Source of the DNA: an uncultured Desulfobulbaceae bacterium
Lineage (GTDB): Bacteria > Desulfobacterota > Desulfobulbia > Desulfobulbales > BM004
Assembly: GCA_947259115.1 (NCBI GenBank)
Contig: CAMYKS010000021.1
Location: 40,550-104,549, forward strand
Length of the DNA stretch: 64,000 nucleotides
Direction: 5' to 3'
Shown here: piece by piece, positions 1 to 64,000 of the stretch
Layout: each line of letters begins with the position of its first letter
Position numbering within the stretch: the stretch's first letter is position 1
The notes under the pieces: model-generated
What the model was told of the DNA's origin: nothing
Databases searched by the model: none
What the model saw: only the letters and a program-made list of their open reading frames with translations
Made by a program: the position numbers and the translations under genes

Positions 1-1
1 C

Positions 2-295
2 TATGATTATCCGGGCAATGTACGTGAATTGAAAAATATAATCGAACGGGTTTCGGTTCTTGCTCCTGAAAAGGTCATCAATCCGGATGACCTACCGATG
101 GATCTGCTGGAGGCAAACGGCTATGAAGATGGGGGAAACTCTTTTACCTTGAGTGATGCTGTGGCAAAAACAGAAAAACAGCTGGTTGTCAAGGCACTTG
201 CCCGCACCAGGGGCAAAAAGGGGGAGGCTGCTGACCTGCTCGGTATCAGCAGGAAAAACCTGTGGGAGAAGATGAAGAACTACGGGATTACATGA
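2..295 (+). CDS. C-terminal part of a sigma-54-dependent transcriptional activator (5' partial)
   Basis: The frame is open from base 2, so the N-terminal part lies outside the window. The visible start YPGNVRELKN is the classic end of the AAA+ sigma-54 activation domain of NtrC-type proteins. The last 45 or so residues form a Fis-type helix-turn-helix (AADLLGISRKNLWEKMK). The protein would bind upstream enhancer sites and remodel RNA polymerase with sigma-54. Its sensing domain and partner kinase cannot be seen. It lies upstream of the nap genes on the same strand, but a 387-base gap separates them, so a role in nap control is only possible, not shown. Confidence 0.9.
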   Translation, partial: YDYPGNVRELKNIIERVSVLAPEKVINPDDLPMDLLEANGYEDGGNSFTLSDAVAKTEKQLVVKALARTRGKKGEAADLLGISRKNLWEKMKNYGIT

Positions 296-357
296 TGGAG
301 CGATAAAATTATTGGCCTGAGGCAGGCAACAGATTGCAGAAATATTTTATTGGAAGG

Positions 358-408
358 AATATTTGTTCTGAACCAGAAAGTTGTTACCAACGGGAAACAA
401 CAAATATT
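358..408 (+). terminator. AT-rich hairpin after the activator gene
   Basis: AATATTTGTT and AACAAATATT form a perfect 10-bp stem around a 31-base loop, followed by TTTTTA. The stem is AT-rich, so it would be a weak terminator for the upstream activator gene. Apart from this hairpin and the palindrome at 496, I see nothing firm in the 296-682 gap. Confidence 0.3.
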
Positions 409-495
409 TTTATCCACCTAACAATCATTCTCAGTTCTTTGGCCGTCGAGACGAACATAAGATTTGGGGAAAAATGTGGAAAAACAAGTATGAAA

Positions 496-509
496 TTGAC
501 TTAGGTCAA
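496..509. promoter_or_regulatory. CRP/FNR-superfamily-like palindrome upstream of napF
   Basis: TTGACTTAGGTCAA is a perfect 5-4-5 inverted repeat (TTGAC-N4-GTCAA). It has the spacing of FNR/DNR/HcpR-type boxes (FNR consensus TTGAT-N4-ATCAA). It lies about 170 bp before the napF start, in the long gap upstream of an anaerobic respiration operon, where such control is common. No regulator gene of this type with a helix-turn-helix is in the window, so the cognate factor is unknown. Confidence 0.45.
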
Positions 510-682
510 GGATTGCGCAACTGCCAAACTGTAAGGATAGATATATTGGGTTAAACAACTTGAATCTTCTGAAAGTTTATGTTGAAAACTTTGAAATAAC
601 AAGAAGGGATGGATGGATAATTGCCTTGACACAAACCTGTGCAGAGGTAAATTGAAGCTATTCATTCGTTAGGCAAGAAGGT

Positions 683-1333
683 GTGGTTGAAGGAACCGGG
701 CAGCTATTTCCGGTGCCTTCCGCTAAACATAACATAAGAGGGGCCGCTAATTTGAACCTTACCTCATTTTTTGCCAATAAATGTTTTGCCTATCTCCTCA
801 AGTGTGATTCTGACCGGGAGAATGGAAATTATCACACTTTTCAGCAACGAACATCCAGCAAGAACTCCTCATCACACATTACTTTTTCTCCACCATGGTC
901 TGTTAGCACAGATCTATTCGAAACACTGTGCAACGGCTGCGGAGATTGTGTTTCTCACTGCGAAAACAACATCCTGATATTAAAAAAAAATGGTTGTCCG
1001 GGGGTTGACTTCGCGAAGGGAGCCTGCAGTTTCTGCGGGGCCTGTGCGAAAAATTGCCCCACAGGAGCGTTACGTTATGGGCCTGAAGTTTCACCCTGGG
1101 GCCTTCGCGCTTTTATTACCAGCAAGTGTCTGATGAAGAACAGGGTTCTGTGCAGTATCTGTGTTGAACAATGCGATAAAGAGGCAATTATTCTTGCCAA
1201 GGTAATTCATAAAGATAAGTCCCCTGAAATCCTGGCAGCAGAATGTGATGGCTGTGGTGCCTGTTTTGAAGCATGCCCTGCAGATGCCATTGCCTTTGAG
1301 GATAATAAACAAAAGGTAAATACCAACAGATGA
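683..1333 (+). CDS. napF: NapF-like polyferredoxin
   Basis: Iron-sulfur protein of the periplasmic nitrate reductase cluster. NapF proteins are cytoplasmic and are thought to act in maturation of NapA. The C-terminal 135 residues hold four Cys clusters in order: CNGCGDCVSHC, CSFCGACAKNC, a NapF-type pattern around CSICVEQC, and CDGCGACFEAC. The PPWS motif just before the first cluster is also typical of NapF. The ORF start is a GTG after AGGCAAGAAGG. It leaves about 80 residues before the first cluster, longer than usual, so the true start may lie further in. The gene is 9 bases upstream of napD, in one operon. Confidence 0.82.
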   Translation: MVEGTGQLFPVPSAKHNIRGAANLNLTSFFANKCFAYLLKCDSDRENGNYHTFQQRTSSKNSSSHITFSPPWSVSTDLFETLCNGCGDCVSHCENNILILKKNGCPGVDFAKGACSFCGACAKNCPTGALRYGPEVSPWGLRAFITSKCLMKNRVLCSICVEQCDKEAIILAKVIHKDKSPEILAAECDGCGACFEACPADAIAFEDNKQKVNTNR

Positions 1334-1342
1334 GGTCATGCA

Positions 1343-1573
1343 ATGAACATTTCCAGCATAATTGTCCAGACATATCCGGAGAGATCGGCCGCTCTGCAGG
1401 GTGAACTTACTGCTCTTCCCGGCGTGGAAATACATGCAAGCAAAGAGGATGGAACAATAATCATTACCGTGGAAGATACACCAGAGCAAGCACCCGCACG
1501 TACACTGATGGGTGTTCAGAACCTGCAGGGAGTACTTTCTGCTTCCATGGTCTATAACTACAGTGACGAGTAA
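1343..1573 (+). CDS. napD: NapD, NapA signal-peptide-binding chaperone
   Basis: This 76-residue protein matches NapD in size and pattern: an N-terminal ISSIIVQTYP strand, a central GVEIHASKEDG turn, and a second half with TLMGVQNLQGVLSASMVY. NapD family members bind the Tat signal peptide of NapA and hold it in the cytoplasm until the molybdenum cofactor is inserted. It sits directly before napA, and the gap between them carries a strong AAAGGAGGG site for napA. Confidence 0.9.
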   Translation: MNISSIIVQTYPERSAALQGELTALPGVEIHASKEDGTIIITVEDTPEQAPARTLMGVQNLQGVLSASMVYNYSDE

Positions 1574-1606
1574 TCCATCCAACATAAAGAAAAAGGAGGG
1601 CAAGAA

Positions 1607-4102
1607 ATGAAACTGAACAGGCGAGATTTTATCAAGGCTAATGCCGCCGCCGCCGCTGCCGCAGTTGCCGGCACCCACCTTCCTGCATCCCAGGCGTTTG
1701 GGAAAGAGCAGGATGGTATCCGCTGGGACAAGGCGCCGTGCCGCTTCTGCGGAGTGGGCTGTAGCGTGTTGGTCGGCACAAAGAACGGCAAGGTCGTTGC
1801 CACCCAGGGTGATCCTGATGCCCCGGTGAACCGTGGCTTGAACTGTATCAAAGGCTATTTCCTGTCCAAGATCATGTATGGCAAGGACAGGATTACCAGG
1901 CCTCTGTTGCGCAAAAAGAACGGGAAATATGACAAAAACGGTGAATTTACGCCTGTCTCATGGAAAGAGGCTTTTTCCATAATGGCTGAAAAATACAAGG
2001 AAGCCATCCAGAAGAACGGCCCAACCACAGTCGGTATGTTCGGCTCCGGCCAATGGACGGTCTGGGAGGGATATGCTGCCGTCAAGCTGTACAAGGCTGG
2101 CTTTCTGTCCAACAATATTGACCCTAATGCCAGGCACTGCATGGCCTCTGCTGTGGCCGCCTTCATGCGCACCTTCGGCATTGATGAGCCCATGGGTTGT
2201 TATGATGATCTCGAGTATGCCGATGCCTTTGTTCTCTGGGGCTCCAATATGTCGGAGATGCATCCCATTCTCTGGTCGCGACTCACCAACCGCCGCCTTA
2301 CTGCAAATCATGTCAAGGTGGCAGTGCTTTCAACCTTTGAAAACCGCTGTTTCGAGCTTGCCGATCTGCCGATGGTCTTCAAACCCCAGACAGACATGGT
2401 AATCCTCAATTACATTGCCAATTACATCATCCAGAACAACATGGTGAATCAGGACTTCGTCAAGCAGCATGTCAACTTCCGGCTCGGCAACCCAGACATC
2501 GGCTATGGTCTGCGTCCTACCGACCCCAGGGAAATTAATGCGGTAAACGCCAAGGAACGCAAGAATCAGATCGGTTCTAAAGAGTATTCCTTTGAAGAGT
2601 ATGCCAAGTTTGTGTCCGAGTATACCCTTGATAAGGCGCATGAGATGTCCGGTGTACCCAAGAAGGACCTTGTAGCTTTGGCAGAGCTTTATGCTGACCC
2701 GAAGAGAAAGGTGGTTTCCTATTGGACCATGGGTTTCAATCAGCATACCCGCGGTACCTGGGTCAATCAACTTTGCTATAACGTGCACCTGCTGACCGGC
2801 AAGATATCAGAACCGGGCAACGGTCCTTTTTCACTGACAGGACAGCCTTCGGCCTGCGGTACAGCCCGCGAAGTAGGCACCTTTGCCCACCGGCTGCCGG
2901 CCGATATGGTGGTCATGAACAAGGATCATCGCGATATATCGGAAAAGATATGGAAGCTACCCGCAGGCTCCATCCCCAGCAAGCCCGGCTATCATGCCGT
3001 GCTACAGAACAGGATGCTCAAAGACGGCAAACTCAACGTCTACTGGGTCATGTGCAACAACAACATGCAGGCCGGGCCCAATATGAACGAAGAGACCTAT
3101 CCCGGCTACCGGAATCCAAAGAATTTTATTATTGTTTCAGATCCTTACCCGACTGTGACGGCCATGGCTGCCGACCTTATTCTGCCCACTGCCATGTGGG
3201 TTGAAAAGGAAGGTGCCTTCGGTAATGCGGAACGGAGAACCCAGTTCTTCCGCCAACAGGTTAAAGCACCCGGCGAATCAAAAAGCGATGTCTGGCAATT
3301 GGTGGAATTCTCCAAACACTTTAAAACCGATGAGGTCTGGCCTAAAGAACTGCTGGACAAAAACCCGGAATACAAGGACAAGACTCTCTATGAAATTCTC
3401 TTTGCCAACGGCCAGGTCAACAAGTATCCCTTGAGCCAGCTGCAAAAAGGATATGATAACGACGAGTCGAAAGACTTCGGCTTCTATCTCCAGAAAGGAC
3501 TCTTTGAGGAGTATGCAAGTTTTGGAAGAGGCAAGGCCCATGATCTGGCACCCTTTGAAATGTACCATCAAGCACGCGGCCTCCGCTGGCCGGTCGTTGA
3601 GGGCAAGGAAACCCTCTGGCGCTTCCGGGAGGGATATGACCCGTATGTCAAGGCAGGAGAAAAGATCCGTTTTTACGGCAAAGCGGACGGCAAGGCCGTT
3701 ATTTTTGCCCTGCCCTATGAGCCGCCTGCTGAATCCCCAGACAAGGATTACGATCTCTGGTTGTGCACGGGCCGGGTCCTGGAACACTGGCACTCAGGCT
3801 CCATGACCAGGAGAGTGCCTGAACTGTACCGGGCAGTGCCCGATGCCGTGGTTTTCATGCATCCCAAGGATGCTGAAAAAAGAGGGCTGCAGCGTGGCCA
3901 GATTGCCAAGATTTCTTCCCGGCGCGGCAAGATCACCTGCCCGGTGGAGACCAGAGGCCGCAACAAAATGCCGGAAGGTACGGTATTCATTCCCTGGTTT
4001 GATGCCGGGCGCTTGGTGAACAAGCTTGTACTTGACGCAACCTGTCCGATTTCCAAGGAAACAGACTTTAAAAAAAGTGCTGTCAAGGTCACTAAGGCAT
4101 AA
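1607..4102 (+). CDS. napA: Periplasmic nitrate reductase catalytic subunit NapA
   Basis: Reduces nitrate to nitrite in the periplasm using Mo-bis-MGD and one [4Fe-4S] cluster. At 831 residues it has the normal NapA length. A Tat signal is visible (RRDFIK at residues 5-10, then an alanine-rich stretch). The cluster cysteines are C45, C48, C52 (CRFCGVGC) and C80 (GLNCIKGY). The likely Mo-ligand Cys178 lies in ARHCMAS. The C-terminal molybdopterin-binding domain ([15 protein letters not shown]) is typical of NapA. The start follows AAAGGAGGGCAAGAA. Its cofactor genes (moaA, moaCB, moeA) lie just downstream, and tatB/tatC are near the other end of the window. A formate dehydrogenase was considered, but the napF-D-G-H-B context excludes it. 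Confidence 0.97.
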
Positions 4103-4141
4103 AGAGAAACTTAATAATGCACTTTAAACTATAGAACAAAA

Positions 4142-4915
4142 GTGGACACGCCTAAGAATAACATTGACGAGAAGCAGCAGAAAGGTTCTGCCCGCAGACA
4201 ATTTCTCACCGAAACTGTTCCGGCAGCAACCGGTGCTCTGGTGCTTGCAGTGAGCCTTGGAATGTATCAGAGATCTGCACGGGCACTTCCGGCCTATGCT
4301 ATCAGACCCCCAGGCGCACTAGCTGAAGACAAGTTCCAGGGTGCCTGTCTGCGCTGCGGCCAATGTGTCAGAAGTTGTCCATATGACGTGCTGCGTCTTG
4401 CCAAGCTCGGTGATGATATCCCCACCGGCACCCCGTATTTTATCAGCAGGCAGAATCCCTGCCGGATGTGTGAGGATATGCCCTGCATAAGGGCATGTCC
4501 TTCCGGTGCCTTGGGTCAGAGCCTGCCGACAATATATGAGGCCAGGATGGGTTTGGCTGTCCTTATTGACCATGAAAACTGCCTCAATTATCTCGGGCTG
4601 CGCTGCGATGTCTGCTACAGGGCTTGTCCTCTTATTGACCAGGCGATCACCCTTGATGTCCGGGTGAACCGAAGGAGCGGGGTGCATACGCTTTTCATCC
4701 CTGTTGTCCATTCCAAGTATTGCACAGGCTGCGGCAAATGCGAGCATTCCTGCGTGTTGGACAATGCTGCCATCAAGATCCTGCCCATCGAACAGGCCAA
4801 GGGAGAACTCGGTAAGCATTACCGGCTCGGCTGGGAAGAAAAAGAAAAGGCGGGCGGCTCATTGATTCCTGAACTTCTGAAACTGCCTATCAGGCGACCG
4901 GGGGATACGCCATGA
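4142..4915 (+). CDS. napG: NapG, ferredoxin-type electron transfer protein
   Basis: Periplasmic protein with four [4Fe-4S] motifs that works with NapH in passing quinol electrons toward NapA/NapB. The N terminus has a twin-arginine signal (ARRQFLTETV) and a hydrophobic stretch. Cluster motifs in order are CLRCGQCVRSC, CRMCEDMPCIRAC, CDVCYRAC and CTGCGKCEHSC, as in the NapG/MauM family. The start is GTG with only a weak ribosome site, 39 bases after napA. The stop overlaps the napH start (ATGA), which suggests translational coupling. Confidence 0.93.
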   Translation: MDTPKNNIDEKQQKGSARRQFLTETVPAATGALVLAVSLGMYQRSARALPAYAIRPPGALAEDKFQGACLRCGQCVRSCPYDVLRLAKLGDDIPTGTPYFISRQNPCRMCEDMPCIRACPSGALGQSLPTIYEARMGLAVLIDHENCLNYLGLRCDVCYRACPLIDQAITLDVRVNRRSGVHTLFIPVVHSKYCTGCGKCEHSCVLDNAAIKILPIEQAKGELGKHYRLGWEEKEKAGGSLIPELLKLPIRRPGDTP

Positions 4916-5754
4916 TAAGCAGAATAGCAGGCAGGGAAGCAGTACAGAAAAAGGGCTGGCTTAAGACCCAGAAATGGCTGCTGCGGCGGCGTGTCTCGCA
5001 GCTTGGCATCCTGGGCTTATTCCTGCTTGGCCCTCTTGCTGGGATTTGGATTGTCAGGGGCAGTTTCTCCGCCAGCAAGACCCTGGGAGTGCTGCCGCTC
5101 ACGGATCCTCTGATAATTCTGCAGTCGTTTATGACCGGGCATACAGTTGCGGCTAAAGCCCTGATCGGTGCGCTGATAGTAGTTGTATTTTATGCAATGA
5201 TCGGTGGCAGGGTTTACTGCAGCTGGGCCTGCCCGGTAAACATGATAACCGATGGAGCAGCCTGGCTGAACCGGCGCCTGGATCTTAAAAAAAGTTTAAG
5301 CATGAGCAGGTTGATCCGTTACTGGCTGTTAGCTGCAATTCTGGTGTTAGCTTCATTAACAGGCGCCATTGTCTGGGAGTGGGTGAACCCCATCACCATT
5401 TTTCAGCGGGGCCTTCTCTTTGGTATGGGGCTCGGTTGGTTCCTGGTGGCAGCTATTTTAATTTTCGATACATTTGTGGTCCGTCGCGGTTGGTGCGGAC
5501 ATCTTTGTCCTGTGGGTGCTTTTTACAGTCTTCTGGGATTTGCTTCCATTCTGCGTGTGAAGGCCAAGCAACGTGAACAATGCACCGATTGTATGGATTG
5601 TTTCACCGTATGTCCCGAATCTCATGTTATCCGGCCGGCCCTCAAGGGTGATGCGCACAGCTCACCTGTGATTTTTTCCAATAACTGTATTAATTGTGGG
5701 CGGTGCATTGATATCTGCCCTCAGAATGTATTTCGTTTTTCAAAACGTTTCTAA
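4912..5754 (+). CDS. napH: NapH, membrane quinol dehydrogenase subunit
   Basis: Integral membrane protein of 280 residues with about four membrane helices, typical of NapH. Conserved CSWACPVN and CGHLCPVG motifs sit near the membrane. Two ferredoxin motifs follow in the C-terminal part (CTDCMDCFTVC and CINCGRCIDIC). In known systems NapGH oxidises quinol and hands electrons to NapB. No napC gene is present, so NapGH is probably the sole quinol-linked donor in this operon. It overlaps napG by 4 bases. Confidence 0.93.
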   Translation: MISRIAGREAVQKKGWLKTQKWLLRRRVSQLGILGLFLLGPLAGIWIVRGSFSASKTLGVLPLTDPLIILQSFMTGHTVAAKALIGALIVVVFYAMIGGRVYCSWACPVNMITDGAAWLNRRLDLKKSLSMSRLIRYWLLAAILVLASLTGAIVWEWVNPITIFQRGLLFGMGLGWFLVAAILIFDTFVVRRGWCGHLCPVGAFYSLLGFASILRVKAKQREQCTDCMDCFTVCPESHVIRPALKGDAHSSPVIFSNNCINCGRCIDICPQNVFRFSKRF

Positions 5755-5767
5755 TGGAGGTAGTGAC

Positions 5768-6184
5768 ATGAAAAAGATAATTTCCCCCCTTTTACTGCTG
5801 GTATTTGTTTTTGCTTGTACCACATCCGGGAACAAGGAAGTAAAATCGCTGCGTGGAGATGTTGCCTTACCTGCCGGATCGAATCCCCCGGTAGGCATGG
5901 ACTGGCAGCCTCAAGATTCATCGGTCCCCAGGACGTTTGTGCATCAGCCGCCGCTTATCCCCCATGATGTGGCTGAATATAGTATTACAACTGCGCAAAA
6001 CGATTGTCTGGACTGCCACGGGGAGGAAGATTCTGATGCCCCAATGCCCTTTACGACCCATTATCTTGACCGGGATGGGAAAGCTGCGGATAATGTCTCA
6101 GCCCGCTGGTATTTCTGTACACAATGCCATGTGGGACAGGTGGATGTCCAACCTTTGGTTGAAAATACTTTTAAGACAAAATAA
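5768..6184 (+). CDS. napB: NapB, dihaem cytochrome c subunit of nitrate reductase
   Basis: Electron-transfer subunit that feeds NapA. The two haem sites are CLDCH and CTQCH, and the MPFTTHYLDRDG region and C-terminal tail match NapB. The ATG at 5768 follows a perfect GGAGG site and gives 138 residues; the longer track ORF runs back into napH and is rejected. The signal peptide ends in VFAC, which resembles a lipobox, so this NapB may be lipid-anchored; most NapB proteins are soluble. It is the last gene of the nap operon, and the next promoter begins only about 10 bases later. Confidence 0.93.
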   Translation: MKKIISPLLLLVFVFACTTSGNKEVKSLRGDVALPAGSNPPVGMDWQPQDSSVPRTFVHQPPLIPHDVAEYSITTAQNDCLDCHGEEDSDAPMPFTTHYLDRDGKAADNVSARWYFCTQCHVGQVDVQPLVENTFKTK

Positions 6185-6194
6185 GATTTGGTAC

Positions 6195-6223
6195 TTGACA
6201 TGTAAAAATGGTACACATATAGA
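6195..6223 (+). promoter_or_regulatory. Sigma-70 promoter for the Moco biosynthesis operon
   Basis: TTGACA at 6195-6200 and TATAGA at 6218-6223 are separated by exactly 17 bases. Transcription would start near 6230, just before the first conserved bases of the Moco riboswitch, so the promoter and the RNA element fit each other. Confidence 0.75.
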
Positions 6224-6231
6224 ACGTTAAT

Positions 6232-6331
6232 CAAAACTCCGAGCCAAAAGGTCTACGTCGTAAACGATATGGTCTGAGGCCGATAGGGTGTGGCTGGAAA
6301 CAACCATGCCTCCCGTGTTTGGAAAGGAGTA
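6232..6331 (+). promoter_or_regulatory. Molybdenum cofactor (Moco) riboswitch
   Basis: The leader before moaA shows the conserved blocks of the Moco RNA motif: ACTCCGAGCC at the 5' side, GGTCTGAGGCCGATAGGG in the core, a TGGCTGGAAACAACCA hairpin, and a 3' block GCCTCCCGTGTTTGGAAAGG. The last block closely resembles my memory of the E. coli moaA leader. The 3' strand contains the AAAGGAG that serves moaA, so ligand binding would probably hide the ribosome site (translational OFF). This is recognised by eye; a covariance-model search would confirm it. Confidence 0.88.
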
Positions 6332-6334
6332 GTA

Positions 6335-7354
6335 ATGACAATACGTCATACAAAATCTACAGGCCCCAATTCAGATATAAACCTTCTGGATAATCACGAC
6401 AGACGGATCACTTACCTGCGTTTGTCCATCACCGACCGTTGCAACCTGCGCTGCCGCTATTGCCGCCCGGAAGAGGGAGTCCCCTTTATCCCCCATGAGG
6501 AAATTCTCCGTTTTGAAGAACTGGAGCGTCTTGTATCAATCTTTAGCGCTCTGGGCATAAACAAAGTTAGGTTGACAGGCGGTGAACCGTTTTCCAGGCG
6601 GGGCTTTCTGCCGTTTTTGACAAGACTGAGGAAGGTTGAAGGGATACAGTATCTGCATATCACAACAAACGGTGTAAAAACAAAACGTTACCTTGATGAA
6701 CTTGCGACAATTGGTCTAAACGGTATCAATCTCAGCCTTGACACCCTTGACCACAAGAGATTCTGGAAAATCACCAGACGTGATTATCTTAAAGCCGTTC
6801 TGCAGACTATGCATGGCGTCCTTGCACGAAACATTCCCCTCAAAATTAACAGTGTAGTACTCAAAGACACCTCTGATGATGAGATTATCCAACTGGCCGG
6901 GTTGGCTCGTGATTTCCCCATCACCTTGCGGTTTATTGAAAGAATGCCGTTTTCAGGAACAATGCGGGCAGAAAAGCTTGAAAACGGCAATTTATCAAAG
7001 CGGCTGAAAAGAATTTTCCCGGCCATCGAAGAGTGTACTGCCGCCTTACCGACCACAGCCCGCATTTTTTCGCTGCCGGAATACAAAGGCACAATTGGAA
7101 TCATCCAGGGATATTCAAGACTTTTCTGTTCAACATGCAACAAGGTCCGCATTACACCCACCGGCATGTTGAAAACCTGTCTGTATGACAACGGGGTGCT
7201 TGATTTAAAAAAGATGCTGCGTACAGGATCAGACGATAAGGAAATTGAATCCGCCATTCTCAGTTGCCTGCAAAAACGCTGCATAAACGGCCATGAGGCA
7301 GAACTCCTTGCCAAACGGTCCGCAGAACCGTCCATGGCCAGTATCGGCGGCTAG
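6335..7354 (+). CDS. moaA: MoaA, GTP 3',8-cyclase (radical SAM)
   Basis: First step of molybdenum cofactor synthesis: converts GTP to 3',8-cyclo-7,8-dihydro-GTP. The radical SAM cluster cysteines are C36, C40 and C43 (CNLRCRYC). The second cluster motif CSTCNKVRITPTGMLKTC lies near the C terminus. The protein ends in ASIGG, and the terminal double glycine is needed for catalysis in this family. The ATG at 6335 follows the AAAGGAG inside the riboswitch; the track start at 6290 lies within the riboswitch and is rejected. Length 339 residues, normal. Confidence 0.95.
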   Translation: MTIRHTKSTGPNSDINLLDNHDRRITYLRLSITDRCNLRCRYCRPEEGVPFIPHEEILRFEELERLVSIFSALGINKVRLTGGEPFSRRGFLPFLTRLRKVEGIQYLHITTNGVKTKRYLDELATIGLNGINLSLDTLDHKRFWKITRRDYLKAVLQTMHGVLARNIPLKINSVVLKDTSDDEIIQLAGLARDFPITLRFIERMPFSGTMRAEKLENGNLSKRLKRIFPAIEECTAALPTTARIFSLPEYKGTIGIIQGYSRLFCSTCNKVRITPTGMLKTCLYDNGVLDLKKMLRTGSDDKEIESAILSCLQKRCINGHEAELLAKRSAEPSMASIGG

Positions 7355-7417
7355 GGTTTCTATAAATAAATGTATTGCCTGTGTAGGAGATATCTGCAAT
7401 GAAGGAGAGTGTAACCT

Positions 7418-8341
7418 ATGATTGATGTGAGTCCCAAATTTAACTCATTACGCTATGCCTTAGCCGAGGGGTTTCTCTACGGCAAACAGGAAACCCTGCA
7501 GAGGGTGTTTGATAAAACCGTGCCTAAGGGAGATGTGACCGAGGTTGCGCGGGCTGCAGGGATACACGCGGCAAAGCGCTGTGCAGACTGGATAACCTTC
7601 TGTCATCCGATTCCCCTTGACTGGGTGGAAGTAAAGCTTGAACCGGATAATGATAAAATTAAGGTCAGGGCTGAGGTCCGCTCAGTCTGGAAGACAGGCG
7701 TTGAGATGGAGGCAATCACTGCTGTATCGGCAGCGCTCTTAAATGCCTACGATATGCTCAAACCCCTGGACGATTCCCTTTCCTTCGGTGATATCCGAGT
7801 GGTCAGAAAAAAAGGCGGCAAAAGCGATTTTTCCGATTCTTTTAAAAAGGATTTAAAAACGGCGATCCTGGTATTATCGGATTCCACCCATGCAGGGAAG
7901 AGAAAGGATAAATCCGGTAAAATAATTCAGGAGTTTCTTGCGGATAAACCTGTTCAGGTTGGTTTTTATGAAGTACTCCCCGATGACAAGGAAATAATAG
8001 CAGAAAGGCTGCGGCAACTGGTGGATGCTGAAAAGGTAAAGCTGATTTTTACCACAGGCGGTACAGGTCTGGGCCCCAGAGACGTAACACCGGAAGCCAC
8101 ACTGGCTGTCATTGACCGCTCAGTGCCCGGCATTGTCGAGGCCATCAGGAGCTATGGCAAGGACCGCACCCCCTTTGCCATGCTGTCGCGCGGTGAGGCA
8201 GGGGTCAGGAAGGATAGCGTTATAATCAACCTGCCCGGCAGTTCCAAGGGCGCCGTTGAAAGTCTGCAGGCGCTTTTTCCCGGACTTCTGCACATCTTCC
8301 CCATGATGCAGGGCAAAGGTCATGAGAAAACAAGAAAATGA
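7418..8341 (+). CDS. MoaC-MoaB fusion protein (cyclic pyranopterin monophosphate synthase / molybdopterin adenylyltransferase-like)
   Basis: Residues 1 to about 140 are MoaC, which forms cyclic pyranopterin monophosphate: IDVSPKF start, FCHPIPLDWVEV core, MEAITAVSAALL helix and the KKGGKS end. Residues from about 148 to the end are a MoaB/Mog-type domain with LSDSTHAGKRKDKSG and TTGGTGLGPRDVTPEAT, the family that adenylates molybdopterin. The start follows GAAGGAGAGTGTAACCT. Such MoaCB fusions are known in some bacteria, but separate genes are more common. It overlaps moeA by 20 bases. Confidence 0.93.
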   Translation: MIDVSPKFNSLRYALAEGFLYGKQETLQRVFDKTVPKGDVTEVARAAGIHAAKRCADWITFCHPIPLDWVEVKLEPDNDKIKVRAEVRSVWKTGVEMEAITAVSAALLNAYDMLKPLDDSLSFGDIRVVRKKGGKSDFSDSFKKDLKTAILVLSDSTHAGKRKDKSGKIIQEFLADKPVQVGFYEVLPDDKEIIAERLRQLVDAEKVKLIFTTGGTGLGPRDVTPEATLAVIDRSVPGIVEAIRSYGKDRTPFAMLSRGEAGVRKDSVIINLPGSSKGAVESLQALFPGLLHIFPMMQGKGHEKTRK

Positions 8342-9563
8342 CAAAACCGAAATGATTTCAATCCAAGAGGCGCTGCAGATACTGCAGGAAAATCTGCCGG
8401 AAGCTCGGGTTGATACCGTTGACCTTCCAGATGCCCATGGCAGGTATCTGGCAGAATCCATAGCAGCTCCTGAACCGTCGCCGCGCTATACCAATTCTGC
8501 CATGGACGGCTATGCACTGCGCTGGTCCGATGTCATGGATGCTTCGCATGAAAACCCTGTTACGCTTAAAGTTATTGGTGAAAGCAGGGCCGGACTGCCT
8601 TATGGCAGTGAGATCAACAACAACGAAGCAGTGCATATCAGCACCGGGGCCATGCTGCCCCCCGGGGCAGATACGGTTGTCAGGGTGGAGGATACCCGCA
8701 AGCCGAGTGATGCTGCAGTGGAAATCCTGGCTGTCCGCTGCCAGGGTCAGGATGTGCGCTATGAAGGTGAGGAGTTCTGCTCCGGTGATGAGCTGCTCAC
8801 TGCCGGCACAAAACTTTGCGCCCCCCAGCTTGCTCTTCTGGCCACTATCGGTCAGCAGCAGATAAAGGTTTTCTCCCCTCCCAAAGTCTCAATACTGGTC
8901 ACCGGTTCTGAGTTGGCCTCTGTCGCGGACAAGGAGATTAAATCATATCAGATCCGTGATTCCAATTCCATCATGCTGAAGACCGCTTTGCAGGAGGCAG
9001 GTGCAACAGTGGAATCGTGTAAAAATGTTGTAGATGAACTACAGGCAACAGTTGCTGCAATCAATAAAGCGGTTTCCCAGGGAGTGAATTTTATCCTCTG
9101 CTCCGGCGGCATTTCCGTGGGGGAACACGACCATGTGAAGGAGGCTGCTGAAACAGTCGGGTTTAAAGAGCTGTTCTGGCGGATCAGGCAGAAGCCGGGA
9201 AAACCATTATTTGCAGCGCAAAAGGACTCCACATATCTCTTTGGCTTACCGGGCAATCCTGTTTCCGCTTATATGTGCTTTGCCCATTACATCAGGCCCC
9301 TGCTTTTTACTATGCGTGGGCGGGGCATGACATGGAATACGATCACTGCAGTGGCGGGTGGAGAAATTGCCAACACGGGTAAAAGAACAAATTTTATCAG
9401 GGTGAAACTTGAAAAGAATCAGGGGCAGTTGCCCCGGATTATCGATATCAAAAAGCAGGGATCACACATGTTGAGTTCAATCGTGAACGCTGATGGATAT
9501 ATCATTTTGGAACCTGGCGCAACTGTTCAGCCCGGTGATACGCTAAATGTATTTTTATTTTAG
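8322..9563 (+). CDS. moeA: MoeA, molybdopterin molybdenumtransferase
   Basis: Inserts molybdate into adenylated molybdopterin. The 413-residue length is normal for the family. Visible landmarks are the N-terminal NSAMDGYALR, the TGAMLPPGADTVVRVED block, the MoCF-like domain with TGSEL and CSGGISVGEHDH, the LPGNPVSAYM motif, and the C-terminal barrel domain. The start overlaps the end of moaCB by 20 bases, so the two are probably translated together. Confidence 0.94.
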   Translation: MRKQENDKTEMISIQEALQILQENLPEARVDTVDLPDAHGRYLAESIAAPEPSPRYTNSAMDGYALRWSDVMDASHENPVTLKVIGESRAGLPYGSEINNNEAVHISTGAMLPPGADTVVRVEDTRKPSDAAVEILAVRCQGQDVRYEGEEFCSGDELLTAGTKLCAPQLALLATIGQQQIKVFSPPKVSILVTGSELASVADKEIKSYQIRDSNSIMLKTALQEAGATVESCKNVVDELQATVAAINKAVSQGVNFILCSGGISVGEHDHVKEAAETVGFKELFWRIRQKPGKPLFAAQKDSTYLFGLPGNPVSAYMCFAHYIRPLLFTMRGRGMTWNTITAVAGGEIANTGKRTNFIRVKLEKNQGQLPRIIDIKKQGSHMLSSIVNADGYIILEPGATVQPGDTLNVFLF

Positions 9564-9574
9564 GGAGCAGCAGC

Positions 9575-10009
9575 ATGGCTTATATAGAAGCGGTTTGTCT
9601 AAGTCGTAAGAAAGGAATTGTAAAAAAAGAGCAGGACCAGGTTGTGGTCCGTGAAAATTGGGGCATTGAGGGCGATGCCCATGCAGGAGACTGGCACAGG
9701 CAGATTTCACTGCTTGCCGGCGAGTCCATTGATGGAGTCAAAGAAGTTTTGCCGACCCTTAAGAACGGGGCATTTGCGGAAAATATCATCACCCGGGGAT
9801 TAGATCTGAACAGCCTGAAGATAGGCGACCGGTTGCAGATAGGTGATACGGTCATTCTGGAAATTACCCAGATCGGCAAGGAATGCCACAACAGCGGCTG
9901 TGCCATAAAAAAAGCCACCGGTGACTGCATCATGCCCAGAGAAGGAATTTTTGCCCAGGTAATTCACGGCGGCACCCTGACAAAAGAACAGGAGATTAGA
10001 TTTATTTAG
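9575..10009 (+). CDS. MOSC-domain protein
   Basis: Small stand-alone MOSC (Moco sulfurase C-terminal) protein of 144 residues. GIEGDAHAGDWHRQISLL at the start and GKECHNSGCAIKK toward the end are the family landmarks; the cysteine in the latter is the likely sulfur carrier. MOSC proteins are linked to sulfuration or handling of the molybdenum cofactor. It follows moeA by 11 bases, which supports a role in the same pathway. The exact reaction cannot be read from the sequence. Confidence 0.88.
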   Translation: MAYIEAVCLSRKKGIVKKEQDQVVVRENWGIEGDAHAGDWHRQISLLAGESIDGVKEVLPTLKNGAFAENIITRGLDLNSLKIGDRLQIGDTVILEITQIGKECHNSGCAIKKATGDCIMPREGIFAQVIHGGTLTKEQEIRFI

Positions 10010-10276
10010 TTTGGGGATAAAAACGAATTAAATTAAGACTTGTAAAGATATTTCACCATGACTGAAAAATTACCATGGACTTTGTATCAAATTAAATAAC
10101 TTATCTATCCTTGCCATACTGTTAAGTCCTGTTGTTGCCCATTTTTTATAATCAATCCCTTCCTGAAAGACAAATCTTGTGTTTGCCGCTTTAATATATT
10201 TATATCTTCTTTTTAGCGGGCGTGTATTTTTTTTAAAATTAAATACAATGGCAATGTTTTAGCCATATATCAATAT

Positions 10277-10304
10277 TTGAAATTGGCGCTCAAATATTTA
10301 TAAT
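10277..10304 (+). promoter_or_regulatory. Sigma-70 promoter for the Spy/CpxP-like gene
   Basis: TTGAAA at 10277 and a perfect TATAAT at 10299 are separated by 16 bases, about 25 bases before the AGAGGAG ribosome site of the next gene. The rest of the 10010-10276 gap is AT-rich, and I see nothing else in it. Confidence 0.55.
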
Positions 10305-10327
10305 CTGCAAATTCATTAGAGGAGAAA

Positions 10328-10951
10328 ATGAAAGACATAAGAATAAAAGTGAAACAGATATTTTTTTTGGTTGGATTCACACTGGCCGCTTTAACCCTGC
10401 ATCCTTTTAAGATAACTGCCGCTTCCGAACCAGAGTATAAATCGAAATATATTGGACAGGAAAAAAGAGATATTAAAAGTTTATCAAATGAAGATATCAA
10501 AGAATTAAGAACCGGAGCAGGCTGGGGCCTGGCGAAAGCTGCTGAACTAAATGGACTTCCTGGTCCTAAGCATATTTTGGAGATGAAAAAAGAGATCGAA
10601 TTGACTGCCGATCAAGAAAAAATGGTAATTGATTTGTACAGGAACATGAATAAAGAGGCTATAGAATTGGGCTATAAACTGATTGAGTATGAGAAGGAGT
10701 TGAATAGTAGATTTGCTGAAAGGAATATTGACGAGAAAATTCTAGATGACTTGCTGGAAAAAATATCAGAAACATACAAAGCCTTACGCTTTACTCATTT
10801 ATCTGCACACCTGAAGACCCCAAGTATCCTGACAGAAAGCCAGATTAACATATACAATAAATTACGAGGCTACTCATCTGCTAATCCTTGTGTGAATATC
10901 CCCAAAGGTCATGATCCGGTAATGTGGCGTAAACATAATAACTGCAATTAA
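10328..10951 (+). CDS. Periplasmic Spy/CpxP/ZraP-like protein
   Basis: A 207-residue exported protein. An N-terminal hydrophobic segment (IFFLVGFTLAALTLHPF) acts as the signal peptide. The mature part is a long helical hairpin with two LTxxQ motifs, LTADQ at 92-96 and LTESQ at 168-172, the mark of the Spy/CpxP family of periplasmic chaperones and metal-stress sensors. It is somewhat longer than Spy itself and has an extra C-terminal tail with HDPVMWRKHNNC. The start follows AGAGGAGAAA. No two-component genes adjoin it. Confidence 0.65.
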   Translation: MKDIRIKVKQIFFLVGFTLAALTLHPFKITAASEPEYKSKYIGQEKRDIKSLSNEDIKELRTGAGWGLAKAAELNGLPGPKHILEMKKEIELTADQEKMVIDLYRNMNKEAIELGYKLIEYEKELNSRFAERNIDEKILDDLLEKISETYKALRFTHLSAHLKTPSILTESQINIYNKLRGYSSANPCVNIPKGHDPVMWRKHNNCN

Positions 10952-10978
10952 TTGCATATTTATTTGGTTAAAGACGAT

Positions 10979-11526
10979 AACTGATATTGTTAAACGACCT
11001 TGGCGTAAAATTACCACATACAATATGGCAAGGATTTTTAAATAGATAAATTCAACAACTAGGTAAGAATAATTTAGTATGTGTTACTCCTTGTATCTTT
11101 AAACCAGTGGTCCCGAAGACCTAAGTCTTCATGATACTGAATTGGTGAAATTTGATAAATATCAAGGAGAAAAAAAAGACCCTACAGCAGAATCACTTAG
11201 TTATCCGGATAAATGGTTTGTTGGGTCGAAAGCTGGCTGTAGTTGTACATTTAGACATACCATGTCACCTGAACTCGGATTTAGTGAACCAGTTGACTGG
11301 TATAAAGAAGAGCAGGATGAAGTGGATGCAACTATAAACCTTTATGAAATTATAAGTACCTTGGTAGCTGATGGTCACCACGTTGACTGTATTGACAGTT
11401 GGGCAGGCACAAAAAACGAGACCCAAAAAACTATCGAGGTTTCATTAGCGAAAGTACCATCAAAAGCATTTCGTTTGTATGAAAATTATAAGTTTATAAT
11501 CACTAAATAACAACTGATATTGTTAA
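10979..11526. repeat. 15-bp direct repeat flanking the interrupted gene
   Basis: AACTGATATTGTTAA occurs exactly at 10979-10993 and 11512-11526, on either side of the interrupted gene. Both copies are followed by similar text (ACAATATGGCAAGG and ACAATGGCAAGC). The arrangement could mark insertion or duplication of this segment, but no recombinase gene is next to it. Confidence 0.45.
11079..11510 (+). pseudogene. Small conserved-looking gene interrupted by an in-frame TAA
   Basis: Reading from ATG 11079 gives MCYSLYL, then TAA at 11100, then an uninterrupted frame to 11510 (TSGPEDLSLHDTELVKF and on). The track ORF starts at an internal TTG (11142) with no ribosome site, in the middle of what looks like ordinary protein sequence. 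The product resembles a family of about 130-residue hypothetical proteins that begin MC and share a WFVGSKxxCSC-type motif (from memory, not searched). One substitution would restore the gene, so this is a recent nonsense mutation, a sequencing error, or an unusual readthrough. Function unknown. Confidence 0.6.
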
Positions 11527-11690
11527 CTGAAAATGCCCTGTAATGGGGCTAAACAATGGCAAGCAATCGCAACTTTTGATATGTAGCTTTAAGGCATAAT
11601 GAATGTATGTCTTCCTTTTGTTTTGTCTATTCAAATAGCAGATCAAAATTAGATGCCTTCAGTAGTTCCACTTCTATAGAATTATCCCTC

Positions 11691-11719
11691 TTGACAATAA
11701 TAATTCTCATTATTATCAC
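11691..11719. promoter_or_regulatory. Fur-like box overlapping a -35-like element
   Basis: ATAATAAT-TCTC-ATTATTAT (11697-11716) is a perfect inverted repeat and on the minus strand reads like a Fur box (GATAATAATGAGAATTATTAT). It overlaps a TTGACA at 11691. The next gene starts 100 bases downstream. Iron-dependent repression of the secreted protein gene is an inference. The rest of the 11511-11820 gap shows only a small GC hairpin just after the broken gene. Confidence 0.5.
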
Positions 11720-11820
11720 TTTTAGAAAGAGCTATTCATTGATATGATTTTTGGGATGACTTCCTGCTTTCCCAGAATGCTCATCCTGATCGAATGTTTT
11801 TTATTGAGGAGGTGATCAGT

Positions 11821-13722
11821 ATGCGTATTTTCAAAATATTATTATTTTTACTTTTCATATTCTCTATTCCGTTCATCGTGCAAGCGGGTTTCCTGGATAA
11901 TGTAATGAATAAGGCCAAGCAGGCTGCTGGTGATACGTATGACAAAACACTCGAATCGGTTAAAGGTGAAGATAACCCTGAACAGCCGCCTGAAAGTCAA
12001 AAAGGTAGTACCTCGACAATTAAAACGATCGGTACTAACACGATCACTATCGCTGATATCCCCAATGGGCGTAGACCTGCAACATATGCTTCTCTGGGAA
12101 TGGCTCGTCTGCTTTATGACCAGGGTTGGTTGACCGAAAAGAATTTACTCAAGACGACAGAGCTTTCCATCGGATGCCAGCAGTTTTTTCTCAAATATGG
12201 CGGAGTGCGCGGCAATGGCTGCATGGGTGAATACCTGGAAACCGATAATACGTTATACAAAATCAGGCTTGCGCCGGTTTTCAGTGATCAAGAGATTGAA
12301 GGACGCAACCCGCAATTTGCGGCCAAGGAATTAAAGGACCGTATGAAACCGGCGCTGCTGAAACTCGCCCAGCATTTACCTCCCGAGTTTGGCGACACGG
12401 TGGGTTGGCGCGGCAGCTATGATTTCGATAATGGCGTGCTCAATATAATAATCAGCGGCTATGAGCAGGCTCCAAGAAACGTAGTAAATAAATTGCCCCA
12501 AAGCGTCTTGCATCTTGATCTCAGAAATCCGCGCCGGGCAAACTTCGAGGGCACAAAGGGTGAATATTATATAATGAAACCGTGGCTACCCCCAGTTTCT
12601 GGAGCTTATGCCCTGGCTTTTGACCGTGATCTCAATCAGGGACGTGTCGCCATGCCGGCAACCAAGGCCGAAAAGCTCTTCAAAGACTCCTCAAAGAACT
12701 ATGTGGGCGGGACAGCAGTGGTCGAATTCGCGGTCAATGCCACGGCAGGTGAAGCAGCAATTGCTACGCTGGAACAGGTCCGACTCCTATCCGCAGGAGA
12801 AAAAATTGATCTGGCCACAGTCAAACCTTTCATGACCATCCCGGATTCAGCGTTCCCCAAACTTGAGCCTCCCCCAAAAGAGACACAATCTGAAAAAAGC
12901 AAACAAAAGCAGGTTCCGGCTGTGCAATCTGTCACGACAACGAAAAACAAATCTTTGGCAGCGGTCGAACCGGACCCGTTAATGCGTGTAAAACAGGGAC
13001 AGGCATACGGGCCTGATATTGTCGGTCTGCAATTAGGAATTACACTGGATGAAGCAGATCAACTTGTTCGCAAACATAAGAAACCACGCAAAGTGATTGA
13101 AGGTGATCCACCGCGGCCTTTTACACGGGGGCGGGCGTATGTGCTTGAACCGGGAGACGAGGCAATATCGATGTTAACGCTTAAGTCACCTGCGGGTGAG
13201 CGTGTTGCAGGTTACATCCGTACCGTTTATTTTGATCAGGAGTCAGCACCTTCAGAAATTGCCTTAGGATCCTCGGTTGTAGAAAAATATGGAGTGCCGT
13301 CTTATCTTTATGAAGCCAAATCTTCGCATTTTGAACGTCGATGGCTGACGAACTGGCAAGGTGAGAAAATAATGCAGGAGGATATCAACAGCGGGGCGAT
13401 AGAAAAGTGCGAACGAGCTGCCAGGGCAGATTCAGGCCTAAAAACATGGCTTACGGGTGAAGGCAAACCATACCGGTGGTATTTGCCTGGTTCAGAAGTG
13501 AACTGGAATAGTCCATCAATATTGACACCCGGTGATCCTAAACGAACTAAGAAGATTAACTATTGTGGTCCTACGCTCATTGCGAAATTTCAGACCAACG
13601 CGGGGCAATTATACGGCCCCAGCCTGGATCTTCTTCTGTTTGATGGTGCATGGATTATGGCTGCAGTCAAAGCGCAAAATGCAGCGGAAGCAGCGCAGGG
13701 AGCAACAGATATAAAGCTGTAA
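11821..13722 (+). CDS. Large exported protein of unknown function
   Basis: A 633-residue protein I do not recognise. The ATG at 11821 follows GAGGAGGTGATC; the track start 27 bases upstream precedes that site and is rejected. A signal peptide is clear (FKILLFLLFIFSIPFIVQA). The N-terminal half is a mixed alpha/beta region (about 60-340). A low-complexity linker rich in K, S, Q and P (about 345-385) follows. The C-terminal half from about 400 contains a DIVGLQLGITLDEADQLV motif like those of outer-membrane assembly lipoproteins of the SmpA type, but this is only a resemblance. The Fur-like box upstream hints at an iron link. It ends at a strong terminator. Confidence 0.75.
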   Translation: MRIFKILLFLLFIFSIPFIVQAGFLDNVMNKAKQAAGDTYDKTLESVKGEDNPEQPPESQKGSTSTIKTIGTNTITIADIPNGRRPATYASLGMARLLYDQGWLTEKNLLKTTELSIGCQQFFLKYGGVRGNGCMGEYLETDNTLYKIRLAPVFSDQEIEGRNPQFAAKELKDRMKPALLKLAQHLPPEFGDTVGWRGSYDFDNGVLNIIISGYEQAPRNVVNKLPQSVLHLDLRNPRRANFEGTKGEYYIMKPWLPPVSGAYALAFDRDLNQGRVAMPATKAEKLFKDSSKNYVGGTAVVEFAVNATAGEAAIATLEQVRLLSAGEKIDLATVKPFMTIPDSAFPKLEPPPKETQSEKSKQKQVPAVQSVTTTKNKSLAAVEPDPLMRVKQGQAYGPDIVGLQLGITLDEADQLVRKHKKPRKVIEGDPPRPFTRGRAYVLEPGDEAISMLTLKSPAGERVAGYIRTVYFDQESAPSEIALGSSVVEKYGVPSYLYEAKSSHFERRWLTNWQGEKIMQEDINSGAIEKCERAARADSGLKTWLTGEGKPYRWYLPGSEVNWNSPSILTPGDPKRTKKINYCGPTLIAKFQTNAGQLYGPSLDLLLFDGAWIMAAVKAQNAAEAAQGATDIKL

Positions 13723-13744
13723 TGAAGTTAGTTGAGTAGATGAG

Positions 13745-13815
13745 CTAGAGGGAGGAGTCAGCGATGCCAAGAAACCAAACCTGTTGGCTTGCTCCTCTTC
13801 CCTCTAATTGTTTTG
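13745..13815 (+). terminator. Long hairpin terminator
   Basis: TAGAGGGAGGAG pairs with CTCCTCTTCCCTCTA, with an inner GCCAA/TTGGC stem, followed by TTGTTTTG. It ends the gene that stops at 13722. Nothing else is evident up to the convergent gene stop at 14072. Confidence 0.65.
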
Positions 13816-14071
13816 CATATAGCTGCAACCTATAAACTATCGACCAGTTCCAAAAAACAATCAACAATACATACTGTATGTTTCAATGGCCGACTTGCAA
13901 ATGTCTGCTAGCCATTTACAATCTACTGTAAAATTCCAGATTTTAGATAGCCAGTATGAACTAAACCGCAGAGGGGGGATTGTCAGAATTCTTTAAAACC
14001 CACTTTCATGTATGTCAGAGCGAACCTGGTTTACTAAAATATAGTCGGACTTGTTTTGTTCTTCCTTTTTC

Positions 14072-15010
14072 TCAATGGACATAGGCAATCCGGCGATTTG
14101 CTCTTCTTGTTAATTCATTTGCATATTTCTTCCCAAGTCTTTCTTTATTTCTCTTAACCCAATCTGATAGTTTCGTATCACCGGTTGGTTCCGTATCAAC
14201 ACAGAGCAGATCAGCCATAAGGCCCGTTATCTCTTCCTTGGTGATAACTACGTCACCGACAAGCTTGCTGATAATAAAACTGACACAATATGCCAGGGAC
14301 GGAGAGACTGAGATAATCGGCTTGTTAACACCAATGATGTCACCTATCTTCTCAATCAGTCCCCTGAAGGTAAATGTTTCCGGGCCTATTGCATTGATAA
14401 TTTTATTTTCTTCCAGGCTTCGGCTTCCCTCCCTGACAGCAAGTTCAGCCAAGTCTTCAACATATATCGGTTGAACTCTATATGAGCCGTAGCCGAACAC
14501 CGGGAAAACAGGCAGTCTTCGCAGCATCCAGGTTATGTTATTAATAAGAATATCTTCTTTGCCAAAAATGATGGCAGGGCGCAGAATTGAGTATGAAATG
14601 CCTGTTTCCTTTAATTTTCTCTCAAGTACCGCTTTGCCATGGAAATATTCAAGTTTGGACTCTTCCGATGGATTAGTTATACTGACATGAACTATTCTCT
14701 TGACACCCGCTTCACGGGCTGCCTGAAACAACTTTATGGTATTTTCCACCGCACTGTTGTGATTAAAGCTTTTATGATTAAAGCGAACCCAGTAAGTATT
14801 GTATAAAACGCTGACCCCCTTTAAGGCTTTAACAAGCTCCCGGGGTTGGTTGAAATGAAATGGGTACGGTGTAACCTTGTCCTGAAAAGGATTTTCCCTG
14901 GAAAAGGAGTTTGTCAGAGTTATTACCCTGTGGCCTTTCTCTAAAAGTTTCCCGGCAATATATTTTCCGGAAAATCCGTATGCCCCGGTTACCGCATCAA
15001 GCTGTTTCAT
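14072..15010 (-). CDS. NAD(P)-binding epimerase/NmrA-like protein
   Basis: Extended short-chain dehydrogenase of 312 residues. The N-terminal TGAYGFSGKYIAGKL is a TGxxGxxG Rossmann motif for NAD(P). The classic YxxxK pair appears only loosely as YFHGKAVLE, so it may be an atypical SDR, as in NDUFA9-like or NmrA-like proteins that bind but may not turn over a substrate. The ATG at 15010 follows a perfect AGGAGGTG; the track start 24 bases upstream precedes that site. It is downstream of the GbsR-type regulator gene and is probably co-transcribed with it. Confidence 0.8.
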   Translation of the reverse strand: MKQLDAVTGAYGFSGKYIAGKLLEKGHRVITLTNSFSRENPFQDKVTPYPFHFNQPRELVKALKGVSVLYNTYWVRFNHKSFNHNSAVENTIKLFQAAREAGVKRIVHVSITNPSEESKLEYFHGKAVLERKLKETGISYSILRPAIIFGKEDILINNITWMLRRLPVFPVFGYGSYRVQPIYVEDLAELAVREGSRSLEENKIINAIGPETFTFRGLIEKIGDIIGVNKPIISVSPSLAYCVSFIISKLVGDVVITKEEITGLMADLLCVDTEPTGDTKLSDWVKRNKERLGKKYANELTRRANRRIAYVH

Positions 15011-15044
15011 GGCTTTCACCTCCTGAAAATTCATATAGCAAAAA

Positions 15045-15584
15045 TCACTGCGCTCCGGACCGGCCTAAGAGTTTCTTGAGTGAATTTATACGTAGATCAT
15101 CCAAAGCCAGGAACATGGCCACAACATTGTCCAAAGTGTCAAAAAATTTCTGCATAGCCTGCATGCGTTCATCATATAAAACGGCCATGGCATTTTCTTT
15201 TTTTCCCTTTTTAAACTGATTGACAATTGTGAGGCTCTCTGCCACCGATCTCAAGGCTAAATCAAATTCGTTCTTCTCACGTTCTTTAAGAATACCCTTT
15301 ACAATCCGCCAAAAGTCTGTTTCGGCAATATAAAAATCCTTTCGGTCCCCAACTTTGTACTGCTTGTGTATCATCCCCAGACGTTCCAGGTTTCGTACAT
15401 TTGTGCTGGCTGTCCCCTTACTGATGCCGATCTGCTCGACAAGTTCATCCAGGGTAATTGGATCGGGTGAAAGATATATGGCCCCGAATATTGCCCCCAT
15501 TGCTTTGGGAAAACCCCAGAAATAACTAATTCTGCTGAGTCCTTGTATGAAATGCTCTCTTGCCTGAACCAACTCTTTTTCCAC
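15045..15584 (-). CDS. GbsR/MarR-family transcriptional regulator
   Basis: DNA-binding regulator of 179 residues. The winged helix is clear: ITLDELVEQIGISKGTASTNVRNLERLG, with the SKGxASxNVR helix typical of the GbsR branch of MarR-like proteins. The opening ISYFWGFPKAMGAIFGAIYLS is also characteristic. The C-terminal half is helical and probably dimerises. GbsR relatives often sense choline or other osmoprotectant precursors, but the ligand here is unknown. The start is GTG after AAGGGTGG. A palindromic operator overlaps its promoter, so it probably represses itself and the epimerase-like gene. Confidence 0.85.
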   Translation of the reverse strand: MEKELVQAREHFIQGLSRISYFWGFPKAMGAIFGAIYLSPDPITLDELVEQIGISKGTASTNVRNLERLGMIHKQYKVGDRKDFYIAETDFWRIVKGILKEREKNEFDLALRSVAESLTIVNQFKKGKKENAMAVLYDERMQAMQKFFDTLDNVVAMFLALDDLRINSLKKLLGRSGAQ

Positions 15585-15612
15585 GTCACCACCCTTTATT
15601 ATGTTTATAACG

Positions 15613-15655
15613 TTTAGTTCAAACTAAATATAATATATATAATGATTGTTGTCAA
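15613..15655 (-). promoter_or_regulatory. Promoter and palindromic operator of the GbsR-type regulator
   Basis: On the minus strand, TTGACA (15655-15650) and TATATT (15632-15627) are 17 bases apart. Directly over the -10 and start site lies TTTAGTTCAAACTAAA (15613-15628), an almost gapless perfect inverted repeat (7-2-7). The position is ideal for repression, and autoregulation by the adjacent GbsR-type protein is the simplest reading. Confidence 0.72.
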
Positions 15656-15930
15656 TACTGATATGGATTTTTTTTGGGGTGGAGTGCAGCAGATAATGAA
15701 AATACTTTAAGGCAGCCCTTCTATGCTTCCATATAGAATTATGCCATTTAAATAAATCCGGCAGGCCTGCCGCTCTATGCAATAAATGATATGTGACTGT
15801 TGCCAAAGGGTGTTTTACTGACAGAATTGAAACTCCTGCCTATGGAAAAACATACGGAGCAAAGATTGCAATCTTAATTGAGGTTTAAGGCCGGAAAGCC
15901 TGAAACACTGATTGTAAACAAAACATGGGC

Positions 15931-16191
15931 TTAATATCTTAAGCCGTATTCCATGGTACCGTCATCCTTCAACCGGGCCCACACCAGCTGTGCATCGTAT
16001 TGCACCAGCTTGTCATCCTCTTTTATCTGGATGCGGATATCCACCGGCTTTTCGGTTATAAGCCGAATACCGATGTCTGACAAATCCACTGACCTGGCCA
16101 TGTAAATGTCATCCTCGGTTTGAAAAGTAACCTCTGTTTCAAGCAAGCGCCGCTCTGATGCCCTCTTTTCCTTTTTTTCCATGTCCGTCAT
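15931..16191 (-). CDS. Small PilZ-domain protein
   Basis: Stand-alone PilZ domain of 86 residues, a c-di-GMP receptor fold. The N-terminal basic RASERRLLETEVTF supplies the RxxxR-type motif, and DLSDIGIRL is the (D/N)xSxxG motif. The C-terminal VWARLKDDGTMEYGLRY is a usual PilZ ending. It would act in the cytoplasm by binding c-di-GMP and a partner. The partner is unknown. A diguanylate cyclase is encoded 10 kb away. Confidence 0.82.
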   Translation of the reverse strand: MTDMEKKEKRASERRLLETEVTFQTEDDIYMARSVDLSDIGIRLITEKPVDIRIQIKEDDKLVQYDAQLVWARLKDDGTMEYGLRY

Positions 16192-16282
16192 TCGAAAACC
16201 CCTTAGTTTTATTTGCCAAAATATAAACTCACGAAGCTAAATTAGCCTAATGAAAAAAAAGTGTAAAGGAGATTGAACAAAT

Positions 16283-16317
16283 AAAAAACCCCTCTTGGTG
16301 GTCCTTGAGGGGTTTTA
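16283..16317 (-). terminator. Intrinsic terminator
   Basis: AAAACCCCTC and GAGGGGTTTT form a strong stem around TTGGTGGTCCTT, with T runs on both sides. On the minus strand it ends in TTTTTTAT, 20 bases after the stop of the next gene, and it could work in both directions. Confidence 0.8.
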
Positions 16318-16336
16318 GTCAAACTTTTTACAATAA

Positions 16337-16768
16337 TCAGCCAACTGTGTCTTCTATTACCTTTTTTATATCACTTTTTAAGGTCTCTGAAGGTGTTACT
16401 ACCACCTGCCTATCACCAATTGTTGTTGAGAAGCGAGGCTCTTCCTGGTGCTGGATGTAGATTTGTTTCAACTGATCGCTTAACTTTTCAAGGCTTATCA
16501 TCGAAAGCCCTTTTTCTTCCACCAGACTTTTGAAATTTACGATCTTACCGTCTTTCTCTACCCAGGCAACACCAAATTTCTTGGGAGGCTTGCCTATGAA
16601 AAAGAAAGCTGATTCATGTCCCGGAATAATTTCGAGGGGATCCTTTATTTCTGCAACAAGTTTTTCCACCGGCTGGCGCAGGGCGTTCAGTTTTTGCGCA
16701 GCAGCATCATCCTTATTCAGGGGGGGATACTCCTTCGATGAGCCGAACAGCTTGTCCATGAAACCCAT
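16337..16768 (-). CDS. Hypothetical cytoplasmic protein
   Basis: A 143-residue protein with no family I recognise. The ATG at 16768 follows GGAGGAGTTT; the track start 33 bases upstream precedes that site. It begins GFMDKLFGSSKEYPPL, an opening often seen in small deltaproteobacterial proteins. No signal peptide or membrane segment is visible. The middle contains ESAFFFIGKPPKKFGVAWVEKDGK and the end a helical SDIKKVIEDTV. It is monocistronic with its own terminator. Confidence 0.7.
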   Translation of the reverse strand: MGFMDKLFGSSKEYPPLNKDDAAAQKLNALRQPVEKLVAEIKDPLEIIPGHESAFFFIGKPPKKFGVAWVEKDGKIVNFKSLVEEKGLSMISLEKLSDQLKQIYIQHQEEPRFSTTIGDRQVVVTPSETLKSDIKKVIEDTVG

Positions 16769-17056
16769 AAACTCCTCCTTTTTTCGGTAGCGGCGAGTCA
16801 TGTGTTATGAATCATGCATGTCCTGGCAATTTAACGATCAGGTTGTTGCCATGACTCACCCAGTGCTCATATTCCTGATCGCATAAAACCTATTATTTTG
16901 ACTACCACCACTCTATGAAAAAGTCAAGTCAAGATGCACCTGTCAGTCAGGAAAGCGGCAGTTTTTAAGGATGCAGTGAAACGAAACAGGTTCGGGTGTC
17001 GGTATGAATAGTAATGAAAAAAACAGGGACGGGATAAGGAACATTTTTTAACAAAA

Positions 17057-17479
17057 TCAGCCCTGTTGATGCCGGGCAAGTTCTGCTTCCAGTTTTTTTA
17101 TCTTCTGGTCATATTCTTTAATTTTCGCATCACAGGATTTCATACGGCTGGTAAAGGCCTGTAAGACCAACCTGAACCAGGTGGGTATGTCGGACAATTC
17201 CTGTTGCGCTTTATCGTAGCTCAAAATAAACATTACTACATCTGTTTTGGCGACAACCGTTGCAGTGCGTGGAGTTCCGTTTAAAAAAGATATCTCCCCC
17301 AGAATTTCCGGTGACGCAATCTCACTCACTACCACCTGGCCTACCCGCCCTTTTACCGATACCTCAAGAGTTCCTTCCGAAAGAATATACAGGTCCCTGT
17401 TATCTTCATCTTCCCTTATGATAACTTCACCTGCCTTATATTTCCTGCTCTCTTCAAACAGACTCAATATTTTTGTCAT
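17057..17479 (-). CDS. Stand-alone cyclic nucleotide-binding-domain protein
   Basis: A 140-residue protein built on a single cNMP-binding beta barrel (KYKAGEVIIREDEDNRDLYILSEGTLEV, then PEILGEISFLNGTPRTATV), where GEISFLNGTPRTAT corresponds to the phosphate-binding cassette. There is no C-terminal helix-turn-helix, only a coiled-coil tail (KIKEYDQKIKKLEAELARH), so it is not a CRP-type regulator. It probably binds a nucleotide or a partner protein. A second stand-alone cNMP protein is at 45678. Confidence 0.82.
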   Translation of the reverse strand: MTKILSLFEESRKYKAGEVIIREDEDNRDLYILSEGTLEVSVKGRVGQVVVSEIASPEILGEISFLNGTPRTATVVAKTDVVMFILSYDKAQQELSDIPTWFRLVLQAFTSRMKSCDAKIKEYDQKIKKLEAELARHQQG

Positions 17480-17714
17480 GTTTTTTCCTCAAAGATGATG
17501 GGACAGCACTGGCATACATGCATTTTCGAAATTTCTCTACCCCTCTATTATATCACTTTATGGCCTGTCTCTGCAGAACTAAATTGCCTGCCCCAGAGAA
17601 GGGTAACAGGGTGAAACTTTGAATAACTCTCCACCGGCAGGTTTGCAGCTATAGGGAGTTGATACTTTCAAATCCTGTAGCAGCCTGCCGGATTCTCTGC
17701 GCCGACCGCAACAT

Positions 17715-17951
17715 TCATTTGGACCCGTTTTTGTTCTGCCCACGATATGATGCAAGTAATCTCTCAATCGCGGGAGCACAACGCTCACCTTTACAGTCAC
17801 CGCTGCCTGAACCCAAAATTCTGTTGAGTTCCTGAAGTGAAGTGGCGCCTTTTCTTATGGCATGCATAAAACGTTTTCGTGGAATACCCTTACAGATGCA
17901 GATCGTTTCGTTCTGCAGAAGCCATTGTCTTTTAATCTCTTCGGAATCCAT
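17715..17951 (-). CDS. BFD-like [2Fe-2S]-binding domain protein
   Basis: A 78-residue protein with the BFD pattern: CICKGIP near the N terminus and CKGERCAP about 33 residues later, giving CxC...CxxxxC ligands. Similar small proteins include bacterioferritin-associated ferredoxin and domains of nitrite reductases and NifU-like proteins. In this cluster it follows small genes downstream of fbp. Its redox partner cannot be told from the sequence. Confidence 0.78.
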   Translation of the reverse strand: MDSEEIKRQWLLQNETICICKGIPRKRFMHAIRKGATSLQELNRILGSGSGDCKGERCAPAIERLLASYRGQNKNGSK

Positions 17952-17991
17952 GTTGTCAATATTATTTATAATTTCAGCGTGTACCGGTTCA

Positions 17992-18288
17992 TTACTCCGA
18001 TTTGAGACAGGTTAAAAGCAAAGCAATAAGGTAGAAAATCATAAACCAGAACATGAGAATACAGAACGCTGTAAGAAACCAGGGCAGGGAAATACGGGTT
18101 ACACTTTCCAGCATATTATAGGGCCAGGAGAAAAAGGCATTAATTTTTTGTACCAGATTTGCGAGGGTATTATTTCCAGGCGTCCGAAAGATAAATGAGA
18201 CAAGCAGAAAAAGAATCACCAGTAAAGACAGAAAAAATGCAACCTTAAGAAGCTGCGGCTGAAAAAAACGGAACCGCTGTTTGTTCAT
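17992..18288 (-). CDS. Small two-helix membrane protein
   Basis: A 98-residue protein with a basic N terminus and two clear membrane helices (VAFFLSLLVILFLLVSFIF and FLTAFCILMFWFMIFYLIAL) joined by a roughly 30-residue polar loop. I recognise no family. It starts 2 bases after the stop of a 52-codon ORF and precedes the BFD gene, so the three may form one transcript with fbp. Confidence 0.6.
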   Translation of the reverse strand: MNKQRFRFFQPQLLKVAFFLSLLVILFLLVSFIFRTPGNNTLANLVQKINAFFSWPYNMLESVTRISLPWFLTAFCILMFWFMIFYLIALLLTCLKSE

Positions 18289-18290
18289 GA

Positions 18291-18449
18291 CTACCCTATC
18301 CCCAGCCGGCCTTGTACTTCCTCCTCTTCCCTGAATATGCCGTATTTGCTGGGCATATTCTTAATAATCTCTTCGGCCCGTAATTTACCAGGTGCTATAA
18401 AAGTGGTCAGATCTATATTCAGGTCAACTGCAGTCGTTATCTTGAACAT
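18291..18449 (-). CDS. Possible 52-residue protein between fbp and the membrane protein gene
   Basis: Too short for the ORF track. ATG at 18449 gives MFKITTAVDLNIDLT and ends GRLGIG with TAG at 18291, two bases before the next gene start. A weak AAGG precedes the ATG. The composition is protein-like (a strand, then helix RAEEIIKNM, then a charged tail) and the tight packing supports it. I know no homologue, so chance is not excluded. Confidence 0.4.
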   Translation of the reverse strand: MFKITTAVDLNIDLTTFIAPGKLRAEEIIKNMPSKYGIFREEEEVQGRLGIG

Positions 18450-18513
18450 GGCCTTAAATTGTCAAATTGTGTGTGATATAAATGAGCAACTATTTGCACT
18501 TTTTAGACTCTGA

Positions 18514-19593
18514 TTATTTTTTACCGTTTAAAAAGTCCTCTGCCTCATCAACATCATGCCGGCAGCCGATAATAAGAGGGACGCGCTGGTGCAGTTCCTG
18601 CGGCTCAATTTCCATTATATTGCGGCCATCACCGGTAACTGCCCTGCCGCCGGCCTGCTCAACTATAAAGGCAAGGGGTACGGCTTCATAGAGCAACCGC
18701 AGCTTACCGCTGGGCTTGGCCGGGTTCTTGTTGTCCTTTGGATAGAGAAATATCCCTCCTGCAATGAGGTTGCGGTGAAAATCCGACACGAGGGAACCGA
18801 TATACCTTGAACTGTAGGGCCTGCCGCCGGCCTCATCCTGCTCCTTGAGATAATCAATATACCTGCACATATTTTCATCCCAGTAACTGTAGTTGCCTTC
18901 GTTTACACTGAAATACCTGCTCTTTTCAGGTATGCGCATATCAGGGTGGGAAAGAAAGAACTCGCCGACGCTCGGATCAAGGGTAAAGCCTTGGACGCCT
19001 TCCCCGGTGGTGAAAACAAGCATGGTGCTGGAACCATAAATTATATAACCGGCAGCCACCTGCTTATTGCCTTTCTGCAGGAGGTCTTCTGCAGAGCCCG
19101 GCTTTCCATAGGCCGGCTGCCAATCTTCTTCTGTATCCGTGCTCCTTCTGCCCACCGGAGGTTCTCCAAGATCAGATTTGCGGAGGTGAATGGAAAATAT
19201 TGTCCCGATACTGACATTGAAGTCAATGTTTGATGAACCGTCAAGGGGATCAAAGGCCAAAGTGTATTTGCCCTCATATCCTTCTGCAACAGGGATGATA
19301 TCATCTTCTTCCTCAGAGGTCATAACGCAGATATACCCGCAGCGGGCCATCCTGTTCTTAATGGTATTATTGGCAAATTCGTCCAATTTCTGGACTTCTT
19401 CGCCCTGAATATTCGTTTTTCCTGACATGCCGAGAATGTCAGCCAGGCCTGCCATATTCACTTCAGCTGAAATAGTCTTGGCCGCCACGATCAGCTCACT
19501 CAACAACCCGGACAATTCGCCGGTGGCTCCAGGATGCAGGCGCTGCAAATCCATGATATGTCTGCTGACGGTGATTCCAAGAGGCCTGTGCAT
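18514..19593 (-). CDS. fbp: Class I fructose-1,6-bisphosphatase
   Basis: Gluconeogenic enzyme that hydrolyses fructose 1,6-bisphosphate to fructose 6-phosphate. The metal and phosphate site FDPLDGSSNID is intact, with SEEEDD before it. The C-terminal KLRLLYEAVPLAFIVEQAGG is the usual signature. At 359 residues it is slightly longer than the family norm, with an insertion (GEPPVGRRSTDTEEDW) also seen in some relatives. The ATG follows AAGGAGAAAATC. It is transcribed divergently from the MFS gene. Confidence 0.95.
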   Translation of the reverse strand: MHRPLGITVSRHIMDLQRLHPGATGELSGLLSELIVAAKTISAEVNMAGLADILGMSGKTNIQGEEVQKLDEFANNTIKNRMARCGYICVMTSEEEDDIIPVAEGYEGKYTLAFDPLDGSSNIDFNVSIGTIFSIHLRKSDLGEPPVGRRSTDTEEDWQPAYGKPGSAEDLLQKGNKQVAAGYIIYGSSTMLVFTTGEGVQGFTLDPSVGEFFLSHPDMRIPEKSRYFSVNEGNYSYWDENMCRYIDYLKEQDEAGGRPYSSRYIGSLVSDFHRNLIAGGIFLYPKDNKNPAKPSGKLRLLYEAVPLAFIVEQAGGRAVTGDGRNIMEIEPQELHQRVPLIIGCRHDVDEAEDFLNGKK

Positions 19594-19659
19594 GATTTTC
19601 TCCTTTTTTAAAGATTTTCCGGGACGAATATGGATACAATACGATGCAGCCGGAGAATA

Positions 19660-19689
19660 ATATTAAGGAATAAACTATCTCCTTGTCAA
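19660..19689 (-). promoter_or_regulatory. Promoter of fbp
   Basis: On the minus strand, TTGACA (19689-19684) and TAATAT (19665-19660) are 18 bases apart, about 65 bases before the fbp start, in the divergent gap between fbp and the MFS gene. Confidence 0.5.
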
Positions 19690-19753
19690 ACAAAAGCTAT
19701 ATCAGTATGAACCTTTTGAAACGGCAAAACCGTAAAGTCAAATTTATGAAACA

Positions 19754-21049
19754 ATGAAACCCACCAATATTACAGACCCTGACGAAGGAACTAAACCCTT
19801 TCTGGCAGTTGGACGATTCCAGTCGTATAAAACTCTTTTTACCACAAACCGCAGGTTCAGGAGATTCTGGTTGGCCGGAGTAATCAGCCACCTTGGAAAC
19901 TGGTTCAACTATATTGCTATTTTTGTATTACTCACCAAGCTGACGGGCTCCGGCAGCGCTGTCAGCTGGTTCCTGATTGCCAAGTTCATCCCGACAACCT
20001 TCCTGGGGCCTGCCGCCGGCGTTATTGCCGACCGTTTCTCACGCAAGGCCATTATGATCATTTCAGACCTGCTCCGTGTTTTCATCGTGCTCTGCTTCCT
20101 GCTGGTCCGACGTCCCGAGCATGTATGGCTGGTCTATGTTCTTGCCCTGATGCAGGAATCAATCTGGACCTTTTATGATCCGGCCCGAAAGGCCTCGGTT
20201 CCCAATCTCTGCAGCCGGGCAGAACTCATCCTGGCCAATGCCCTGAGCGGCACCACCTGGTCAATAATGCTTGCCTTTGGAGCTGCACTGGGTGGATTCA
20301 TAACCCACCTCTACGGCTGGGAGACAGCCATTGTTATTGATGCCTCAACCTTCCTGGTTTCAGCCCTGATGCTTGCCGGGCTGGATCTGCCCCATAAACC
20401 GCCAGCAAAAAAAGAAAAGCCCACATGGTATGATCTCACCGGTGTCTCCGACCTGCGGGAAGGCCTTAAATATGTATCCCGCCACAGGGAAGTCGCCACT
20501 CTCCTGCTGGTGAAAAGCGGCTGGGCTCTTTCCGGAGGTATTCTGGTCCTGCTGACGGTTTTCGGGGAGCAGGTATTTTCAACCGGGGGGCAGGGAGGTA
20601 AAAGCGGTGTGCTTTACTCGGTAAGAGGTCTTGGCGCTGCCATAGGGCCCATACTGGCCTGGCATTATTTCGGAGAAACGAGAAAGGACATGTACCGCTC
20701 CATCAGCCTTTCATTTTTTATCGCCTCCGGTGCCTATATCCTCTTCTCCCAGGCGCCGACCCTGCTCTGGGCTGTTCCCTTTGTTCTGCTTGGTCATATC
20801 GGGGGCTCCATCCAATGGGTATTCAGCACGACACTGCTGCAGCAGATTGTACCGGACCAGTTCCGCGGCCGTGTCTTTGCTGCGGAAATGGCCCTGCTTA
20901 CCCTGGTCTTAAGCCTCTCAACATATTTCACCGGCCTGGGACTTGATCATGGTGTGGATCCCCGCCTGCTCACCTTGCGGCTTGCCCTCATCTTCCTGCT
21001 GCCCGGTACGTTCTGGGTAATTTATCTGAGACTGAATAAAAGAACATAG
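19754..21049 (+). CDS. MFS transporter (EntS-like exporter family)
   Basis: A 431-residue membrane protein with about 12 hydrophobic segments. GVIADRFSRKAIMIISDLLR is the loop 2-3 motif of the major facilitator superfamily. The pattern (FRRFWLAGVISHLGNWFNYIAIFVLL opening, DQFRGRVFAAEMALLT later) fits the subfamily that includes the enterobactin exporter and many drug/lipid exporters. The substrate is unknown. There is no good ribosome site; the ATG at 19754 is the best in-frame start. Confidence 0.88.
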   Translation: MKPTNITDPDEGTKPFLAVGRFQSYKTLFTTNRRFRRFWLAGVISHLGNWFNYIAIFVLLTKLTGSGSAVSWFLIAKFIPTTFLGPAAGVIADRFSRKAIMIISDLLRVFIVLCFLLVRRPEHVWLVYVLALMQESIWTFYDPARKASVPNLCSRAELILANALSGTTWSIMLAFGAALGGFITHLYGWETAIVIDASTFLVSALMLAGLDLPHKPPAKKEKPTWYDLTGVSDLREGLKYVSRHREVATLLLVKSGWALSGGILVLLTVFGEQVFSTGGQGGKSGVLYSVRGLGAAIGPILAWHYFGETRKDMYRSISLSFFIASGAYILFSQAPTLLWAVPFVLLGHIGGSIQWVFSTTLLQQIVPDQFRGRVFAAEMALLTLVLSLSTYFTGLGLDHGVDPRLLTLRLALIFLLPGTFWVIYLRLNKRT

Positions 21050-21077
21050 GCAGGGTATGAATATGGCAACTGCCTGC

Positions 21078-21329
21078 TTATAAAAGCTTCTCTTTTTCAA
21101 GCAGGTCTTTTCTGTTGAGAACAACGCGCACATAATTGCGCACCCAGAAAGGGATGACATCCTGTCCGAGAAAATCGACAAAATAATGCCCCATCCTTTT
21201 TTCCGAAGGTTTTTCATCGTACCAAGCCTGCCAGGCATCACAAAAAACCTGGAATTCGCTAACCTCCAGCCAGGCAGATGCCATATAGACTTGCTGTACA
21301 TCCGTTGTCCTGCTTTTTTTGAACAGCAT
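21078..21329 (-). CDS. Small hypothetical protein
   Basis: An 83-residue cytoplasmic protein with no family I recognise. The ATG follows GAGAGGAAAATACA. The sequence is rich in W, F and Y (SEFQVFCDAWQAWYDEKPSEKR, DFLGQDVIPFWVRNYVR) and ends in a charged DLLEKEKLL helix. It is convergent with the MFS gene, with 28 bases between the stops. A longer ORF in another frame (20918-21370) is a shadow. Confidence 0.6.
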   Translation of the reverse strand: MLFKKSRTTDVQQVYMASAWLEVSEFQVFCDAWQAWYDEKPSEKRMGHYFVDFLGQDVIPFWVRNYVRVVLNRKDLLEKEKLL

Positions 21330-21519
21330 TGTATTTTCCTCTCATTAATAGGGTGCCGCTCTCTATACATAGAATATAACTATTCAAATTCAGGAAACCA
21401 TACTCCGGGGCAATTTTTTAATATCTTTCCGATATGCAGAGAAAAAGGAAATTTTATGAATATGCGTGAATCAGTTTGTTGTTGACAAACAAATTTCAAT
21501 AATTACATTTACACTGTAC

Positions 21520-21536
21520 TTAATAATCATTCTTAA
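21520..21536. promoter_or_regulatory. Fur/PerR-like palindrome upstream of rubredoxin
   Basis: TTAATAATCATTCTTAA is an 8-1-8 inverted repeat with one mismatch, resembling PerR/Fur 7-1-7 boxes. It sits about 48 bases before the rubredoxin start and 30 bases after a TTGACA (21482). Rubredoxin genes in sulfate reducers are often in the peroxide-stress regulon, so PerR control is plausible but unproven. Confidence 0.4.
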
Positions 21537-21583
21537 TGAGATGATATGTAATTACAATTAATAAAATTTTAATGGAGGAAATT

Positions 21584-21742
21584 ATGTCAAAATACGAATG
21601 CCCCTGCGGTTATGTCTATGATCCGGCTGAAGGCGATTATGAAAATGGCGTTGAGCCGGGAACAGCTTTCGAGGATATACCGGAAGATTGGGTCTGCCCA
21701 AAATGTGGAGCGGAGAAGGAATACTTTGAAAAGATAGATTGA
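21584..21742 (+). CDS. Rubredoxin
   Basis: A 52-residue one-electron carrier missed by the ORF track. The single iron is held by two Cys pairs, CPCGYVYDP and CPKCGAEKE. The first pair is CxCG rather than the usual CxxCG, so the spacing is one residue shorter (C6-P-C8), which is unusual but seen in some rubredoxins. ATG follows AATGGAGGAAATT. In anaerobes rubredoxin donates electrons to oxygen and peroxide detoxifying enzymes. It is monocistronic, with a terminator close behind. Confidence 0.95.
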
Positions 21743-21779
21743 TATAACACTTTAAATTAGGTAAAAATACCTAGACAAA

Positions 21780-21809
21780 GGCAGAGTCAAAACGGCTCTG
21801 CCTTTTTTT
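21780..21809 (+). terminator. Intrinsic terminator of the rubredoxin gene
   Basis: GGCAGAG and CTCTGCC form a 7-bp GC-rich stem around TCAAAACGG, followed by seven T. Confidence 0.9.
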
Positions 21810-21925
21810 GACATCAGGCAGTGGCAGCACCTAATTGCAGGAAGGCATGAGTACCCGGACTATATTTTGACTCTAAGTGCAATGACCACATTTCGATCTA
21901 TAACTGCTGCCCTGGCTACGGGAAC

Positions 21926-22903
21926 ATGATAGTAAAACTTTTCGAAGATAGAGACTGCTTCAAGCTGGTGTTACCGTCGCTGCTGGCTGTTGTGCTTTTT
22001 GTGACCTCGGTTTTCGGCCTCATTCTTCCCGGTTTCAAAGACAGTCTCCTGGACAGAAAGAAGGAGACCATAAAGGAACTAACGACCACTGCATGGGATA
22101 TTCTTGCCTATTATAATCAGAAAGAACTGACAGGAGAACTGTCCCGCCTGGAAAGTCAAGCCCTGGCAAAGCTGCAAATCCAGGATCTGCGCTATGGGGC
22201 TGAGGGAAAAGATTACTTCTGGATCAACGACATGCAGCCAAAGATGGTCATGCATCCCTATTTGCCGGAATTGAATGGAAAGAGCCTGGCAGATTACTCT
22301 GATCCTGAAGGCAAGCTTCTCTTTGTCGCCTTTGTCGACACGGTAAAAAAGCATAATGAAGGGTTTGTGCCATACATGTGGCAATGGAAAGACGACCCCA
22401 GCCGCATCACTCACAAACTTTCCTTTGTAAAGGAATTTGAACCATGGGGCTGGATTATTGGTACAGGCATATACCTGGATGATGTTGAACAGGAAATTGC
22501 AGCCGTGACCAGGACCTTCACCTACATTTCAACTGCAATCCTTTTGCTGGTTGCCCTCCTGTCAGCCTATATTATTAAACAGGGTATACATACTACGCAG
22601 AAACGCAAACAGGCTGAAGAAGAGCTTTTGCGCTATCATTCCCGGCTTGAAATAATGGTAGTGGAAAGAACCGCAGAGCTCGAAAATGCCTTATCGGAAG
22701 TAAAGAAACTGAGCGGGCTATTGCCCATCTGCGCCTCATGCAAGAAAATCCGTGATGACAAAGGATACTGGAAGCAGATCGAAGAATACATCCGTGATCA
22801 CTCCGAGGCGGAATTCACCCATTCAATCTGTGAAGAATGCACCGACAAGTTGTATCCCGGATTATTTATGAAGGGTCAGCCGCCAGATTCTGCTGCAGAT
22901 TAA
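21926..22903 (+). CDS. Cache-domain membrane sensor with a C-terminal Cys-rich module and no visible output domain
   Basis: A 325-residue protein. One membrane helix (13-37) and another (about 193-215) flank a periplasmic single Cache domain, recognised by DYFWINDMQPKMVMHPYLP and DPEGKLLFVAFVDTV. After a short coiled coil (about 222-262) comes a roughly 55-residue module, LLPICASCKKIRDDKGYW through ICEECTDKLYP, with two CxxC pairs that could bind zinc. The same module is found at the end of many deltaproteobacterial sensor proteins and response regulators. No kinase, GGDEF or methyl-accepting domain is present, so the Cys module itself may be the output. Confidence 0.82.
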   Translation: MIVKLFEDRDCFKLVLPSLLAVVLFVTSVFGLILPGFKDSLLDRKKETIKELTTTAWDILAYYNQKELTGELSRLESQALAKLQIQDLRYGAEGKDYFWINDMQPKMVMHPYLPELNGKSLADYSDPEGKLLFVAFVDTVKKHNEGFVPYMWQWKDDPSRITHKLSFVKEFEPWGWIIGTGIYLDDVEQEIAAVTRTFTYISTAILLLVALLSAYIIKQGIHTTQKRKQAEEELLRYHSRLEIMVVERTAELENALSEVKKLSGLLPICASCKKIRDDKGYWKQIEEYIRDHSEAEFTHSICEECTDKLYPGLFMKGQPPDSAAD

Positions 22904-23262
22904 ATACCGCAAAACCGTTGAGTGCAAAAATTCTCCGAAAAATTCTTTTCGTGTCTCCCCTGATATGATTTTATCAACTACTCAATTTCAGGAGCCCCCC
23001 GTTTTTCTCTTTCCCTTATTCTGTAAAAAAATCATTTCAACAAAAAATACCTAACTGGTATTGTTAGTCCCCCCAAAACAATCGTCACAGCATGCTCCGT
23101 ACGCTCACCCCCAGTTTCACCTGGCATTTTTCTATCATTTTTTTTCATTGAAAATAGATGCTTATATGCATTACAAGACAGTATACATATGCGCATAACA
23201 CTGTTCTCTGGGAGAATGAAAACACAACGTAACATTGTGGCAACGAACGGAGGAAAAATGTA
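22904..23262. other. Intergenic region with no recognised element
   Basis: About 360 bases between the Cache gene and the secreted protein gene. It is AT-rich. I see no terminator with a clear T run, no strong promoter pair and no protein-like ORF. GGAGGAAAAATGTA at the end is the ribosome site of the next gene. Confidence 0.5.
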
Positions 23263-24033
23263 ATGAAAAAGAAGAAAAGATACATAGCTGCTGCAGCATT
23301 ATTACTGCTTGCAGCCACCAATGGTTGGGGAGGGGAGAAGGCTAAACTCGGGCCCTGTGTCCGCCAGTGTGTACATGCGTATAACCCGTCATTGGCAGAT
23401 TCCGGGGCAGACGAATTCATGGCCGAGGACTTTCGGGCCAGGGAATGCGTCCGCTTATGCAAAGAAAACCTCTACCAGGGAGAGTGTGATCCCCTGGCTG
23501 ACGGTTGCTGCCACCCGGATTATCTTGACACTGACCCGGATTGTCAAAGCGAGCCGCCCACCGACCCGCCAGATCCACCTGATCCTCCTGATCCACCAGG
23601 CAACGATCTGCCGCCCGACCCCGGTGAGGCAGGCAAGGCAACCCTTGAAGGCATAGACTCGGACGGGGACGGTATCCGTGATGACATCCAGCGCTATATT
23701 GCTTTAACCTATCCGGATTCGCAAAAGACCAGGGCTGCGCTTAAACAATTCACCCTGGCGCTGAACAGGGCCATCCTGGAAAGCCCTGATGAGGAGAGCG
23801 CGCTTAACAATACTGAAGTGGTAGCTCGAGCGCAGGAATGCCTCTGGCACATACATTCCGAGGGTTCCATAAAAATATCGGATTTATTAATGGCCGAGTA
23901 CCTCAACACTGTTGATAGAAGCCGGGCCTACCTCGACTATAACGACCACCTGGGCGGCCATGTCTTTGGCGGCAAGGATTTTGATGAATACAAGGGCTCC
24001 TGCACCTTTGACCCTGATGCTATGGAGGACTGA
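23263..24033 (+). CDS. Exported Cys-rich protein with proline repeats and a calcium-binding-like loop
   Basis: A 256-residue secreted protein of unknown function. Signal peptide: a KKKKR start, then a hydrophobic AAAALLLLAATNGWG. The mature N terminus has paired cysteines (CVRQCV, ECVRLCKE, DGCC), suggesting disulfides. A proline-rich linker with (PDP) repeats follows. Then comes IDSDGDGIRDDIQRYI, a DxDGDG loop like those in calcium-binding thrombospondin-type repeats, and a helical C-terminal region with two more cysteines. It ends 2 bases before the hydrolase gene, whose ribosome site lies in this gene's last codons, so the two are probably made together. Confidence 0.75.
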   Translation: MKKKKRYIAAAALLLLAATNGWGGEKAKLGPCVRQCVHAYNPSLADSGADEFMAEDFRARECVRLCKENLYQGECDPLADGCCHPDYLDTDPDCQSEPPTDPPDPPDPPDPPGNDLPPDPGEAGKATLEGIDSDGDGIRDDIQRYIALTYPDSQKTRAALKQFTLALNRAILESPDEESALNNTEVVARAQECLWHIHSEGSIKISDLLMAEYLNTVDRSRAYLDYNDHLGGHVFGGKDFDEYKGSCTFDPDAMED

Positions 24034-24035
24034 AT

Positions 24036-25268
24036 ATGAAATATTTATTATGTATACTTTTTACCTGCCTGGTCGGAGGACTGCTGCCGGCAGGGACCAG
24101 TTATGGTTCCATCTGTGAAACCAAGGAAACCGTGGTCTTTTTCGGCAATGGTATAAAAACTTCACAGATAAAGGCCTTCGGATCAAGGGGAATCCTTAAA
24201 GAACGCTTAAAAGCCGTCCTGCCGGCTGAGGAATTTGAACTGCTGGATTTCAAACTCTCATACAATGATACGGGCGGCGCTATCCGGGACCTGTTTGAAT
24301 CAACCATCCAGAGTCTGACCCTGGATGCCAGCAGGTTCTGGCGGATTCTCTTCGGGCGAGAGTTCATGCCGGACTGGTTTGCCGACTATGTACTGCTGCT
24401 GGCCACAGCTCTTGACAAGACCGCCCTGGTGACCACGGACAGCCTGAAGGACCATGTCAGCTCCTATACCACAAAAATTGCCGAGGGCAAGAAGGTGCTG
24501 CTGGTGGCCCATTCCCAGGGAAATTTTTTCGGCAACCAGGCGTACACACTGCTGGACACTCGTGAGCGCCAGAGCTTTGCCATGGTTTCTGTTGCCAATC
24601 CGGACAGCAGTGTTCTCGGCAATAATTCCTCTGACGCTCCTTATACGACGTTGGTTAACGACAAGGTCATCCAGGCCGTCATTGCCGCCAAGATACTGCT
24701 GCCATCCGAACCCATGGAACCCTTGACGGCAAACCTGGTTGAATCAGACGACCCACTGCAGCACAACTTCATCAATACCTATATGGTTGCTGACACCAAC
24801 AGCAACATGGAAGTCATTGATGACATTCTTACAGCCCTGGACTCTCTGGTTACACCACCGCAGATAGTCGATTCCGGCGTTATAAATGTTGCGCTCACCT
24901 GGGGGCCGGCACCAGATGTTGACCTGCATGTCTATGAACCTAACAGCACACATGTATTCTGGTACAACAGCCAAGGCTATTCCGGTGAGCTTGACAGAGA
25001 TGACAGGTCCGGGTATGGGCCCGAGCATTATAATGTAAAAACCTGTGACATGGTTGCGGGAGGCTACTATCGCATAGCCCTGGATTATTACAAGGGAAGC
25101 TATCGCGATGTCGCCACTGTTCAGGTCGACGCCGGTCTGGTTTCCAGAACATTTACAGTTTCCATGCCGTCAGATGACTTTGGCACTACAAGTTCACCTG
25201 TTCCGGTGGCCACAATATTTGCCAAAAAGAATCCGGACGATGTATTTGAATTTTCGATAACTCATTAA
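24036..25268 (+). CDS. Exported alpha/beta-hydrolase-like protein with a C-terminal DUF2135-like beta domain
   Basis: A 410-residue exported protein with an N-terminal signal peptide (LLCILFTCLVGGLLPAGTSYG). The middle carries VLLVAHSQGNFFGNQAY: the GHSQG nucleophile elbow of serine lipases/esterases, here AHSQG, preceded by a beta strand. An FFGNGIKTS segment near the start could supply the oxyanion region. The last 120 or so residues (LTWGPAPDVDLHVYEP, GELDRDDRSGYGPEHY) match my recollection of the DUF2135/YfaP beta fold, often linked to calcium or carbohydrate binding. The substrate is unknown. It is paired with the upstream exported protein and ends at a strong terminator. Confidence 0.78.
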   Translation: MKYLLCILFTCLVGGLLPAGTSYGSICETKETVVFFGNGIKTSQIKAFGSRGILKERLKAVLPAEEFELLDFKLSYNDTGGAIRDLFESTIQSLTLDASRFWRILFGREFMPDWFADYVLLLATALDKTALVTTDSLKDHVSSYTTKIAEGKKVLLVAHSQGNFFGNQAYTLLDTRERQSFAMVSVANPDSSVLGNNSSDAPYTTLVNDKVIQAVIAAKILLPSEPMEPLTANLVESDDPLQHNFINTYMVADTNSNMEVIDDILTALDSLVTPPQIVDSGVINVALTWGPAPDVDLHVYEPNSTHVFWYNSQGYSGELDRDDRSGYGPEHYNVKTCDMVAGGYYRIALDYYKGSYRDVATVQVDAGLVSRTFTVSMPSDDFGTTSSPVPVATIFAKKNPDDVFEFSITH

Positions 25269-25287
25269 CTAAATCTGCGTTTGATGC

Positions 25288-25329
25288 AAAAAAGCCTCTC
25301 TGTTCCGAAAAAAACAGAAAGGCTTTTTT
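25288..25329 (+). terminator. Intrinsic terminator after the hydrolase gene
   Basis: AAAAAGCCTCTCTGTT pairs with AACAGAAAGGCTTTTTT, with a single mismatch, and ends in six T. Confidence 0.9.
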
Positions 25330-25593
25330 GCACTATAAAAAATTGCAATACTGTGCTCGAATTTAAATTTAGCTATAAATAGCACGTTTCAACTTTTCTG
25401 CACCACTGCTTTCCCCCTTATCTACCCTGAAATAACGCATTATATTTTACCTTAGCCCGGCAATAAACACGTATCGTTTTGCACTTTCCAATTCCTGCCT
25501 TATAATAAAATCATCCTGCTTTTTTTAAAAAAGTATGGTATCTCTGTTTGAGAAAAATTTCCTCTGTACAGGGTTACGTTGCTCTACCAACAA

Positions 25594-26820
25594 ATGCTCC
25601 GGCAGTATAACAAGCGCCTATTCAAAATGAATGAAAATAGTGATAAAAATTATCACATAATCCCCCATCTCCAAAAAAAATTGTTTGCTCACCAGCGAGG
25701 CTGGGTGCGTTTTTGTCTTTCAGCACTTTTTGCAATTTTTATTACGGAAACCTTTCTGATGGTTGTGCTGTTTTATCTGCCTCCCATGCCAAATCTTGCC
25801 GCAGCAATGCTGGACGCACTGCTTCTTGTTGTTATTCTCTTTCTGATATTCTGGCCGCAACTGAAGAAGGAAATGGTACTGCAGAACGCTCGCTCTGCAG
25901 AAGCCCAGGAAACGCTCCGCAAAAGTGAGGAGCGTTACAGGGCCCTGGTAGAATCAACGGAAGATTCAATCTACCTGGTGGACAAGCAGTACTGCTATAT
26001 TTTCATGAATAAAAATCATCTGGCCCGCCTGGGCTTTTCTGCAGAGGAATTCCTCGGACGCCCATACAGTAATTTTCATACGGAAGAAGAAACACGTAAA
26101 TTTGAAGTTGCGGTGGACGAGGTTTTTACAACAGGCAAGTCCATGCAACAGGAGCACTGGAGCGTCAGGGATGGCCGTTATTTCCTGCGAACATTGAGTC
26201 CTGCCCGGAAAGACGATGGGACAGTCTCAGCGGTATCTGTAATTTCCAAGCAGATAACCGAGCGCAAGGTAATGGAGGAGGAGCTGCGTAAGCTTTCCCT
26301 CACAGATGAGTTAACCGGACTCTACAACCGCCGCGGTTTCATGACCCTTGCTGCCCAACAGCTGAAAATTGCAAACCGGTTGAAACGCGAACTGCTTCTT
26401 ATTTCATTTGATCTGGATGACCTGAAGGCAATCAACGATACCATGGGCCATCATGAGGGTGACCAGGCCCTTGTAGATGCAGCAACAATTCTCTTAGAAA
26501 CTTTCCGCTCCTCTGATATTATCGCCCGTATAGGTGGGGACGAATTTGTGGTTCTGCAGATAAAAAATTCTGAAAATTCCCTGTTAATCAGCACCGACCG
26601 CTTACAGGAAACTTTTGTAAAACATAATTTAAAATCTCAAAAACCCTACAAACTTTCCCTTAGCCTGGGGATTGTGGTTTACAACCCTGAACAACCCATA
26701 TCCCTGGAGCAACTCCTTGCTGATGCCGACACAAAGATGTATGAACAGAAGAAATCAAAACATGCAAAAATAATAGGGACACAAAACATGCTCAAGCCTA
26801 ACCTGCACAATGAGTCTTGA
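25594..26820 (+). CDS. PAS-GGDEF diguanylate cyclase, membrane-anchored
   Basis: Makes c-di-GMP from GTP. Two membrane helices (about residues 45-95) are followed by a PAS domain (SEERYRALVESTEDSIYLVDK to SVISKQITERK) and a GGDEF domain. The catalytic motif is intact (IGGDEFVVL), and RSSD five residues upstream is an inhibitory I-site, so product feedback is likely. No EAL domain. The track starts at a TTG (25579); the ATGs at 25594 and 25627 are alternatives, and none has a strong ribosome site, so the exact start is uncertain. The PilZ protein at 15931 could be one reader of its product. Confidence 0.9.
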   Translation: MLRQYNKRLFKMNENSDKNYHIIPHLQKKLFAHQRGWVRFCLSALFAIFITETFLMVVLFYLPPMPNLAAAMLDALLLVVILFLIFWPQLKKEMVLQNARSAEAQETLRKSEERYRALVESTEDSIYLVDKQYCYIFMNKNHLARLGFSAEEFLGRPYSNFHTEEETRKFEVAVDEVFTTGKSMQQEHWSVRDGRYFLRTLSPARKDDGTVSAVSVISKQITERKVMEEELRKLSLTDELTGLYNRRGFMTLAAQQLKIANRLKRELLLISFDLDDLKAINDTMGHHEGDQALVDAATILLETFRSSDIIARIGGDEFVVLQIKNSENSLLISTDRLQETFVKHNLKSQKPYKLSLSLGIVVYNPEQPISLEQLLADADTKMYEQKKSKHAKIIGTQNMLKPNLHNES

Positions 26821-26928
26821 AGAATTATTATAAGCCTATGACTATTTTCTGTTTATCATAAATGATTTCCTGTATATGATACTTTTTAAAATGTTGCTGA
26901 CAAGCTCCCCTAAAAATGGAGGTGAATC

Positions 26929-27855
26929 ATGGCCATACTTGCACGTCTGACTATAGCGCTCTTTGTCTTATTTGCTTTCAGTTCTGACCCTGTTGTTATT
27001 GCCGGAGAAGCAGGCAAATACGGCCAATGGCAGACTGCCGATGATCGGTTGGACAAAATGATTAAAGACCTTGAGCAGATCATCGAAGAAGGCAGTAATT
27101 CCAGGGCGGCCCACCCTGAGTTTCTTAAAGATCTGCAAGAGACCATTGACCAGTACAGAACCCCGAGAAAAATCGTTTTTTTCTCGGATGATTTTGCCGA
27201 TAACGACTTTAGCAATAACCCACCCTGGTCCGTGAGCAGCGGCGAATATATTGTTGACCGTTATGGCAGCCTTTATTCCTCCATTGCCATCCGCAGGCCT
27301 GCCCTCCAGGAAAAGACGGCGAGTAATACAGATGACGACACAGGTATGCGCATCCTGTTCGGTGTGCTGAATGAACTTGCCAAAGGAGACCAAGGACAGG
27401 CACCGGGCAGCGATGAAGTGCCGGAACAGGCGGTAATTTACAGCAAAGCGGCTATTCCCAATAATTTCACCATGCAATTTTCCTTCAGGTCTGCAGCCAA
27501 TTGGGGTTCGACCAGTATCGGTTTATTCCAGGCAGACGATCCCAAATCCGGCTATCATCTTGTCTACCAGGCATCACCAGTTGACAACCGCCCCATGCAA
27601 CTTGTTAAATACCGCTACGGCAAACCCTATGTTGTTGAAGAAGTGCTACAGGATTCGCCCAACCTTGACGATGGAATCGACCATAACCTCCTGTTCAATC
27701 GTGCTCAAAACGGAGACATGGTAATTATGGTTGATGGCAATGAGATATTACGGACCAGCGACCTGACATACAAGGATGATTTTAACGGTATTGTTATCAT
27801 GAATAACGGCGGCAGTTACAGTTATGATAACATTGAACTTTTCATAGAACAATAA
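26929..27855 (+). CDS. Exported protein with a probable concanavalin-like beta-sandwich
   Basis: A 308-residue exported protein, ATG after GGAGGTGAATC. A signal peptide (LARLTIALFVLFAFSSDPVVIAG) is followed by a helical segment (DRLDKMIKDLEQIIEEG) and then a beta-rich region: VFFSDDFADNDFSNNPPWSVSSGEY, later FTMQFSFRSAANWGSTSIGLF, and the end DDFNGIVIMNNGGSYSYDNIEL. This layout is typical of laminin-G/concanavalin-like domains that describe or bind extracellular material. No catalytic residues can be assigned. Function unknown. Confidence 0.72.
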   Translation: MAILARLTIALFVLFAFSSDPVVIAGEAGKYGQWQTADDRLDKMIKDLEQIIEEGSNSRAAHPEFLKDLQETIDQYRTPRKIVFFSDDFADNDFSNNPPWSVSSGEYIVDRYGSLYSSIAIRRPALQEKTASNTDDDTGMRILFGVLNELAKGDQGQAPGSDEVPEQAVIYSKAAIPNNFTMQFSFRSAANWGSTSIGLFQADDPKSGYHLVYQASPVDNRPMQLVKYRYGKPYVVEEVLQDSPNLDDGIDHNLLFNRAQNGDMVIMVDGNEILRTSDLTYKDDFNGIVIMNNGGSYSYDNIELFIEQ

Positions 27856-27902
27856 CGTCATGCTGCAACGATAAAAAATCTAAGTCTTACAGAGAGAAAA
27901 AC

Positions 27903-29378
27903 ATGAGTGAACAACTGCGTTTTGTTATTGGAGCGGATAACAACATTCCGGTTGAACAACTGGCCAAAATGAGCAACCGCCACGGTCTTATTGCCGGTGC
28001 TACCGGCACAGGCAAAACCATCACTCTGCAGATACTGGCGGAGAGTTTTTCCCGGCTTGGAGTGCCTGTTTTTGCCGCAGATATCAAAGGCGACCTTTCC
28101 GGTATTGCCGCTGCCGGCAAACCCCATGCAAAGATTGATGAGAGGCTCCAGAAAATCCCGCTTGCAGAGTATGTCCAACGCCCCTACCCTACGGTTTTCT
28201 GGGACATTTTCGGTCAAAAGGGACACCCTATCCGGGCGACCATTTCTGAAATGGGACCGCTCCTGCTCTCAAACCTCCTCGGCTTGAATGATACCCAGTC
28301 AGGCCTTATGTACAGTTGTTTCAAGATTGCCGATGATGACGGACTGCTGCTGCTTGACCTGAAAGATTTGCGGGCCTTGCTGGCATGGATGGGTGATCAC
28401 GCCAAGGAGCTGCGCTCTGAATACGGCAATATTTCAGGAGCAAGCATCGGGGCCATTCAACGGAAACTTTTGATCCTGGAGGAGCAGGGTGCGGAACATT
28501 TTTTCAGCGAACCCGCTGTGCAACTCTCCGACCTCATGCAGACTGATTTTTCCGGCAACGGCGTTATCAGCATTATGGATGTTTCCACCCTGGTTTCAGA
28601 GTCACCCCGGGTCTATGCAACGTTCCTTTTATGGCTGCTCTCAGAACTCTTTGAACAGCTTCCCGAGGTTGGCGATCCCGAAAAACCCAAAATGGTATTT
28701 TTCTTTGACGAAGCACACATTCTCTTTGACCAGGCGCCAAAGCCTCTCATTCAAAAAATAGAACATGTTGTACGTCTCATCCGTTCAAAAGGGGTGGGTA
28801 TTTACTTTATTACGCAAAGCCCGTTGGATATACCGGAAGAGGTTCTGGGCCAGCTGGGGCTCAAGATTCAACATGCCTTACGGGCTTTCACCCCCAATGA
28901 CAGGAAGGTCATAAAGAGTGTCGCACGTTCATTCCGCACCAATGAGAAAATTGATGCTGAAACAGTTCTTACCGATCTCGGCATTGGTGAGGCCCTGGTC
29001 TCGACTCTTGATGCCAAAGGGAGGCCCCGGCCTGTGCAAAGGACCCTCATACGCCCACCTGAATCGCGTATCGGACCTTTGACAGACGATGAACGCAAAG
29101 AACGTCTTAACAGATCACCCCTGAAAGGCCGATATGATGGAGTTGTTGACCGTGAATCAGCCTACGAAATGCTCAAGAAACGGGCCGAAGAGCTGCAGGT
29201 GCTGCAGGATGAGGAAACGCAACAGCAGGCAGCTGCAAAAGCAAAACCCGCCAAAGGCAGAAAAAGACAAAGCATAGGTGAAGCATTTATCAAAAGTGCG
29301 GCACGGTCCATAGGCAGTTCAGTCGGGCGCCAGATAATTCGCGGAGTTCTTGGCTCTATTTTCGGTGGCAAACGTTAG
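27903..29378 (+). CDS. HerA/DUF853-type ATPase (YjgR-like)
   Basis: A 491-residue cytoplasmic ATPase of the HerA-FtsK superfamily. Walker A is GATGTGKT, Walker B is KMVFFFDEAH, and the ITQSPLDIPEEVLGQLG segment matches sensor and finger motifs of the DUF853/YjgR family. The LKIQHALRAFTP and KGRPRPVQRTLIRPP blocks are also family landmarks. The last 60 residues are a basic, alanine-rich tail. Its cellular role is poorly known even in E. coli. The start follows ACAGAGAGAAAAAC. Confidence 0.88.
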   Translation: MSEQLRFVIGADNNIPVEQLAKMSNRHGLIAGATGTGKTITLQILAESFSRLGVPVFAADIKGDLSGIAAAGKPHAKIDERLQKIPLAEYVQRPYPTVFWDIFGQKGHPIRATISEMGPLLLSNLLGLNDTQSGLMYSCFKIADDDGLLLLDLKDLRALLAWMGDHAKELRSEYGNISGASIGAIQRKLLILEEQGAEHFFSEPAVQLSDLMQTDFSGNGVISIMDVSTLVSESPRVYATFLLWLLSELFEQLPEVGDPEKPKMVFFFDEAHILFDQAPKPLIQKIEHVVRLIRSKGVGIYFITQSPLDIPEEVLGQLGLKIQHALRAFTPNDRKVIKSVARSFRTNEKIDAETVLTDLGIGEALVSTLDAKGRPRPVQRTLIRPPESRIGPLTDDERKERLNRSPLKGRYDGVVDRESAYEMLKKRAEELQVLQDEETQQQAAAKAKPAKGRKRQSIGEAFIKSAARSIGSSVGRQIIRGVLGSIFGGKR

Positions 29379-29509
29379 GTGAAGTGTGACACATAAATGA
29401 CGGAACGAGATTGATGATGAAAGAATAAAGATCTGTCAGGTCCACTAACTTTCGTCTGTTGCTAAAAAATCGCCTGCCCGCTTCAAACTCGAATATAAGG
29501 ATGTCCTCA

Positions 29510-29911
29510 ATGTTAAATACTGGAAACCTTTTTTTCTTTCTCACCCTGTTGCTGGCTGGATTGCTTATGACAGCCTGTTCAAACAGCCCCCAATCTGCTC
29601 AGAAAAAAATTGACAAAATAGCACAGGACATGAAGGCAGAGTTACCCAAAATACTGGATCGCGACACAAAACTTGTCAAAGTATACACAGCTGAATTGGA
29701 ACTTGTTTCCGAATATGAACTGGTGAATTACGATCCGACCGGGACAGAAAATCAAAAAATTAAGAATAAAGTTGAACTATATCTGAAAATGCAGGTTTGC
29801 CCGGAGATCAAGGAAGAACTGCTGGGCATGGGCATATCATCAAGATACATATACAAGGGAAATGATGGCCAAGTCCTGGTGAATCGGCTGATCTCCCCAG
29901 GCGATTGTTGA
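29510..29911 (+). CDS. Hypothetical lipoprotein
   Basis: A 133-residue putative lipoprotein: LFFFLTLLLAGLLMTACSNS has a clean lipobox (LMTAC). The ATG at 29510 has AAGG nine bases upstream; an alternative ATG lies at 29501, and the longer track ORF is unlikely. The mature part starts with a charged helix (AQKKIDKIAQDMKAELPKILDRDTKLV), then mixed strands, and contains two cysteines (QVCPEIKE and the final C). I recognise no family. Confidence 0.7.
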   Translation: MLNTGNLFFFLTLLLAGLLMTACSNSPQSAQKKIDKIAQDMKAELPKILDRDTKLVKVYTAELELVSEYELVNYDPTGTENQKIKNKVELYLKMQVCPEIKEELLGMGISSRYIYKGNDGQVLVNRLISPGDC

Positions 29912-29928
29912 TCAAAAACAGATTTTAT

Positions 29929-30369
29929 CTACTGTGGTGCTTTACTGCTGCACGAAAATTTTTCGCTAAGTGCCATAGTTGTTAACACTTCCTGGGGCTG
30001 ATGCAGTAATTCAGGGTGCTTTTCCAAAAAATCCACCACAATTCTAGCTAAAGGTTTCCAGTTTACCCCCTGAGGAAGGCAATGTGGAGGTGTTTTAAAG
30101 TTATCCAGCATAACAGTATTATAGTACATTCCCGTATAGCCGCCGAAATATCCTACGCAGTACATTAAATTATTTGTTTCACTTCTATCTAAAACGGCCC
30201 CCTGGCCCCCTATTTTGAATACGCTTTTGCATCTTCCCAAAAGGGAATGCCCATCTTTAATCTCTCCGGCTAATGCAGGAGAGGAAGTTGCAATTACTAC
30301 TGCCAATAGCAAAAAAATTAAAATTTTGTAAGGGTTTGCACAGAAGAGAGAAAAAACTTTCATGGACAT
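29929..30369 (-). CDS. Exported Rap1a/Tai-like protein
   Basis: A 146-residue exported protein. The ATG at 30369 follows AGGAGGCATTCCC and gives a clean signal peptide (ILIFLLLAVVIATSSPALA). The mature part has the Rap1a/Tai pattern: GHSLLGRCKSVF, then CVGYFGGYTG, then CLPQGVNWKPLARIVVDFLEKHPELLHQP, then FSCS near the end. Members of this family include immunity proteins against type VI secretion effectors, but many others have no known role, and no effector gene is seen beside it. A degraded relative lies directly upstream. It is convergent with the lipoprotein gene. Confidence 0.7.
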   Translation of the reverse strand: MSMKVFSLFCANPYKILIFLLLAVVIATSSPALAGEIKDGHSLLGRCKSVFKIGGQGAVLDRSETNNLMYCVGYFGGYTGMYYNTVMLDNFKTPPHCLPQGVNWKPLARIVVDFLEKHPELLHQPQEVLTTMALSEKFSCSSKAPQ

Positions 30370-30425
30370 GGGAATGCCTCCTGCAGGGAAAGGCTGACTG
30401 CCTGGTTTATAGGCAGTTTTTGCTT

Positions 30426-30638
30426 TCAAGCATTTTTATTTTGATATTGTTTAACAGTTTCAAAAGACTGCGTATATGTCAAGTGTCCCTTGGAAATTGA
30501 CAGACAAATAGTTTTGCTCTGTAAATTGTTCTCAATGTCCAACAGTTCACACTGGTCTACAAAACCGGTGATGTATGCCGGACAGAATGTCGCATAAACA
30601 GAATCTTCCTCTCTGCTGCTCAACGCCGTATGATCACC
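30426..30638 (-). pseudogene. Remnant of a second Rap1a/Tai-like gene
   Basis: The 65-codon frame contains FCPAYITGFVDQCELLD and later ICLSISKGHLTYTQSFETVKQYQ, the central CxxYIxGfxD and C...Q...V..Y blocks of the Rap1a/Tai family. It lacks a signal peptide (a stop lies just upstream) and lacks the C-terminal HPE...FPC part (a stop follows QNKNA). It sits between glnS and the intact Rap1a-like gene, as expected for a decayed tandem copy. Confidence 0.5.
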
Positions 30639-30641
30639 ATA

Positions 30642-32336
30642 TTATGTTTTTTTCTTTATCTTAGCCCATTGATCCCGAAGTGTGACACTCCTGTTGAAAA
30701 CAAGTTTTTCCTGGGTGCAATCATGCCTGTCGGCGCAAAAATACCCCAACCGTTCAAACTGGCATATGCCTTCCGGTTCAACATCTGCCAGGCTGGGCTC
30801 CACCCGGCAATTCCGAAGAACTTCAAGGGACTCAGGATTAATATGGTCAGCAAAATCTTCCCCCAGTTCCACATCGGCAGGATTTTCCTTTGTAAAAAGG
30901 CGGCTGTAAAGCCTCACTTCCGCCGACAATGCATGGCGGGCTGAAACCCAGTGCAGCGTAGCCTTAACCTTGCGGCCGTCAGGAGCGTTTCCGCCGCGGG
31001 TCTCAGGGTCATACGTGCACCTGAGCTCAAGGATTTCTCCTGTTGCATCATCCTTTATGACATCGGTGCATGTGATAAAATATCCATACCGCAGACGCAC
31101 CTCACGGCCTGGCCCAAGACGGAAAAACTTCTTTGGCGGGTCTTCCATGAAGTCATCCTGTTCGATGTAAAGTTCCTTTGAAAATGGTACTTTACGGCTG
31201 CCGGCGTCAGGGTCTTCAGGATTATTGATAGCCTGCAGCTCTTCCACCTGCCCTTCGGGATAATTTTCAAGCACAACCTTGAGCGGTTTTAAGACGGCCA
31301 TAAACCTAAGCGCCCTCTTATTGAGGTCTTCCCGTAAACAATGTTCCAACAACGCCATATCAACGGTGCTGTCTTTCTTTGCCACCCCGATCCTGTCACA
31401 AAAATCGCGGATCGACTCCGGTGTATAACCGCGGCGTCTCAATCCGGAAATGGTGGGCATCCTGGGATCATCCCAGCTCTTCACATATCCACCTGCTACA
31501 AGTCGCACCAGTTTACGCTTGCTCATTATGGTGTAGGTGAGATTCAAGCGGGCAAATTCAATCTGCTGCGGATGGCAATCGAGCTCCAATTCTTCAATAA
31601 ACCAGTCGTAGAGCGGCCGATGATCCGCAAATTCCAGTGTACATACTGAGTGGGTGATCCCCTCAATGGAATCGGACTGACCATGGGCAAAGTCATACAT
31701 CGGGTAAATACACCACGCATTTCCGGTTCTATGGTGCCCGGCATGCAGTATGCGGTACAGTACCGGATCACGCATATTGAGATTGCCGGATGCCATGTCT
31801 ATTTTTGCCCGCAGCACATGGGTACCATCTGGAAACTCGCCGGCTTTCATACGCTCAAAAAGATCAAGGTTTTCTTCAACACCTCGATGGCGATGGGGGC
31901 TTTCCTTGCCGGCCTGGGTCAAGGTGCCCCTGTATTCCCTGATCTCATCTGCGCTTAAGCTGTCTACATAGGCCTTGCCCTTTCTGATCAGGAACAGGGC
32001 AAATTCATAAAATTTTTCAAAATAACCGGAAGCAAAATAGAGCCTGTCCTGCCAGTCAAATCCGAGCCAGCGCACATCCTCCATGATAGAATCAATATAT
32101 TCCTGTTCTTCTTTGGTAGGATTGGTATCGTCAAAGCGCAGATTACAATGGCCGTTGAAGTCCTTGGCCAACCCGAAATTGAGGCAAATGGACTTGGCAT
32201 GCCCGATATGCAGATATCCATTAGGTTCCGGCGGGAAACGGGTCATAACCTTGCCGTTATTTTTATTGGCCTTAATGTCTGCCGCTATAATAGCTGCTAT
32301 AAAATTCGAAACCGGAGTTTTATCTTGTTCTGTCAT
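30642..32336 (-). CDS. glnS: Glutaminyl-tRNA synthetase
   Basis: Charges tRNA-Gln with glutamine. A class I synthetase of 564 residues, full length. The HIGH motif is in [15 protein letters not shown] and the KMSKS-equivalent is IMSKRKL. The [17 protein letters not shown] stretch is a hallmark of GlnRS/GluRS, and the C-terminal half has the two beta-barrels of GlnRS. It is the last gene of the long minus-strand operon, 8 bases after ribD. Direct GlnRS in deltaproteobacteria is thought to have come by transfer from eukaryote-like lineages. Confidence 0.96.
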
Positions 32337-32343
32337 GGTTCTT

Positions 32344-33459
32344 TTATTTACTCATGTTGAAAAACCGGCCTTCAAGAAGAATGTCTTCACCGTAGCGGCG
32401 GGTTTTTATAATTCTGAACTGTCGTAAATCCTTCTTCTTTTTCTTGCCTGTAAAAGTTGCCAAAGGCACTCCCTGCTCTCCTAAAAATTTTGGCGCCACA
32501 AACAACAAAAGCTGATCCACCAGGCCTGCCTCTAAAAATGAGCCATGTACCCTGCTTCCCCCTTCAACAAGAAGACTGGTTACACCGGCCTGTCCAAGTT
32601 CTGTCAATACCGCCTTGAGATCAAGTGCACCCCTGGATGAAACAGGGACTATCTTTATCACGGCATCAGCCGCTTCAAGCGTACTGCGTCTTTTTTTATC
32701 AGCACCGGAAGCGCAGAAAATCCATGTTCCGGCAGGCGAATTCTGCTGCAACATGGCGGCTGATACGGGTAATCGCAGCTCAGCATCAAGAATCACACGG
32801 AGTGGGTCGCGGCCTCGTCCGGCCCCATGCGAACGGGTGGTCAGTGAAGGGTCATCTGCTAAAGCGGTGCCGATCCCGACCAGTATTCCGTCAACCTTAT
32901 TGCGCAGGACATGAACACTCCGCAAGGACTGCTTCCCTGTTATCATGGTTTTTTGTCCGGGAAGTGCTGCTATCCTGCCGTCAATACTCATACCGGCCTT
33001 CATTATAACCCAGGGAAGACCTGTGGTTGAATGCTTGATAAAGGGCAGGTTTATTTCCCTGCACTCCTGCTTCAGAATTCCGGCAGAAACCTTCACTCCC
33101 TGAGATGAAAGGTATGCAGCGCCGCCGCCGGCAACCCTTGGGTTGGGATCAGGCATCCCGATCACGACCCGGGAAATTCCGGCCCCTAAAACCGCCTCCG
33201 TACAGGGAGGAGTGCGGCCTGTATGGTTGCAGGGCTCTAAGGTTACATAGAGGGTCGCATCCTTTGCTTTGCGGCCGGCAGCCTTCAGGGCATGAATTTC
33301 GGCATGGTGGCTGCCGGCTTTTTTATGATATCCCTTCCCCACGATCTTGCCGTTTTTAACGACAAGGGCCCCGACACAAGGGTTCGGTGATGTTCTGCCG
33401 CTGCCCTTTTTAGCCTCCTGCAAGGCCAATCGCATGTAATTGCGGTCACTTTCAACCAC
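32344..33459 (-). CDS. ribD: RibD, bifunctional riboflavin biosynthesis deaminase/reductase
   Basis: Two consecutive steps of riboflavin synthesis. The N-terminal deaminase domain (1-145) has the zinc site HAEIHAL and [11 protein letters not shown]. The C-terminal reductase domain has [19 protein letters not shown] and the family end. At 371 residues it is full length. It overlaps the 3' end of nrdR by 8 bases, so translation is probably coupled. No other rib genes are in the window. Confidence 0.95.
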
Positions 33460-33922
33460 TCTGTTCCTTCCTGGTATCCAACAACCCTTTCAGTTCATCC
33501 ATGAACTCATTAATATCCTTAAACTGCCTATATACCGAGGCAAACCTGACATAGGCAACCTCATCAAGCTTTGCCAGCCCCTCCATCATTTTCTCACCTA
33601 CCCACCGCGTTGGAACCTCACGTTCTCCCATATCCTGGAGCTCTCTTTCCAGTGAGTCGACGAATTCGTCTATTTCCTTCATACTCACCGGTCTTTTCTC
33701 ACAGGCTTTTTTCAGTCCCGCCACAACTTTATAGCGGTCATAGGCCTCCCGACGCCCGTCTTTCTTGATGAGCATGGGCATCATGACCTCCAGCCGTTCA
33801 TAGGTGGTAAACCGCTGTCCACATGATTCACAGGAGCGGCGGCGGCGGATAATGGTATTTTCCTTGTTCAGCCTGGAATCAACTACCCTGTTTTCAGGAT
33901 GGCCGCAGTATGGGCATTTCAT
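33452..33922 (-). CDS. nrdR: NrdR, ribonucleotide reductase repressor
   Basis: Zinc-finger and ATP-cone regulator that represses ribonucleotide reductase genes according to ATP/dATP. The N-terminal finger is [15 protein letters not shown] ... CESCGQRF. The ATP-cone follows ([18 protein letters not shown]). The ATG at 33922 gives the standard MKCPYCG start and 156 residues, with GAGGGAAAAACGTC upstream; the track start adds 18 spurious residues. It lies between the dCMP deaminase and ribD genes, a common order in deltaproteobacteria. Confidence 0.95.
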
Positions 33923-34036
33923 GACGTTTTTCCCTCGTTTGTGCTTGATCGGTTTGTCTATAAACCAGAAAGGCAACTCTGACTAATACAAGTCTATTGC
34001 GGCCTAGAAATATCCAGCATAATCTGCTGTAACGGA

Positions 34037-34489
34037 TCAACCAAGTTTTTTCGGGGTAATACCTGCTTCTGCAAGCAGATCAGAGGCAAGAGGATCTGAG
34101 TAGCCTTCCTTGTAGTAGATATCAACTATACCGGCATTTATAAGCATTTTGGTACAGATCGAACAAGGCATGTTGGTGCAGTAGAGAGTCGCCCCCAGTA
34201 TGTTAACACCGTGGATGGCAGCCTGAATAATGGCATTCTGTTCAGCATGCAGGCCACGGCACAACTCATGGCGTTCACCGGAGGGAATACCCATCTGCTC
34301 ACGCAGGCAACCCACGTCCAGGCAATGATTTATTCTGGCTGGAGCCCCGTTGTATCCAGTTGTCATTATACGCTTATCCCTGACGAGAATTGCGCCCACG
34401 TGACGCCGCAGGCAGGTGGAACGCTGGGCTACAAGTTCTGTAATCCCCATGAAGTATTCTTCCCAGGAGGGACGTGTTACTTTTTTCAT
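34037..34489 (-). CDS. dCMP deaminase (ComEB-like)
   Basis: Deaminates dCMP to dUMP for thymidylate supply. The 150-residue protein has the zinc deaminase motif HAEQNAI and PCSIC, and the ComEB-type insert with extra cysteine/histidine ligands ([22 protein letters not shown]). Being next to nrdR and glyA groups it with nucleotide and one-carbon metabolism. Confidence 0.93.
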
Positions 34490-34571
34490 GATTTAATAAT
34501 AACTTTTTTATTTGCAGTAAGAAGTTAGAGACAAGGGTGTCTACAAAATAACTGAACGTTAAACAAACAGG

Positions 34572-35828
34572 CTATTGCTCTTCGGCGTAGAGGCCAGGAT
34601 AGAGCGGGAATCTTTCACACAGAGCCCTCACCTCGGAACGGATTCTTTTAATTTCCTGCCCATCATTGCGGTTCAATATGGCCAGGTTCATCCATTCTGC
34701 AATCCGTTTCATTTCATTTTCCTTCAGGCCGCGGCTGGTAACTGCAGGTGTGCCGATCCTGATACCGCCCGTAACAAAACGACTTTGTGTATCAAATGGA
34801 ACTGCATTCTTATTAACCGTCAGGCCTGCTGCCTCAAGTATCTCTTCAGCATCCTTACCGGTAATGTCCTTGCTGGTCAGATCCACAAGCAGTAAATGGT
34901 TATCAGAGCCACCTGAAACCAGTTTGTAGCCATGGCCTGTTAACGCGGTCCCGAGAGCCTGTGAATTTTTTACCACCTGCTGCTGGTAGAGGACAAATTC
35001 CTGGGTCATAGCCTCCTTGAAGCTCACTGCCTTGGCGGCAATGACATGCATCAACGGACCGCCCTGAATTCCGGGGAATATTTTGGAATTCAGGCTTTTA
35101 CCATACTCCCCTTTAGCCAGAATCAGTCCCCCCCTGGGGCCCCGCATGGTTTTATGGGTCGTGGTCGTAATATAATCTGCATAGGGTACCGGAGAAGGGT
35201 GAACACCTGCAGCAACCAGGCCGGCGATATGAGCCATGTCCACCATGAAAAGGGCATCAATCTGATCAGCAATTGCCTTGAAGGCTTCAAAATCAATAAG
35301 ACGGGGATAGGCACTGGCACCTGCCACAATCATCTTTGGCCTGTGTTCGTGAGCCACACGCTCCACATCAGCCATGTCAATCTTGCCGGTTTCCCTGTCA
35401 ACCCCATAGGAGATAAAGTTAAAGAGTTGACCTGAAAAGTTGACAGGGCTGCCATGGGTAAGATGTCCGCCATGGGCAAGATCCATTCCCAAAACCTTGT
35501 CGCCTGGATTCAAGGCCGCAAAATAAACAGCCATATTTGCCTGGCTGCCGGAATGTGCCTGGACATTGGCGTACTCAGCCTGAAATAGTTCCCTGGCCCG
35601 TTCAATGGCCAGGATTTCTATGGAATCTGCATAATCACAGCCGCCGTAGTAGCGCTTGCCGGGATATCCTTCTGCATACTTATTGGTAAAAATCGAGCCC
35701 TGGGCCTCAAGAACTGCTTCACTTACAATATTTTCCGAAGCAATGAGTTCGAGATAATAGCGCTGGCGCTCCAGTTCGTTCTTTACAGCGCTGAAGACTT
35801 CGGGATCTTGATTTTTCAAAGTTGACAT
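34572..35828 (-). CDS. glyA: Serine hydroxymethyltransferase
   Basis: PLP enzyme that converts serine and tetrahydrofolate to glycine and methylene-tetrahydrofolate. The 418-residue length is standard. The PLP lysine is in [21 protein letters not shown] at the start and [17 protein letters not shown] are family signatures. It is in the operon between rpiB and the dCMP deaminase gene. Confidence 0.97.
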
Positions 35829-35877
35829 TGTTGCCTTGGGCTCAGGTACGGTAAAATTGAAATGGTTTCAGGAATTT

Positions 35878-36300
35878 TTAAAACATATCAATCCGGCGTT
35901 GATGCCTGCCGCCGGCAAAATCAGAGGTCATCCAGGTTCTGACAATTTCCATTGCCAGGCCGGGACCGATTACCCTCGCCCCGAGACAGAGGATATTAGC
36001 ATCGTTGTGTTCCCGGCTCATTTTGGCGGAAAACATTTCATGGCAGAGTGCCGCCCTGATCCCGGGTATACGGTTTGCAGCCATGGACATGCCGATGCCG
36101 GTCCCGCAGATCAGGATTCCACACCGGCATTCACCTTGCTGTACCAGTGAACTCACCGACTTGGCAAAATCGGGATAATCTACGGAATCAGTTGAACTGC
36201 AACCCTGGTCATCAATCTCATGACCCAGTTCAGCCAGTACTGACAACACGGTATTTTTCAGATCAATGCCGCCATGATCACAACCAATCGCTACCTTCAC
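35878..36300 (-). CDS. rpiB: Ribose-5-phosphate isomerase B
   Basis: Interconverts ribose 5-phosphate and ribulose 5-phosphate. The 140-residue protein has IGCDHGGIDLK at the start and the active-site loop ICGTGIGMSMAANR, with the catalytic cysteine. The later REHNDANILCLGARVIG is also conserved. It lies between fabF and glyA in the operon. Confidence 0.95.
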   Translation of the reverse strand: MKVAIGCDHGGIDLKNTVLSVLAELGHEIDDQGCSSTDSVDYPDFAKSVSSLVQQGECRCGILICGTGIGMSMAANRIPGIRAALCHEMFSAKMSREHNDANILCLGARVIGPGLAMEIVRTWMTSDFAGGRHQRRIDMF

Positions 36301-36327
36301 GGTTTCCTCGCAAAAATTATAGAAGTT

Positions 36328-37569
36328 TTACTCTTCAAATTTCTTCATGGCAAGAACCGCATTGGTGCCGCCGAACCCGAAAGAATTTGAAATAGCAGCC
36401 CTGATTGAGGTTTCTCTTGCCTGATTAGGAACATAATCCAGGTCACATTCCGGATCAGGATTCTCCAAATTGACTGTGGGAGGAATGATCTGATTCTTGA
36501 TGGCTAAGGCCATAAACACCGACTCAATTCCACCGGCACCTCCAAGCATATGCCCGGTCATGGACTTTGTGGAACTGATGGCAAGTTTATAAGCATACCC
36601 GCCGAATACTGTTTTTATTGCCCGGGTTTCCACCACGTCATTTAACGGGGTCGAGGTGCCGTGGGCATTGATATAATCAATATCCTCAGGAGATAACCCC
36701 GCATCATCCAGAGCCATCTGCATGCAGCGCACTGCTCCTTCTCCGTCCTCCGGCGGGGCGGCCATATGATAACCATCCCCGGACAATCCAAAGCCGACGA
36801 CTTCAGCAAAAATTTCAGCCCCGCGTTTGCGGGCATACTGGAGCTCTTCCAGGATCATCATACCTGCGCCTTCGGAGATGATGAAACCATCCCTGTCCTT
36901 GTCAAATGGCCTGCAGGCCATTTCCGGGTTTTCATTCTGCCTGGACAGGGCTTTCATGGAATTAAACCCGCCAACAGCCAGCGGGCAGATGGTTGATTCA
37001 CTGCCACCGGTGATGGCAACTTCACAATCCCCGCGGCTTATTGCACGGAAGGCTTCCCCTACCGCATGGGTACCGGCGGCACAGGCAGTAGTTACTGAAA
37101 GATTGGGCCCCTTAGCGCCATAAACGATGGAAATTTGGCCCGCGCTCATGTTTGAAATGACCATGGGAATAAAGAAAGGGGTAATTTTGCGGGGACCGCG
37201 CTCCAGAGAAATCTTGTGGTATTTCTCAATTGTTGTCAGACCGCCAATGCCATTTCCGGTAAAGACACCAACACGTTTCGCATTCGTATCATCAATGGTA
37301 AGAGCAGCGTCATTTACAGCCATGCTTGCGGATGCCAGGGCGTACTGGACAAAAAGATCCAGGTGCCGCGCCAGTTTAGGCTCAATATAATCCTGGGCCT
37401 TAAAATCCTTGACCTCGGCAGCAATTTTAACCCCGTAATTACTGGTGTCAAAACGCGTAATCGGGCCGATCCCGCTCTTGCCGTTACACAAGCTGCGCCA
37501 GGTTTTTTCAGTTCCGGTTCCCAATGGGGTAACCAGACCTGTGCCTGTCACTACTACCCTACGCTTCAT
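36328..37569 (-). CDS. fabF: FabF, beta-ketoacyl-ACP synthase II
   Basis: Elongating condensing enzyme of fatty acid synthesis. The catalytic triad is visible: Cys in VTTACAAGTHAVGEAF, His in NAHGTSTPLND, and His in KSMTGHMLGGAGG. The ATG at 37569 gives MKRRVVVTGTG and 413 residues, with GGGTGA just upstream; the track GTG three codons earlier overlaps that site. It follows acpP in the operon. Confidence 0.97.
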   Translation of the reverse strand: MKRRVVVTGTGLVTPLGTGTEKTWRSLCNGKSGIGPITRFDTSNYGVKIAAEVKDFKAQDYIEPKLARHLDLFVQYALASASMAVNDAALTIDDTNAKRVGVFTGNGIGGLTTIEKYHKISLERGPRKITPFFIPMVISNMSAGQISIVYGAKGPNLSVTTACAAGTHAVGEAFRAISRGDCEVAITGGSESTICPLAVGGFNSMKALSRQNENPEMACRPFDKDRDGFIISEGAGMMILEELQYARKRGAEIFAEVVGFGLSGDGYHMAAPPEDGEGAVRCMQMALDDAGLSPEDIDYINAHGTSTPLNDVVETRAIKTVFGGYAYKLAISSTKSMTGHMLGGAGGIESVFMALAIKNQIIPPTVNLENPDPECDLDYVPNQARETSIRAAISNSFGFGGTNAVLAMKKFEE

Positions 37570-37697
37570 TATTTTCACCCATCAGAATGTTTCAAATTCT
37601 GCTTACCGTCGGAACCGGCTGTCTGGAAATGCGGACCCGCAGGGGCCTGCCAAATCCAGGCGCTAAAAGTCTTCAAACGGTTGTCAGAAAGGGAGTT

Positions 37698-37928
37698 TTA
37701 TGAAACTTTTTTGACATGATCAATGGCATCCTGAACCGTGGTTATCTTTTCCGCCACTTCGTCAGGGATCTCTATACCAAAAGCTTCTTCCATTGCCATG
37801 ATAAGCTCTACAAGATCCAGGGAATCAGCACCAAGGTCATCAACAAAAGAAGCGCTTGCCACCACCTTGTCCTTATCTACACTCAACTGCTCAACAATGA
37901 TATCTGTCACTTTTTCTTCTGCCGACAT
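37698..37928 (-). CDS. acpP: Acyl carrier protein
   Basis: Acidic 76-residue carrier whose phosphopantetheine attaches at Ser36 in [11 protein letters not shown]. The ATG at 37928 follows AAGGAGATTGAAT; the track start at a TTG two codons earlier is rejected. It sits between fabG and fabF, as in many bacteria. Confidence 0.97.
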
Positions 37929-38042
37929 ATTCAATCTCCTTAAGTATTTGTTGTCTCGTTATTGATTATATATAAAGCATATTTGCTCAAATAAATAAAT
38001 GCATCTCATAATAATATTAGCATATAACTGCAAAAGGCAAGA

Positions 38043-38789
38043 TCACCCCATGAACATGCCACCGTTGACATGGATAGCCTGCCCGGTCACGTATCTTGCA
38101 TCATCGGAGGCCAGATAGGTAACTGCGCCTGCAATATCTTCAGGTTGACCCAGAATCCCCAGTGGGATTTCTGCAAGAATTTTCTCCTTGACTGCCTCCG
38201 GCAGTTCACTCGTCATATCCGTTTCAATATACCCCGGTGCCACACAGTTTACCGTTATGGAGCGAGATGCCAGTTCCCTTGCCGTTGAACGGGTAAGTCC
38301 AACCAGGCCTGCCTTGGCAGCAGAATAATTCACCTGTCCCGCATTACCGGCAAAACCGACAACAGAGGTGATGATGATGATCCGCCCCCAGCGCTGCTTC
38401 ATCATGGGCCTGCATCCCGCCTTAACACAGTTAAACGTACCCTTCAGGTTAACTGCCATGACCTCATCCCAGTCTTCCTCTTTCATTCTTGCCAGGAGAC
38501 CATCCCTGGTTATACCGGCATTACAGACCAGGATATCTATTCGGCCGCATTCATCCGTTATCTGCTTAAAAGCATCCTGTACCTCGGAACTGTTTGCCAC
38601 GTCAAACTTGAGCACAACACACTCGGCGCCCAAAGCTGCAACCTGTGCCTTGGTTTCCTCCGCAGCTTCAGGCCGACTGACATAGTTAATTACCACCTTG
38701 GCCCCCATCTTGGCAAGGCGTAGACAGATGGCACGGCCAATTCCTCTACTGCCACCGGTTACAACCGCAATTTTTCCAGCCAGGTTCAT
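38043..38789 (-). CDS. fabG: FabG, 3-oxoacyl-ACP reductase
   Basis: NADPH-dependent reductase of fatty acid synthesis, 248 residues. The short-chain dehydrogenase signatures are GGSRGIG (cofactor), the catalytic Ser in ITSVVGFAG and NYSAAKAG (YxxxK). CVAPGYIETDMT is typical of FabG. Its start overlaps the etfA stop by one base, so it is co-translated with the electron-transfer genes. Confidence 0.97.
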   Translation of the reverse strand: MNLAGKIAVVTGGSRGIGRAICLRLAKMGAKVVINYVSRPEAAEETKAQVAALGAECVVLKFDVANSSEVQDAFKQITDECGRIDILVCNAGITRDGLLARMKEEDWDEVMAVNLKGTFNCVKAGCRPMMKQRWGRIIIITSVVGFAGNAGQVNYSAAKAGLVGLTRSTARELASRSITVNCVAPGYIETDMTSELPEAVKEKILAEIPLGILGQPEDIAGAVTYLASDDARYVTGQAIHVNGGMFMG

Positions 38790-39979
38790 TATCCCCTTTT
38801 CTCCTTGATCTTTTCTATCAGTTTCGGCACTACCTCAAACAGGTCCCCCACAATTCCATAGGTGGCAACATCAAAAATGGGAGCATGGGGATCCTTATTT
38901 ATCGCCACAATGGTATCTGCAGATTGCATCCCCACCACATGCTGAATTGCCCCTGAAATACCGCAGGCAATATAAAGCTTTGGATTGACTGTTTTACCCG
39001 TTTGACCCACCTGATGTGGGTAGGCGATCCATTGGGAGTCAACGGCAGCCCGAGAAGCTCCCACCGCTCCTCCCACAACATCGGCAAGCTGTTTGATGAG
39101 TGCAAAGCCTTTTTCGTTGTCCAGCCCACGGCCTCCTGCAACGATAATATCTCCCTCGGTGATGTTAACCTGGTCCTGCTCTTCCAGAACGTTGCGGAGT
39201 ACTTTGACCTTTGACTGCAGCCGTTCGGCCTGTGGTTTATAGTTAATGATCTCGCCCTTGCGCTGGGGATCATGGGGGGCAGCTTTCATCACCCGTGGCC
39301 TGACGGTTGCCATTTGCGGCCGGGTATGGGGGCATTCTATTGTTGCCATGATATTGCCGCCAAAGGCCGGCCTGGTCTGCAGCAGAACGCCGTCCTCAGG
39401 GCGAATTGCCAACTGAGTGCAGTCTGCAGTCAGACCGGTTGCAAGGGCCGTGGCGACCAGGGGAATAAAAGAGCGGCCGATGGCAGTGGCTCCTGCCAGG
39501 ACAACTTCCGGCTTCTTTTCCAGGGCTAAATCCTCCAGAATGTTTCCATATATCTCGTCCGTAAAATACTCCAGCGCGGGATCATCAACCTGATAAACGG
39601 TATCTGCGCCATAGGCAATAAGGTCCTTTGCCGCCTCACCAAGGTCTGCACCCAAAAGGACTGCGCTCAAACGCACCTTCTGCTGATCAGCGAGCTGGCG
39701 CCCGATACCAAGCAATTCATAGGATACAGGCACAACCTTTCCTTGACGGTATTCTGCGAATATCATAATGCCGGACCAAGCGGACAGGTCCGCCTGCACC
39801 ACTTTCTCCTTGGTTTCAATACTCAGGGCTTCCGCTTCACAGCTGTCAACGCAGGAGCCGCAAAGCGTGCACTTTTCATTGACTACAGCAACTCCGTCAA
39901 TAACTTCGATGGCAGCGAAGGTACACTCCTCTTCACAGACTCCGCAGCCTATACAGGCCTCTATATCAACTCGCAGCAT
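38789..39979 (-). CDS. etfA: Electron transfer flavoprotein alpha subunit with an N-terminal ferredoxin domain
   Basis: A 396-residue EtfA. Residues 1-60 carry two [4Fe-4S] motifs (CIGCGVCEEEC and CTLCGSCVDSC), then the usual Etf alpha domain. FAD binding is by the C-terminal segment (GISGAIQHVVGMQSADTIVA, then NKDPHAPIFDVATYGIVGD). The ferredoxin extension is known in anaerobic Etf proteins and lets them exchange electrons with ferredoxin-like carriers. It sits with etfB and an acyl-CoA dehydrogenase inside the fatty acid operon. Whether it bifurcates electrons cannot be read here. Confidence 0.95.
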   Translation of the reverse strand: MLRVDIEACIGCGVCEEECTFAAIEVIDGVAVVNEKCTLCGSCVDSCEAEALSIETKEKVVQADLSAWSGIMIFAEYRQGKVVPVSYELLGIGRQLADQQKVRLSAVLLGADLGEAAKDLIAYGADTVYQVDDPALEYFTDEIYGNILEDLALEKKPEVVLAGATAIGRSFIPLVATALATGLTADCTQLAIRPEDGVLLQTRPAFGGNIMATIECPHTRPQMATVRPRVMKAAPHDPQRKGEIINYKPQAERLQSKVKVLRNVLEEQDQVNITEGDIIVAGGRGLDNEKGFALIKQLADVVGGAVGASRAAVDSQWIAYPHQVGQTGKTVNPKLYIACGISGAIQHVVGMQSADTIVAINKDPHAPIFDVATYGIVGDLFEVVPKLIEKIKEKRG

Positions 39980-39981
39980 AA

Positions 39982-40761
39982 TTACAGATACGGTTCAAGT
40001 TTATTAAGCAACTGTTCAACCTGTTCATCGACAGTCCCTTCAAGCATGGCCCGTTCACCTTTGAATACCGGGGCAAATACCTTTACCACCTGGGTAGTGG
40101 AACCGGGCAGACCGATACTGTCGGCATCGGCACCTATGTCAGTGGCGGTAAATTTTTTAATACTCAGTTTCTTGGCTTTCATTTTACCCTTCAAGGAAGG
40201 GACCCGCGGTTCATTTATTTCCTTGACCACAGTCAGCAAACCCGGCAGCGGGATCTCCACTTCATCATATCCGTCATCCATCAGGCGCTGTAAAGAAAGC
40301 ACCCCATTTACCAGGCCGGTTATTTTACGGGCGTAACTGACATACGGAATATTCAAACGTTTGGCAAGTCCCGGGCCGACCTGGGCCGTATCACCGTCTA
40401 TGGCCTGTTTGCCGCAGAGGATCAAATCAAAAGGCGCAACCTTCTCGATGGCCTTTCCCAAAGTATAGGTTGTGGCCCAGGTGTCTGCTCCTGCAAAGGC
40501 GCGGTCGGAAACAAGAACCGCTTCGTCGGCACCGCAGGCGACAGCATCGCGCAGGACCGCCTCTGCCTGTGGGGGCCCCATACTGACAACGGTCACTGTG
40601 CCGCCATGCTGTTCTTTCAAGCGTACCGCCTCTTCCAGAGCATGGCGGTCAAATGGGTTCATGATGCTTTCAACCCCTTCCCTGGCCATGGTATTCGTCT
40701 TGGGATCAAGGCGGACATCCTTTGCGTCGGGCACCTGTTTTATACAAACGATAATGTTCAT
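39982..40761 (-). CDS. etfB: Electron transfer flavoprotein beta subunit
   Basis: Partner of EtfA, 259 residues. The family signature VPDAKDVRLDPKTNTMAREG and the adenine-nucleotide/FAD binding region DGDTAQVGPGLAKRL are present. It ends 2 bases before etfA. Together they shuttle electrons to or from the adjacent acyl-CoA dehydrogenase. Confidence 0.96.
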   Translation of the reverse strand: MNIIVCIKQVPDAKDVRLDPKTNTMAREGVESIMNPFDRHALEEAVRLKEQHGGTVTVVSMGPPQAEAVLRDAVACGADEAVLVSDRAFAGADTWATTYTLGKAIEKVAPFDLILCGKQAIDGDTAQVGPGLAKRLNIPYVSYARKITGLVNGVLSLQRLMDDGYDEVEIPLPGLLTVVKEINEPRVPSLKGKMKAKKLSIKKFTATDIGADADSIGLPGSTTQVVKVFAPVFKGERAMLEGTVDEQVEQLLNKLEPYL

Positions 40762-40824
40762 GAAAAATTATCTATAATTATTTATTTGTTTACGGCCTGA
40801 ATTTGCACGAATGCCAATAAGATC

Positions 40825-41973
40825 TCAGGTATACTCTTTGTTCAATTCCTGTCCGATTACATTTCTTTGTATCTGGTTGGTGCCTTCATAAATCTGGAGG
40901 ATTTTTGCATCACGCATCATCTTCTCAACCGGATACTCACGCATATACCCATAGCCACCCATAACCTGTACGGCATCGGTGGTAACCTTCATTGCCATGT
41001 CGGTGGCAAACACCTTGCACATGGAGGAGGCCTTGGACATATCCTTGGGATGAGCCGCTATATGCTTGGCAGCGGCATAAACAAGGGCCCGGGATGCCTC
41101 GATCTGAATGGCCATATCAGCCAGCATATGTTGTATAGCCTGGAAAGAGATAATCGGCTTGCCGAACTGAACGCGCTGTTTAGCATACGTCGCCGCCTCA
41201 TCCAAGGCTGCCTGCCCTAAGCCCACACCAAGAATAGCTATTCCCGGCCGGGAGAGATCCAGCGTCTTCATTACGGTGATAAATCCCATTCCCTGTCGAC
41301 CGATCAAGCGATCTTTCGGGATGCGGCAATCCTTAAAAATGAGTTCACAGGTGGAGGACGCACGGATACCCATTTTCTTTTCTTTCGGCCCGCAGGAAAA
41401 CCCAGGGTCGGTATCTTCAACTACAAACATGGAAGCTCCCCTGGCTCCCTTGCTCTTATCGGTAATGGCAACTACCGAATAGATCTGAGCCTCACCGGCA
41501 TTGGTTATCCACTGCTTGGTACCGTTCAAAACCCATTCGTCGCCATCAAGTACCGCGGTGGTCTGGATCCCTGATGCATCACTGCCGGCATTTGCCTCTG
41601 TCAGGGCAAAAGCTGCCTTCCTCTTGCCCGTTGCAACATCCGGCATGTATTTCTGTTTCATTTCTTCACTGCCGGATAATAATATCGGATAAGCCCCCAG
41701 AGCACTGGCAGCAAAGCTTGTCGCAATTGCAACACAGCCACGACCGAATTGCTCCAAAGCCAGCACTATCTCAAAGCCGCCACCGCCGAATCCGCCATAT
41801 TCTTCGGGGATATAAAGGCCTAAAAGATCTGCCTGGGCAATATCATTCAGAATTTCTGTGGCAAACTCTTCTTTCTCATCCAGTTCGGCCCGTTGTGGAA
41901 TAATTGTCTCATCGGTAATCTGCCGAGCAATATCGACGATCATCTGCTGTTCTTCAGTTAAAAAATAGTCCAC
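40825..41973 (-). CDS. Acyl-CoA dehydrogenase-family flavoprotein
   Basis: FAD enzyme of 382 residues. The catalytic glutamate is in the canonical IYEGTNQIQRN, and the FAD/substrate motifs (ALTEANAGSDASG, QWITNAGEA) are intact, so it should be active. The GTG at 41973 after GGGAG gives the family-standard MDYFLTEEQQ start; the track TTG is upstream of that site. It lies between fabH and etfB inside the fatty acid synthesis operon. It might therefore run in the reducing direction on enoyl thioesters rather than in beta-oxidation; that is inference. Confidence 0.95.
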   Translation of the reverse strand: MDYFLTEEQQMIVDIARQITDETIIPQRAELDEKEEFATEILNDIAQADLLGLYIPEEYGGFGGGGFEIVLALEQFGRGCVAIATSFAASALGAYPILLSGSEEMKQKYMPDVATGKRKAAFALTEANAGSDASGIQTTAVLDGDEWVLNGTKQWITNAGEAQIYSVVAITDKSKGARGASMFVVEDTDPGFSCGPKEKKMGIRASSTCELIFKDCRIPKDRLIGRQGMGFITVMKTLDLSRPGIAILGVGLGQAALDEAATYAKQRVQFGKPIISFQAIQHMLADMAIQIEASRALVYAAAKHIAAHPKDMSKASSMCKVFATDMAMKVTTDAVQVMGGYGYMREYPVEKMMRDAKILQIYEGTNQIQRNVIGQELNKEYT

Positions 41974-42098
41974 GGCTGTCTCCCATGTTATCAATACGGC
42001 AATATTCAGAAAGCATAAATATGCAAAATGTATACTCTCTTCTTTACCCTGCAGGCAAGCTCAAAAACAAAAAAAATTATTCCCGGTCTGGAAGTGCC

Positions 42099-43103
42099 CT
42101 ACCAGCGCCAAAGCACGACTCCCCAAGTGAATCCTCCACCAAATACGCTGAATAACAGCAGGTCTCCTTTCTGCAGACGTCCTTCGCGGTTTGCCTCGTC
42201 CAAGGCTATGGGAAGACTGGCAGCAGATGAATTACCATATTTCTGTATGGTGGTATAGACCTTATCAAATGACAGGTTGAGCCTTTCAGCCAAACTCTTG
42301 AGAATCCTGATATTCGCCTGGTGGGGAATGAGAAGATCAATGTCATCCACCGTAATCCCTTCTTTGATAAACAGCTTTTCAACAGCATTCCCCATCTCGC
42401 GCACAGCATATTTAAAGACATCCTTGCCGACCATGTTGATTGCCGAGCCATCACAAAAACTATCACGGTCGGGAATTGTGCCATAATCTATACCCGGGCA
42501 GTATCTGCGTGGATGGACATCCAGGCTTAACAATTGCCAGAGGCCCCCATCACTGTAGAGCTGGCTGGCAAGCAATCCGTCTTCGGCCTCGCTGCCGGTG
42601 ACTACGCAGGCACCGGCACCGTCCCCGAAAAGAACACAGGTATTACGGTCCTGCCAGTTTACTCTGGCCGAAAGCGTCTCCGCCCCGATGACAAGAACTT
42701 TCATTTCCGGTGCATTTTTCACATACCTGTCCGCAATCTCCATGGCATAGAGAAAACCGGAACATGCGGCACTGACATCAAAGGCAAAGGCATTCTCAGC
42801 AACAATTTCCTTCTGCACAAGACAGGCACAGGATGGCATTACCATGTCAGAAGTCATGGTGCCCACAATAATCATGTCCAGTTCAGGGCCACTTACATCC
42901 GCCATTTCCATGGCCTTCAAGGCTGCCTGCGCCGCCATTACGGAAGTCTCTTCACCGGCGCCGGCTATTCTGCGAGATTTGATGCCGGTGCGGGTGGTTA
43001 TCCACTCATCACTGGTTTTTACAATCTTTTCCAGTTCCGTATTGGTCAGGATGCGCTTCGGCAGATAAGAGCCTGTGCCAATAATTGTTGCCCTGCCGTT
43101 CAT
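42099..43103 (-). CDS. fabH: FabH, beta-ketoacyl-ACP synthase III
   Basis: Starts fatty acid chains by condensing acetyl-CoA with malonyl-ACP. The 334-residue protein has Cys in VSAACSGFLYAME, His in LIPHQANIRI and Asn in KYGNSSAAS, the full catalytic triad. The ITTRTGIKSRRIA stretch near the start is also conserved. Its start overlaps the plsX stop by 4 bases. Confidence 0.97.
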   Translation of the reverse strand: MNGRATIIGTGSYLPKRILTNTELEKIVKTSDEWITTRTGIKSRRIAGAGEETSVMAAQAALKAMEMADVSGPELDMIIVGTMTSDMVMPSCACLVQKEIVAENAFAFDVSAACSGFLYAMEIADRYVKNAPEMKVLVIGAETLSARVNWQDRNTCVLFGDGAGACVVTGSEAEDGLLASQLYSDGGLWQLLSLDVHPRRYCPGIDYGTIPDRDSFCDGSAINMVGKDVFKYAVREMGNAVEKLFIKEGITVDDIDLLIPHQANIRILKSLAERLNLSFDKVYTTIQKYGNSSAASLPIALDEANREGRLQKGDLLLFSVFGGGFTWGVVLWRW

Positions 43104-44161
43104 TCAGTGTCTCCAGGATTCATTGCAGCTCCGTTATCCTGCTGACCTTCCTCGGCTTGAACCTGTTCCGACTCTGATAAAATCTGCACAATATGATCAT
43201 TGACTTTGCTGCGAATCATTTCTGCAGCAACCTTTATGGCATTTTTAGTGGCCTTGGCATTGGAACGGCCATGACAGACAATTCCAGTGCCGTTCACACC
43301 GAGCAGGGGAGCACCTCCGTATTCAGCATAATCAACCCTTTTGCCAAAGTTGCCAAAGGCTTTTCTGGCCAACAGGTAGCCCATTTTTGCCATAATGCTC
43401 TTTGACATTTCAGTGCGCAGCATGGAAATGATCGCCTCAGCCAGACCTTCGCTTACTTTCAGGCAGACATTGCCGACAAAACCGTCACAGACAATAACAT
43501 CAACATCGCCCTGAAAAATATCCCGGCCTTCAACATTGCCGATAAAATTAAGCGAACTTTTACTAAAAAGTTCGTGGGCGTTCTTGACCAGAACATTCCC
43601 TTTGCCGCCCTCTTCCCCAATGCTGAGCAGGCCGATGCTCGGCCTCTTGATCTGGAACAGGTTGTCCGAAAACGCTGCACCCATGACGCCAAACTGGAAC
43701 AAATGCTGCGGACGGCAGTCAACATTTGCCCCGACATCCATCATGACAAGTGGTTTTTTCAGGGTTGGGAAGATGCTCGCTATTCCGGGCCTGGCTATTT
43801 TTTCCAGCCGACCCAGCGATTTGATTGCCGAGGCCATGGTGGCCCCGGAGTTGCCGGCACTGACAACTCCATCAGCATCACCATTTTTGACAAGATCAAA
43901 AGCCCTGGCTATGGATGAGTCCTTTTTTTTGCGTATTGCCTCAAAAGGCGACTCATCCATGGAAACAATTTGTGAAGCGTGAATGATATGCAACCTGGTG
44001 GTGGACGGGGACTGCTCCTGCAGTAATCTGTTGAGAATTGTTTCATCGCCTGTCAACACTACATCCAGGTCAGACTCCTCAACAGCCTGTATCGCCCCGG
44101 AAACCATCTCTTCCGGGCCCAGTTCGCCACCCATGGCATCCAGGGCAATACGTAATGTCAC
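43100..44161 (-). CDS. plsX: PlsX, phosphate acyltransferase
   Basis: Makes acyl-phosphate from acyl-ACP for phospholipid synthesis. Landmarks: RIALDAMGGELGPEEMV at the start, SAGNSGATMASAI in the middle, and the C-terminal GAPLLGVNGTGIVCHGRS. At 353 residues it is full length. It is 3 bases after rpmF and overlaps fabH, the widespread rpmF-plsX-fabH order. Confidence 0.97.
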   Translation of the reverse strand: MTLRIALDAMGGELGPEEMVSGAIQAVEESDLDVVLTGDETILNRLLQEQSPSTTRLHIIHASQIVSMDESPFEAIRKKKDSSIARAFDLVKNGDADGVVSAGNSGATMASAIKSLGRLEKIARPGIASIFPTLKKPLVMMDVGANVDCRPQHLFQFGVMGAAFSDNLFQIKRPSIGLLSIGEEGGKGNVLVKNAHELFSKSSLNFIGNVEGRDIFQGDVDVIVCDGFVGNVCLKVSEGLAEAIISMLRTEMSKSIMAKMGYLLARKAFGNFGKRVDYAEYGGAPLLGVNGTGIVCHGRSNAKATKNAIKVAAEMIRSKVNDHIVQILSESEQVQAEEGQQDNGAAMNPGDTE

Positions 44162-44164
44162 TTT

Positions 44165-44353
44165 TTACTCCAGTTCTTCTTCAAGCTTAATTACGGTTCT
44201 ATCCTTGTAGGTGCCGCAGCCGCCGCAAAGCCTGTGAGAAAGCTTCGGTTCCCCGCATTTCGGGCAGCTTGAGACAGACGCAGGAGTCAACGCATCGTGG
44301 GAGCGCCTTTTCCTCGTTCTTGAGTAGGAATGTCTACGTTTCGGTAATGCCAC
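44165..44353 (-). CDS. rpmF: Ribosomal protein L32
   Basis: A 62-residue ribosomal protein with the L32 opening ALPKRRHSYSRTRKRR and a zinc-ribbon form: CPKCGEPKLSHRLCGGCG. The start is GTG after a strong AGGAGG. It is the first gene of the long operon. No YceD/DUF177 gene precedes it. Confidence 0.96.
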   Translation of the reverse strand: MALPKRRHSYSRTRKRRSHDALTPASVSSCPKCGEPKLSHRLCGGCGTYKDRTVIKLEEELE

Positions 44354-44463
44354 TTTCTAACCTCCTGATATATATGAAATTTTTCTTACAGTATATTTTA
44401 TGAAGAACATTAAATTTCTTCCAAAAAATCTACTTTATACTTGAGCAACACTAAACAGCGGAC

Positions 44464-44491
44464 TTTATAAAAAATTACCTATGCTTGTCAA
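44464..44491 (-). promoter_or_regulatory. Promoter of the rpmF-plsX-fab operon
   Basis: On the minus strand, TTGACA (44491-44486) and TATAAA (44469-44464) are 16 bases apart, about 110 bases before rpmF. No other strong promoter is seen across the next 14 kb of close-packed genes. The untranslated leader is AT-rich, with no clear riboswitch. Confidence 0.65.
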
Positions 44492-44691
44492 GTCAATTTT
44501 CCGTTTGCAGCGCTCTTTATCACAACTCACCAGGCTGTCAAGCAGCTGCCAATCAACAAAATATTGCCCTAAATGCCAATTACCCATTTTTTTTGCAATT
44601 CTGCCTGTATATTTTTACTTCATGCAACTTATCCCATTCATAATTTTTACTTGAGCAGGTTTTCGTGGGCCGGAAATGCAGATAAGCACCC

Positions 44692-44725
44692 TGAAAGGGT
44701 TTACCTGAGGGTATAAACTTCGACT
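44692..44725 (-). repeat. Degenerate copy C of a dispersed palindromic repeat
   Basis: TTTACCTGAGGGTATAAACTTCGAC is close to the reverse complement of the text at 63364-63384 (CTTACCTGAGGGCTATAAACTTCAAC). It is preceded by CACCCTGAAAGGGT, echoing the ACCCTG...AAGGGT hairpins beside the other copies. This copy lacks the full GC-rich hairpin. Confidence 0.5.
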
Positions 44726-44811
44726 TCGAGGTAGAGTTTGCTTCGATCAGGTTAGCATATTAAACTAGCGTTGATAAAGGAGATACGTCATATGCAAACT
44801 TGCTTAATGTA

Positions 44812-45321
44812 TTATAAACAACAGCAGGGCGGAGTTCTCAAATTTCGCAGCCAACTCAAAACAGCAAGCACAATAAAAAAATTAACGGAAAAGAGGCTGT
44901 ATTTCCCTGCCATGCCTGGCATGCCCCAGCTCTTTTCCATGACATACCCGAGGGGGTAACTGACGATCAGGGAAGAAAGGGCCAGATAACAGATGATATG
45001 TGCGAAAAACAACAAAAAAGCTGTTAGGAGTATTCCCATTTGAGGAAAAACATATATCTTCAACCACCCAAGCGTACGCTCCACAACAAGAAGAACATAC
45101 CCTAACAACGCCCCTGGGATAAGGGCCCAGAGCACTAATGAAATGTCAACCTTATGAAAATATGAAAAACCCAGGGAAATAACAGCGGCTATGAGCAAAT
45201 ACGCCGATACCATTACAGTAAAGGCATAAATACTTACCTTAAAAGGGTGACCATCAAATATCCTGGCCTTGGAAACCCGACGAAATCTACCCCTTTTCTT
45301 TTCCCCTACTTTTAAATGCAT
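44812..45321 (-). CDS. Hypothetical integral membrane protein
   Basis: A 169-residue protein with a very basic N terminus (GEKKRGRFRRVSKAR) and about four membrane helices (FTVMVSAYLLIAAVISLGF, LVLWALIPGALLGYVLLVV, MGILLTAFLLFFAHIICYLAL, FSVNFFIVLAVLSWL). I recognise no family. The start lacks a good ribosome site, so the N terminus is uncertain. The hydrophobic pattern is too regular for a chance ORF. It stands alone between two repeat-bearing gaps. Confidence 0.55.
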   Translation of the reverse strand: MHLKVGEKKRGRFRRVSKARIFDGHPFKVSIYAFTVMVSAYLLIAAVISLGFSYFHKVDISLVLWALIPGALLGYVLLVVERTLGWLKIYVFPQMGILLTAFLLFFAHIICYLALSSLIVSYPLGYVMEKSWGMPGMAGKYSLFSVNFFIVLAVLSWLRNLRTPPCCCL

Positions 45322-45454
45322 CGCAAAAGCATATTTCTTTTATTGCAGCTAAACCCTTATCACATAGCTGCTTTTTCATTAATTGGAATCTTCCTCTCTC
45401 AAGGTAAAATACTGTTGGTTCATTCGCAAAAAAGTTGAATAAAATATGATACTT

Positions 45455-45545
45455 ACTGGATTCCCGCCTAAAACTTGCGGGAATGACAAACAATAACAAT
45501 CGTTTAGGATTGTCATCCTCGGGCTTGACCCGGGGATCCAGGCTG
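45455..45545. repeat. Dispersed GGGAATGAC / TGTCATCCTCGGG-type intergenic repeat
   Basis: ACTGGATTCCCGCC...GCGGGAATGAC (45455-45487) is followed by TGTCATCCTCGGGCTTGACC...GGGGATCCAGGCTG (45511-45545). Both halves are hairpins of a repeat type found in many proteobacterial genomes (the GTCATTCCCGC...GGAATCCAG type), arranged head to head. The overlapping track ORF (45287-45499, with VIPASFRRES) is the usual spurious translation of this repeat. Confidence 0.75.
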
Positions 45546-45677
45546 CTTTCAACTTAAATACGAAAGACACATAATGCTTAAAGAGAGTATGAAACTGCCA
45601 GTTTGGCAACCAGATTTGCCTTTTACATACACTCACGGAGTCAATGGGCATTTTTTTGGTGGAAAGGATAAAATCTG

Positions 45678-46148
45678 TCAGAGCAAATCAGAAATGCGAT
45701 CTCCCGCCTTTCTTAAACGCACACTTATGATGTGGAGCATGTATTTCATTAGTTTGATGGCAAGCATCGGTCTGTTCAGTGTGAGGTCATTCATTTTCTG
45801 GGCTGTCAGAACGAGCAGCCTGCTGTTTTCCATGGCCATAATGGTGTTAGAACGTGGTCCCTGGTCAATAAACGCCCCTTCACCAACCATGGTTCCCTTA
45901 TCCAGAACGGCAATAACTATTTGCTTTCCCCAGTAGCCGGTCTGCTTCTTAACCGCCAGTTTCCCCTCGACAACAAACCCCATGTAATCCTCAAAATCGC
46001 CTTCCTGCATGACCACGGTATCTTTTTCCCATTCCCTTAATTCCAGATAAGGACAAAGTTCTCCCACCTCATCTGTAGTAAGAAAATTGAAGGCCCTTTT
46101 GATGTCTTCAGCCTGGGGGTCGCAATAGGTGCATTTTGTTGGTTCCAT
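45678..46148 (-). CDS. Cyclic nucleotide-binding-domain protein linked to mla genes
   Basis: A 156-residue protein with one cNMP-binding barrel (DTVVMQEGDFEDYMGFVVEGKLAV, then GTMVGEGAFIDQGPRSNTIMA) and a helical end (KLMKYMLHIISVRLRKAGDRI). No DNA-binding domain follows. The N terminus has a CTYC pair. It lies 12 bases after mlaC in the same orientation and is probably co-transcribed with the phospholipid transport genes, a linkage with no obvious explanation. Confidence 0.82.
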   Translation of the reverse strand: MEPTKCTYCDPQAEDIKRAFNFLTTDEVGELCPYLELREWEKDTVVMQEGDFEDYMGFVVEGKLAVKKQTGYWGKQIVIAVLDKGTMVGEGAFIDQGPRSNTIMAMENSRLLVLTAQKMNDLTLNRPMLAIKLMKYMLHIISVRLRKAGDRISDLL

Positions 46149-46160
46149 ATCATAGATACA

Positions 46161-46799
46161 CTAGTTTTGCGTTTCGGGTTTTTCAATAAGTTTTGTGATC
46201 TTTTCCACCAGGCCTGCAAATTTGTCCTTTCTGAAAATGGAATCAAAATCTCTGCGATAATTTGCAATCAAACTGACATTCTCAATCTTTAAATCATAGA
46301 TCAACCATTTACCCTGCTTTTCCTTCAGTCTGTAATCTATAGGTATTTCGAGACTTTTATCAATTATATCAGTATAAATTATGGCATTGCTGTCTTTAAC
46401 CCGCTGTTTCTTGTAAACAACTTTCTGGTTCTGGTATGAATCAATCTTGCCTATATATCGCTGTTCTATAAGGCTTGTGAACAGACCGACAAATTTATCC
46501 TGTTCTTCAGGACTAAGGCTATTCCAGTTCTGCCCCAGAGAGCTTCTGGCCATTTCCCTAAAATCGAACATATCATTGACTACATTAAGTATCAGCTGTT
46601 TGCGCTCATCTTTTTTTCCGGGAATCTTTAATTCTTCTGACTGTAAAATTTTCAAGATTTCACCGATTGATCCCTGCAACTGGTCCATGGGGCCATCTTT
46701 GGCAGAAGCACATTCCCTTGCACCAATAGTAAGGACTGAAAGGGTCAGCAGTAGCACAACAATTAAACTTTTCAGTTGTAAAATATTTTTTTCCATCAC
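46161..46799 (-). CDS. mlaC: MlaC, periplasmic phospholipid-binding protein
   Basis: Periplasmic lipid shuttle of the Mla system, 212 residues. A signal peptide (LIVVLLLTLSVLTIGARECASA) precedes a typical MlaC/Ttg2D fold: ILNVVNDMFDFREMARSSLGQNW, then FTSLIEQRYIGKIDSY and GKWLIYDLKIENVSLIANYRRDF. It carries lipid between MlaA at the outer membrane and MlaFED at the inner membrane. It follows mlaA by 25 bases. Confidence 0.93.
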   Translation of the reverse strand: MMEKNILQLKSLIVVLLLTLSVLTIGARECASAKDGPMDQLQGSIGEILKILQSEELKIPGKKDERKQLILNVVNDMFDFREMARSSLGQNWNSLSPEEQDKFVGLFTSLIEQRYIGKIDSYQNQKVVYKKQRVKDSNAIIYTDIIDKSLEIPIDYRLKEKQGKWLIYDLKIENVSLIANYRRDFDSIFRKDKFAGLVEKITKLIEKPETQN

Positions 46800-46824
46800 A
46801 AATTCACCCGTTTTCTCTTAACCT

Positions 46825-47658
46825 TTATTTGTTTTCTATAAGCCCTTTTCTGTGCTGATGATAAGCATCTTTAACGGCAGAGTAGGGGTCTAAAGCCGTT
46901 GAGGTAAACAGTTCATAATCGCCCAGGGTAAGTGCTGTATAGTTCACTTTTTCAAAAGTCCAGGCACCAATGATCACACGATCGTCAGCATCAAGAAGAA
47001 CAAGAGGATGCATATATGAGTCGCCAAGCATTCCCAGAGAATCTCTGAAATTTGAAGGCCCCAGGAACGGCCAGGTGATATAAAAACCTCCCCCTGCCCC
47101 GTAAAAGGCCAAAGTCTGACCCAGGTCCTCGAAGGATGAACGAAGGCCAAAAATATCTTTTGCAAAGTCACCGAGCCCAATTATGCCGACCGTGGAATTA
47201 AGGACGAATCGTGCCACCTCTGTGGACGAATCCCGCACATTTCCCTGCAGCAGACTGTTGACTGCTCTTGCCGGAGTCCGCAGGTTATCAAAAACATTTC
47301 TAATGGCAATTTGCAAGTCATCCGGCAAAAAGCCGGCATAAACCGTAGCCACCGGTTTCAGTACCCAGTAATACAGTTTATCATTAAAATGGAAAAAAAA
47401 CCTGTTGATGGGTTCAAGGGGATCGGCAATGGTATCTGTGTCCTCCCACTCGTCTTCCCATTCTTCGTCCTCAAAGCTATCATCTGCTGAATCATTTGGG
47501 CTTACTTCTGCCTGGATAGTAGAAATTTCTGTCTGCTGATCTACTGGCAGTTGGCTATCACCTCCGGCCCAGGCAAAGGGTAGCATGAGGACGATCAAAC
47601 AAATGACTCCAGCAGCAAGCCCTAGAAGTATTTTCTTTTTGCAAATCGCCAAAATCAC
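46825..47658 (-). CDS. mlaA: MlaA/VacJ outer-membrane lipid-transport component
   Basis: A 277-residue MlaA homologue: DPLEPINRFFFHFNDKLYYWVLKP, FDNLRTPARAVNSLLQG, NSTVGIIGLGDFA and ITWPFLGPSNFRDSLG are all family blocks. In the Mla system it removes misplaced phospholipid from the outer leaflet. An acidic stretch (DDSFEDEEWEDEWEDTDT) precedes the domain. The N terminus is hydrophobic, but a lipobox cysteine is not obvious, unlike in E. coli. The GTG start is uncertain. Confidence 0.92.
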   Translation of the reverse strand: MILAICKKKILLGLAAGVICLIVLMLPFAWAGGDSQLPVDQQTEISTIQAEVSPNDSADDSFEDEEWEDEWEDTDTIADPLEPINRFFFHFNDKLYYWVLKPVATVYAGFLPDDLQIAIRNVFDNLRTPARAVNSLLQGNVRDSSTEVARFVLNSTVGIIGLGDFAKDIFGLRSSFEDLGQTLAFYGAGGGFYITWPFLGPSNFRDSLGMLGDSYMHPLVLLDADDRVIIGAWTFEKVNYTALTLGDYELFTSTALDPYSAVKDAYHQHRKGLIENK

Positions 47659-47705
47659 CTCTTCATGACAATTATTTTGTATATCATGACATAGACCTGA
47701 AACTA

Positions 47706-48152
47706 TTAATCACTCTCAAAAATATATTTGCTGACCAGCTCTTCAATATCAATTGATGATTCTGTATCAAATATGGCGCCGCCATCTGCCAGCGTCTCTT
47801 CATCTCCCCCCTGGATGATCTTTATATATTTATCACCTATGAGCCCCTGGGTTCTGATCGAGGCTATGGCATCGGCAGTAACCACAACATCCCGGTTAAT
47901 CAGCAGGATCACCCTGGCCAAGTTTTCCTCTGCCAGTGAAATCCCGGAGACCTTGCCAATCGTAACACCGGCTATCTCAACTGTCGCGCCAACCTTGAGG
48001 CCCGAGGCATTATCAAATTCAGCCACTAGCTGATAATTTCTTTCCAGGCTGAAAATGGAAAACTCTCCCATCTGTGAGGAGAGATAGGCAAAAGCCAGAA
48101 AGCCGGTAAGCATGAATAGCCCAACGACAAATTCAGTGTTTATTTTCTTCAT
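47706..48152 (-). CDS. mlaD: MlaD, MCE-domain lipid transport subunit
   Basis: A 148-residue protein with one N-terminal membrane helix (FVVGLFMLTGFLAFAYL) and an MCE domain (YQLVAEFDNASGLKVGATVEIAGV to IKIIQGG). MlaD hexamers sit on the periplasmic face of the MlaFE transporter and bind phospholipid. Its start abuts the mlaF stop, so translation is coupled. Confidence 0.94.
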   Translation of the reverse strand: MKKINTEFVVGLFMLTGFLAFAYLSSQMGEFSIFSLERNYQLVAEFDNASGLKVGATVEIAGVTIGKVSGISLAEENLARVILLINRDVVVTADAIASIRTQGLIGDKYIKIIQGGDEETLADGGAIFDTESSIDIEELVSKYIFESD

Positions 48153-48937
48153 TATTCATTTTCCTGTCTGCTTTGATAAATATGTCCCATTGTCACTTGA
48201 ACAAAATCCTGGATAACCGGATCATTGCTCCATTGAATCTCCTCAGACGAATTAAAGACTTTGGCCTTCCCATCATGCATAACTACTATCCGGTCGGCCA
48301 GATTGAATATTTTCGGTATATCATGACTGACAATTATCGAAGTATACCCCAACTCCCGTTGAATTTTATGGAACAGACGGTAAATTTCCAGTGACCTGGT
48401 CGGGTCCAATCCTGTTGTCGGTTCATCAAACAGCATTATTTCCGGCTGCAATTGCAAAGCCCTGGCAAGCCCCACCCTTTTCTGCATGCCGCCGCTCAGT
48501 TGGGCCGGGAATTTTTCTTCATGCCCCTGCAGGTCAAACTGGGTTAGAGAAGAGGTCACCTTCTCGTGGATCTCTTTTTTGTTCTGCTTGGTCTTTTCCC
48601 GCAGCGGCAGGGCAACATTTTCAAAGACTGTTAGCGAGTCAAATAGTGCCACGCTCTGAAAAAGCACTCCAAAATTTTTCCTCACCTCATTGAGTTCCTT
48701 TCGGTCCATTTTGGTTATATCCTCACCATTCACCAGGATTTGGCCTGAGTCAGGTTGCATTAGGCCGAGAACCAACTTAATGGCCACACTTTTTCCCTGG
48801 CCGCTGCCGCCCCCAATGACCGTTGTCATACCGGGCATAATACCGAAATTCACCCCTTTAAGAACCCTTTGTGTTTCTCCTGTTGGGGTTTCAAAGGACT
48901 TATGAACATCAATAAATTTTATGATCGGTTCACCCAT
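48152..48937 (-). CDS. mlaF: MlaF, ABC transporter ATPase
   Basis: ATPase of the Mla phospholipid transporter, 261 residues. Walker A GGGSGQGKS, signature LSGGMQKRVGLARAL, Walker B MLFDEPTTGLDP and switch IVSHDI are intact. The GGGSGxGKS form of Walker A is typical of MlaF. The gap to mlaE upstream (238 bases) contains a dispersed repeat. Confidence 0.95.
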   Translation of the reverse strand: MGEPIIKFIDVHKSFETPTGETQRVLKGVNFGIMPGMTTVIGGGSGQGKSVAIKLVLGLMQPDSGQILVNGEDITKMDRKELNEVRKNFGVLFQSVALFDSLTVFENVALPLREKTKQNKKEIHEKVTSSLTQFDLQGHEEKFPAQLSGGMQKRVGLARALQLQPEIMLFDEPTTGLDPTRSLEIYRLFHKIQRELGYTSIIVSHDIPKIFNLADRIVVMHDGKAKVFNSSEEIQWSNDPVIQDFVQVTMGHIYQSRQENE

Positions 48938-49029
48938 GACATACTCGCAAATAGTTCATAAGCAGAAGTTGCATTTCAATAGTATCTCCATACTGCAAAC
49001 AGAACACATGTCCACTCTGTGCTTTCAAA

Positions 49030-49138
49030 GTCGGAGTTTACACCCTGTCTTTAAGGGTGTTTAATACCCCTCGGGTAAGCGACCGAAGGGAGACTCCGAG
49101 GGGGTGGTTTATGCCCTGTTTTTAAGGGTACTCATCTC
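49030..49138. repeat. Palindromic repeat copy A, between mlaE and mlaF
   Basis: The core at 49067-49105 starts CCCCTCGGGTAAGCGACCG and ends AGACTCCGAGGGGGT, so ACCCCTCGG and CCGAGGGGGT form a strong stem. Flanking short hairpins read ACCCTGTCTTTAAGGGT and GCCCTGTTTTTAAGGGT. An almost identical core is at 63376-63414, and a degenerate copy is at 44692. It could terminate or attenuate transcription between mlaE and mlaF. Confidence 0.8.
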
Positions 49139-49175
49139 GCAATCAGACGCCATTTCCTATCTTCGGTCCCAATGG

Positions 49176-49982
49176 TCATAACAGCATGGCGGTCAGCAGA
49201 TAATCCCAGATCAGAATGCTGATAGACGAGAGCACCACGGCCTGGGTTGTCACCCGGCTGACACTCTCGGCCCCGAAACCGGAAAACCGTATCTTCTCCA
49301 GCTGAAATCCCCTGCTGGTGCAAACCCAAACAATAATCAGGGCAAAGACCATCGACTTAATGATCCCCAGGTTTATATCCTTGTTGAGCACACTATGTTC
49401 CATACCCGAAAAAAAAGCCCCGGGATTAACGTCAAGCAATATCACCCCTGATAAATACCCGCCAAAGATCCCCACAACATTGAACATCAGAGTCAGCAGT
49501 GGAACTGCGATCATCGTGGCCAGAAACTTTGGCGTAATCAGAAAGCGGTAGGGATCTATTGACATACATTCCAGGGCGTCAATCTGCTGTGATATTCTCA
49601 TAATACCAATTTCTGCACACATAGCGGACCCGGCCCGGCCGGTGACCATGAGAGCGGTAAGTACCGGGCCAAGCTCGCGGATAAGTGTTAGTGCCACAGC
49701 AGAACCCAGCAGTCCTTCGGAGCCGAATTTGCTGAGGGTGTAATATCCCTGGACCCCCAGCACCATACCAGTGAAAGCCGCAGTAAAAAATATGACAAGA
49801 AATGAATGCGCCCCGATCAGTTTAATTTCCTTGAGCAGGACCTTATGCCTGAAAGGACGCTTAAAAAAACCGAATATCGTAAATAAGAGGAACAGCCCCA
49901 TTCTCCCCACATCTGAGACGAAGTAAAGGGTGTTGGATCCCAGGCCCTCAATCAATTTGACTATGATATTTTTATTTTTCAT
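49176..49982 (-). CDS. mlaE: MlaE, ABC transporter permease
   Basis: Inner-membrane permease of the Mla system, 268 residues with about five or six membrane segments. The conserved MlaE block is GRAGSAMCAEIGIMRISQQI followed by DALECMSIDPYRFLITPK. The first 60 residues are an amphipathic start plus helix, as usual. It is the first mla gene in transcription order. Confidence 0.95.
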   Translation of the reverse strand: MKNKNIIVKLIEGLGSNTLYFVSDVGRMGLFLLFTIFGFFKRPFRHKVLLKEIKLIGAHSFLVIFFTAAFTGMVLGVQGYYTLSKFGSEGLLGSAVALTLIRELGPVLTALMVTGRAGSAMCAEIGIMRISQQIDALECMSIDPYRFLITPKFLATMIAVPLLTLMFNVVGIFGGYLSGVILLDVNPGAFFSGMEHSVLNKDINLGIIKSMVFALIIVWVCTSRGFQLEKIRFSGFGAESVSRVTTQAVVLSSISILIWDYLLTAMLL

Positions 49983-50446
49983 TAAGTGTATAGAAAGACA
50001 GGCATGGATGTTTCTGCAGCCATAACTTGTGGCTCGTATTGAGGGTTGGTTAATTTCCCTTTCATGTGTTTATGGTACAAAACATTTATTAATAACCATC
50101 CTGACAATCAAATTTAAAGAAAAAACAATTTACTGACAATAGTTATTATCTTTTACAAAAAAACCGCTTGTCGGTATCATTACCTGTCATATGATTGTCT
50201 TCGGGCACTTCGCTGGCCGACAACAACCCGTGCCCCTGACAACTCTTTTATATTACGCAGTGGGGTAAAACATACAACTGCTTTTTGCGTATACAGAAAA
50301 TATAATTATCACCATGTATCATAAATAAATGGTATTCATTAGTTTTTCTTGACCTCTTATTCCAGGAACATTAATTAATAGATTAATATTAAAATGCACT
50401 AAGATTATACTACTCTATTATTAATGTATATTCCGTGAGGTAACAA
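49983..50446. other. Divergent intergenic region with an unexplained GC hairpin
   Basis: This 464-base gap separates mlaE (minus) from the arsenosugar genes (plus). GGGCAC (50203) pairs with GTGCCC (50230), and the outer TTGTCGG and CCGACAA could also pair, in otherwise AT-rich DNA. The last 100 bases are AT-rich, with TTAATTAATAGATTAATATTAA, and probably hold the promoter of the CMD gene, but no clear -35/-10 pair stands out. Confidence 0.4.
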
Positions 50447-50779
50447 ATGGATACATATTACCAACCCAAGGATTTGCCGAAATTCTCTGAAATAAGTGAA
50501 GGAGCACCTGAACTTGCCGAAAAGTTTTTTGATTATTATTCTGCCGTTTTTGCCGAAGGGGAGCTGAGCCAAAGGGAAAAATCTCTCATTGCCCTGGCAG
50601 TTGCCCATGCGGTCCAATGTCCGTATTGTATTGACGCCTACACCCAGGATTGCCTGGAAAAAGGTTCGAACGTAAGTGAAATGACAGAAGCGGTTCATGT
50701 AGCAACGGCAATCCGGGGTGGAGCCTCGCTGGTGCATGGTGTGCAGATGCGCAACGTTGCCGGAAAAATATCTCTATAA
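50447..50779 (+). CDS. CMD/AhpD-like protein associated with arsenosugar synthesis
   Basis: A 110-residue carboxymuconolactone decarboxylase-family protein with the AhpD-type redox pair C58-P-Y-C61 (QCPYCIDAYT). It ends 11 bases before arsS. Such peroxidase-like CMD proteins are regular neighbours of ArsS. The start follows GTGAGG. The reaction is unknown; a thiol-redox role supporting ArsS is a fair guess from the motif and linkage. Confidence 0.85.
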   Translation: MDTYYQPKDLPKFSEISEGAPELAEKFFDYYSAVFAEGELSQREKSLIALAVAHAVQCPYCIDAYTQDCLEKGSNVSEMTEAVHVATAIRGGASLVHGVQMRNVAGKISL

Positions 50780-50790
50780 GTAATGCTATT

Positions 50791-51816
50791 ATGTCTCATT
50801 TCCAAGCAGCCGAAAACCTGAACAGCAACCTCTATCAGGTGCCGTCCCTGGAGCTATTTAAAAATAATCTTAGCAACCACGGCATAGATTTTACCCGGGG
50901 AGAATGCACCACTCTGCAGGTCAATGTAGGTTTGCTATGCAACCAGAGCTGCAAACACTGCCACCTTGATGCCGGTCCTTCCCGCAAGGAAATCATGAAT
51001 GAAAAAACCGTTGCTGATGTCATAAAACTGGCAGGCAGACTCAGGTTTAATACCATTGATATCACCGGTGGGGCACCGGAAATGAACCCACACATCGAGA
51101 CACTGGTAAGTGAACTTGCACCTCTGACCAATACCCTTATACTGCGGTCGAACCTGACTGCCATTGCGACGAAAAAACTAAAAAACCTTTTTGAGCTTTT
51201 AGCCGATAACAGGGTTATTATAGTAGCGTCACTGCCCTCCTTGAATGAAGCCCAAGCAGAAGCCCAGCGGGGGAGAAACTCTTTTGCAACCTCTATTGCA
51301 ACGCTCAAAAAGCTCAACATACTTGGCTATGGCCGCCATGATTCCGGCTTGGAACTGAACCTGGTGAGCAACCCCACCGGGGCGTTTTTGCCTTCACCCC
51401 AAGATCAGGTTCAAAGACGTTTCCGCCAGATGCTTGCCCGGAAATGGGGTATAACGTTTAACAATCTCTACACCTTTGCCAATGTACCCCTTGGCAGGTT
51501 TCTTGTCTGGCTGGAAAATACCGGCAACCTGGAAAATTATATGCTTAAACTGGCAGCGCAATTTAATCCCTGCACCCTGGATAACGTAATGTGCCGTTCG
51601 CTAATATCCGTGTCCTGGGAAGGTTATCTCTTTGACTGTGACTTTAACCAATCTCTTCAGCTCTATATGGATGGCAGGAAAAAACATATCTCAGAGCTGC
51701 ACGACCTGCCGGGTCCAGGTGATAGCATCACTGTATCCGAGCACTGTTATACCTGTACTGCCGGGTCAGGCTTCACCTGAGGCGGTTCTATCGGAGCCTG
51801 GGGTCCAGGCCGCTAG
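50791..51816 (+). CDS. arsS: ArsS, arsenosugar biosynthesis radical SAM protein, probable selenoprotein (UGA at codon 330)
   Basis: Radical SAM enzyme (C50, C54, C57 in CNQSCKHCH) of the arsenosugar pathway, in which dimethylated arsenic is joined to a SAM-derived sugar. The N-terminal radical SAM barrel and the C-terminal Cys-rich domain are complete up to YTCTAGSGFT. The ORF track stops there at TGA (51778-51780). In relatives a cysteine-glycine-glycine ending follows this point. Reading TGA as selenocysteine gives CTAGSGFT-Sec-GGSIGAWGPGR, ending at TAG 51814, 341 residues. A hairpin with a GGT apex sits right after the TGA. Some members of this family are annotated as selenoproteins, so a Sec residue is the best explanation. 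No arsM is in the window. Confidence 0.85.
51781..51814 (+). promoter_or_regulatory. Candidate bacterial SECIS element
   Basis: Directly after the TGA, GCCTGGGGTCCAGGC forms a perfect 6-bp stem with a GGT loop, and the outer GCGG and CCGC can extend it. The loop begins 21 bases after the TGA. In E. coli fdhF a GGU-containing apical loop lies at a similar distance (18 bases), which is what SelB needs. The hairpin is within the extended coding sequence, as expected in bacteria. Confidence 0.7.
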
Positions 51817-51947
51817 CCTCTAATATTTTTCCGATTTCAAAAACTTGACTTCAAAACAGTTATGATCAAGCATCAAAATGGGTGGTGGCTGAAAAAGGCT
51901 GATCCGTATTATTCATGACAGGTAAATAATGAACGCCAAGCAAAGGG

Positions 51948-52556
51948 CTACAGATCTTTAATGGCCTCACTGATGGGCTGGCCGTTCGGAGCTGTCGCGT
52001 TTGGATTCACTTTTATCAATTCTTCCCAGGCCTGCACCGCACCCTCCCTGTCATTCATATCATAACGCAGGACAATACCCTTATTGAAACGTGACTGTTG
52101 ATGACCGGGGTCAACCGCGATTGCCCTGTCAAATGCCCCCACAGCTTTCTCCGGCTGCCCGTTGCGGCGGTACATGACGCCAAGGTCTGTCAGGACATTG
52201 GCGTTATTGGGGCTGAGTGCTAAGGATTTTTCGTAGGCGTTTATGGACTTGGCAAAGTTGCCGGTATCAAAATAGACATTGCCCAACTGCGTCCAGGCAT
52301 CGATATTTGAAGGGTTGACGGCCACCTCCTGCTCCAGGCGCAGGATATTTCTTGCCTGCTCGTTGGAAAGGCCGGGCTGTTGCTGTTGCGTTGACTGCGG
52401 TGGAGCAGATGCGGTCTGCACGCCTCTTGTCGGGCCGGACTGCAAGGCGCTGTAAAATATCCCACCCAAGAACCCCACAACCAGGGCAATAAGGGCAACA
52501 ATCAGCATGATTTCCTTTTTTACATAGTTACCTTGCGGACTTTTCTGCTTAACCAT
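51948..52556 (-). CDS. Membrane-anchored TPR protein
   Basis: A 202-residue protein with one N-terminal membrane helix (IMLIVALIALVVGFLGGIFYSAL), a low-complexity Q/P/S linker, and then three to four tetratricopeptide repeats (NIDAWTQLGNVYFDTGNFAKSINAYEK, NANVLTDLGVMYRRNGQPEKAVGAF and so on). TPRs mediate protein contacts; the partner is unknown. The start follows CGGAGGAGTT. Confidence 0.85.
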   Translation of the reverse strand: MVKQKSPQGNYVKKEIMLIVALIALVVGFLGGIFYSALQSGPTRGVQTASAPPQSTQQQQPGLSNEQARNILRLEQEVAVNPSNIDAWTQLGNVYFDTGNFAKSINAYEKSLALSPNNANVLTDLGVMYRRNGQPEKAVGAFDRAIAVDPGHQQSRFNKGIVLRYDMNDREGAVQAWEELIKVNPNATAPNGQPISEAIKDL

Positions 52557-52974
52557 AACTCCTCCGATTATAAAAAATGTTTATTTTTAACAATGCAAAC
52601 CTGGTGTATTGGCTCAAAGTTCAGGGTTGAATTTTCCTTATGCGAATAGCAAGGCCTAGAACTGATTCTATCCAATCAGCCCCTGAGTGATGTATAATGC
52701 ATCTGAGCAGTTTTAAACAAACTGATAATACATAAATTTCCATCAGACAAGTGAGAGAGGCTTCCTGCCCCACATTTTTCACGAGCTGAGATGCCGGATA
52801 GACAAAGTGTAAGCCGGGACACTAGCCATGGAAAAAACTCCTTCAGATTACCCCGGAATTCAACATCATGAATAAAAAAAAACAATCTGGAAAAATAATA
52901 TTCATTAACGAATAATAAAAGACAATCGCATTTACTCATAGAATTTTATCAGTCGAATTTTGCAAAGAAGAACC

Positions 52975-53003
52975 TTGACAAATAAAGTAGCAGCGAATAT
53001 GAA
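52975..53003 (+). promoter_or_regulatory. Promoter of the cytochrome c3 gene
   Basis: TTGACA at 52975 and TATGAA at 52998 with a 17-base spacer, about 60 bases before the cytochrome start. The remaining 52557-52974 gap has no convincing gene; the minus-strand ORF at 52676-52939 lacks a ribosome site and family features. Confidence 0.6.
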
Positions 53004-53064
53004 ATAACAACTCAAAAAAGTGAATTGCCATTCATTTTGATATTAAACGCGCAAGGAGGAAGCA

Positions 53065-53460
53065 ATGAACAAGAACTATCTGATAATAGTGCCATTATTG
53101 GCCTTCGTTAGCATACTATGTAATGCAAGCGGAGCGTCCCTGGCAGCAACTGATGCAGGTCCTGAAACCATGAAGCTGGAGGCTCCTGCAGGCAAGAAAC
53201 CATCCAAATTCCCTCATAAAACCCATCAGGAAAGTTTTGCATGCAAAGATTGCCACCATGCCAAGACCGGCGGCGGCGTAAAATCTCCCTATGTGGAAGG
53301 TATGGAAGTCAAGAAGTGTGTTACCTGCCACAATAAGGACGATATGAGCAATCCGCAGCTAAACAGCTTCAAACTTGCTGCCCACGGGCTCTGCAAAGAA
53401 TGCCACAAACAGAACAAAGACTCGGCACCAACAAAATGTTCCGGTTGCCATATTAAGTAG
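53065..53460 (+). CDS. Tetrahaem class III cytochrome c3
   Basis: Periplasmic electron carrier of 131 residues. A signal peptide (LIIVPLLAFVSILCNASGASLA) precedes four haem motifs: CKDCH, CVTCH, CKECH and CSGCH. All four are CxxCH, with none of the CxxxxCH sites seen in some cytochromes c3. The FPHKTH near the start of the mature part supplies distal histidines. In sulfate- and sulfur-metabolising deltaproteobacteria it links periplasmic hydrogenases and formate dehydrogenases to membrane complexes. The ATG follows AAGGAGGAAGCA. A terminator follows. Confidence 0.93.
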   Translation: MNKNYLIIVPLLAFVSILCNASGASLAATDAGPETMKLEAPAGKKPSKFPHKTHQESFACKDCHHAKTGGGVKSPYVEGMEVKKCVTCHNKDDMSNPQLNSFKLAAHGLCKECHKQNKDSAPTKCSGCHIK

Positions 53461-53489
53461 CAAAACTATTATCCTGTAGCCTGTTTGCC

Positions 53490-53523
53490 CCAAAAATCCG
53501 CCTTTTGCAGGCGGTTTTTTGTT
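53490..53523. terminator. Bidirectional terminator between cytochrome c3 and glyS
   Basis: CCGCCT and AGGCGG stem around TTTGC, with TTTTTT on the plus side and ATTTTTGG on the minus side. It can end both the cytochrome transcript and the convergent glyS transcript. Confidence 0.85.
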
Positions 53524-53545
53524 GCCGGGATATATCGCTACTTTC

Positions 53546-55636
53546 TTATTTAACTGCCGACTGCATCTTGGAAAAATCTCCCACTCCGAGAAACAGCCTT
53601 GAGATGGCGCTCAACAGGTTAAGCCTGTTTTTCTGCAAGGATTCATCTTCCGTCATGACCATAACCTCATCAAAAAAGTCATCCACGGGTTCTTTCATGC
53701 GCAGGATCACTTCCAAGGCTTTACCGTACTCCTTAGCCTGCAGGAAAGGCTTTGCCGTATTCTGCACGGTTGCTAATGCTTCATAAAGATTGCGTTCAGC
53801 ATCTTCCTGCAGAAGTTCCCTGACTATTTCCGTCTCGTGGTGCCCTTTAATGATATTCATAACACGCTTGAATGAAGCTGCCAGAACTGTAAAAGCTGCC
53901 TGCTCACGTATTGCCGCCAGTGCATCTATCCTGGCCCGGCAATCAACGGGATCATCAAAGGAAACAGACGTTACCGCCTCAACAGCAGAGGCGGGAATTC
54001 CCCGTCCACTTAGATCGTTGACAAACCTGCCCTTTATAAAATCAATAATCATCCTCTGCGCAGCTGTTTTCTCCCCAGTCAGTTTATCGTCATAAAGCTC
54101 TATAGCTGCAGCAACTGCTTCTGAGAGTGACAATGTAAAGCCGTGCCCTTCAATAATGTGCAGGAGCCCAAGGGCCAGCCTTCTGAGACCAAAGGGATCG
54201 GTAGTGCCAGTGGGCACCTGGCCTATGCCGAAACACCCTGCAATGGTATCAAGACGGTCTGCCATACCGGTCAAGGCGCCTGGTATTTCCGTTGGCAGAT
54301 CTCCTCCCGCCCTTACCGGCAAATAATGTTCGAGTATTGCTGTTGCCACCTCGGGGGATTCATTATCCAACAGGGCATAATCCCTGCCCATCACCCCCTG
54401 CAGGGAGGGGAATTCATTCACCATGGCAGTGAGCAGGTCTGCTTTCGCCAGGGTCGCAGCCCGCTCGGCCATGTCTTTATACTCCGGCGCAAGTTCCTGC
54501 GCCAGGATAGAGGCCAGCTTGGCAACCCTTTTCGTTTTCTCAAGCATAGTGCCTAGTTTTGCCTGAAATATAAGTCCGGAAAGATCATTGACCCGGTCCG
54601 CAAGCTTTCTGTTCCTATCATCCTTGAAGAAGAAAAAAGCGTCCTCAAGACGAGCCCGCAATACCCGCTGGTGCCCTTCGGCAGCAAGCTTGGCATCAGT
54701 GACACGGGTGTTGTTAACCGCCACAAAATTAGCTAAAAGCCTACCCTCCGCATCTGTGACACAAAAATACTTCTGATGTTCCCGCATGGCAGTGATAAGA
54801 ACATCGTCCGGAAGTTCCAAGAAACGCTCTTCAAAGGTACCGCAGACCCCGTGGGGATATTCCACCAGGTTGGTCACCGTATCAACAAGCACTTCATCCT
54901 GCAGTATCCCGCCCCCCCCAACTCCCCTTCTCTCCGCAGCAGCCCGCTTAATTTCATCAATTACTCTTTGGCGTCGCTCTTGCAGGTCAACCAGCACATG
55001 GTTTTGCCTCAGGACATCGACATACTGGGTATAATCCGTCACCTCTATGGCAGGGGCAGGTGACATGAACCGGTGCCCTCTTGTCGTCGTACCGCTTGTT
55101 ATACCCCCTACCTGAAGATCTATCTTCTTACCCCCGAAAAGTGCCAGCAGCCAATGAATCGGTCGGGCAAACGAGGTCTCCCCTCCACCCCAGCGCATTG
55201 ATTTCGGAAAGGGCAACCTCTCGATAAGCCCCTGCAGGATTTCCGGCAGGAGGTTTTCCGTCTTTGCACCCTTTCTTTGTCTGATGAGCTGGACGTACTC
55301 ACCCTTTGGCGTGTTGACAATCTTCAAGTCTTCAACTGCAGCACCTTTGGAGCGGGCAAAGCCAATCGCAGCCTTGGTCGGGTTGTTGTCAGCATCAAAA
55401 GCAGCTTTTTTGGCAGGCCCCAGGAACTCCTCTTCACGGTCGGGTTGCTGCATAACCAGACCTTTAACACAAATGGTAAGGCGCCTCGGAGTAGCGGCCG
55501 TACAAATCATTTCATAGGGCAAATCCTGCGCCTCCAGCTTTGCAGCCATGGCCTTTTGCATGTTCTCCAGGGCGGGGACGATGAATCCGGCTGGAATTTC
55601 TTCAGAGCCAATTTCAAGGAGTAACTCGTTCTGCAT
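53546..55636 (-). CDS. glyS: Glycyl-tRNA synthetase beta subunit
   Basis: Beta chain of the alpha2beta2 glycyl-tRNA synthetase, 696 residues, full length. ELLLEIGSEEIPAGFIVPAL at the start, the central MREHQKYFCVTDAEG block and the C-terminal anticodon-binding region (FDEVMVMTEDESLQKNRLNLL) are typical. The catalytic alpha subunit gene glyQ, usually adjacent, is not next to it; folE2 lies upstream instead, so glyQ must be elsewhere. Confidence 0.96.
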   Translation of the reverse strand: MQNELLLEIGSEEIPAGFIVPALENMQKAMAAKLEAQDLPYEMICTAATPRRLTICVKGLVMQQPDREEEFLGPAKKAAFDADNNPTKAAIGFARSKGAAVEDLKIVNTPKGEYVQLIRQRKGAKTENLLPEILQGLIERLPFPKSMRWGGGETSFARPIHWLLALFGGKKIDLQVGGITSGTTTRGHRFMSPAPAIEVTDYTQYVDVLRQNHVLVDLQERRQRVIDEIKRAAAERRGVGGGGILQDEVLVDTVTNLVEYPHGVCGTFEERFLELPDDVLITAMREHQKYFCVTDAEGRLLANFVAVNNTRVTDAKLAAEGHQRVLRARLEDAFFFFKDDRNRKLADRVNDLSGLIFQAKLGTMLEKTKRVAKLASILAQELAPEYKDMAERAATLAKADLLTAMVNEFPSLQGVMGRDYALLDNESPEVATAILEHYLPVRAGGDLPTEIPGALTGMADRLDTIAGCFGIGQVPTGTTDPFGLRRLALGLLHIIEGHGFTLSLSEAVAAAIELYDDKLTGEKTAAQRMIIDFIKGRFVNDLSGRGIPASAVEAVTSVSFDDPVDCRARIDALAAIREQAAFTVLAASFKRVMNIIKGHHETEIVRELLQEDAERNLYEALATVQNTAKPFLQAKEYGKALEVILRMKEPVDDFFDEVMVMTEDESLQKNRLNLLSAISRLFLGVGDFSKMQSAVK

Positions 55637-55707
55637 AGTCTCTTTTCAGTTTTATTATTAGATAGTTGTGATTTTTAAATTTACCCGCTGACAGATATGC
55701 CCAAAGT

Positions 55708-56493
55708 TCAGCCAGTGGCTGCCTGTTCCTGCGGCCCGTCCAGAATGGCAAAAGTCTTATAGCCTTCAGACAGGTTTTCTACTGTTACGGAAAAAATAAG
55801 GATATCATTATTGGCGGAAAACTTACTTCCCAGGGCTTTGGCAATTTTCTCCACCGATAATATTGTTTCCTGCGGCAAATGATCCGTTGCGGGTAAACTT
55901 TTACTGTCTTCCCGCCCCTGGATAAAACGGCTCTGTCCGATCACCTCTTCAACCATCTGGATAATATCCTCAATCCAGATAAAATTACGGTATTGAATAC
56001 TTATAACAGCATTACCCCAATGTCCCGGGGAACGCGGCAACCCCTCACCATTACACATGCGCAAAGGCGATGTTATGGGTACACTGATCTGCAGTTCAAG
56101 TTCATAACTTTCATCAAGTACCCCGAGCATTTTACATTGATAACCGCCAATACCGATGGCATTGGCATTGGACATTTTCTGTTTTACAAAATAGGGGAAC
56201 TCAATTTCCAGATGTGCAGACTCTGCATCCAGCCTGGTTTTCATTTCATCCAGGATCAGGCGCAGATTCTTGATGTCAAACTCTCCATGAAACTGATTCA
56301 GGATCTCAATGAAGCGGCTCATATGGGTGCCTTTGAACCGGTGCGGCAGGTTAACGAACATATTGAAATTCGCAACGGTACGCTGCAATTTCTTGGCCTT
56401 GTCCAGCACCATAATCGGGTAGGTGATATCCTTGACCCCCACCTTCTGTATATTTATGCGCCGGTGGTCTCGCTGGCTTTGGATATCCTTCAT
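55708..56493 (-). CDS. folE2: FolE2, GTP cyclohydrolase type IB
   Basis: Opens the folate/queuosine path by converting GTP to dihydroneopterin triphosphate. Metal-flexible type of 261 residues. DIQSQRDHRRINIQKVGVKD at the start is the FolE2 signature, followed by ITSPLRMCNGEGL, where the cysteine is a likely metal ligand, and the NAVISIQYR strand. The extended C terminus has no clear extra domain. It is 71 bases upstream of glyS on the same strand. Confidence 0.92.
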   Translation of the reverse strand: MKDIQSQRDHRRINIQKVGVKDITYPIMVLDKAKKLQRTVANFNMFVNLPHRFKGTHMSRFIEILNQFHGEFDIKNLRLILDEMKTRLDAESAHLEIEFPYFVKQKMSNANAIGIGGYQCKMLGVLDESYELELQISVPITSPLRMCNGEGLPRSPGHWGNAVISIQYRNFIWIEDIIQMVEEVIGQSRFIQGREDSKSLPATDHLPQETILSVEKIAKALGSKFSANNDILIFSVTVENLSEGYKTFAILDGPQEQAATG

Positions 56494-56535
56494 GGCAGAG
56501 ATCTGATCAGTATGGATAATAAAAATTGCTTAACA

Positions 56536-56889
56536 TTATTTTGCGAGATAACGGTGGACTGCTTCTTTCAGTTCACTCAGGTCAGAAGATTTAACAATAT
56601 ACTCATCCGAGGCCCAAGCCCCCAGATCCTGCTTATACTCATGGTATGCCGTACTCAGAATAATCGGCAGCTTTGGATTTACTTCCTTCATCTGGCGCAG
56701 AACTTCAATGCCGTTCATATCCGGCATGTTTATATCCAGAATAACCAGGTCGGGAGATATTATCTTGAATTTTTCCAGGGCGTCTGTTCCCCTGAGCGAC
56801 GAATGGACCTCATACCCTTCTTCTTCGAACTCCTCACGGTATAAGAGATGGATGCTTTCCTCGTCATCAACAAGCAGGATTTTCTTCAT
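56536..56889 (-). CDS. Single-domain response regulator
   Basis: A 117-residue CheY-like receiver with no output domain. The acidic pocket (LLVDDEES), the phospho-acceptor Asp in LVILDINMPDMNG, the switch residue in ILSTAY and the lysine in YIVKSSD are all present. The ATG at 56889 gives the standard MKKILLVDD start; the 24 extra residues in the track are rejected. No kinase adjoins it. It probably acts by binding a partner protein. Confidence 0.92.
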   Translation of the reverse strand: MKKILLVDDEESIHLLYREEFEEEGYEVHSSLRGTDALEKFKIISPDLVILDINMPDMNGIEVLRQMKEVNPKLPIILSTAYHEYKQDLGAWASDEYIVKSSDLSELKEAVHRYLAK

Positions 56890-57023
56890 TATTTGCCTCA
56901 GCGCAATAGTATTAAATACCACTTGTAGCGGCCCCTTCAGTATAACTTCAGGCCCGCACAATTCTTATTTAAGATCTACTAAAAATTATATCAAACAGCA
57001 AATATCCTGGGATCCGATCAGTA

Positions 57024-58028
57024 TTATTTAGCAAAGGCCTCTCTTATATAAACTGCAGCATCTTCCGGAGGCATGGGGTTGATATAGAATCCGGAGCCCC
57101 ATTCAAAGCCTGCTGTTGTAGTCAACTTCGGACGTATCTCGAAATGCCAGTGAAAATATTCCAGCGGCTCGGAATGCAGCGGTGCTCCATGAAGCACGAA
57201 GTTGAAAGGAGCATTCGGAATACAGGCATCCAATCGCTTCATGGTTTCTGAAAATATTTCCGCCAGTGCGGCAAATGCAAAATCGCTTGTATGTATATAT
57301 GAAGAGGAATGTTTTTTGGGAAGAATCCACATCTCGAACGGTGAACGGGGAGCAAAGGGCATGAGGGTGATAAAATGTTCATTTTCGCATACCACCCGGA
57401 TTTTTTCACGCTGTTCCTGGCGGATAATATCGCAAAAAATACAGCGTTCCTTGTACTTAAAATAGTTAAGACTGCCGTCCAGTTCAGAGACGATCATGCG
57501 GGGCAGAATCGGCAAAGCCACTAACTGTGAATGGGAGTGCTCAAGGGAGGCACCGGCAAGTTTGCCGCTGTTTTTAAAGACCATTACATATTTGAAGCGG
57601 GGATCACGACCCAGATCCACCAATCGATCCCGGAAGGCCCAGAAAACATCGATCAGGCGCTCAGGAGACAGGGTGATAAATGTATCTTCGTGCTTGGGGC
57701 TTTCTATTATTACTTCATGGGCGCCGATGCCGTTCATTTTATCGTAGATCCCAACTCCTTCTTTGTTGAGACCTCCTTCTATGACCAGCGCGGGATATTT
57801 ATTCGGCACCACCCTGAGTTCCCAACCCGGGGAATTAGGTGGTTGGGACGGGTTACGACCGTAGGCGAGGACTTCTGCCGGAGTGGTATTTTCATTGCCA
57901 GGACAGAGAGGACAAAAACCTCCCTTGACTATCTGTTCCTGAACAACAAAATCTGTGGGACGTCGGCTTCGCTCCTTGGCAATGATTATCCAGCGGCCGA
58001 GGATTGGATCCTTACGTAGCTCTGGCAT
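57024..58028 (-). CDS. galT: Galactose-1-phosphate uridylyltransferase
   Basis: HIT-superfamily nucleotidyltransferase of 334 residues. The N-terminal PELRKDPILGRWIIIAKERS and CPLCPGNENTTP, the active site SLEHSHSQLVALP, and the C-terminal FHWHFEIRPKL fit the GalT family. Compared with E. coli GalT (HPHxQ), the HSHSQ form is common in bacterial and archaeal relatives, some of which may prefer other sugar phosphates. No other gal genes are near. It is 6 bases after the dksA-like gene. Confidence 0.88.
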   Translation of the reverse strand: MPELRKDPILGRWIIIAKERSRRPTDFVVQEQIVKGGFCPLCPGNENTTPAEVLAYGRNPSQPPNSPGWELRVVPNKYPALVIEGGLNKEGVGIYDKMNGIGAHEVIIESPKHEDTFITLSPERLIDVFWAFRDRLVDLGRDPRFKYVMVFKNSGKLAGASLEHSHSQLVALPILPRMIVSELDGSLNYFKYKERCIFCDIIRQEQREKIRVVCENEHFITLMPFAPRSPFEMWILPKKHSSSYIHTSDFAFAALAEIFSETMKRLDACIPNAPFNFVLHGAPLHSEPLEYFHWHFEIRPKLTTTAGFEWGSGFYINPMPPEDAAVYIREAFAK

Positions 58029-58034
58029 GTTATT

Positions 58035-58400
58035 TTAGGGTTGGGCATGTTCTTTTTCGTGCTGTTCCTGCGCGGTTTTACATTTAACACACAGTGTAGT
58101 AACCGGCCTGGCCTCGAGGCGCTTGATGGAAATATCCTCGTCACAGCTTTCACAAATTCCGTAAGTTCCGTTATCCAAGCGTTCAAGGGCCTCCTTGATC
58201 TTGGCAAGCAGCTTTCTTTCACGATCACGGATGCGCAGTTCAAAATTGCGATTCGATTCTGCCGTGGCCCTGTCTGCAGGATCGGGATAATTATCACTCT
58301 GGTCAGTCATTTCCAACAGAGTTTTTTCTGCTTCGTTCAATATGTCCTGGCTCATGCCTTCGAGCTTTTCCTTGAAATGTGCCTGATTTTTTTTGTCCAT
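58035..58400 (-). CDS. DksA/TraR-family zinc-finger regulator
   Basis: A 121-residue coiled-coil protein ending in a C4 zinc finger (CESCDEDISIKRLEARPVTTLCVKC). The coiled-coil tip carries the DPADRATAES acidic motif, which in DksA reaches into the RNA polymerase channel and works with ppGpp. It is shorter than E. coli DksA (151) but of usual deltaproteobacterial length. The start has no strong ribosome site. Confidence 0.9.
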   Translation of the reverse strand: MDKKNQAHFKEKLEGMSQDILNEAEKTLLEMTDQSDNYPDPADRATAESNRNFELRIRDRERKLLAKIKEALERLDNGTYGICESCDEDISIKRLEARPVTTLCVKCKTAQEQHEKEHAQP

Positions 58401-58677
58401 AATTTCTACTCCAGATGTGTCCTAAAAAGATTCTCTAAATATCATCTTTTTGCTGCAAACTTTTCCAAAAAACAGAACTCTTGTTCCTTTCTCTCAGATG
58501 GTGCAAACATATGCCAATTTGCCACCACTATTATGAAGGAGTCGAATATTATTGATTTGGCTGTCTTTGTCAATAGCTTTACACATATCATCCACTTATT
58601 GAAGATACTCTTAATACAGCAACAAAGCCTTTATCTCAGCGCCAGTCTTGCCTGCAGATGGTATCGTAAAAAAAAAC

Positions 58678-59808
58678 TTATTTCGCCTTGCGGCCAAGAT
58701 GTAATAATTTCTTAAGAAGTCCCTCTTCACTGCCCTTTTCTTTTTTTCTTTCCAATTCACCAAACTCCTGCAGGAGTTCCTTCTGCCTTTTAGTCAATTT
58801 ATTGGGAGTTACTGTCTTTACCTCTACGATCATATCACCACGGCCATGACCTCTTAAGTGCGGCACCCCTTCATTTTTCAGGGTAAATCTCTCTCCGGTC
58901 TGTGTTGCTTTGGGAATCTTCAGTTTCCTTGTCCCATGGATAGTCGGAACTTCCAGGTTGCAGCCCAGGGCCGCCTGATCAAAACCCAAAGGATACTGGC
59001 AATAGATCAAGTCTCCTTCACGATGAAAAAATTCGTGGGGATCAACATATATAATAACATAAAGGTCGCCGGCCGGCCCTCCTTTACGCCCACCCTCACC
59101 AGTATCCCGCAAGCGCATCTTGGCACCGGTATCAACTCCGGCAGGTATTTTCAGTGAGACCTTTTTTTTACTTTTAACCAGTCCGAGACCATCGCAGTCA
59201 ACACACGGATCTTCAATTATTTCTCCTTCACCGCGGCACTGTGGGCAGGTGGTGCTCATTCTGAAAAATCCCTGGGCCCTGACCACCTGGCCCCTGCCCT
59301 GGCAAGCTGAACAGGTAACCGGCTTGTGACCGGGGCGCAGGCCCGTTCCTTCACAGGTCCAGCAGGTGTCTGGCCTCTCTATCTCAACATCCTTGGATAT
59401 CCCATGCACTGCCTCCATAAATGAGATGGACAGGTCATAGCGCAAATCCGCCCCCCGCATGGGTCCCTGTTTTGAACGCCGCGTCTCGGCTCTGCCAAAA
59501 CCGAAAATATCTCCAAAAATATCCCCAAAGTTGGAAAATATATCCTCGAAGTCGGGGCCCTGATATCCTCTGCTCTTCAGACCCTCATGGCCATAGGTGT
59601 CGTAAATCTGGCGTTTATTGCTGTCACTGAGAATCTCGTAAGCCTCGGTGGACTGCTTGAACTTATCTTCTGCTTCCTTGTCTCCGGGATTGCGGTCCGG
59701 GTGAAACTGCATCGCCAGCTTGCGGTAAGCCTTTTTTATCTCAGCAGCAGAGGCCGACCTGGAAACGCCAAGCACCTCGTAATAGTCTAGCTCCATGGTG
59801 GTATTCAA
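58678..59808 (-). CDS. dnaJ: DnaJ chaperone
   Basis: Hsp40 co-chaperone of DnaK, 376 residues. The J domain with HPD ([10 protein letters not shown]), a short G/F region ([15 protein letters not shown]), a zinc domain with four CxxCxGxG-type motifs ([32 protein letters not shown]) and the C-terminal substrate domains are all present. The TTG at 59808 has AAGGAG six bases upstream and overlaps the rpoZ stop (TTGA), so it is the preferred start; the ATG four codons later is an alternative. dnaK is not here. Confidence 0.95.
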
Positions 59809-60086
59809 GCTGACTCCTTGACTCTTTGTTTATCTGTATCGTTTACAGCATCATTCGCCGCATCATCAACCTCAAGCTTCGGCAGTTCCAGGATGTTATC
59901 AAATGTAACTGTGCCCGCGGCAATCTCCCGCAGGGCCATGACAACTTCCTTGTTTTTTCTCTGGGGGATCAATAATGGGGCCCCCTGCCGCCTTTGCTTA
60001 ATGCGCTCAACCGCGAGACTAACAAGGCTGAAACGGTTGTCATCACCAATCTTTTCCAAACAGTCTTCGACTGTAATACGCGCCAT
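59805..60086 (-). CDS. rpoZ: RNA polymerase omega subunit
   Basis: Small RNA polymerase subunit of 93 residues. The ATG at 60086 follows AAGGAGG and gives the usual [22 protein letters not shown] start; the track ORF adds 23 spurious residues. The core [15 protein letters not shown] and the [10 protein letters not shown] helix match omega. The acidic tail ([13 protein letters not shown]) is somewhat long. It overlaps dnaJ by 4 bases. Confidence 0.95.
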
Positions 60087-60210
60087 AGGTAAAATCCTCC
60101 TTAAAGTAAATAACAGGCTTAAGGTTCCAGCCCTAAACCTGTTGAATATAATCATTAATAGGAAAATAACAAAGTATTTTTACAAATGAATTGAAGAAAC
60201 AGTTTGCCTT

Positions 60211-61587
<1,377 letters not shown>

Positions 61588-61661
61588 TTATTTTGCGACA
61601 GCAACAATAGTCAAAGGTCTTCCAAAAGTCAATCGGACCTGATTCGATTCCTTACTGATTC

Positions 61662-61690
61662 TTGACACCCTTTTTGAAATGCCGTAGATT
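61662..61690 (+). promoter_or_regulatory. Candidate promoter of the tat genes
   Basis: TTGACA at 61662 and TAGATT at 61685 with a 17-base spacer, about 140 bases before the tatA/B-like start. The rest of the 61510-61831 gap shows no gene; the minus-strand ORF 61588-62025 is largely the complement of the tat gene. Confidence 0.45.
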
Positions 61691-61831
61691 GTGGCTGCAT
61701 TGAAAATCAATTGGGTTGTCTTGCTGAAGAACCTGTTCCGCCCCTGTAGCGAGTTTCCTAAAAAATTTACCATAAGGGATTGGGGCAATTTGTTAAATTC
61801 AATTTTTTTAGTCTGCTGAGAGGTAATTGCA

Positions 61832-62218
61832 TTGTTTGGCATAGGGCTTCCTGAACTTATCCTTATCATGGCCGTGGCCTTGATTGTTGTCGGACCGGAA
61901 AAACTGCCGGAGTTGGCCAAAGCACTTGGCAAGGGTATTGTTGAGCTGAAAAAAGCGGCCTCAAGCCTGAAGGAAAGCTTCGAAGAGGACGATGAAGAAA
62001 AACCGGCCTGGGACCAGCAGGACATGGATCAACACCCAAACAAACTGCTTGAGGCTTACAATAACCTGCCGGAAGATGTCATGCCGGATAAACCGGGACA
62101 GGCGCTTTCTGAAAAAAACGATGTTGATGCAGGGTCAACTGCTGTAACGGAAGAAACCGACAGCACCGCATCTGCAGAAGCAGAAACCAAGAGTGAGGAA
62201 ATAAAGAGTAAAACATGA
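61832..62218 (+). CDS. tatB: Twin-arginine translocase TatA/TatB-type subunit
   Basis: A 128-residue protein with an N-terminal membrane helix and the TatA/B opening [21 protein letters not shown], then an amphipathic helix ([20 protein letters not shown]) and a long acidic, disordered tail. The length and the FGIGLPE start suit TatB best, but a TatA role is not excluded since no second copy is here. The start is TTG after GAGAGG. It overlaps tatC by 4 bases (ATGA). The Tat pathway is needed to export NapA and NapG. Confidence 0.9.
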
Positions 62219-62964
62219 TCACCTCCTCGGCCCACCTTGAGGAATTGCGCCGCAGGCTGATAGTCTCATTTGGAGCAATATTTCTCTTTGCAGCCCTTTC
62301 ATATATTTTCGCTGAGCAGATTGCCCGCTTCTTCATGACCCCCCTTTTCCTTGCCTCACCGACCCTGGTCAAGCTTGTTTATACCAACCTGACAGAGGCA
62401 TTTATCACTTACCTCAAACTCGCTATCCTCCTTGGTATTATTTTCAGCATCCCTGTCCTGCTCTATGAACTGTGGATGTTTGTGGCGCCGGGCCTGCATG
62501 GCAATGAGAAAAAGACTGTCCTGACCGTAGTTTTCTGGGCCACCCTGCTTTTTGCCGGGGGAGCATGCTTTGCCTTTTTTATTGTCCTGCCCCGGACCCT
62601 GCATTTTTTCATGGGGTTTGCAAATCCCCAGCTCACTGCACTGCCAAAGCTTTCCGGCTACCTTACATTTGTGGCCCGCACTTCCCTTGCCTTTGGTCTA
62701 GCTTTTGAAATCCCTTTTCTGATGGTGGCGGCAGCTAAAATAGGTTGGGTCAAACGCAGTTATTTTTCAACAAAACGCAAATACTTTTATCCGGCGATCC
62801 TGCTGCTCTCTGTTCTTCTTGCTGCAGGTGAACTCATGGCAGCAGTCCTGCTCTGCCTGCCGCTTTTTGCCCTGTATGAAACAGGCATTTTAATCATCAA
62901 GCTCTTTACCAAAAAACCGGTCAATAATGATGTTCAATCAACTGACCTGAACAACAATGAATAA
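62215..62964 (+). CDS. tatC: Twin-arginine translocase subunit TatC
   Basis: Multi-spanning core of the Tat translocase, 249 residues with six membrane helices. The N-terminal [12 protein letters not shown] motif recognises twin-arginine signals. [20 protein letters not shown] and the [13 protein letters not shown] block are conserved. It overlaps tatB. Confidence 0.96.
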
Positions 62965-62972
62965 AATAAAAA

Positions 62973-63191
62973 ATGGAAGAATACTTTTTTGACTACCGCG
63001 ACGACATCCTGGAGGCGACCCGCGACATCAGGCTACGGCTTAAAGTGGCCAAGTCGGGTCATTGCATCAATTTTGTCTGCAACGAAGACCAGATTTTCAA
63101 GTTCCTGCGTGAGATAACTTTTAATGGTGCTGTAATTACCAGCCAAGAATCCACCGAAGAAGGTGTATATATAATCCTGCAGAAAAGCTGA
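62973..63191 (+). CDS. Small hypothetical protein downstream of tatC
   Basis: A 72-residue soluble protein I do not recognise. It starts 8 bases after tatC without a good ribosome site. The sequence alternates helix and strand (EATRDIRLRLKVA, HCINFVCNEDQIFKFLREI, GVYIILQKS) and has two cysteines. Its place suggests co-transcription with tatBC. Confidence 0.6.
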   Translation: MEEYFFDYRDDILEATRDIRLRLKVAKSGHCINFVCNEDQIFKFLREITFNGAVITSQESTEEGVYIILQKS

Positions 63192-63195
63192 AAGA

Positions 63196-63227
63196 GGCTG
63201 CAAGCTTTATATACAATAATTGCAGCC
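63196..63227 (+). terminator. Weak hairpin after the tat genes
   Basis: GGCTGCAA and TTGCAGCC form a perfect 8-bp stem around a 16-base loop, directly after the stop at 63191. No T run follows, so it may stabilise the 3' end or be a weak terminator. Confidence 0.35.
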
Positions 63228-63339
63228 AATCTCTCGCCGCTTCGCTGCTGCCGATTCACTGCCGTTCTGCTGAGTTGCTGCTCTGCAATGGGTGGATTAT
63301 TTTGCGCTGCCCGCAAAGAACGGGCGCTTCGGAAAGCCG

Positions 63340-63470
63340 ACCCCTTTCATACCCCCTCTGAGTTGAAGTTTATAGCCCTCAGGTAAGCGACCGAAGGGGA
63401 GACTCCGAGGGGGTTTATACCCCTCAAGGGGGCACTAAAAAGAGTACCCTGTATTTAAGGGCACACTAAA
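63340..63470. repeat. Palindromic repeat copy B
   Basis: The core at 63376-63414 (CCCTCAGGTAAGCGACCG ... AGACTCCGAGGGGGT) differs from copy A by about two positions in 39. It is surrounded by related short hairpins (TACCCCTCAAGGGGGC and TACCCTGTATTTAAGGGC). It lies in the intergenic stretch between the tat operon and the SAP-domain gene. Confidence 0.8.
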
Positions 63471-63498
63471 AACAAGGATAATAAACAGAATTTAACAT

Positions 63499-63537
63499 AA
63501 AAAAAGCCGAGCTGTCTCTCAGAGAACTCGGCTTTTT
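63499..63537 (-). terminator. Intrinsic terminator of the SAP-domain gene
   Basis: GCCGAG and CTCGGC form a stem (with extra pairing of CTCTC and GAGAG) flanked by A7 and T5, so on the minus strand it ends in seven T, about 20 bases after the stop of the next gene. It may work both ways. Confidence 0.85.
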
Positions 63538-63558
63538 ACAGTCATACTGATGATGGGC

Positions 63559-63738
63559 TTAGTTACAGTCAGAGAGCCATAGGCAGTTCTCCTGACCGCA
63601 GAAACTTGCTGCACCGGTTTGAAAACAAGGAGTGTTCTCCTCAGCCGTCTGGATTGTTCGAACCAGTTCCGCCTTTTTCCTTTTGCCTACTTTCAGTCCC
63701 ATATTCCTTGCAATACCTTGAATCTCTTTTACAGTCAT
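63559..63738 (-). CDS. SAP-domain protein with a Cys-rich tail
   Basis: A 59-residue protein. The ATG at 63738 follows AGAGGAGGTGCAAAA; the 122-residue track ORF begins before this site and its extra sequence is not protein-like. Residues 1-35 (VKEIQGIARNMGLKVGKRKKAELVRTIQ) are a SAP/LEM-like helix-extended-helix often used for nucleic-acid binding. The last 25 residues have four cysteines (PCF, FCGQENCLW, DC) that may hold a metal. Similar small proteins occur in deltaproteobacteria. The role is unknown. Confidence 0.75.
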   Translation of the reverse strand: MTVKEIQGIARNMGLKVGKRKKAELVRTIQTAEENTPCFQTGAASFCGQENCLWLSDCN

Positions 63739-63896
63739 TTTTGCACCTCCTCTGTGCCATCTACTTAAATGAAAAAATATGCACCTAAAGCTTAAATTTA
63801 AAAACGCATGAAGATACGTTTTTGTTAATTGTCTGTCAATAGCTTTTTTAGATAACGTGTTGGAAATAGGATTGAAAAACTGAATTACATGGAAAT

Positions 63897-64000
63897 AAAA
63901 AGGTAGTGTCAAGAATCTTTCGCACATTTCATTTGGCTGTGGCCTCGGTATAGTTTTCAGGCAGCTGTCATTTTCTTCTCCAATTCCATTTCTCTTAACA
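63897..64000 (-). mobile_element. Possible end of an insertion sequence at the window edge
   Basis: Reading in from the right edge on the minus strand, one frame gives LREMELEKKMTAA then stop, which looks like a transposase C terminus. It is followed 75 bases later by a GGTAGTGTCAAGAATCTTTCG-type end that resembles an IS terminal repeat. The transposase body would lie beyond base 64000. This is a weak call from a short tail only. Confidence 0.25.

Follow-up and report, generated by a model that had tools for sequence, protein, structure and literature searches.

A P3-less molybdenum/tungsten riboswitch between the nap operon and moaA in a Desulfobulbaceae-like genome with five such elements

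Gene organization and transcription at the nap-moaA junction

The DNA analyzed here, referred to as the window, is a 64,000-nucleotide stretch of a Desulfobulbaceae-like draft genome (4.0 Mb in 73 contigs, 91% complete). A complete periplasmic nitrate reductase operon is followed within the window, on the same strand, by a cassette of molybdopterin synthesis genes, and a structured RNA lies between the two (Table 1). The nap assignments are supported by profile matches to NapF (113 bits), NapD (Pfam, 85.9), NapB (Pfam, 122), NapG and NapH, and by a clear match to NapA (TIGR01706, 1526 bits). These matches, together with those to the downstream genes, bear out a preliminary description of the locus in which a switch had been placed between a nap operon and genes for biosynthesis of the molybdenum cofactor (Moco).

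Table 1. Positions of the features of the nap-moa region within the window
Feature	Position	Strand	Basis
napF-napD-napA-napG-napH-napB, periplasmic nitrate reductase operon, upstream	683..6184	+	NCBIfam/Pfam
Promoter-like TTGACA-17-TATAGA	6195..6223	+	-35 6/6, -10 4/6; chance ~1%; absent at sister-species locus L035
Moco/Tuco riboswitch aptamer RF01055, P3-less form	6225..6345	+	cmscan 79.2 bits and covariation, 25 sequences
P1 5′ strand ACTCC, partner of the Shine-Dalgarno region	6236..6240	+	Rfam alignment; inner four pairs invariant, 25/25
P2-P4 junction GGCC-GAT-AGGG, P3 missing	6278..6288	+	Model P3 positions deleted; like linkers in other own and readable class copies
moaA Shine-Dalgarno AAAGGAG in P1 3′ strand	6323..6329	+	Sequence; like geometry in 58/66 class hits
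moaA, GTP 3′,8-cyclase, true start ATG 6335	6335..7354	+	TIGR02666 324 bits, cut-off 284
moaC/moaB fusion	7418..8341	+	NF002947 365 bits
moeA	8322..9563	+	MoeA_N, MoCF_biosynth, MoeA_C
MOSC-domain protein, last of the moa cassette	9575..10009	+	PF03473

The same description had proposed that a near-consensus promoter fires just ahead of the RNA. The letters and spacing of this sequence are as reported, TTGACA (6195-6200) being separated by 17 nt from TATAGA (6218-6223). Its -35 element is perfect; the -10 element matches the consensus at only four of six positions and lacks the final T, and for that reason it was not listed by a consensus promoter scan of the window. The string occurs exactly only once in the window, is suitably placed for a transcription start near 6230, and a match of at least 10 of 12 positions would be expected in about 1% of random 41-nt stretches of equal A+T content. 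However, the sequence has not been kept at the nap-moaA locus of the sister species, and no comparable promoter is evident at three of the other riboswitch copies in the same genome (C51, C55 and C71, described below). A local promoter at 6195-6223 is thus plausible rather than proven, and there is a somewhat less than even chance that the moa genes are transcribed from the nap promoter only, with the TTGACA element being fortuitous. Since no terminator was found on the + strand between the end of napB (6184) and the RNA (6225), read-through from nap is likely to occur besides any initiation at the local promoter. A direct repeat of TGGTAC (6189-6194 and 6209-6214, 20 bp spacing) overlaps the promoter-like sequence and could be either a regulator site or a chance occurrence. 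Another promoter-like sequence, TTGAAA-16-TATAAT (11/12), is situated just past the moa cassette (10277-10304), ahead of an ORF at 10328.

An RF01055 aptamer that encloses the moaA ribosome-binding site

The covariance-model search that the preliminary description had proposed for 6225-6340 identifies the RNA as a member of RF01055, the Molybdenum/Tungsten riboswitch family (cmscan, E = 1.6e-17, model positions 1-135), with a score far above the gathering score of 36 bits, and this is the sole Rfam match across the window. Members of the family are located ahead of genes for Moco/molybdopterin (MPT) synthesis, transport or enzymes; accordingly, the RNA precedes MPT synthesis genes, here in the order moaA-moaC/B-moeA-MOSC. 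In an alignment of the window aptamer with 24 relatives, standard pairs occupy 88.5% of cells, compared with 33-48% when the pairing partners are slid relative to one another. The covariation score of 0.262 (0.150 in shuffled alignments) was reached by none of 500 shuffles, compensatory cells number 67 where 29.5 are expected, and changes on both sides are found at 13 pairs. Because covariation exceeds both the shuffled and the slid controls, the RF01055 fold is supported, and chance resemblance to the family can be rejected on the basis of this signal and the cmscan score. Membership of the window RNA in RF01055 is therefore real, and the switch itself is an ordinary, textbook example of a family known to lower synthesis of the molybdenum or tungsten cofactor when that cofactor is abundant.

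It is very improbable that this copy is a decayed or non-functional relic. Degenerate aptamers do occur in sister genomes (G001:C71 and G006:C138; 29-35 bits), but the window copy scores near the top among class copies and has kept every invariant residue of the junction. Both sister-genome elements fall below the gathering score, appear to be decaying and reside before moaA: the one at G001:C71:1741-1862 (L038; 29.5 bits) carries CTACGAG in place of CTCCGAG, and the one at G006:C138:7295-7411 (L037; 35.4 bits) has lost a recognizable 5′ half.

The preliminary description had credited the RNA with all conserved blocks of the Moco motif. P1, P2, P4, P5, the junction and the GAAA tetraloop are indeed there, but the P3 hairpin of the model was overlooked as missing: its positions are deleted in the alignment, and the linker between P2 and P4 consists of just three bases, GAT. 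The RNA accordingly belongs to the P3-less subtype, proposed to respond to the tungsten cofactor (Tuco), rather than to the P3-containing Moco subtype. The P3-less subtype is associated with control of MPT synthesis or tungsten genes, and its position before moaA is compatible with either metal.

The 3′ strand of P1 overlaps the Shine-Dalgarno sequence of moaA, which is followed after 5 nt by the ATG at 6335. Four P1 pairs (C6237-G6329, U6238-A6328, C6239-G6327 and C6240-G6326) bury the GGAG against CUCC and are invariant in all 25 sequences, in agreement with the earlier claim that the ribosome site is embedded in the aptamer. Being invariant, these pairs are uninformative by covariation; their constancy fits a double constraint imposed by the aptamer and the ribosome site. 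Across the class, a MoaA start resides 4-10 nt past a similarly buried Shine-Dalgarno sequence in 58 of 66 RF01055 hits. Because 45 of 56 relatives have an in-frame stop within the aptamer, and the window itself has one 51 nt upstream of ATG 6335, this ATG is taken as the moaA start, and the GTG at 6290 is simply where the earliest start codon falls in a reading frame that happens to stay open. The latter start, favored by the longest-ORF rule alone, is rejected by the aptamer stops of the relatives, as had been anticipated in the preliminary description, which considered the annotated start at 6290 wrong.

In E. coli, the ribosome site of moaA likewise resides within P1 of an RF01055 aptamer located directly ahead of the gene, and genetic tests showed that Moco represses its expression (Regulski 2008, PMC2408646). 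The E. coli RNA differs in having a P3 stem and in being situated behind a stand-alone promoter region regulated by FNR and ModE, whereas the window RNA lies 40 nt behind napB. Energy-based folding of the minimal aptamer predicts pairing of GGAG with CUCC at a probability near 1. When longer downstream sequence is included, competing Shine-Dalgarno pairings appear and there is no clear on-state, and thus the free state is not defined by the energy model. Taken together with the E. coli precedent, the geometry leads us to infer, with a probability of roughly 0.87, that the P3-less RF01055 riboswitch represses moaA at the level of translation. In the ligand-free state, P1 would open often enough to give ribosomes access to AAAGGAG. 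Binding of the molybdenum (or tungsten) pyranopterin cofactor at the P2/P4/P5 junction would then lock the CUCC/GGAG helix and stop moaA initiation, presumably curbing the initial step in pyranopterin synthesis, with a probable effect on the genes translated after moaA as well. With a block at the level of translation, and with no terminator between napB and the RNA, moaA could be controlled both on messages running through from nap and on those started at a local promoter, and nap expression would be left unaffected. The earlier suggestion that cofactor synthesis is tuned separately from nap is therefore plausible, in the sense that a translational switch touches only moaA and the genes that follow it.

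Five riboswitch-moaA modules of separate ancestry

The genome contains five RF01055 copies (in the window and on contigs C28, C51, C55 and C71), one before each of five full-length moaA genes, and no other protein of the genome reaches the MoaA cut-off. P3 is missing from the four additional copies as well, which have similarly short linkers. Upstream of the C28 copy is a NapA-like enzyme with DsrO/DsrP-like subunits. The C51 copy is preceded by the end of a DMSO-reductase-type subunit, a multihaem cytochrome, a TorD-type chaperone and TatA, the C55 copy by the chaperone and TatA, and the C71 copy by TatA after a fragment. The tatA gene is found directly before the riboswitch in three of these cassettes (L006:683-847, L007:3381-3545 and L008:483-662) and, judging by sequence, in several relatives. 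On the downstream side, a permease of the TauE/SafE family (PF01925) follows moaA at C51, C55 and C71 (in the last case by resemblance only), that is, right after the riboswitch-controlled gene in three of the five cassettes (L007:4726-5490, L006:2010-2774 and L008:1847-2637) and also in several relatives; its frame is split in L008. This permease is a candidate oxyanion transporter, for molybdate, tungstate or sulfite.

A tree of 55 riboswitch-linked MoaA proteins places each of the five paralogs on a branch of its own, among relatives that differ from one paralog to the next, and the well-supported branches force five changes. The modules were therefore either gained separately or retained from old duplications, and recent duplication of the cassettes is rejected. 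Although C51, C55 and C71 are short contigs, mis-binning is not favored, because their tetranucleotide composition does not depart from the spread seen among segments of the window and the C51 MoaA groups with that of a genome from the same genus.

More than two RF01055 copies were found in no other genome among the 258 searched in the class, and elsewhere in the phylum there are up to eight per genome (eight each in G326 and G459). Some of those copies are closely spaced and look tandem (G450:C76, G472:C56, G514:C8, G552:C44 and G326:C92). Multi-copy genomes were known previously, with eight Moco RNAs in Desulfitobacterium hafniense and at least 15 in Syntrophomonas wolfei (PMC2408646). Like those genomes, the present one has several aptamers; unlike in them, a separate moaA paralog goes with every copy, and the paralogs are of separate ancestry. 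It is this arrangement, five P3-less copies on five full-length moaA genes of separate ancestry, that appears new and noteworthy.

Metal specificity of the P3-less form

Moco had been named as the ligand in the preliminary description, and this is not supported as stated, given that P3-less RNAs were tentatively assigned to the tungsten cofactor in the discovery paper. Regulski et al. observed in 17 of 19 organisms that RNAs with P3 accompany Moco genes and those lacking it accompany tungsten genes, and on that basis they put forward two specificities (PMC2408646). The E. coli RNA, which contains P3, discriminates between the cofactors, and deletion of its P3 abolished control (PMC2408646), such that the experiment does not directly test the relationship between P3 and metal. 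Few further papers on the RF01055 riboswitch were found, and none of them directly assays the ligand of a P3-less RNA. The 2008 proposal rests on a correlation across a few dozen organisms. The window RNA provides a test case for this unproven rule, as a P3-less element adjoining nitrate reductase genes in an organism apparently capable of taking up molybdenum as well as tungsten.

Sensing of the tungsten cofactor in place of Moco would accord with the 17-of-19 correlation and with the absence of P3 from all five of the genome's copies. The genome also encodes candidates for tungsten metabolism, namely a TupA-like tungstate-binding protein (325 bits, the best NCBIfam match, under the cut-off of 400) and two AOR-family proteins, as well as molybdopterin enzymes with an in-frame TGA; WtpA was not found in it. 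In addition, tupA-tupB is preceded by RF01055 copies in further phylum members (L109, L110, L112 and L121), so that a link to tungsten does exist in some places. However, all five RNAs of this genome front moaA cassettes, two of them behind NapA-type reductases and one behind a DMSO-reductase-type operon, and none of the copies precedes the genome's modA, TupA-like or AOR genes or follows its tup or AOR genes. Nor are tungsten markers (counted as TupA-like, WtpA and AOR, with tungsten formate dehydrogenases left out) significantly enriched in class genomes bearing the RNA (36/55, compared with 112/203 of those lacking it; p = 0.22), in a comparison for which no TupA-like hit reaches the curated cut-off, incomplete genomes are numerous and the species are non-independent; in 19 of the RNA-bearing genomes no such marker was found. 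Furthermore, class and phylum copies with a readable linker all lack P3, so its absence looks lineage-wide, and on our reading such a loss is of no use for naming the ligand of the window copy. On balance, tungsten-specific sensing is less likely than not.

It is possible, at well below even odds, that the absence of P3 reflects relaxed specificity, with the RNA answering either metal form or the metal-free pyranopterin. The controlled step is common to Moco and Tuco synthesis, and the genome has both modA and a TupA-like protein; against this reading, the P3-containing RNA of E. coli discriminates. We tentatively propose, and with no great confidence, that the absence of P3 is no mark of tungsten in this lineage and that its P3-less RNAs sense Moco (or both cofactors), each molybdoenzyme operon having its own riboswitch-moaA module. 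The P3-less RNAs described previously share with the window copy the GAAA tetraloop and a position before MPT synthesis genes, and the present ones differ from them in being attached to a moaA that follows nap or a further operon of molybdoenzyme type, within a lineage seemingly devoid of P3 altogether. If sensing of Moco (or both) is correct, one cell would draw its cofactor through five supply lines, each inherited separately and each limited by its own feedback. The five natural P3-less copies within a single genome make the question of specificity accessible to reporters. Two of the enzymes with an in-frame TGA, at L017 and L021, are formate-dehydrogenase-like molybdopterin oxidoreductases in which this codon probably specifies selenocysteine.
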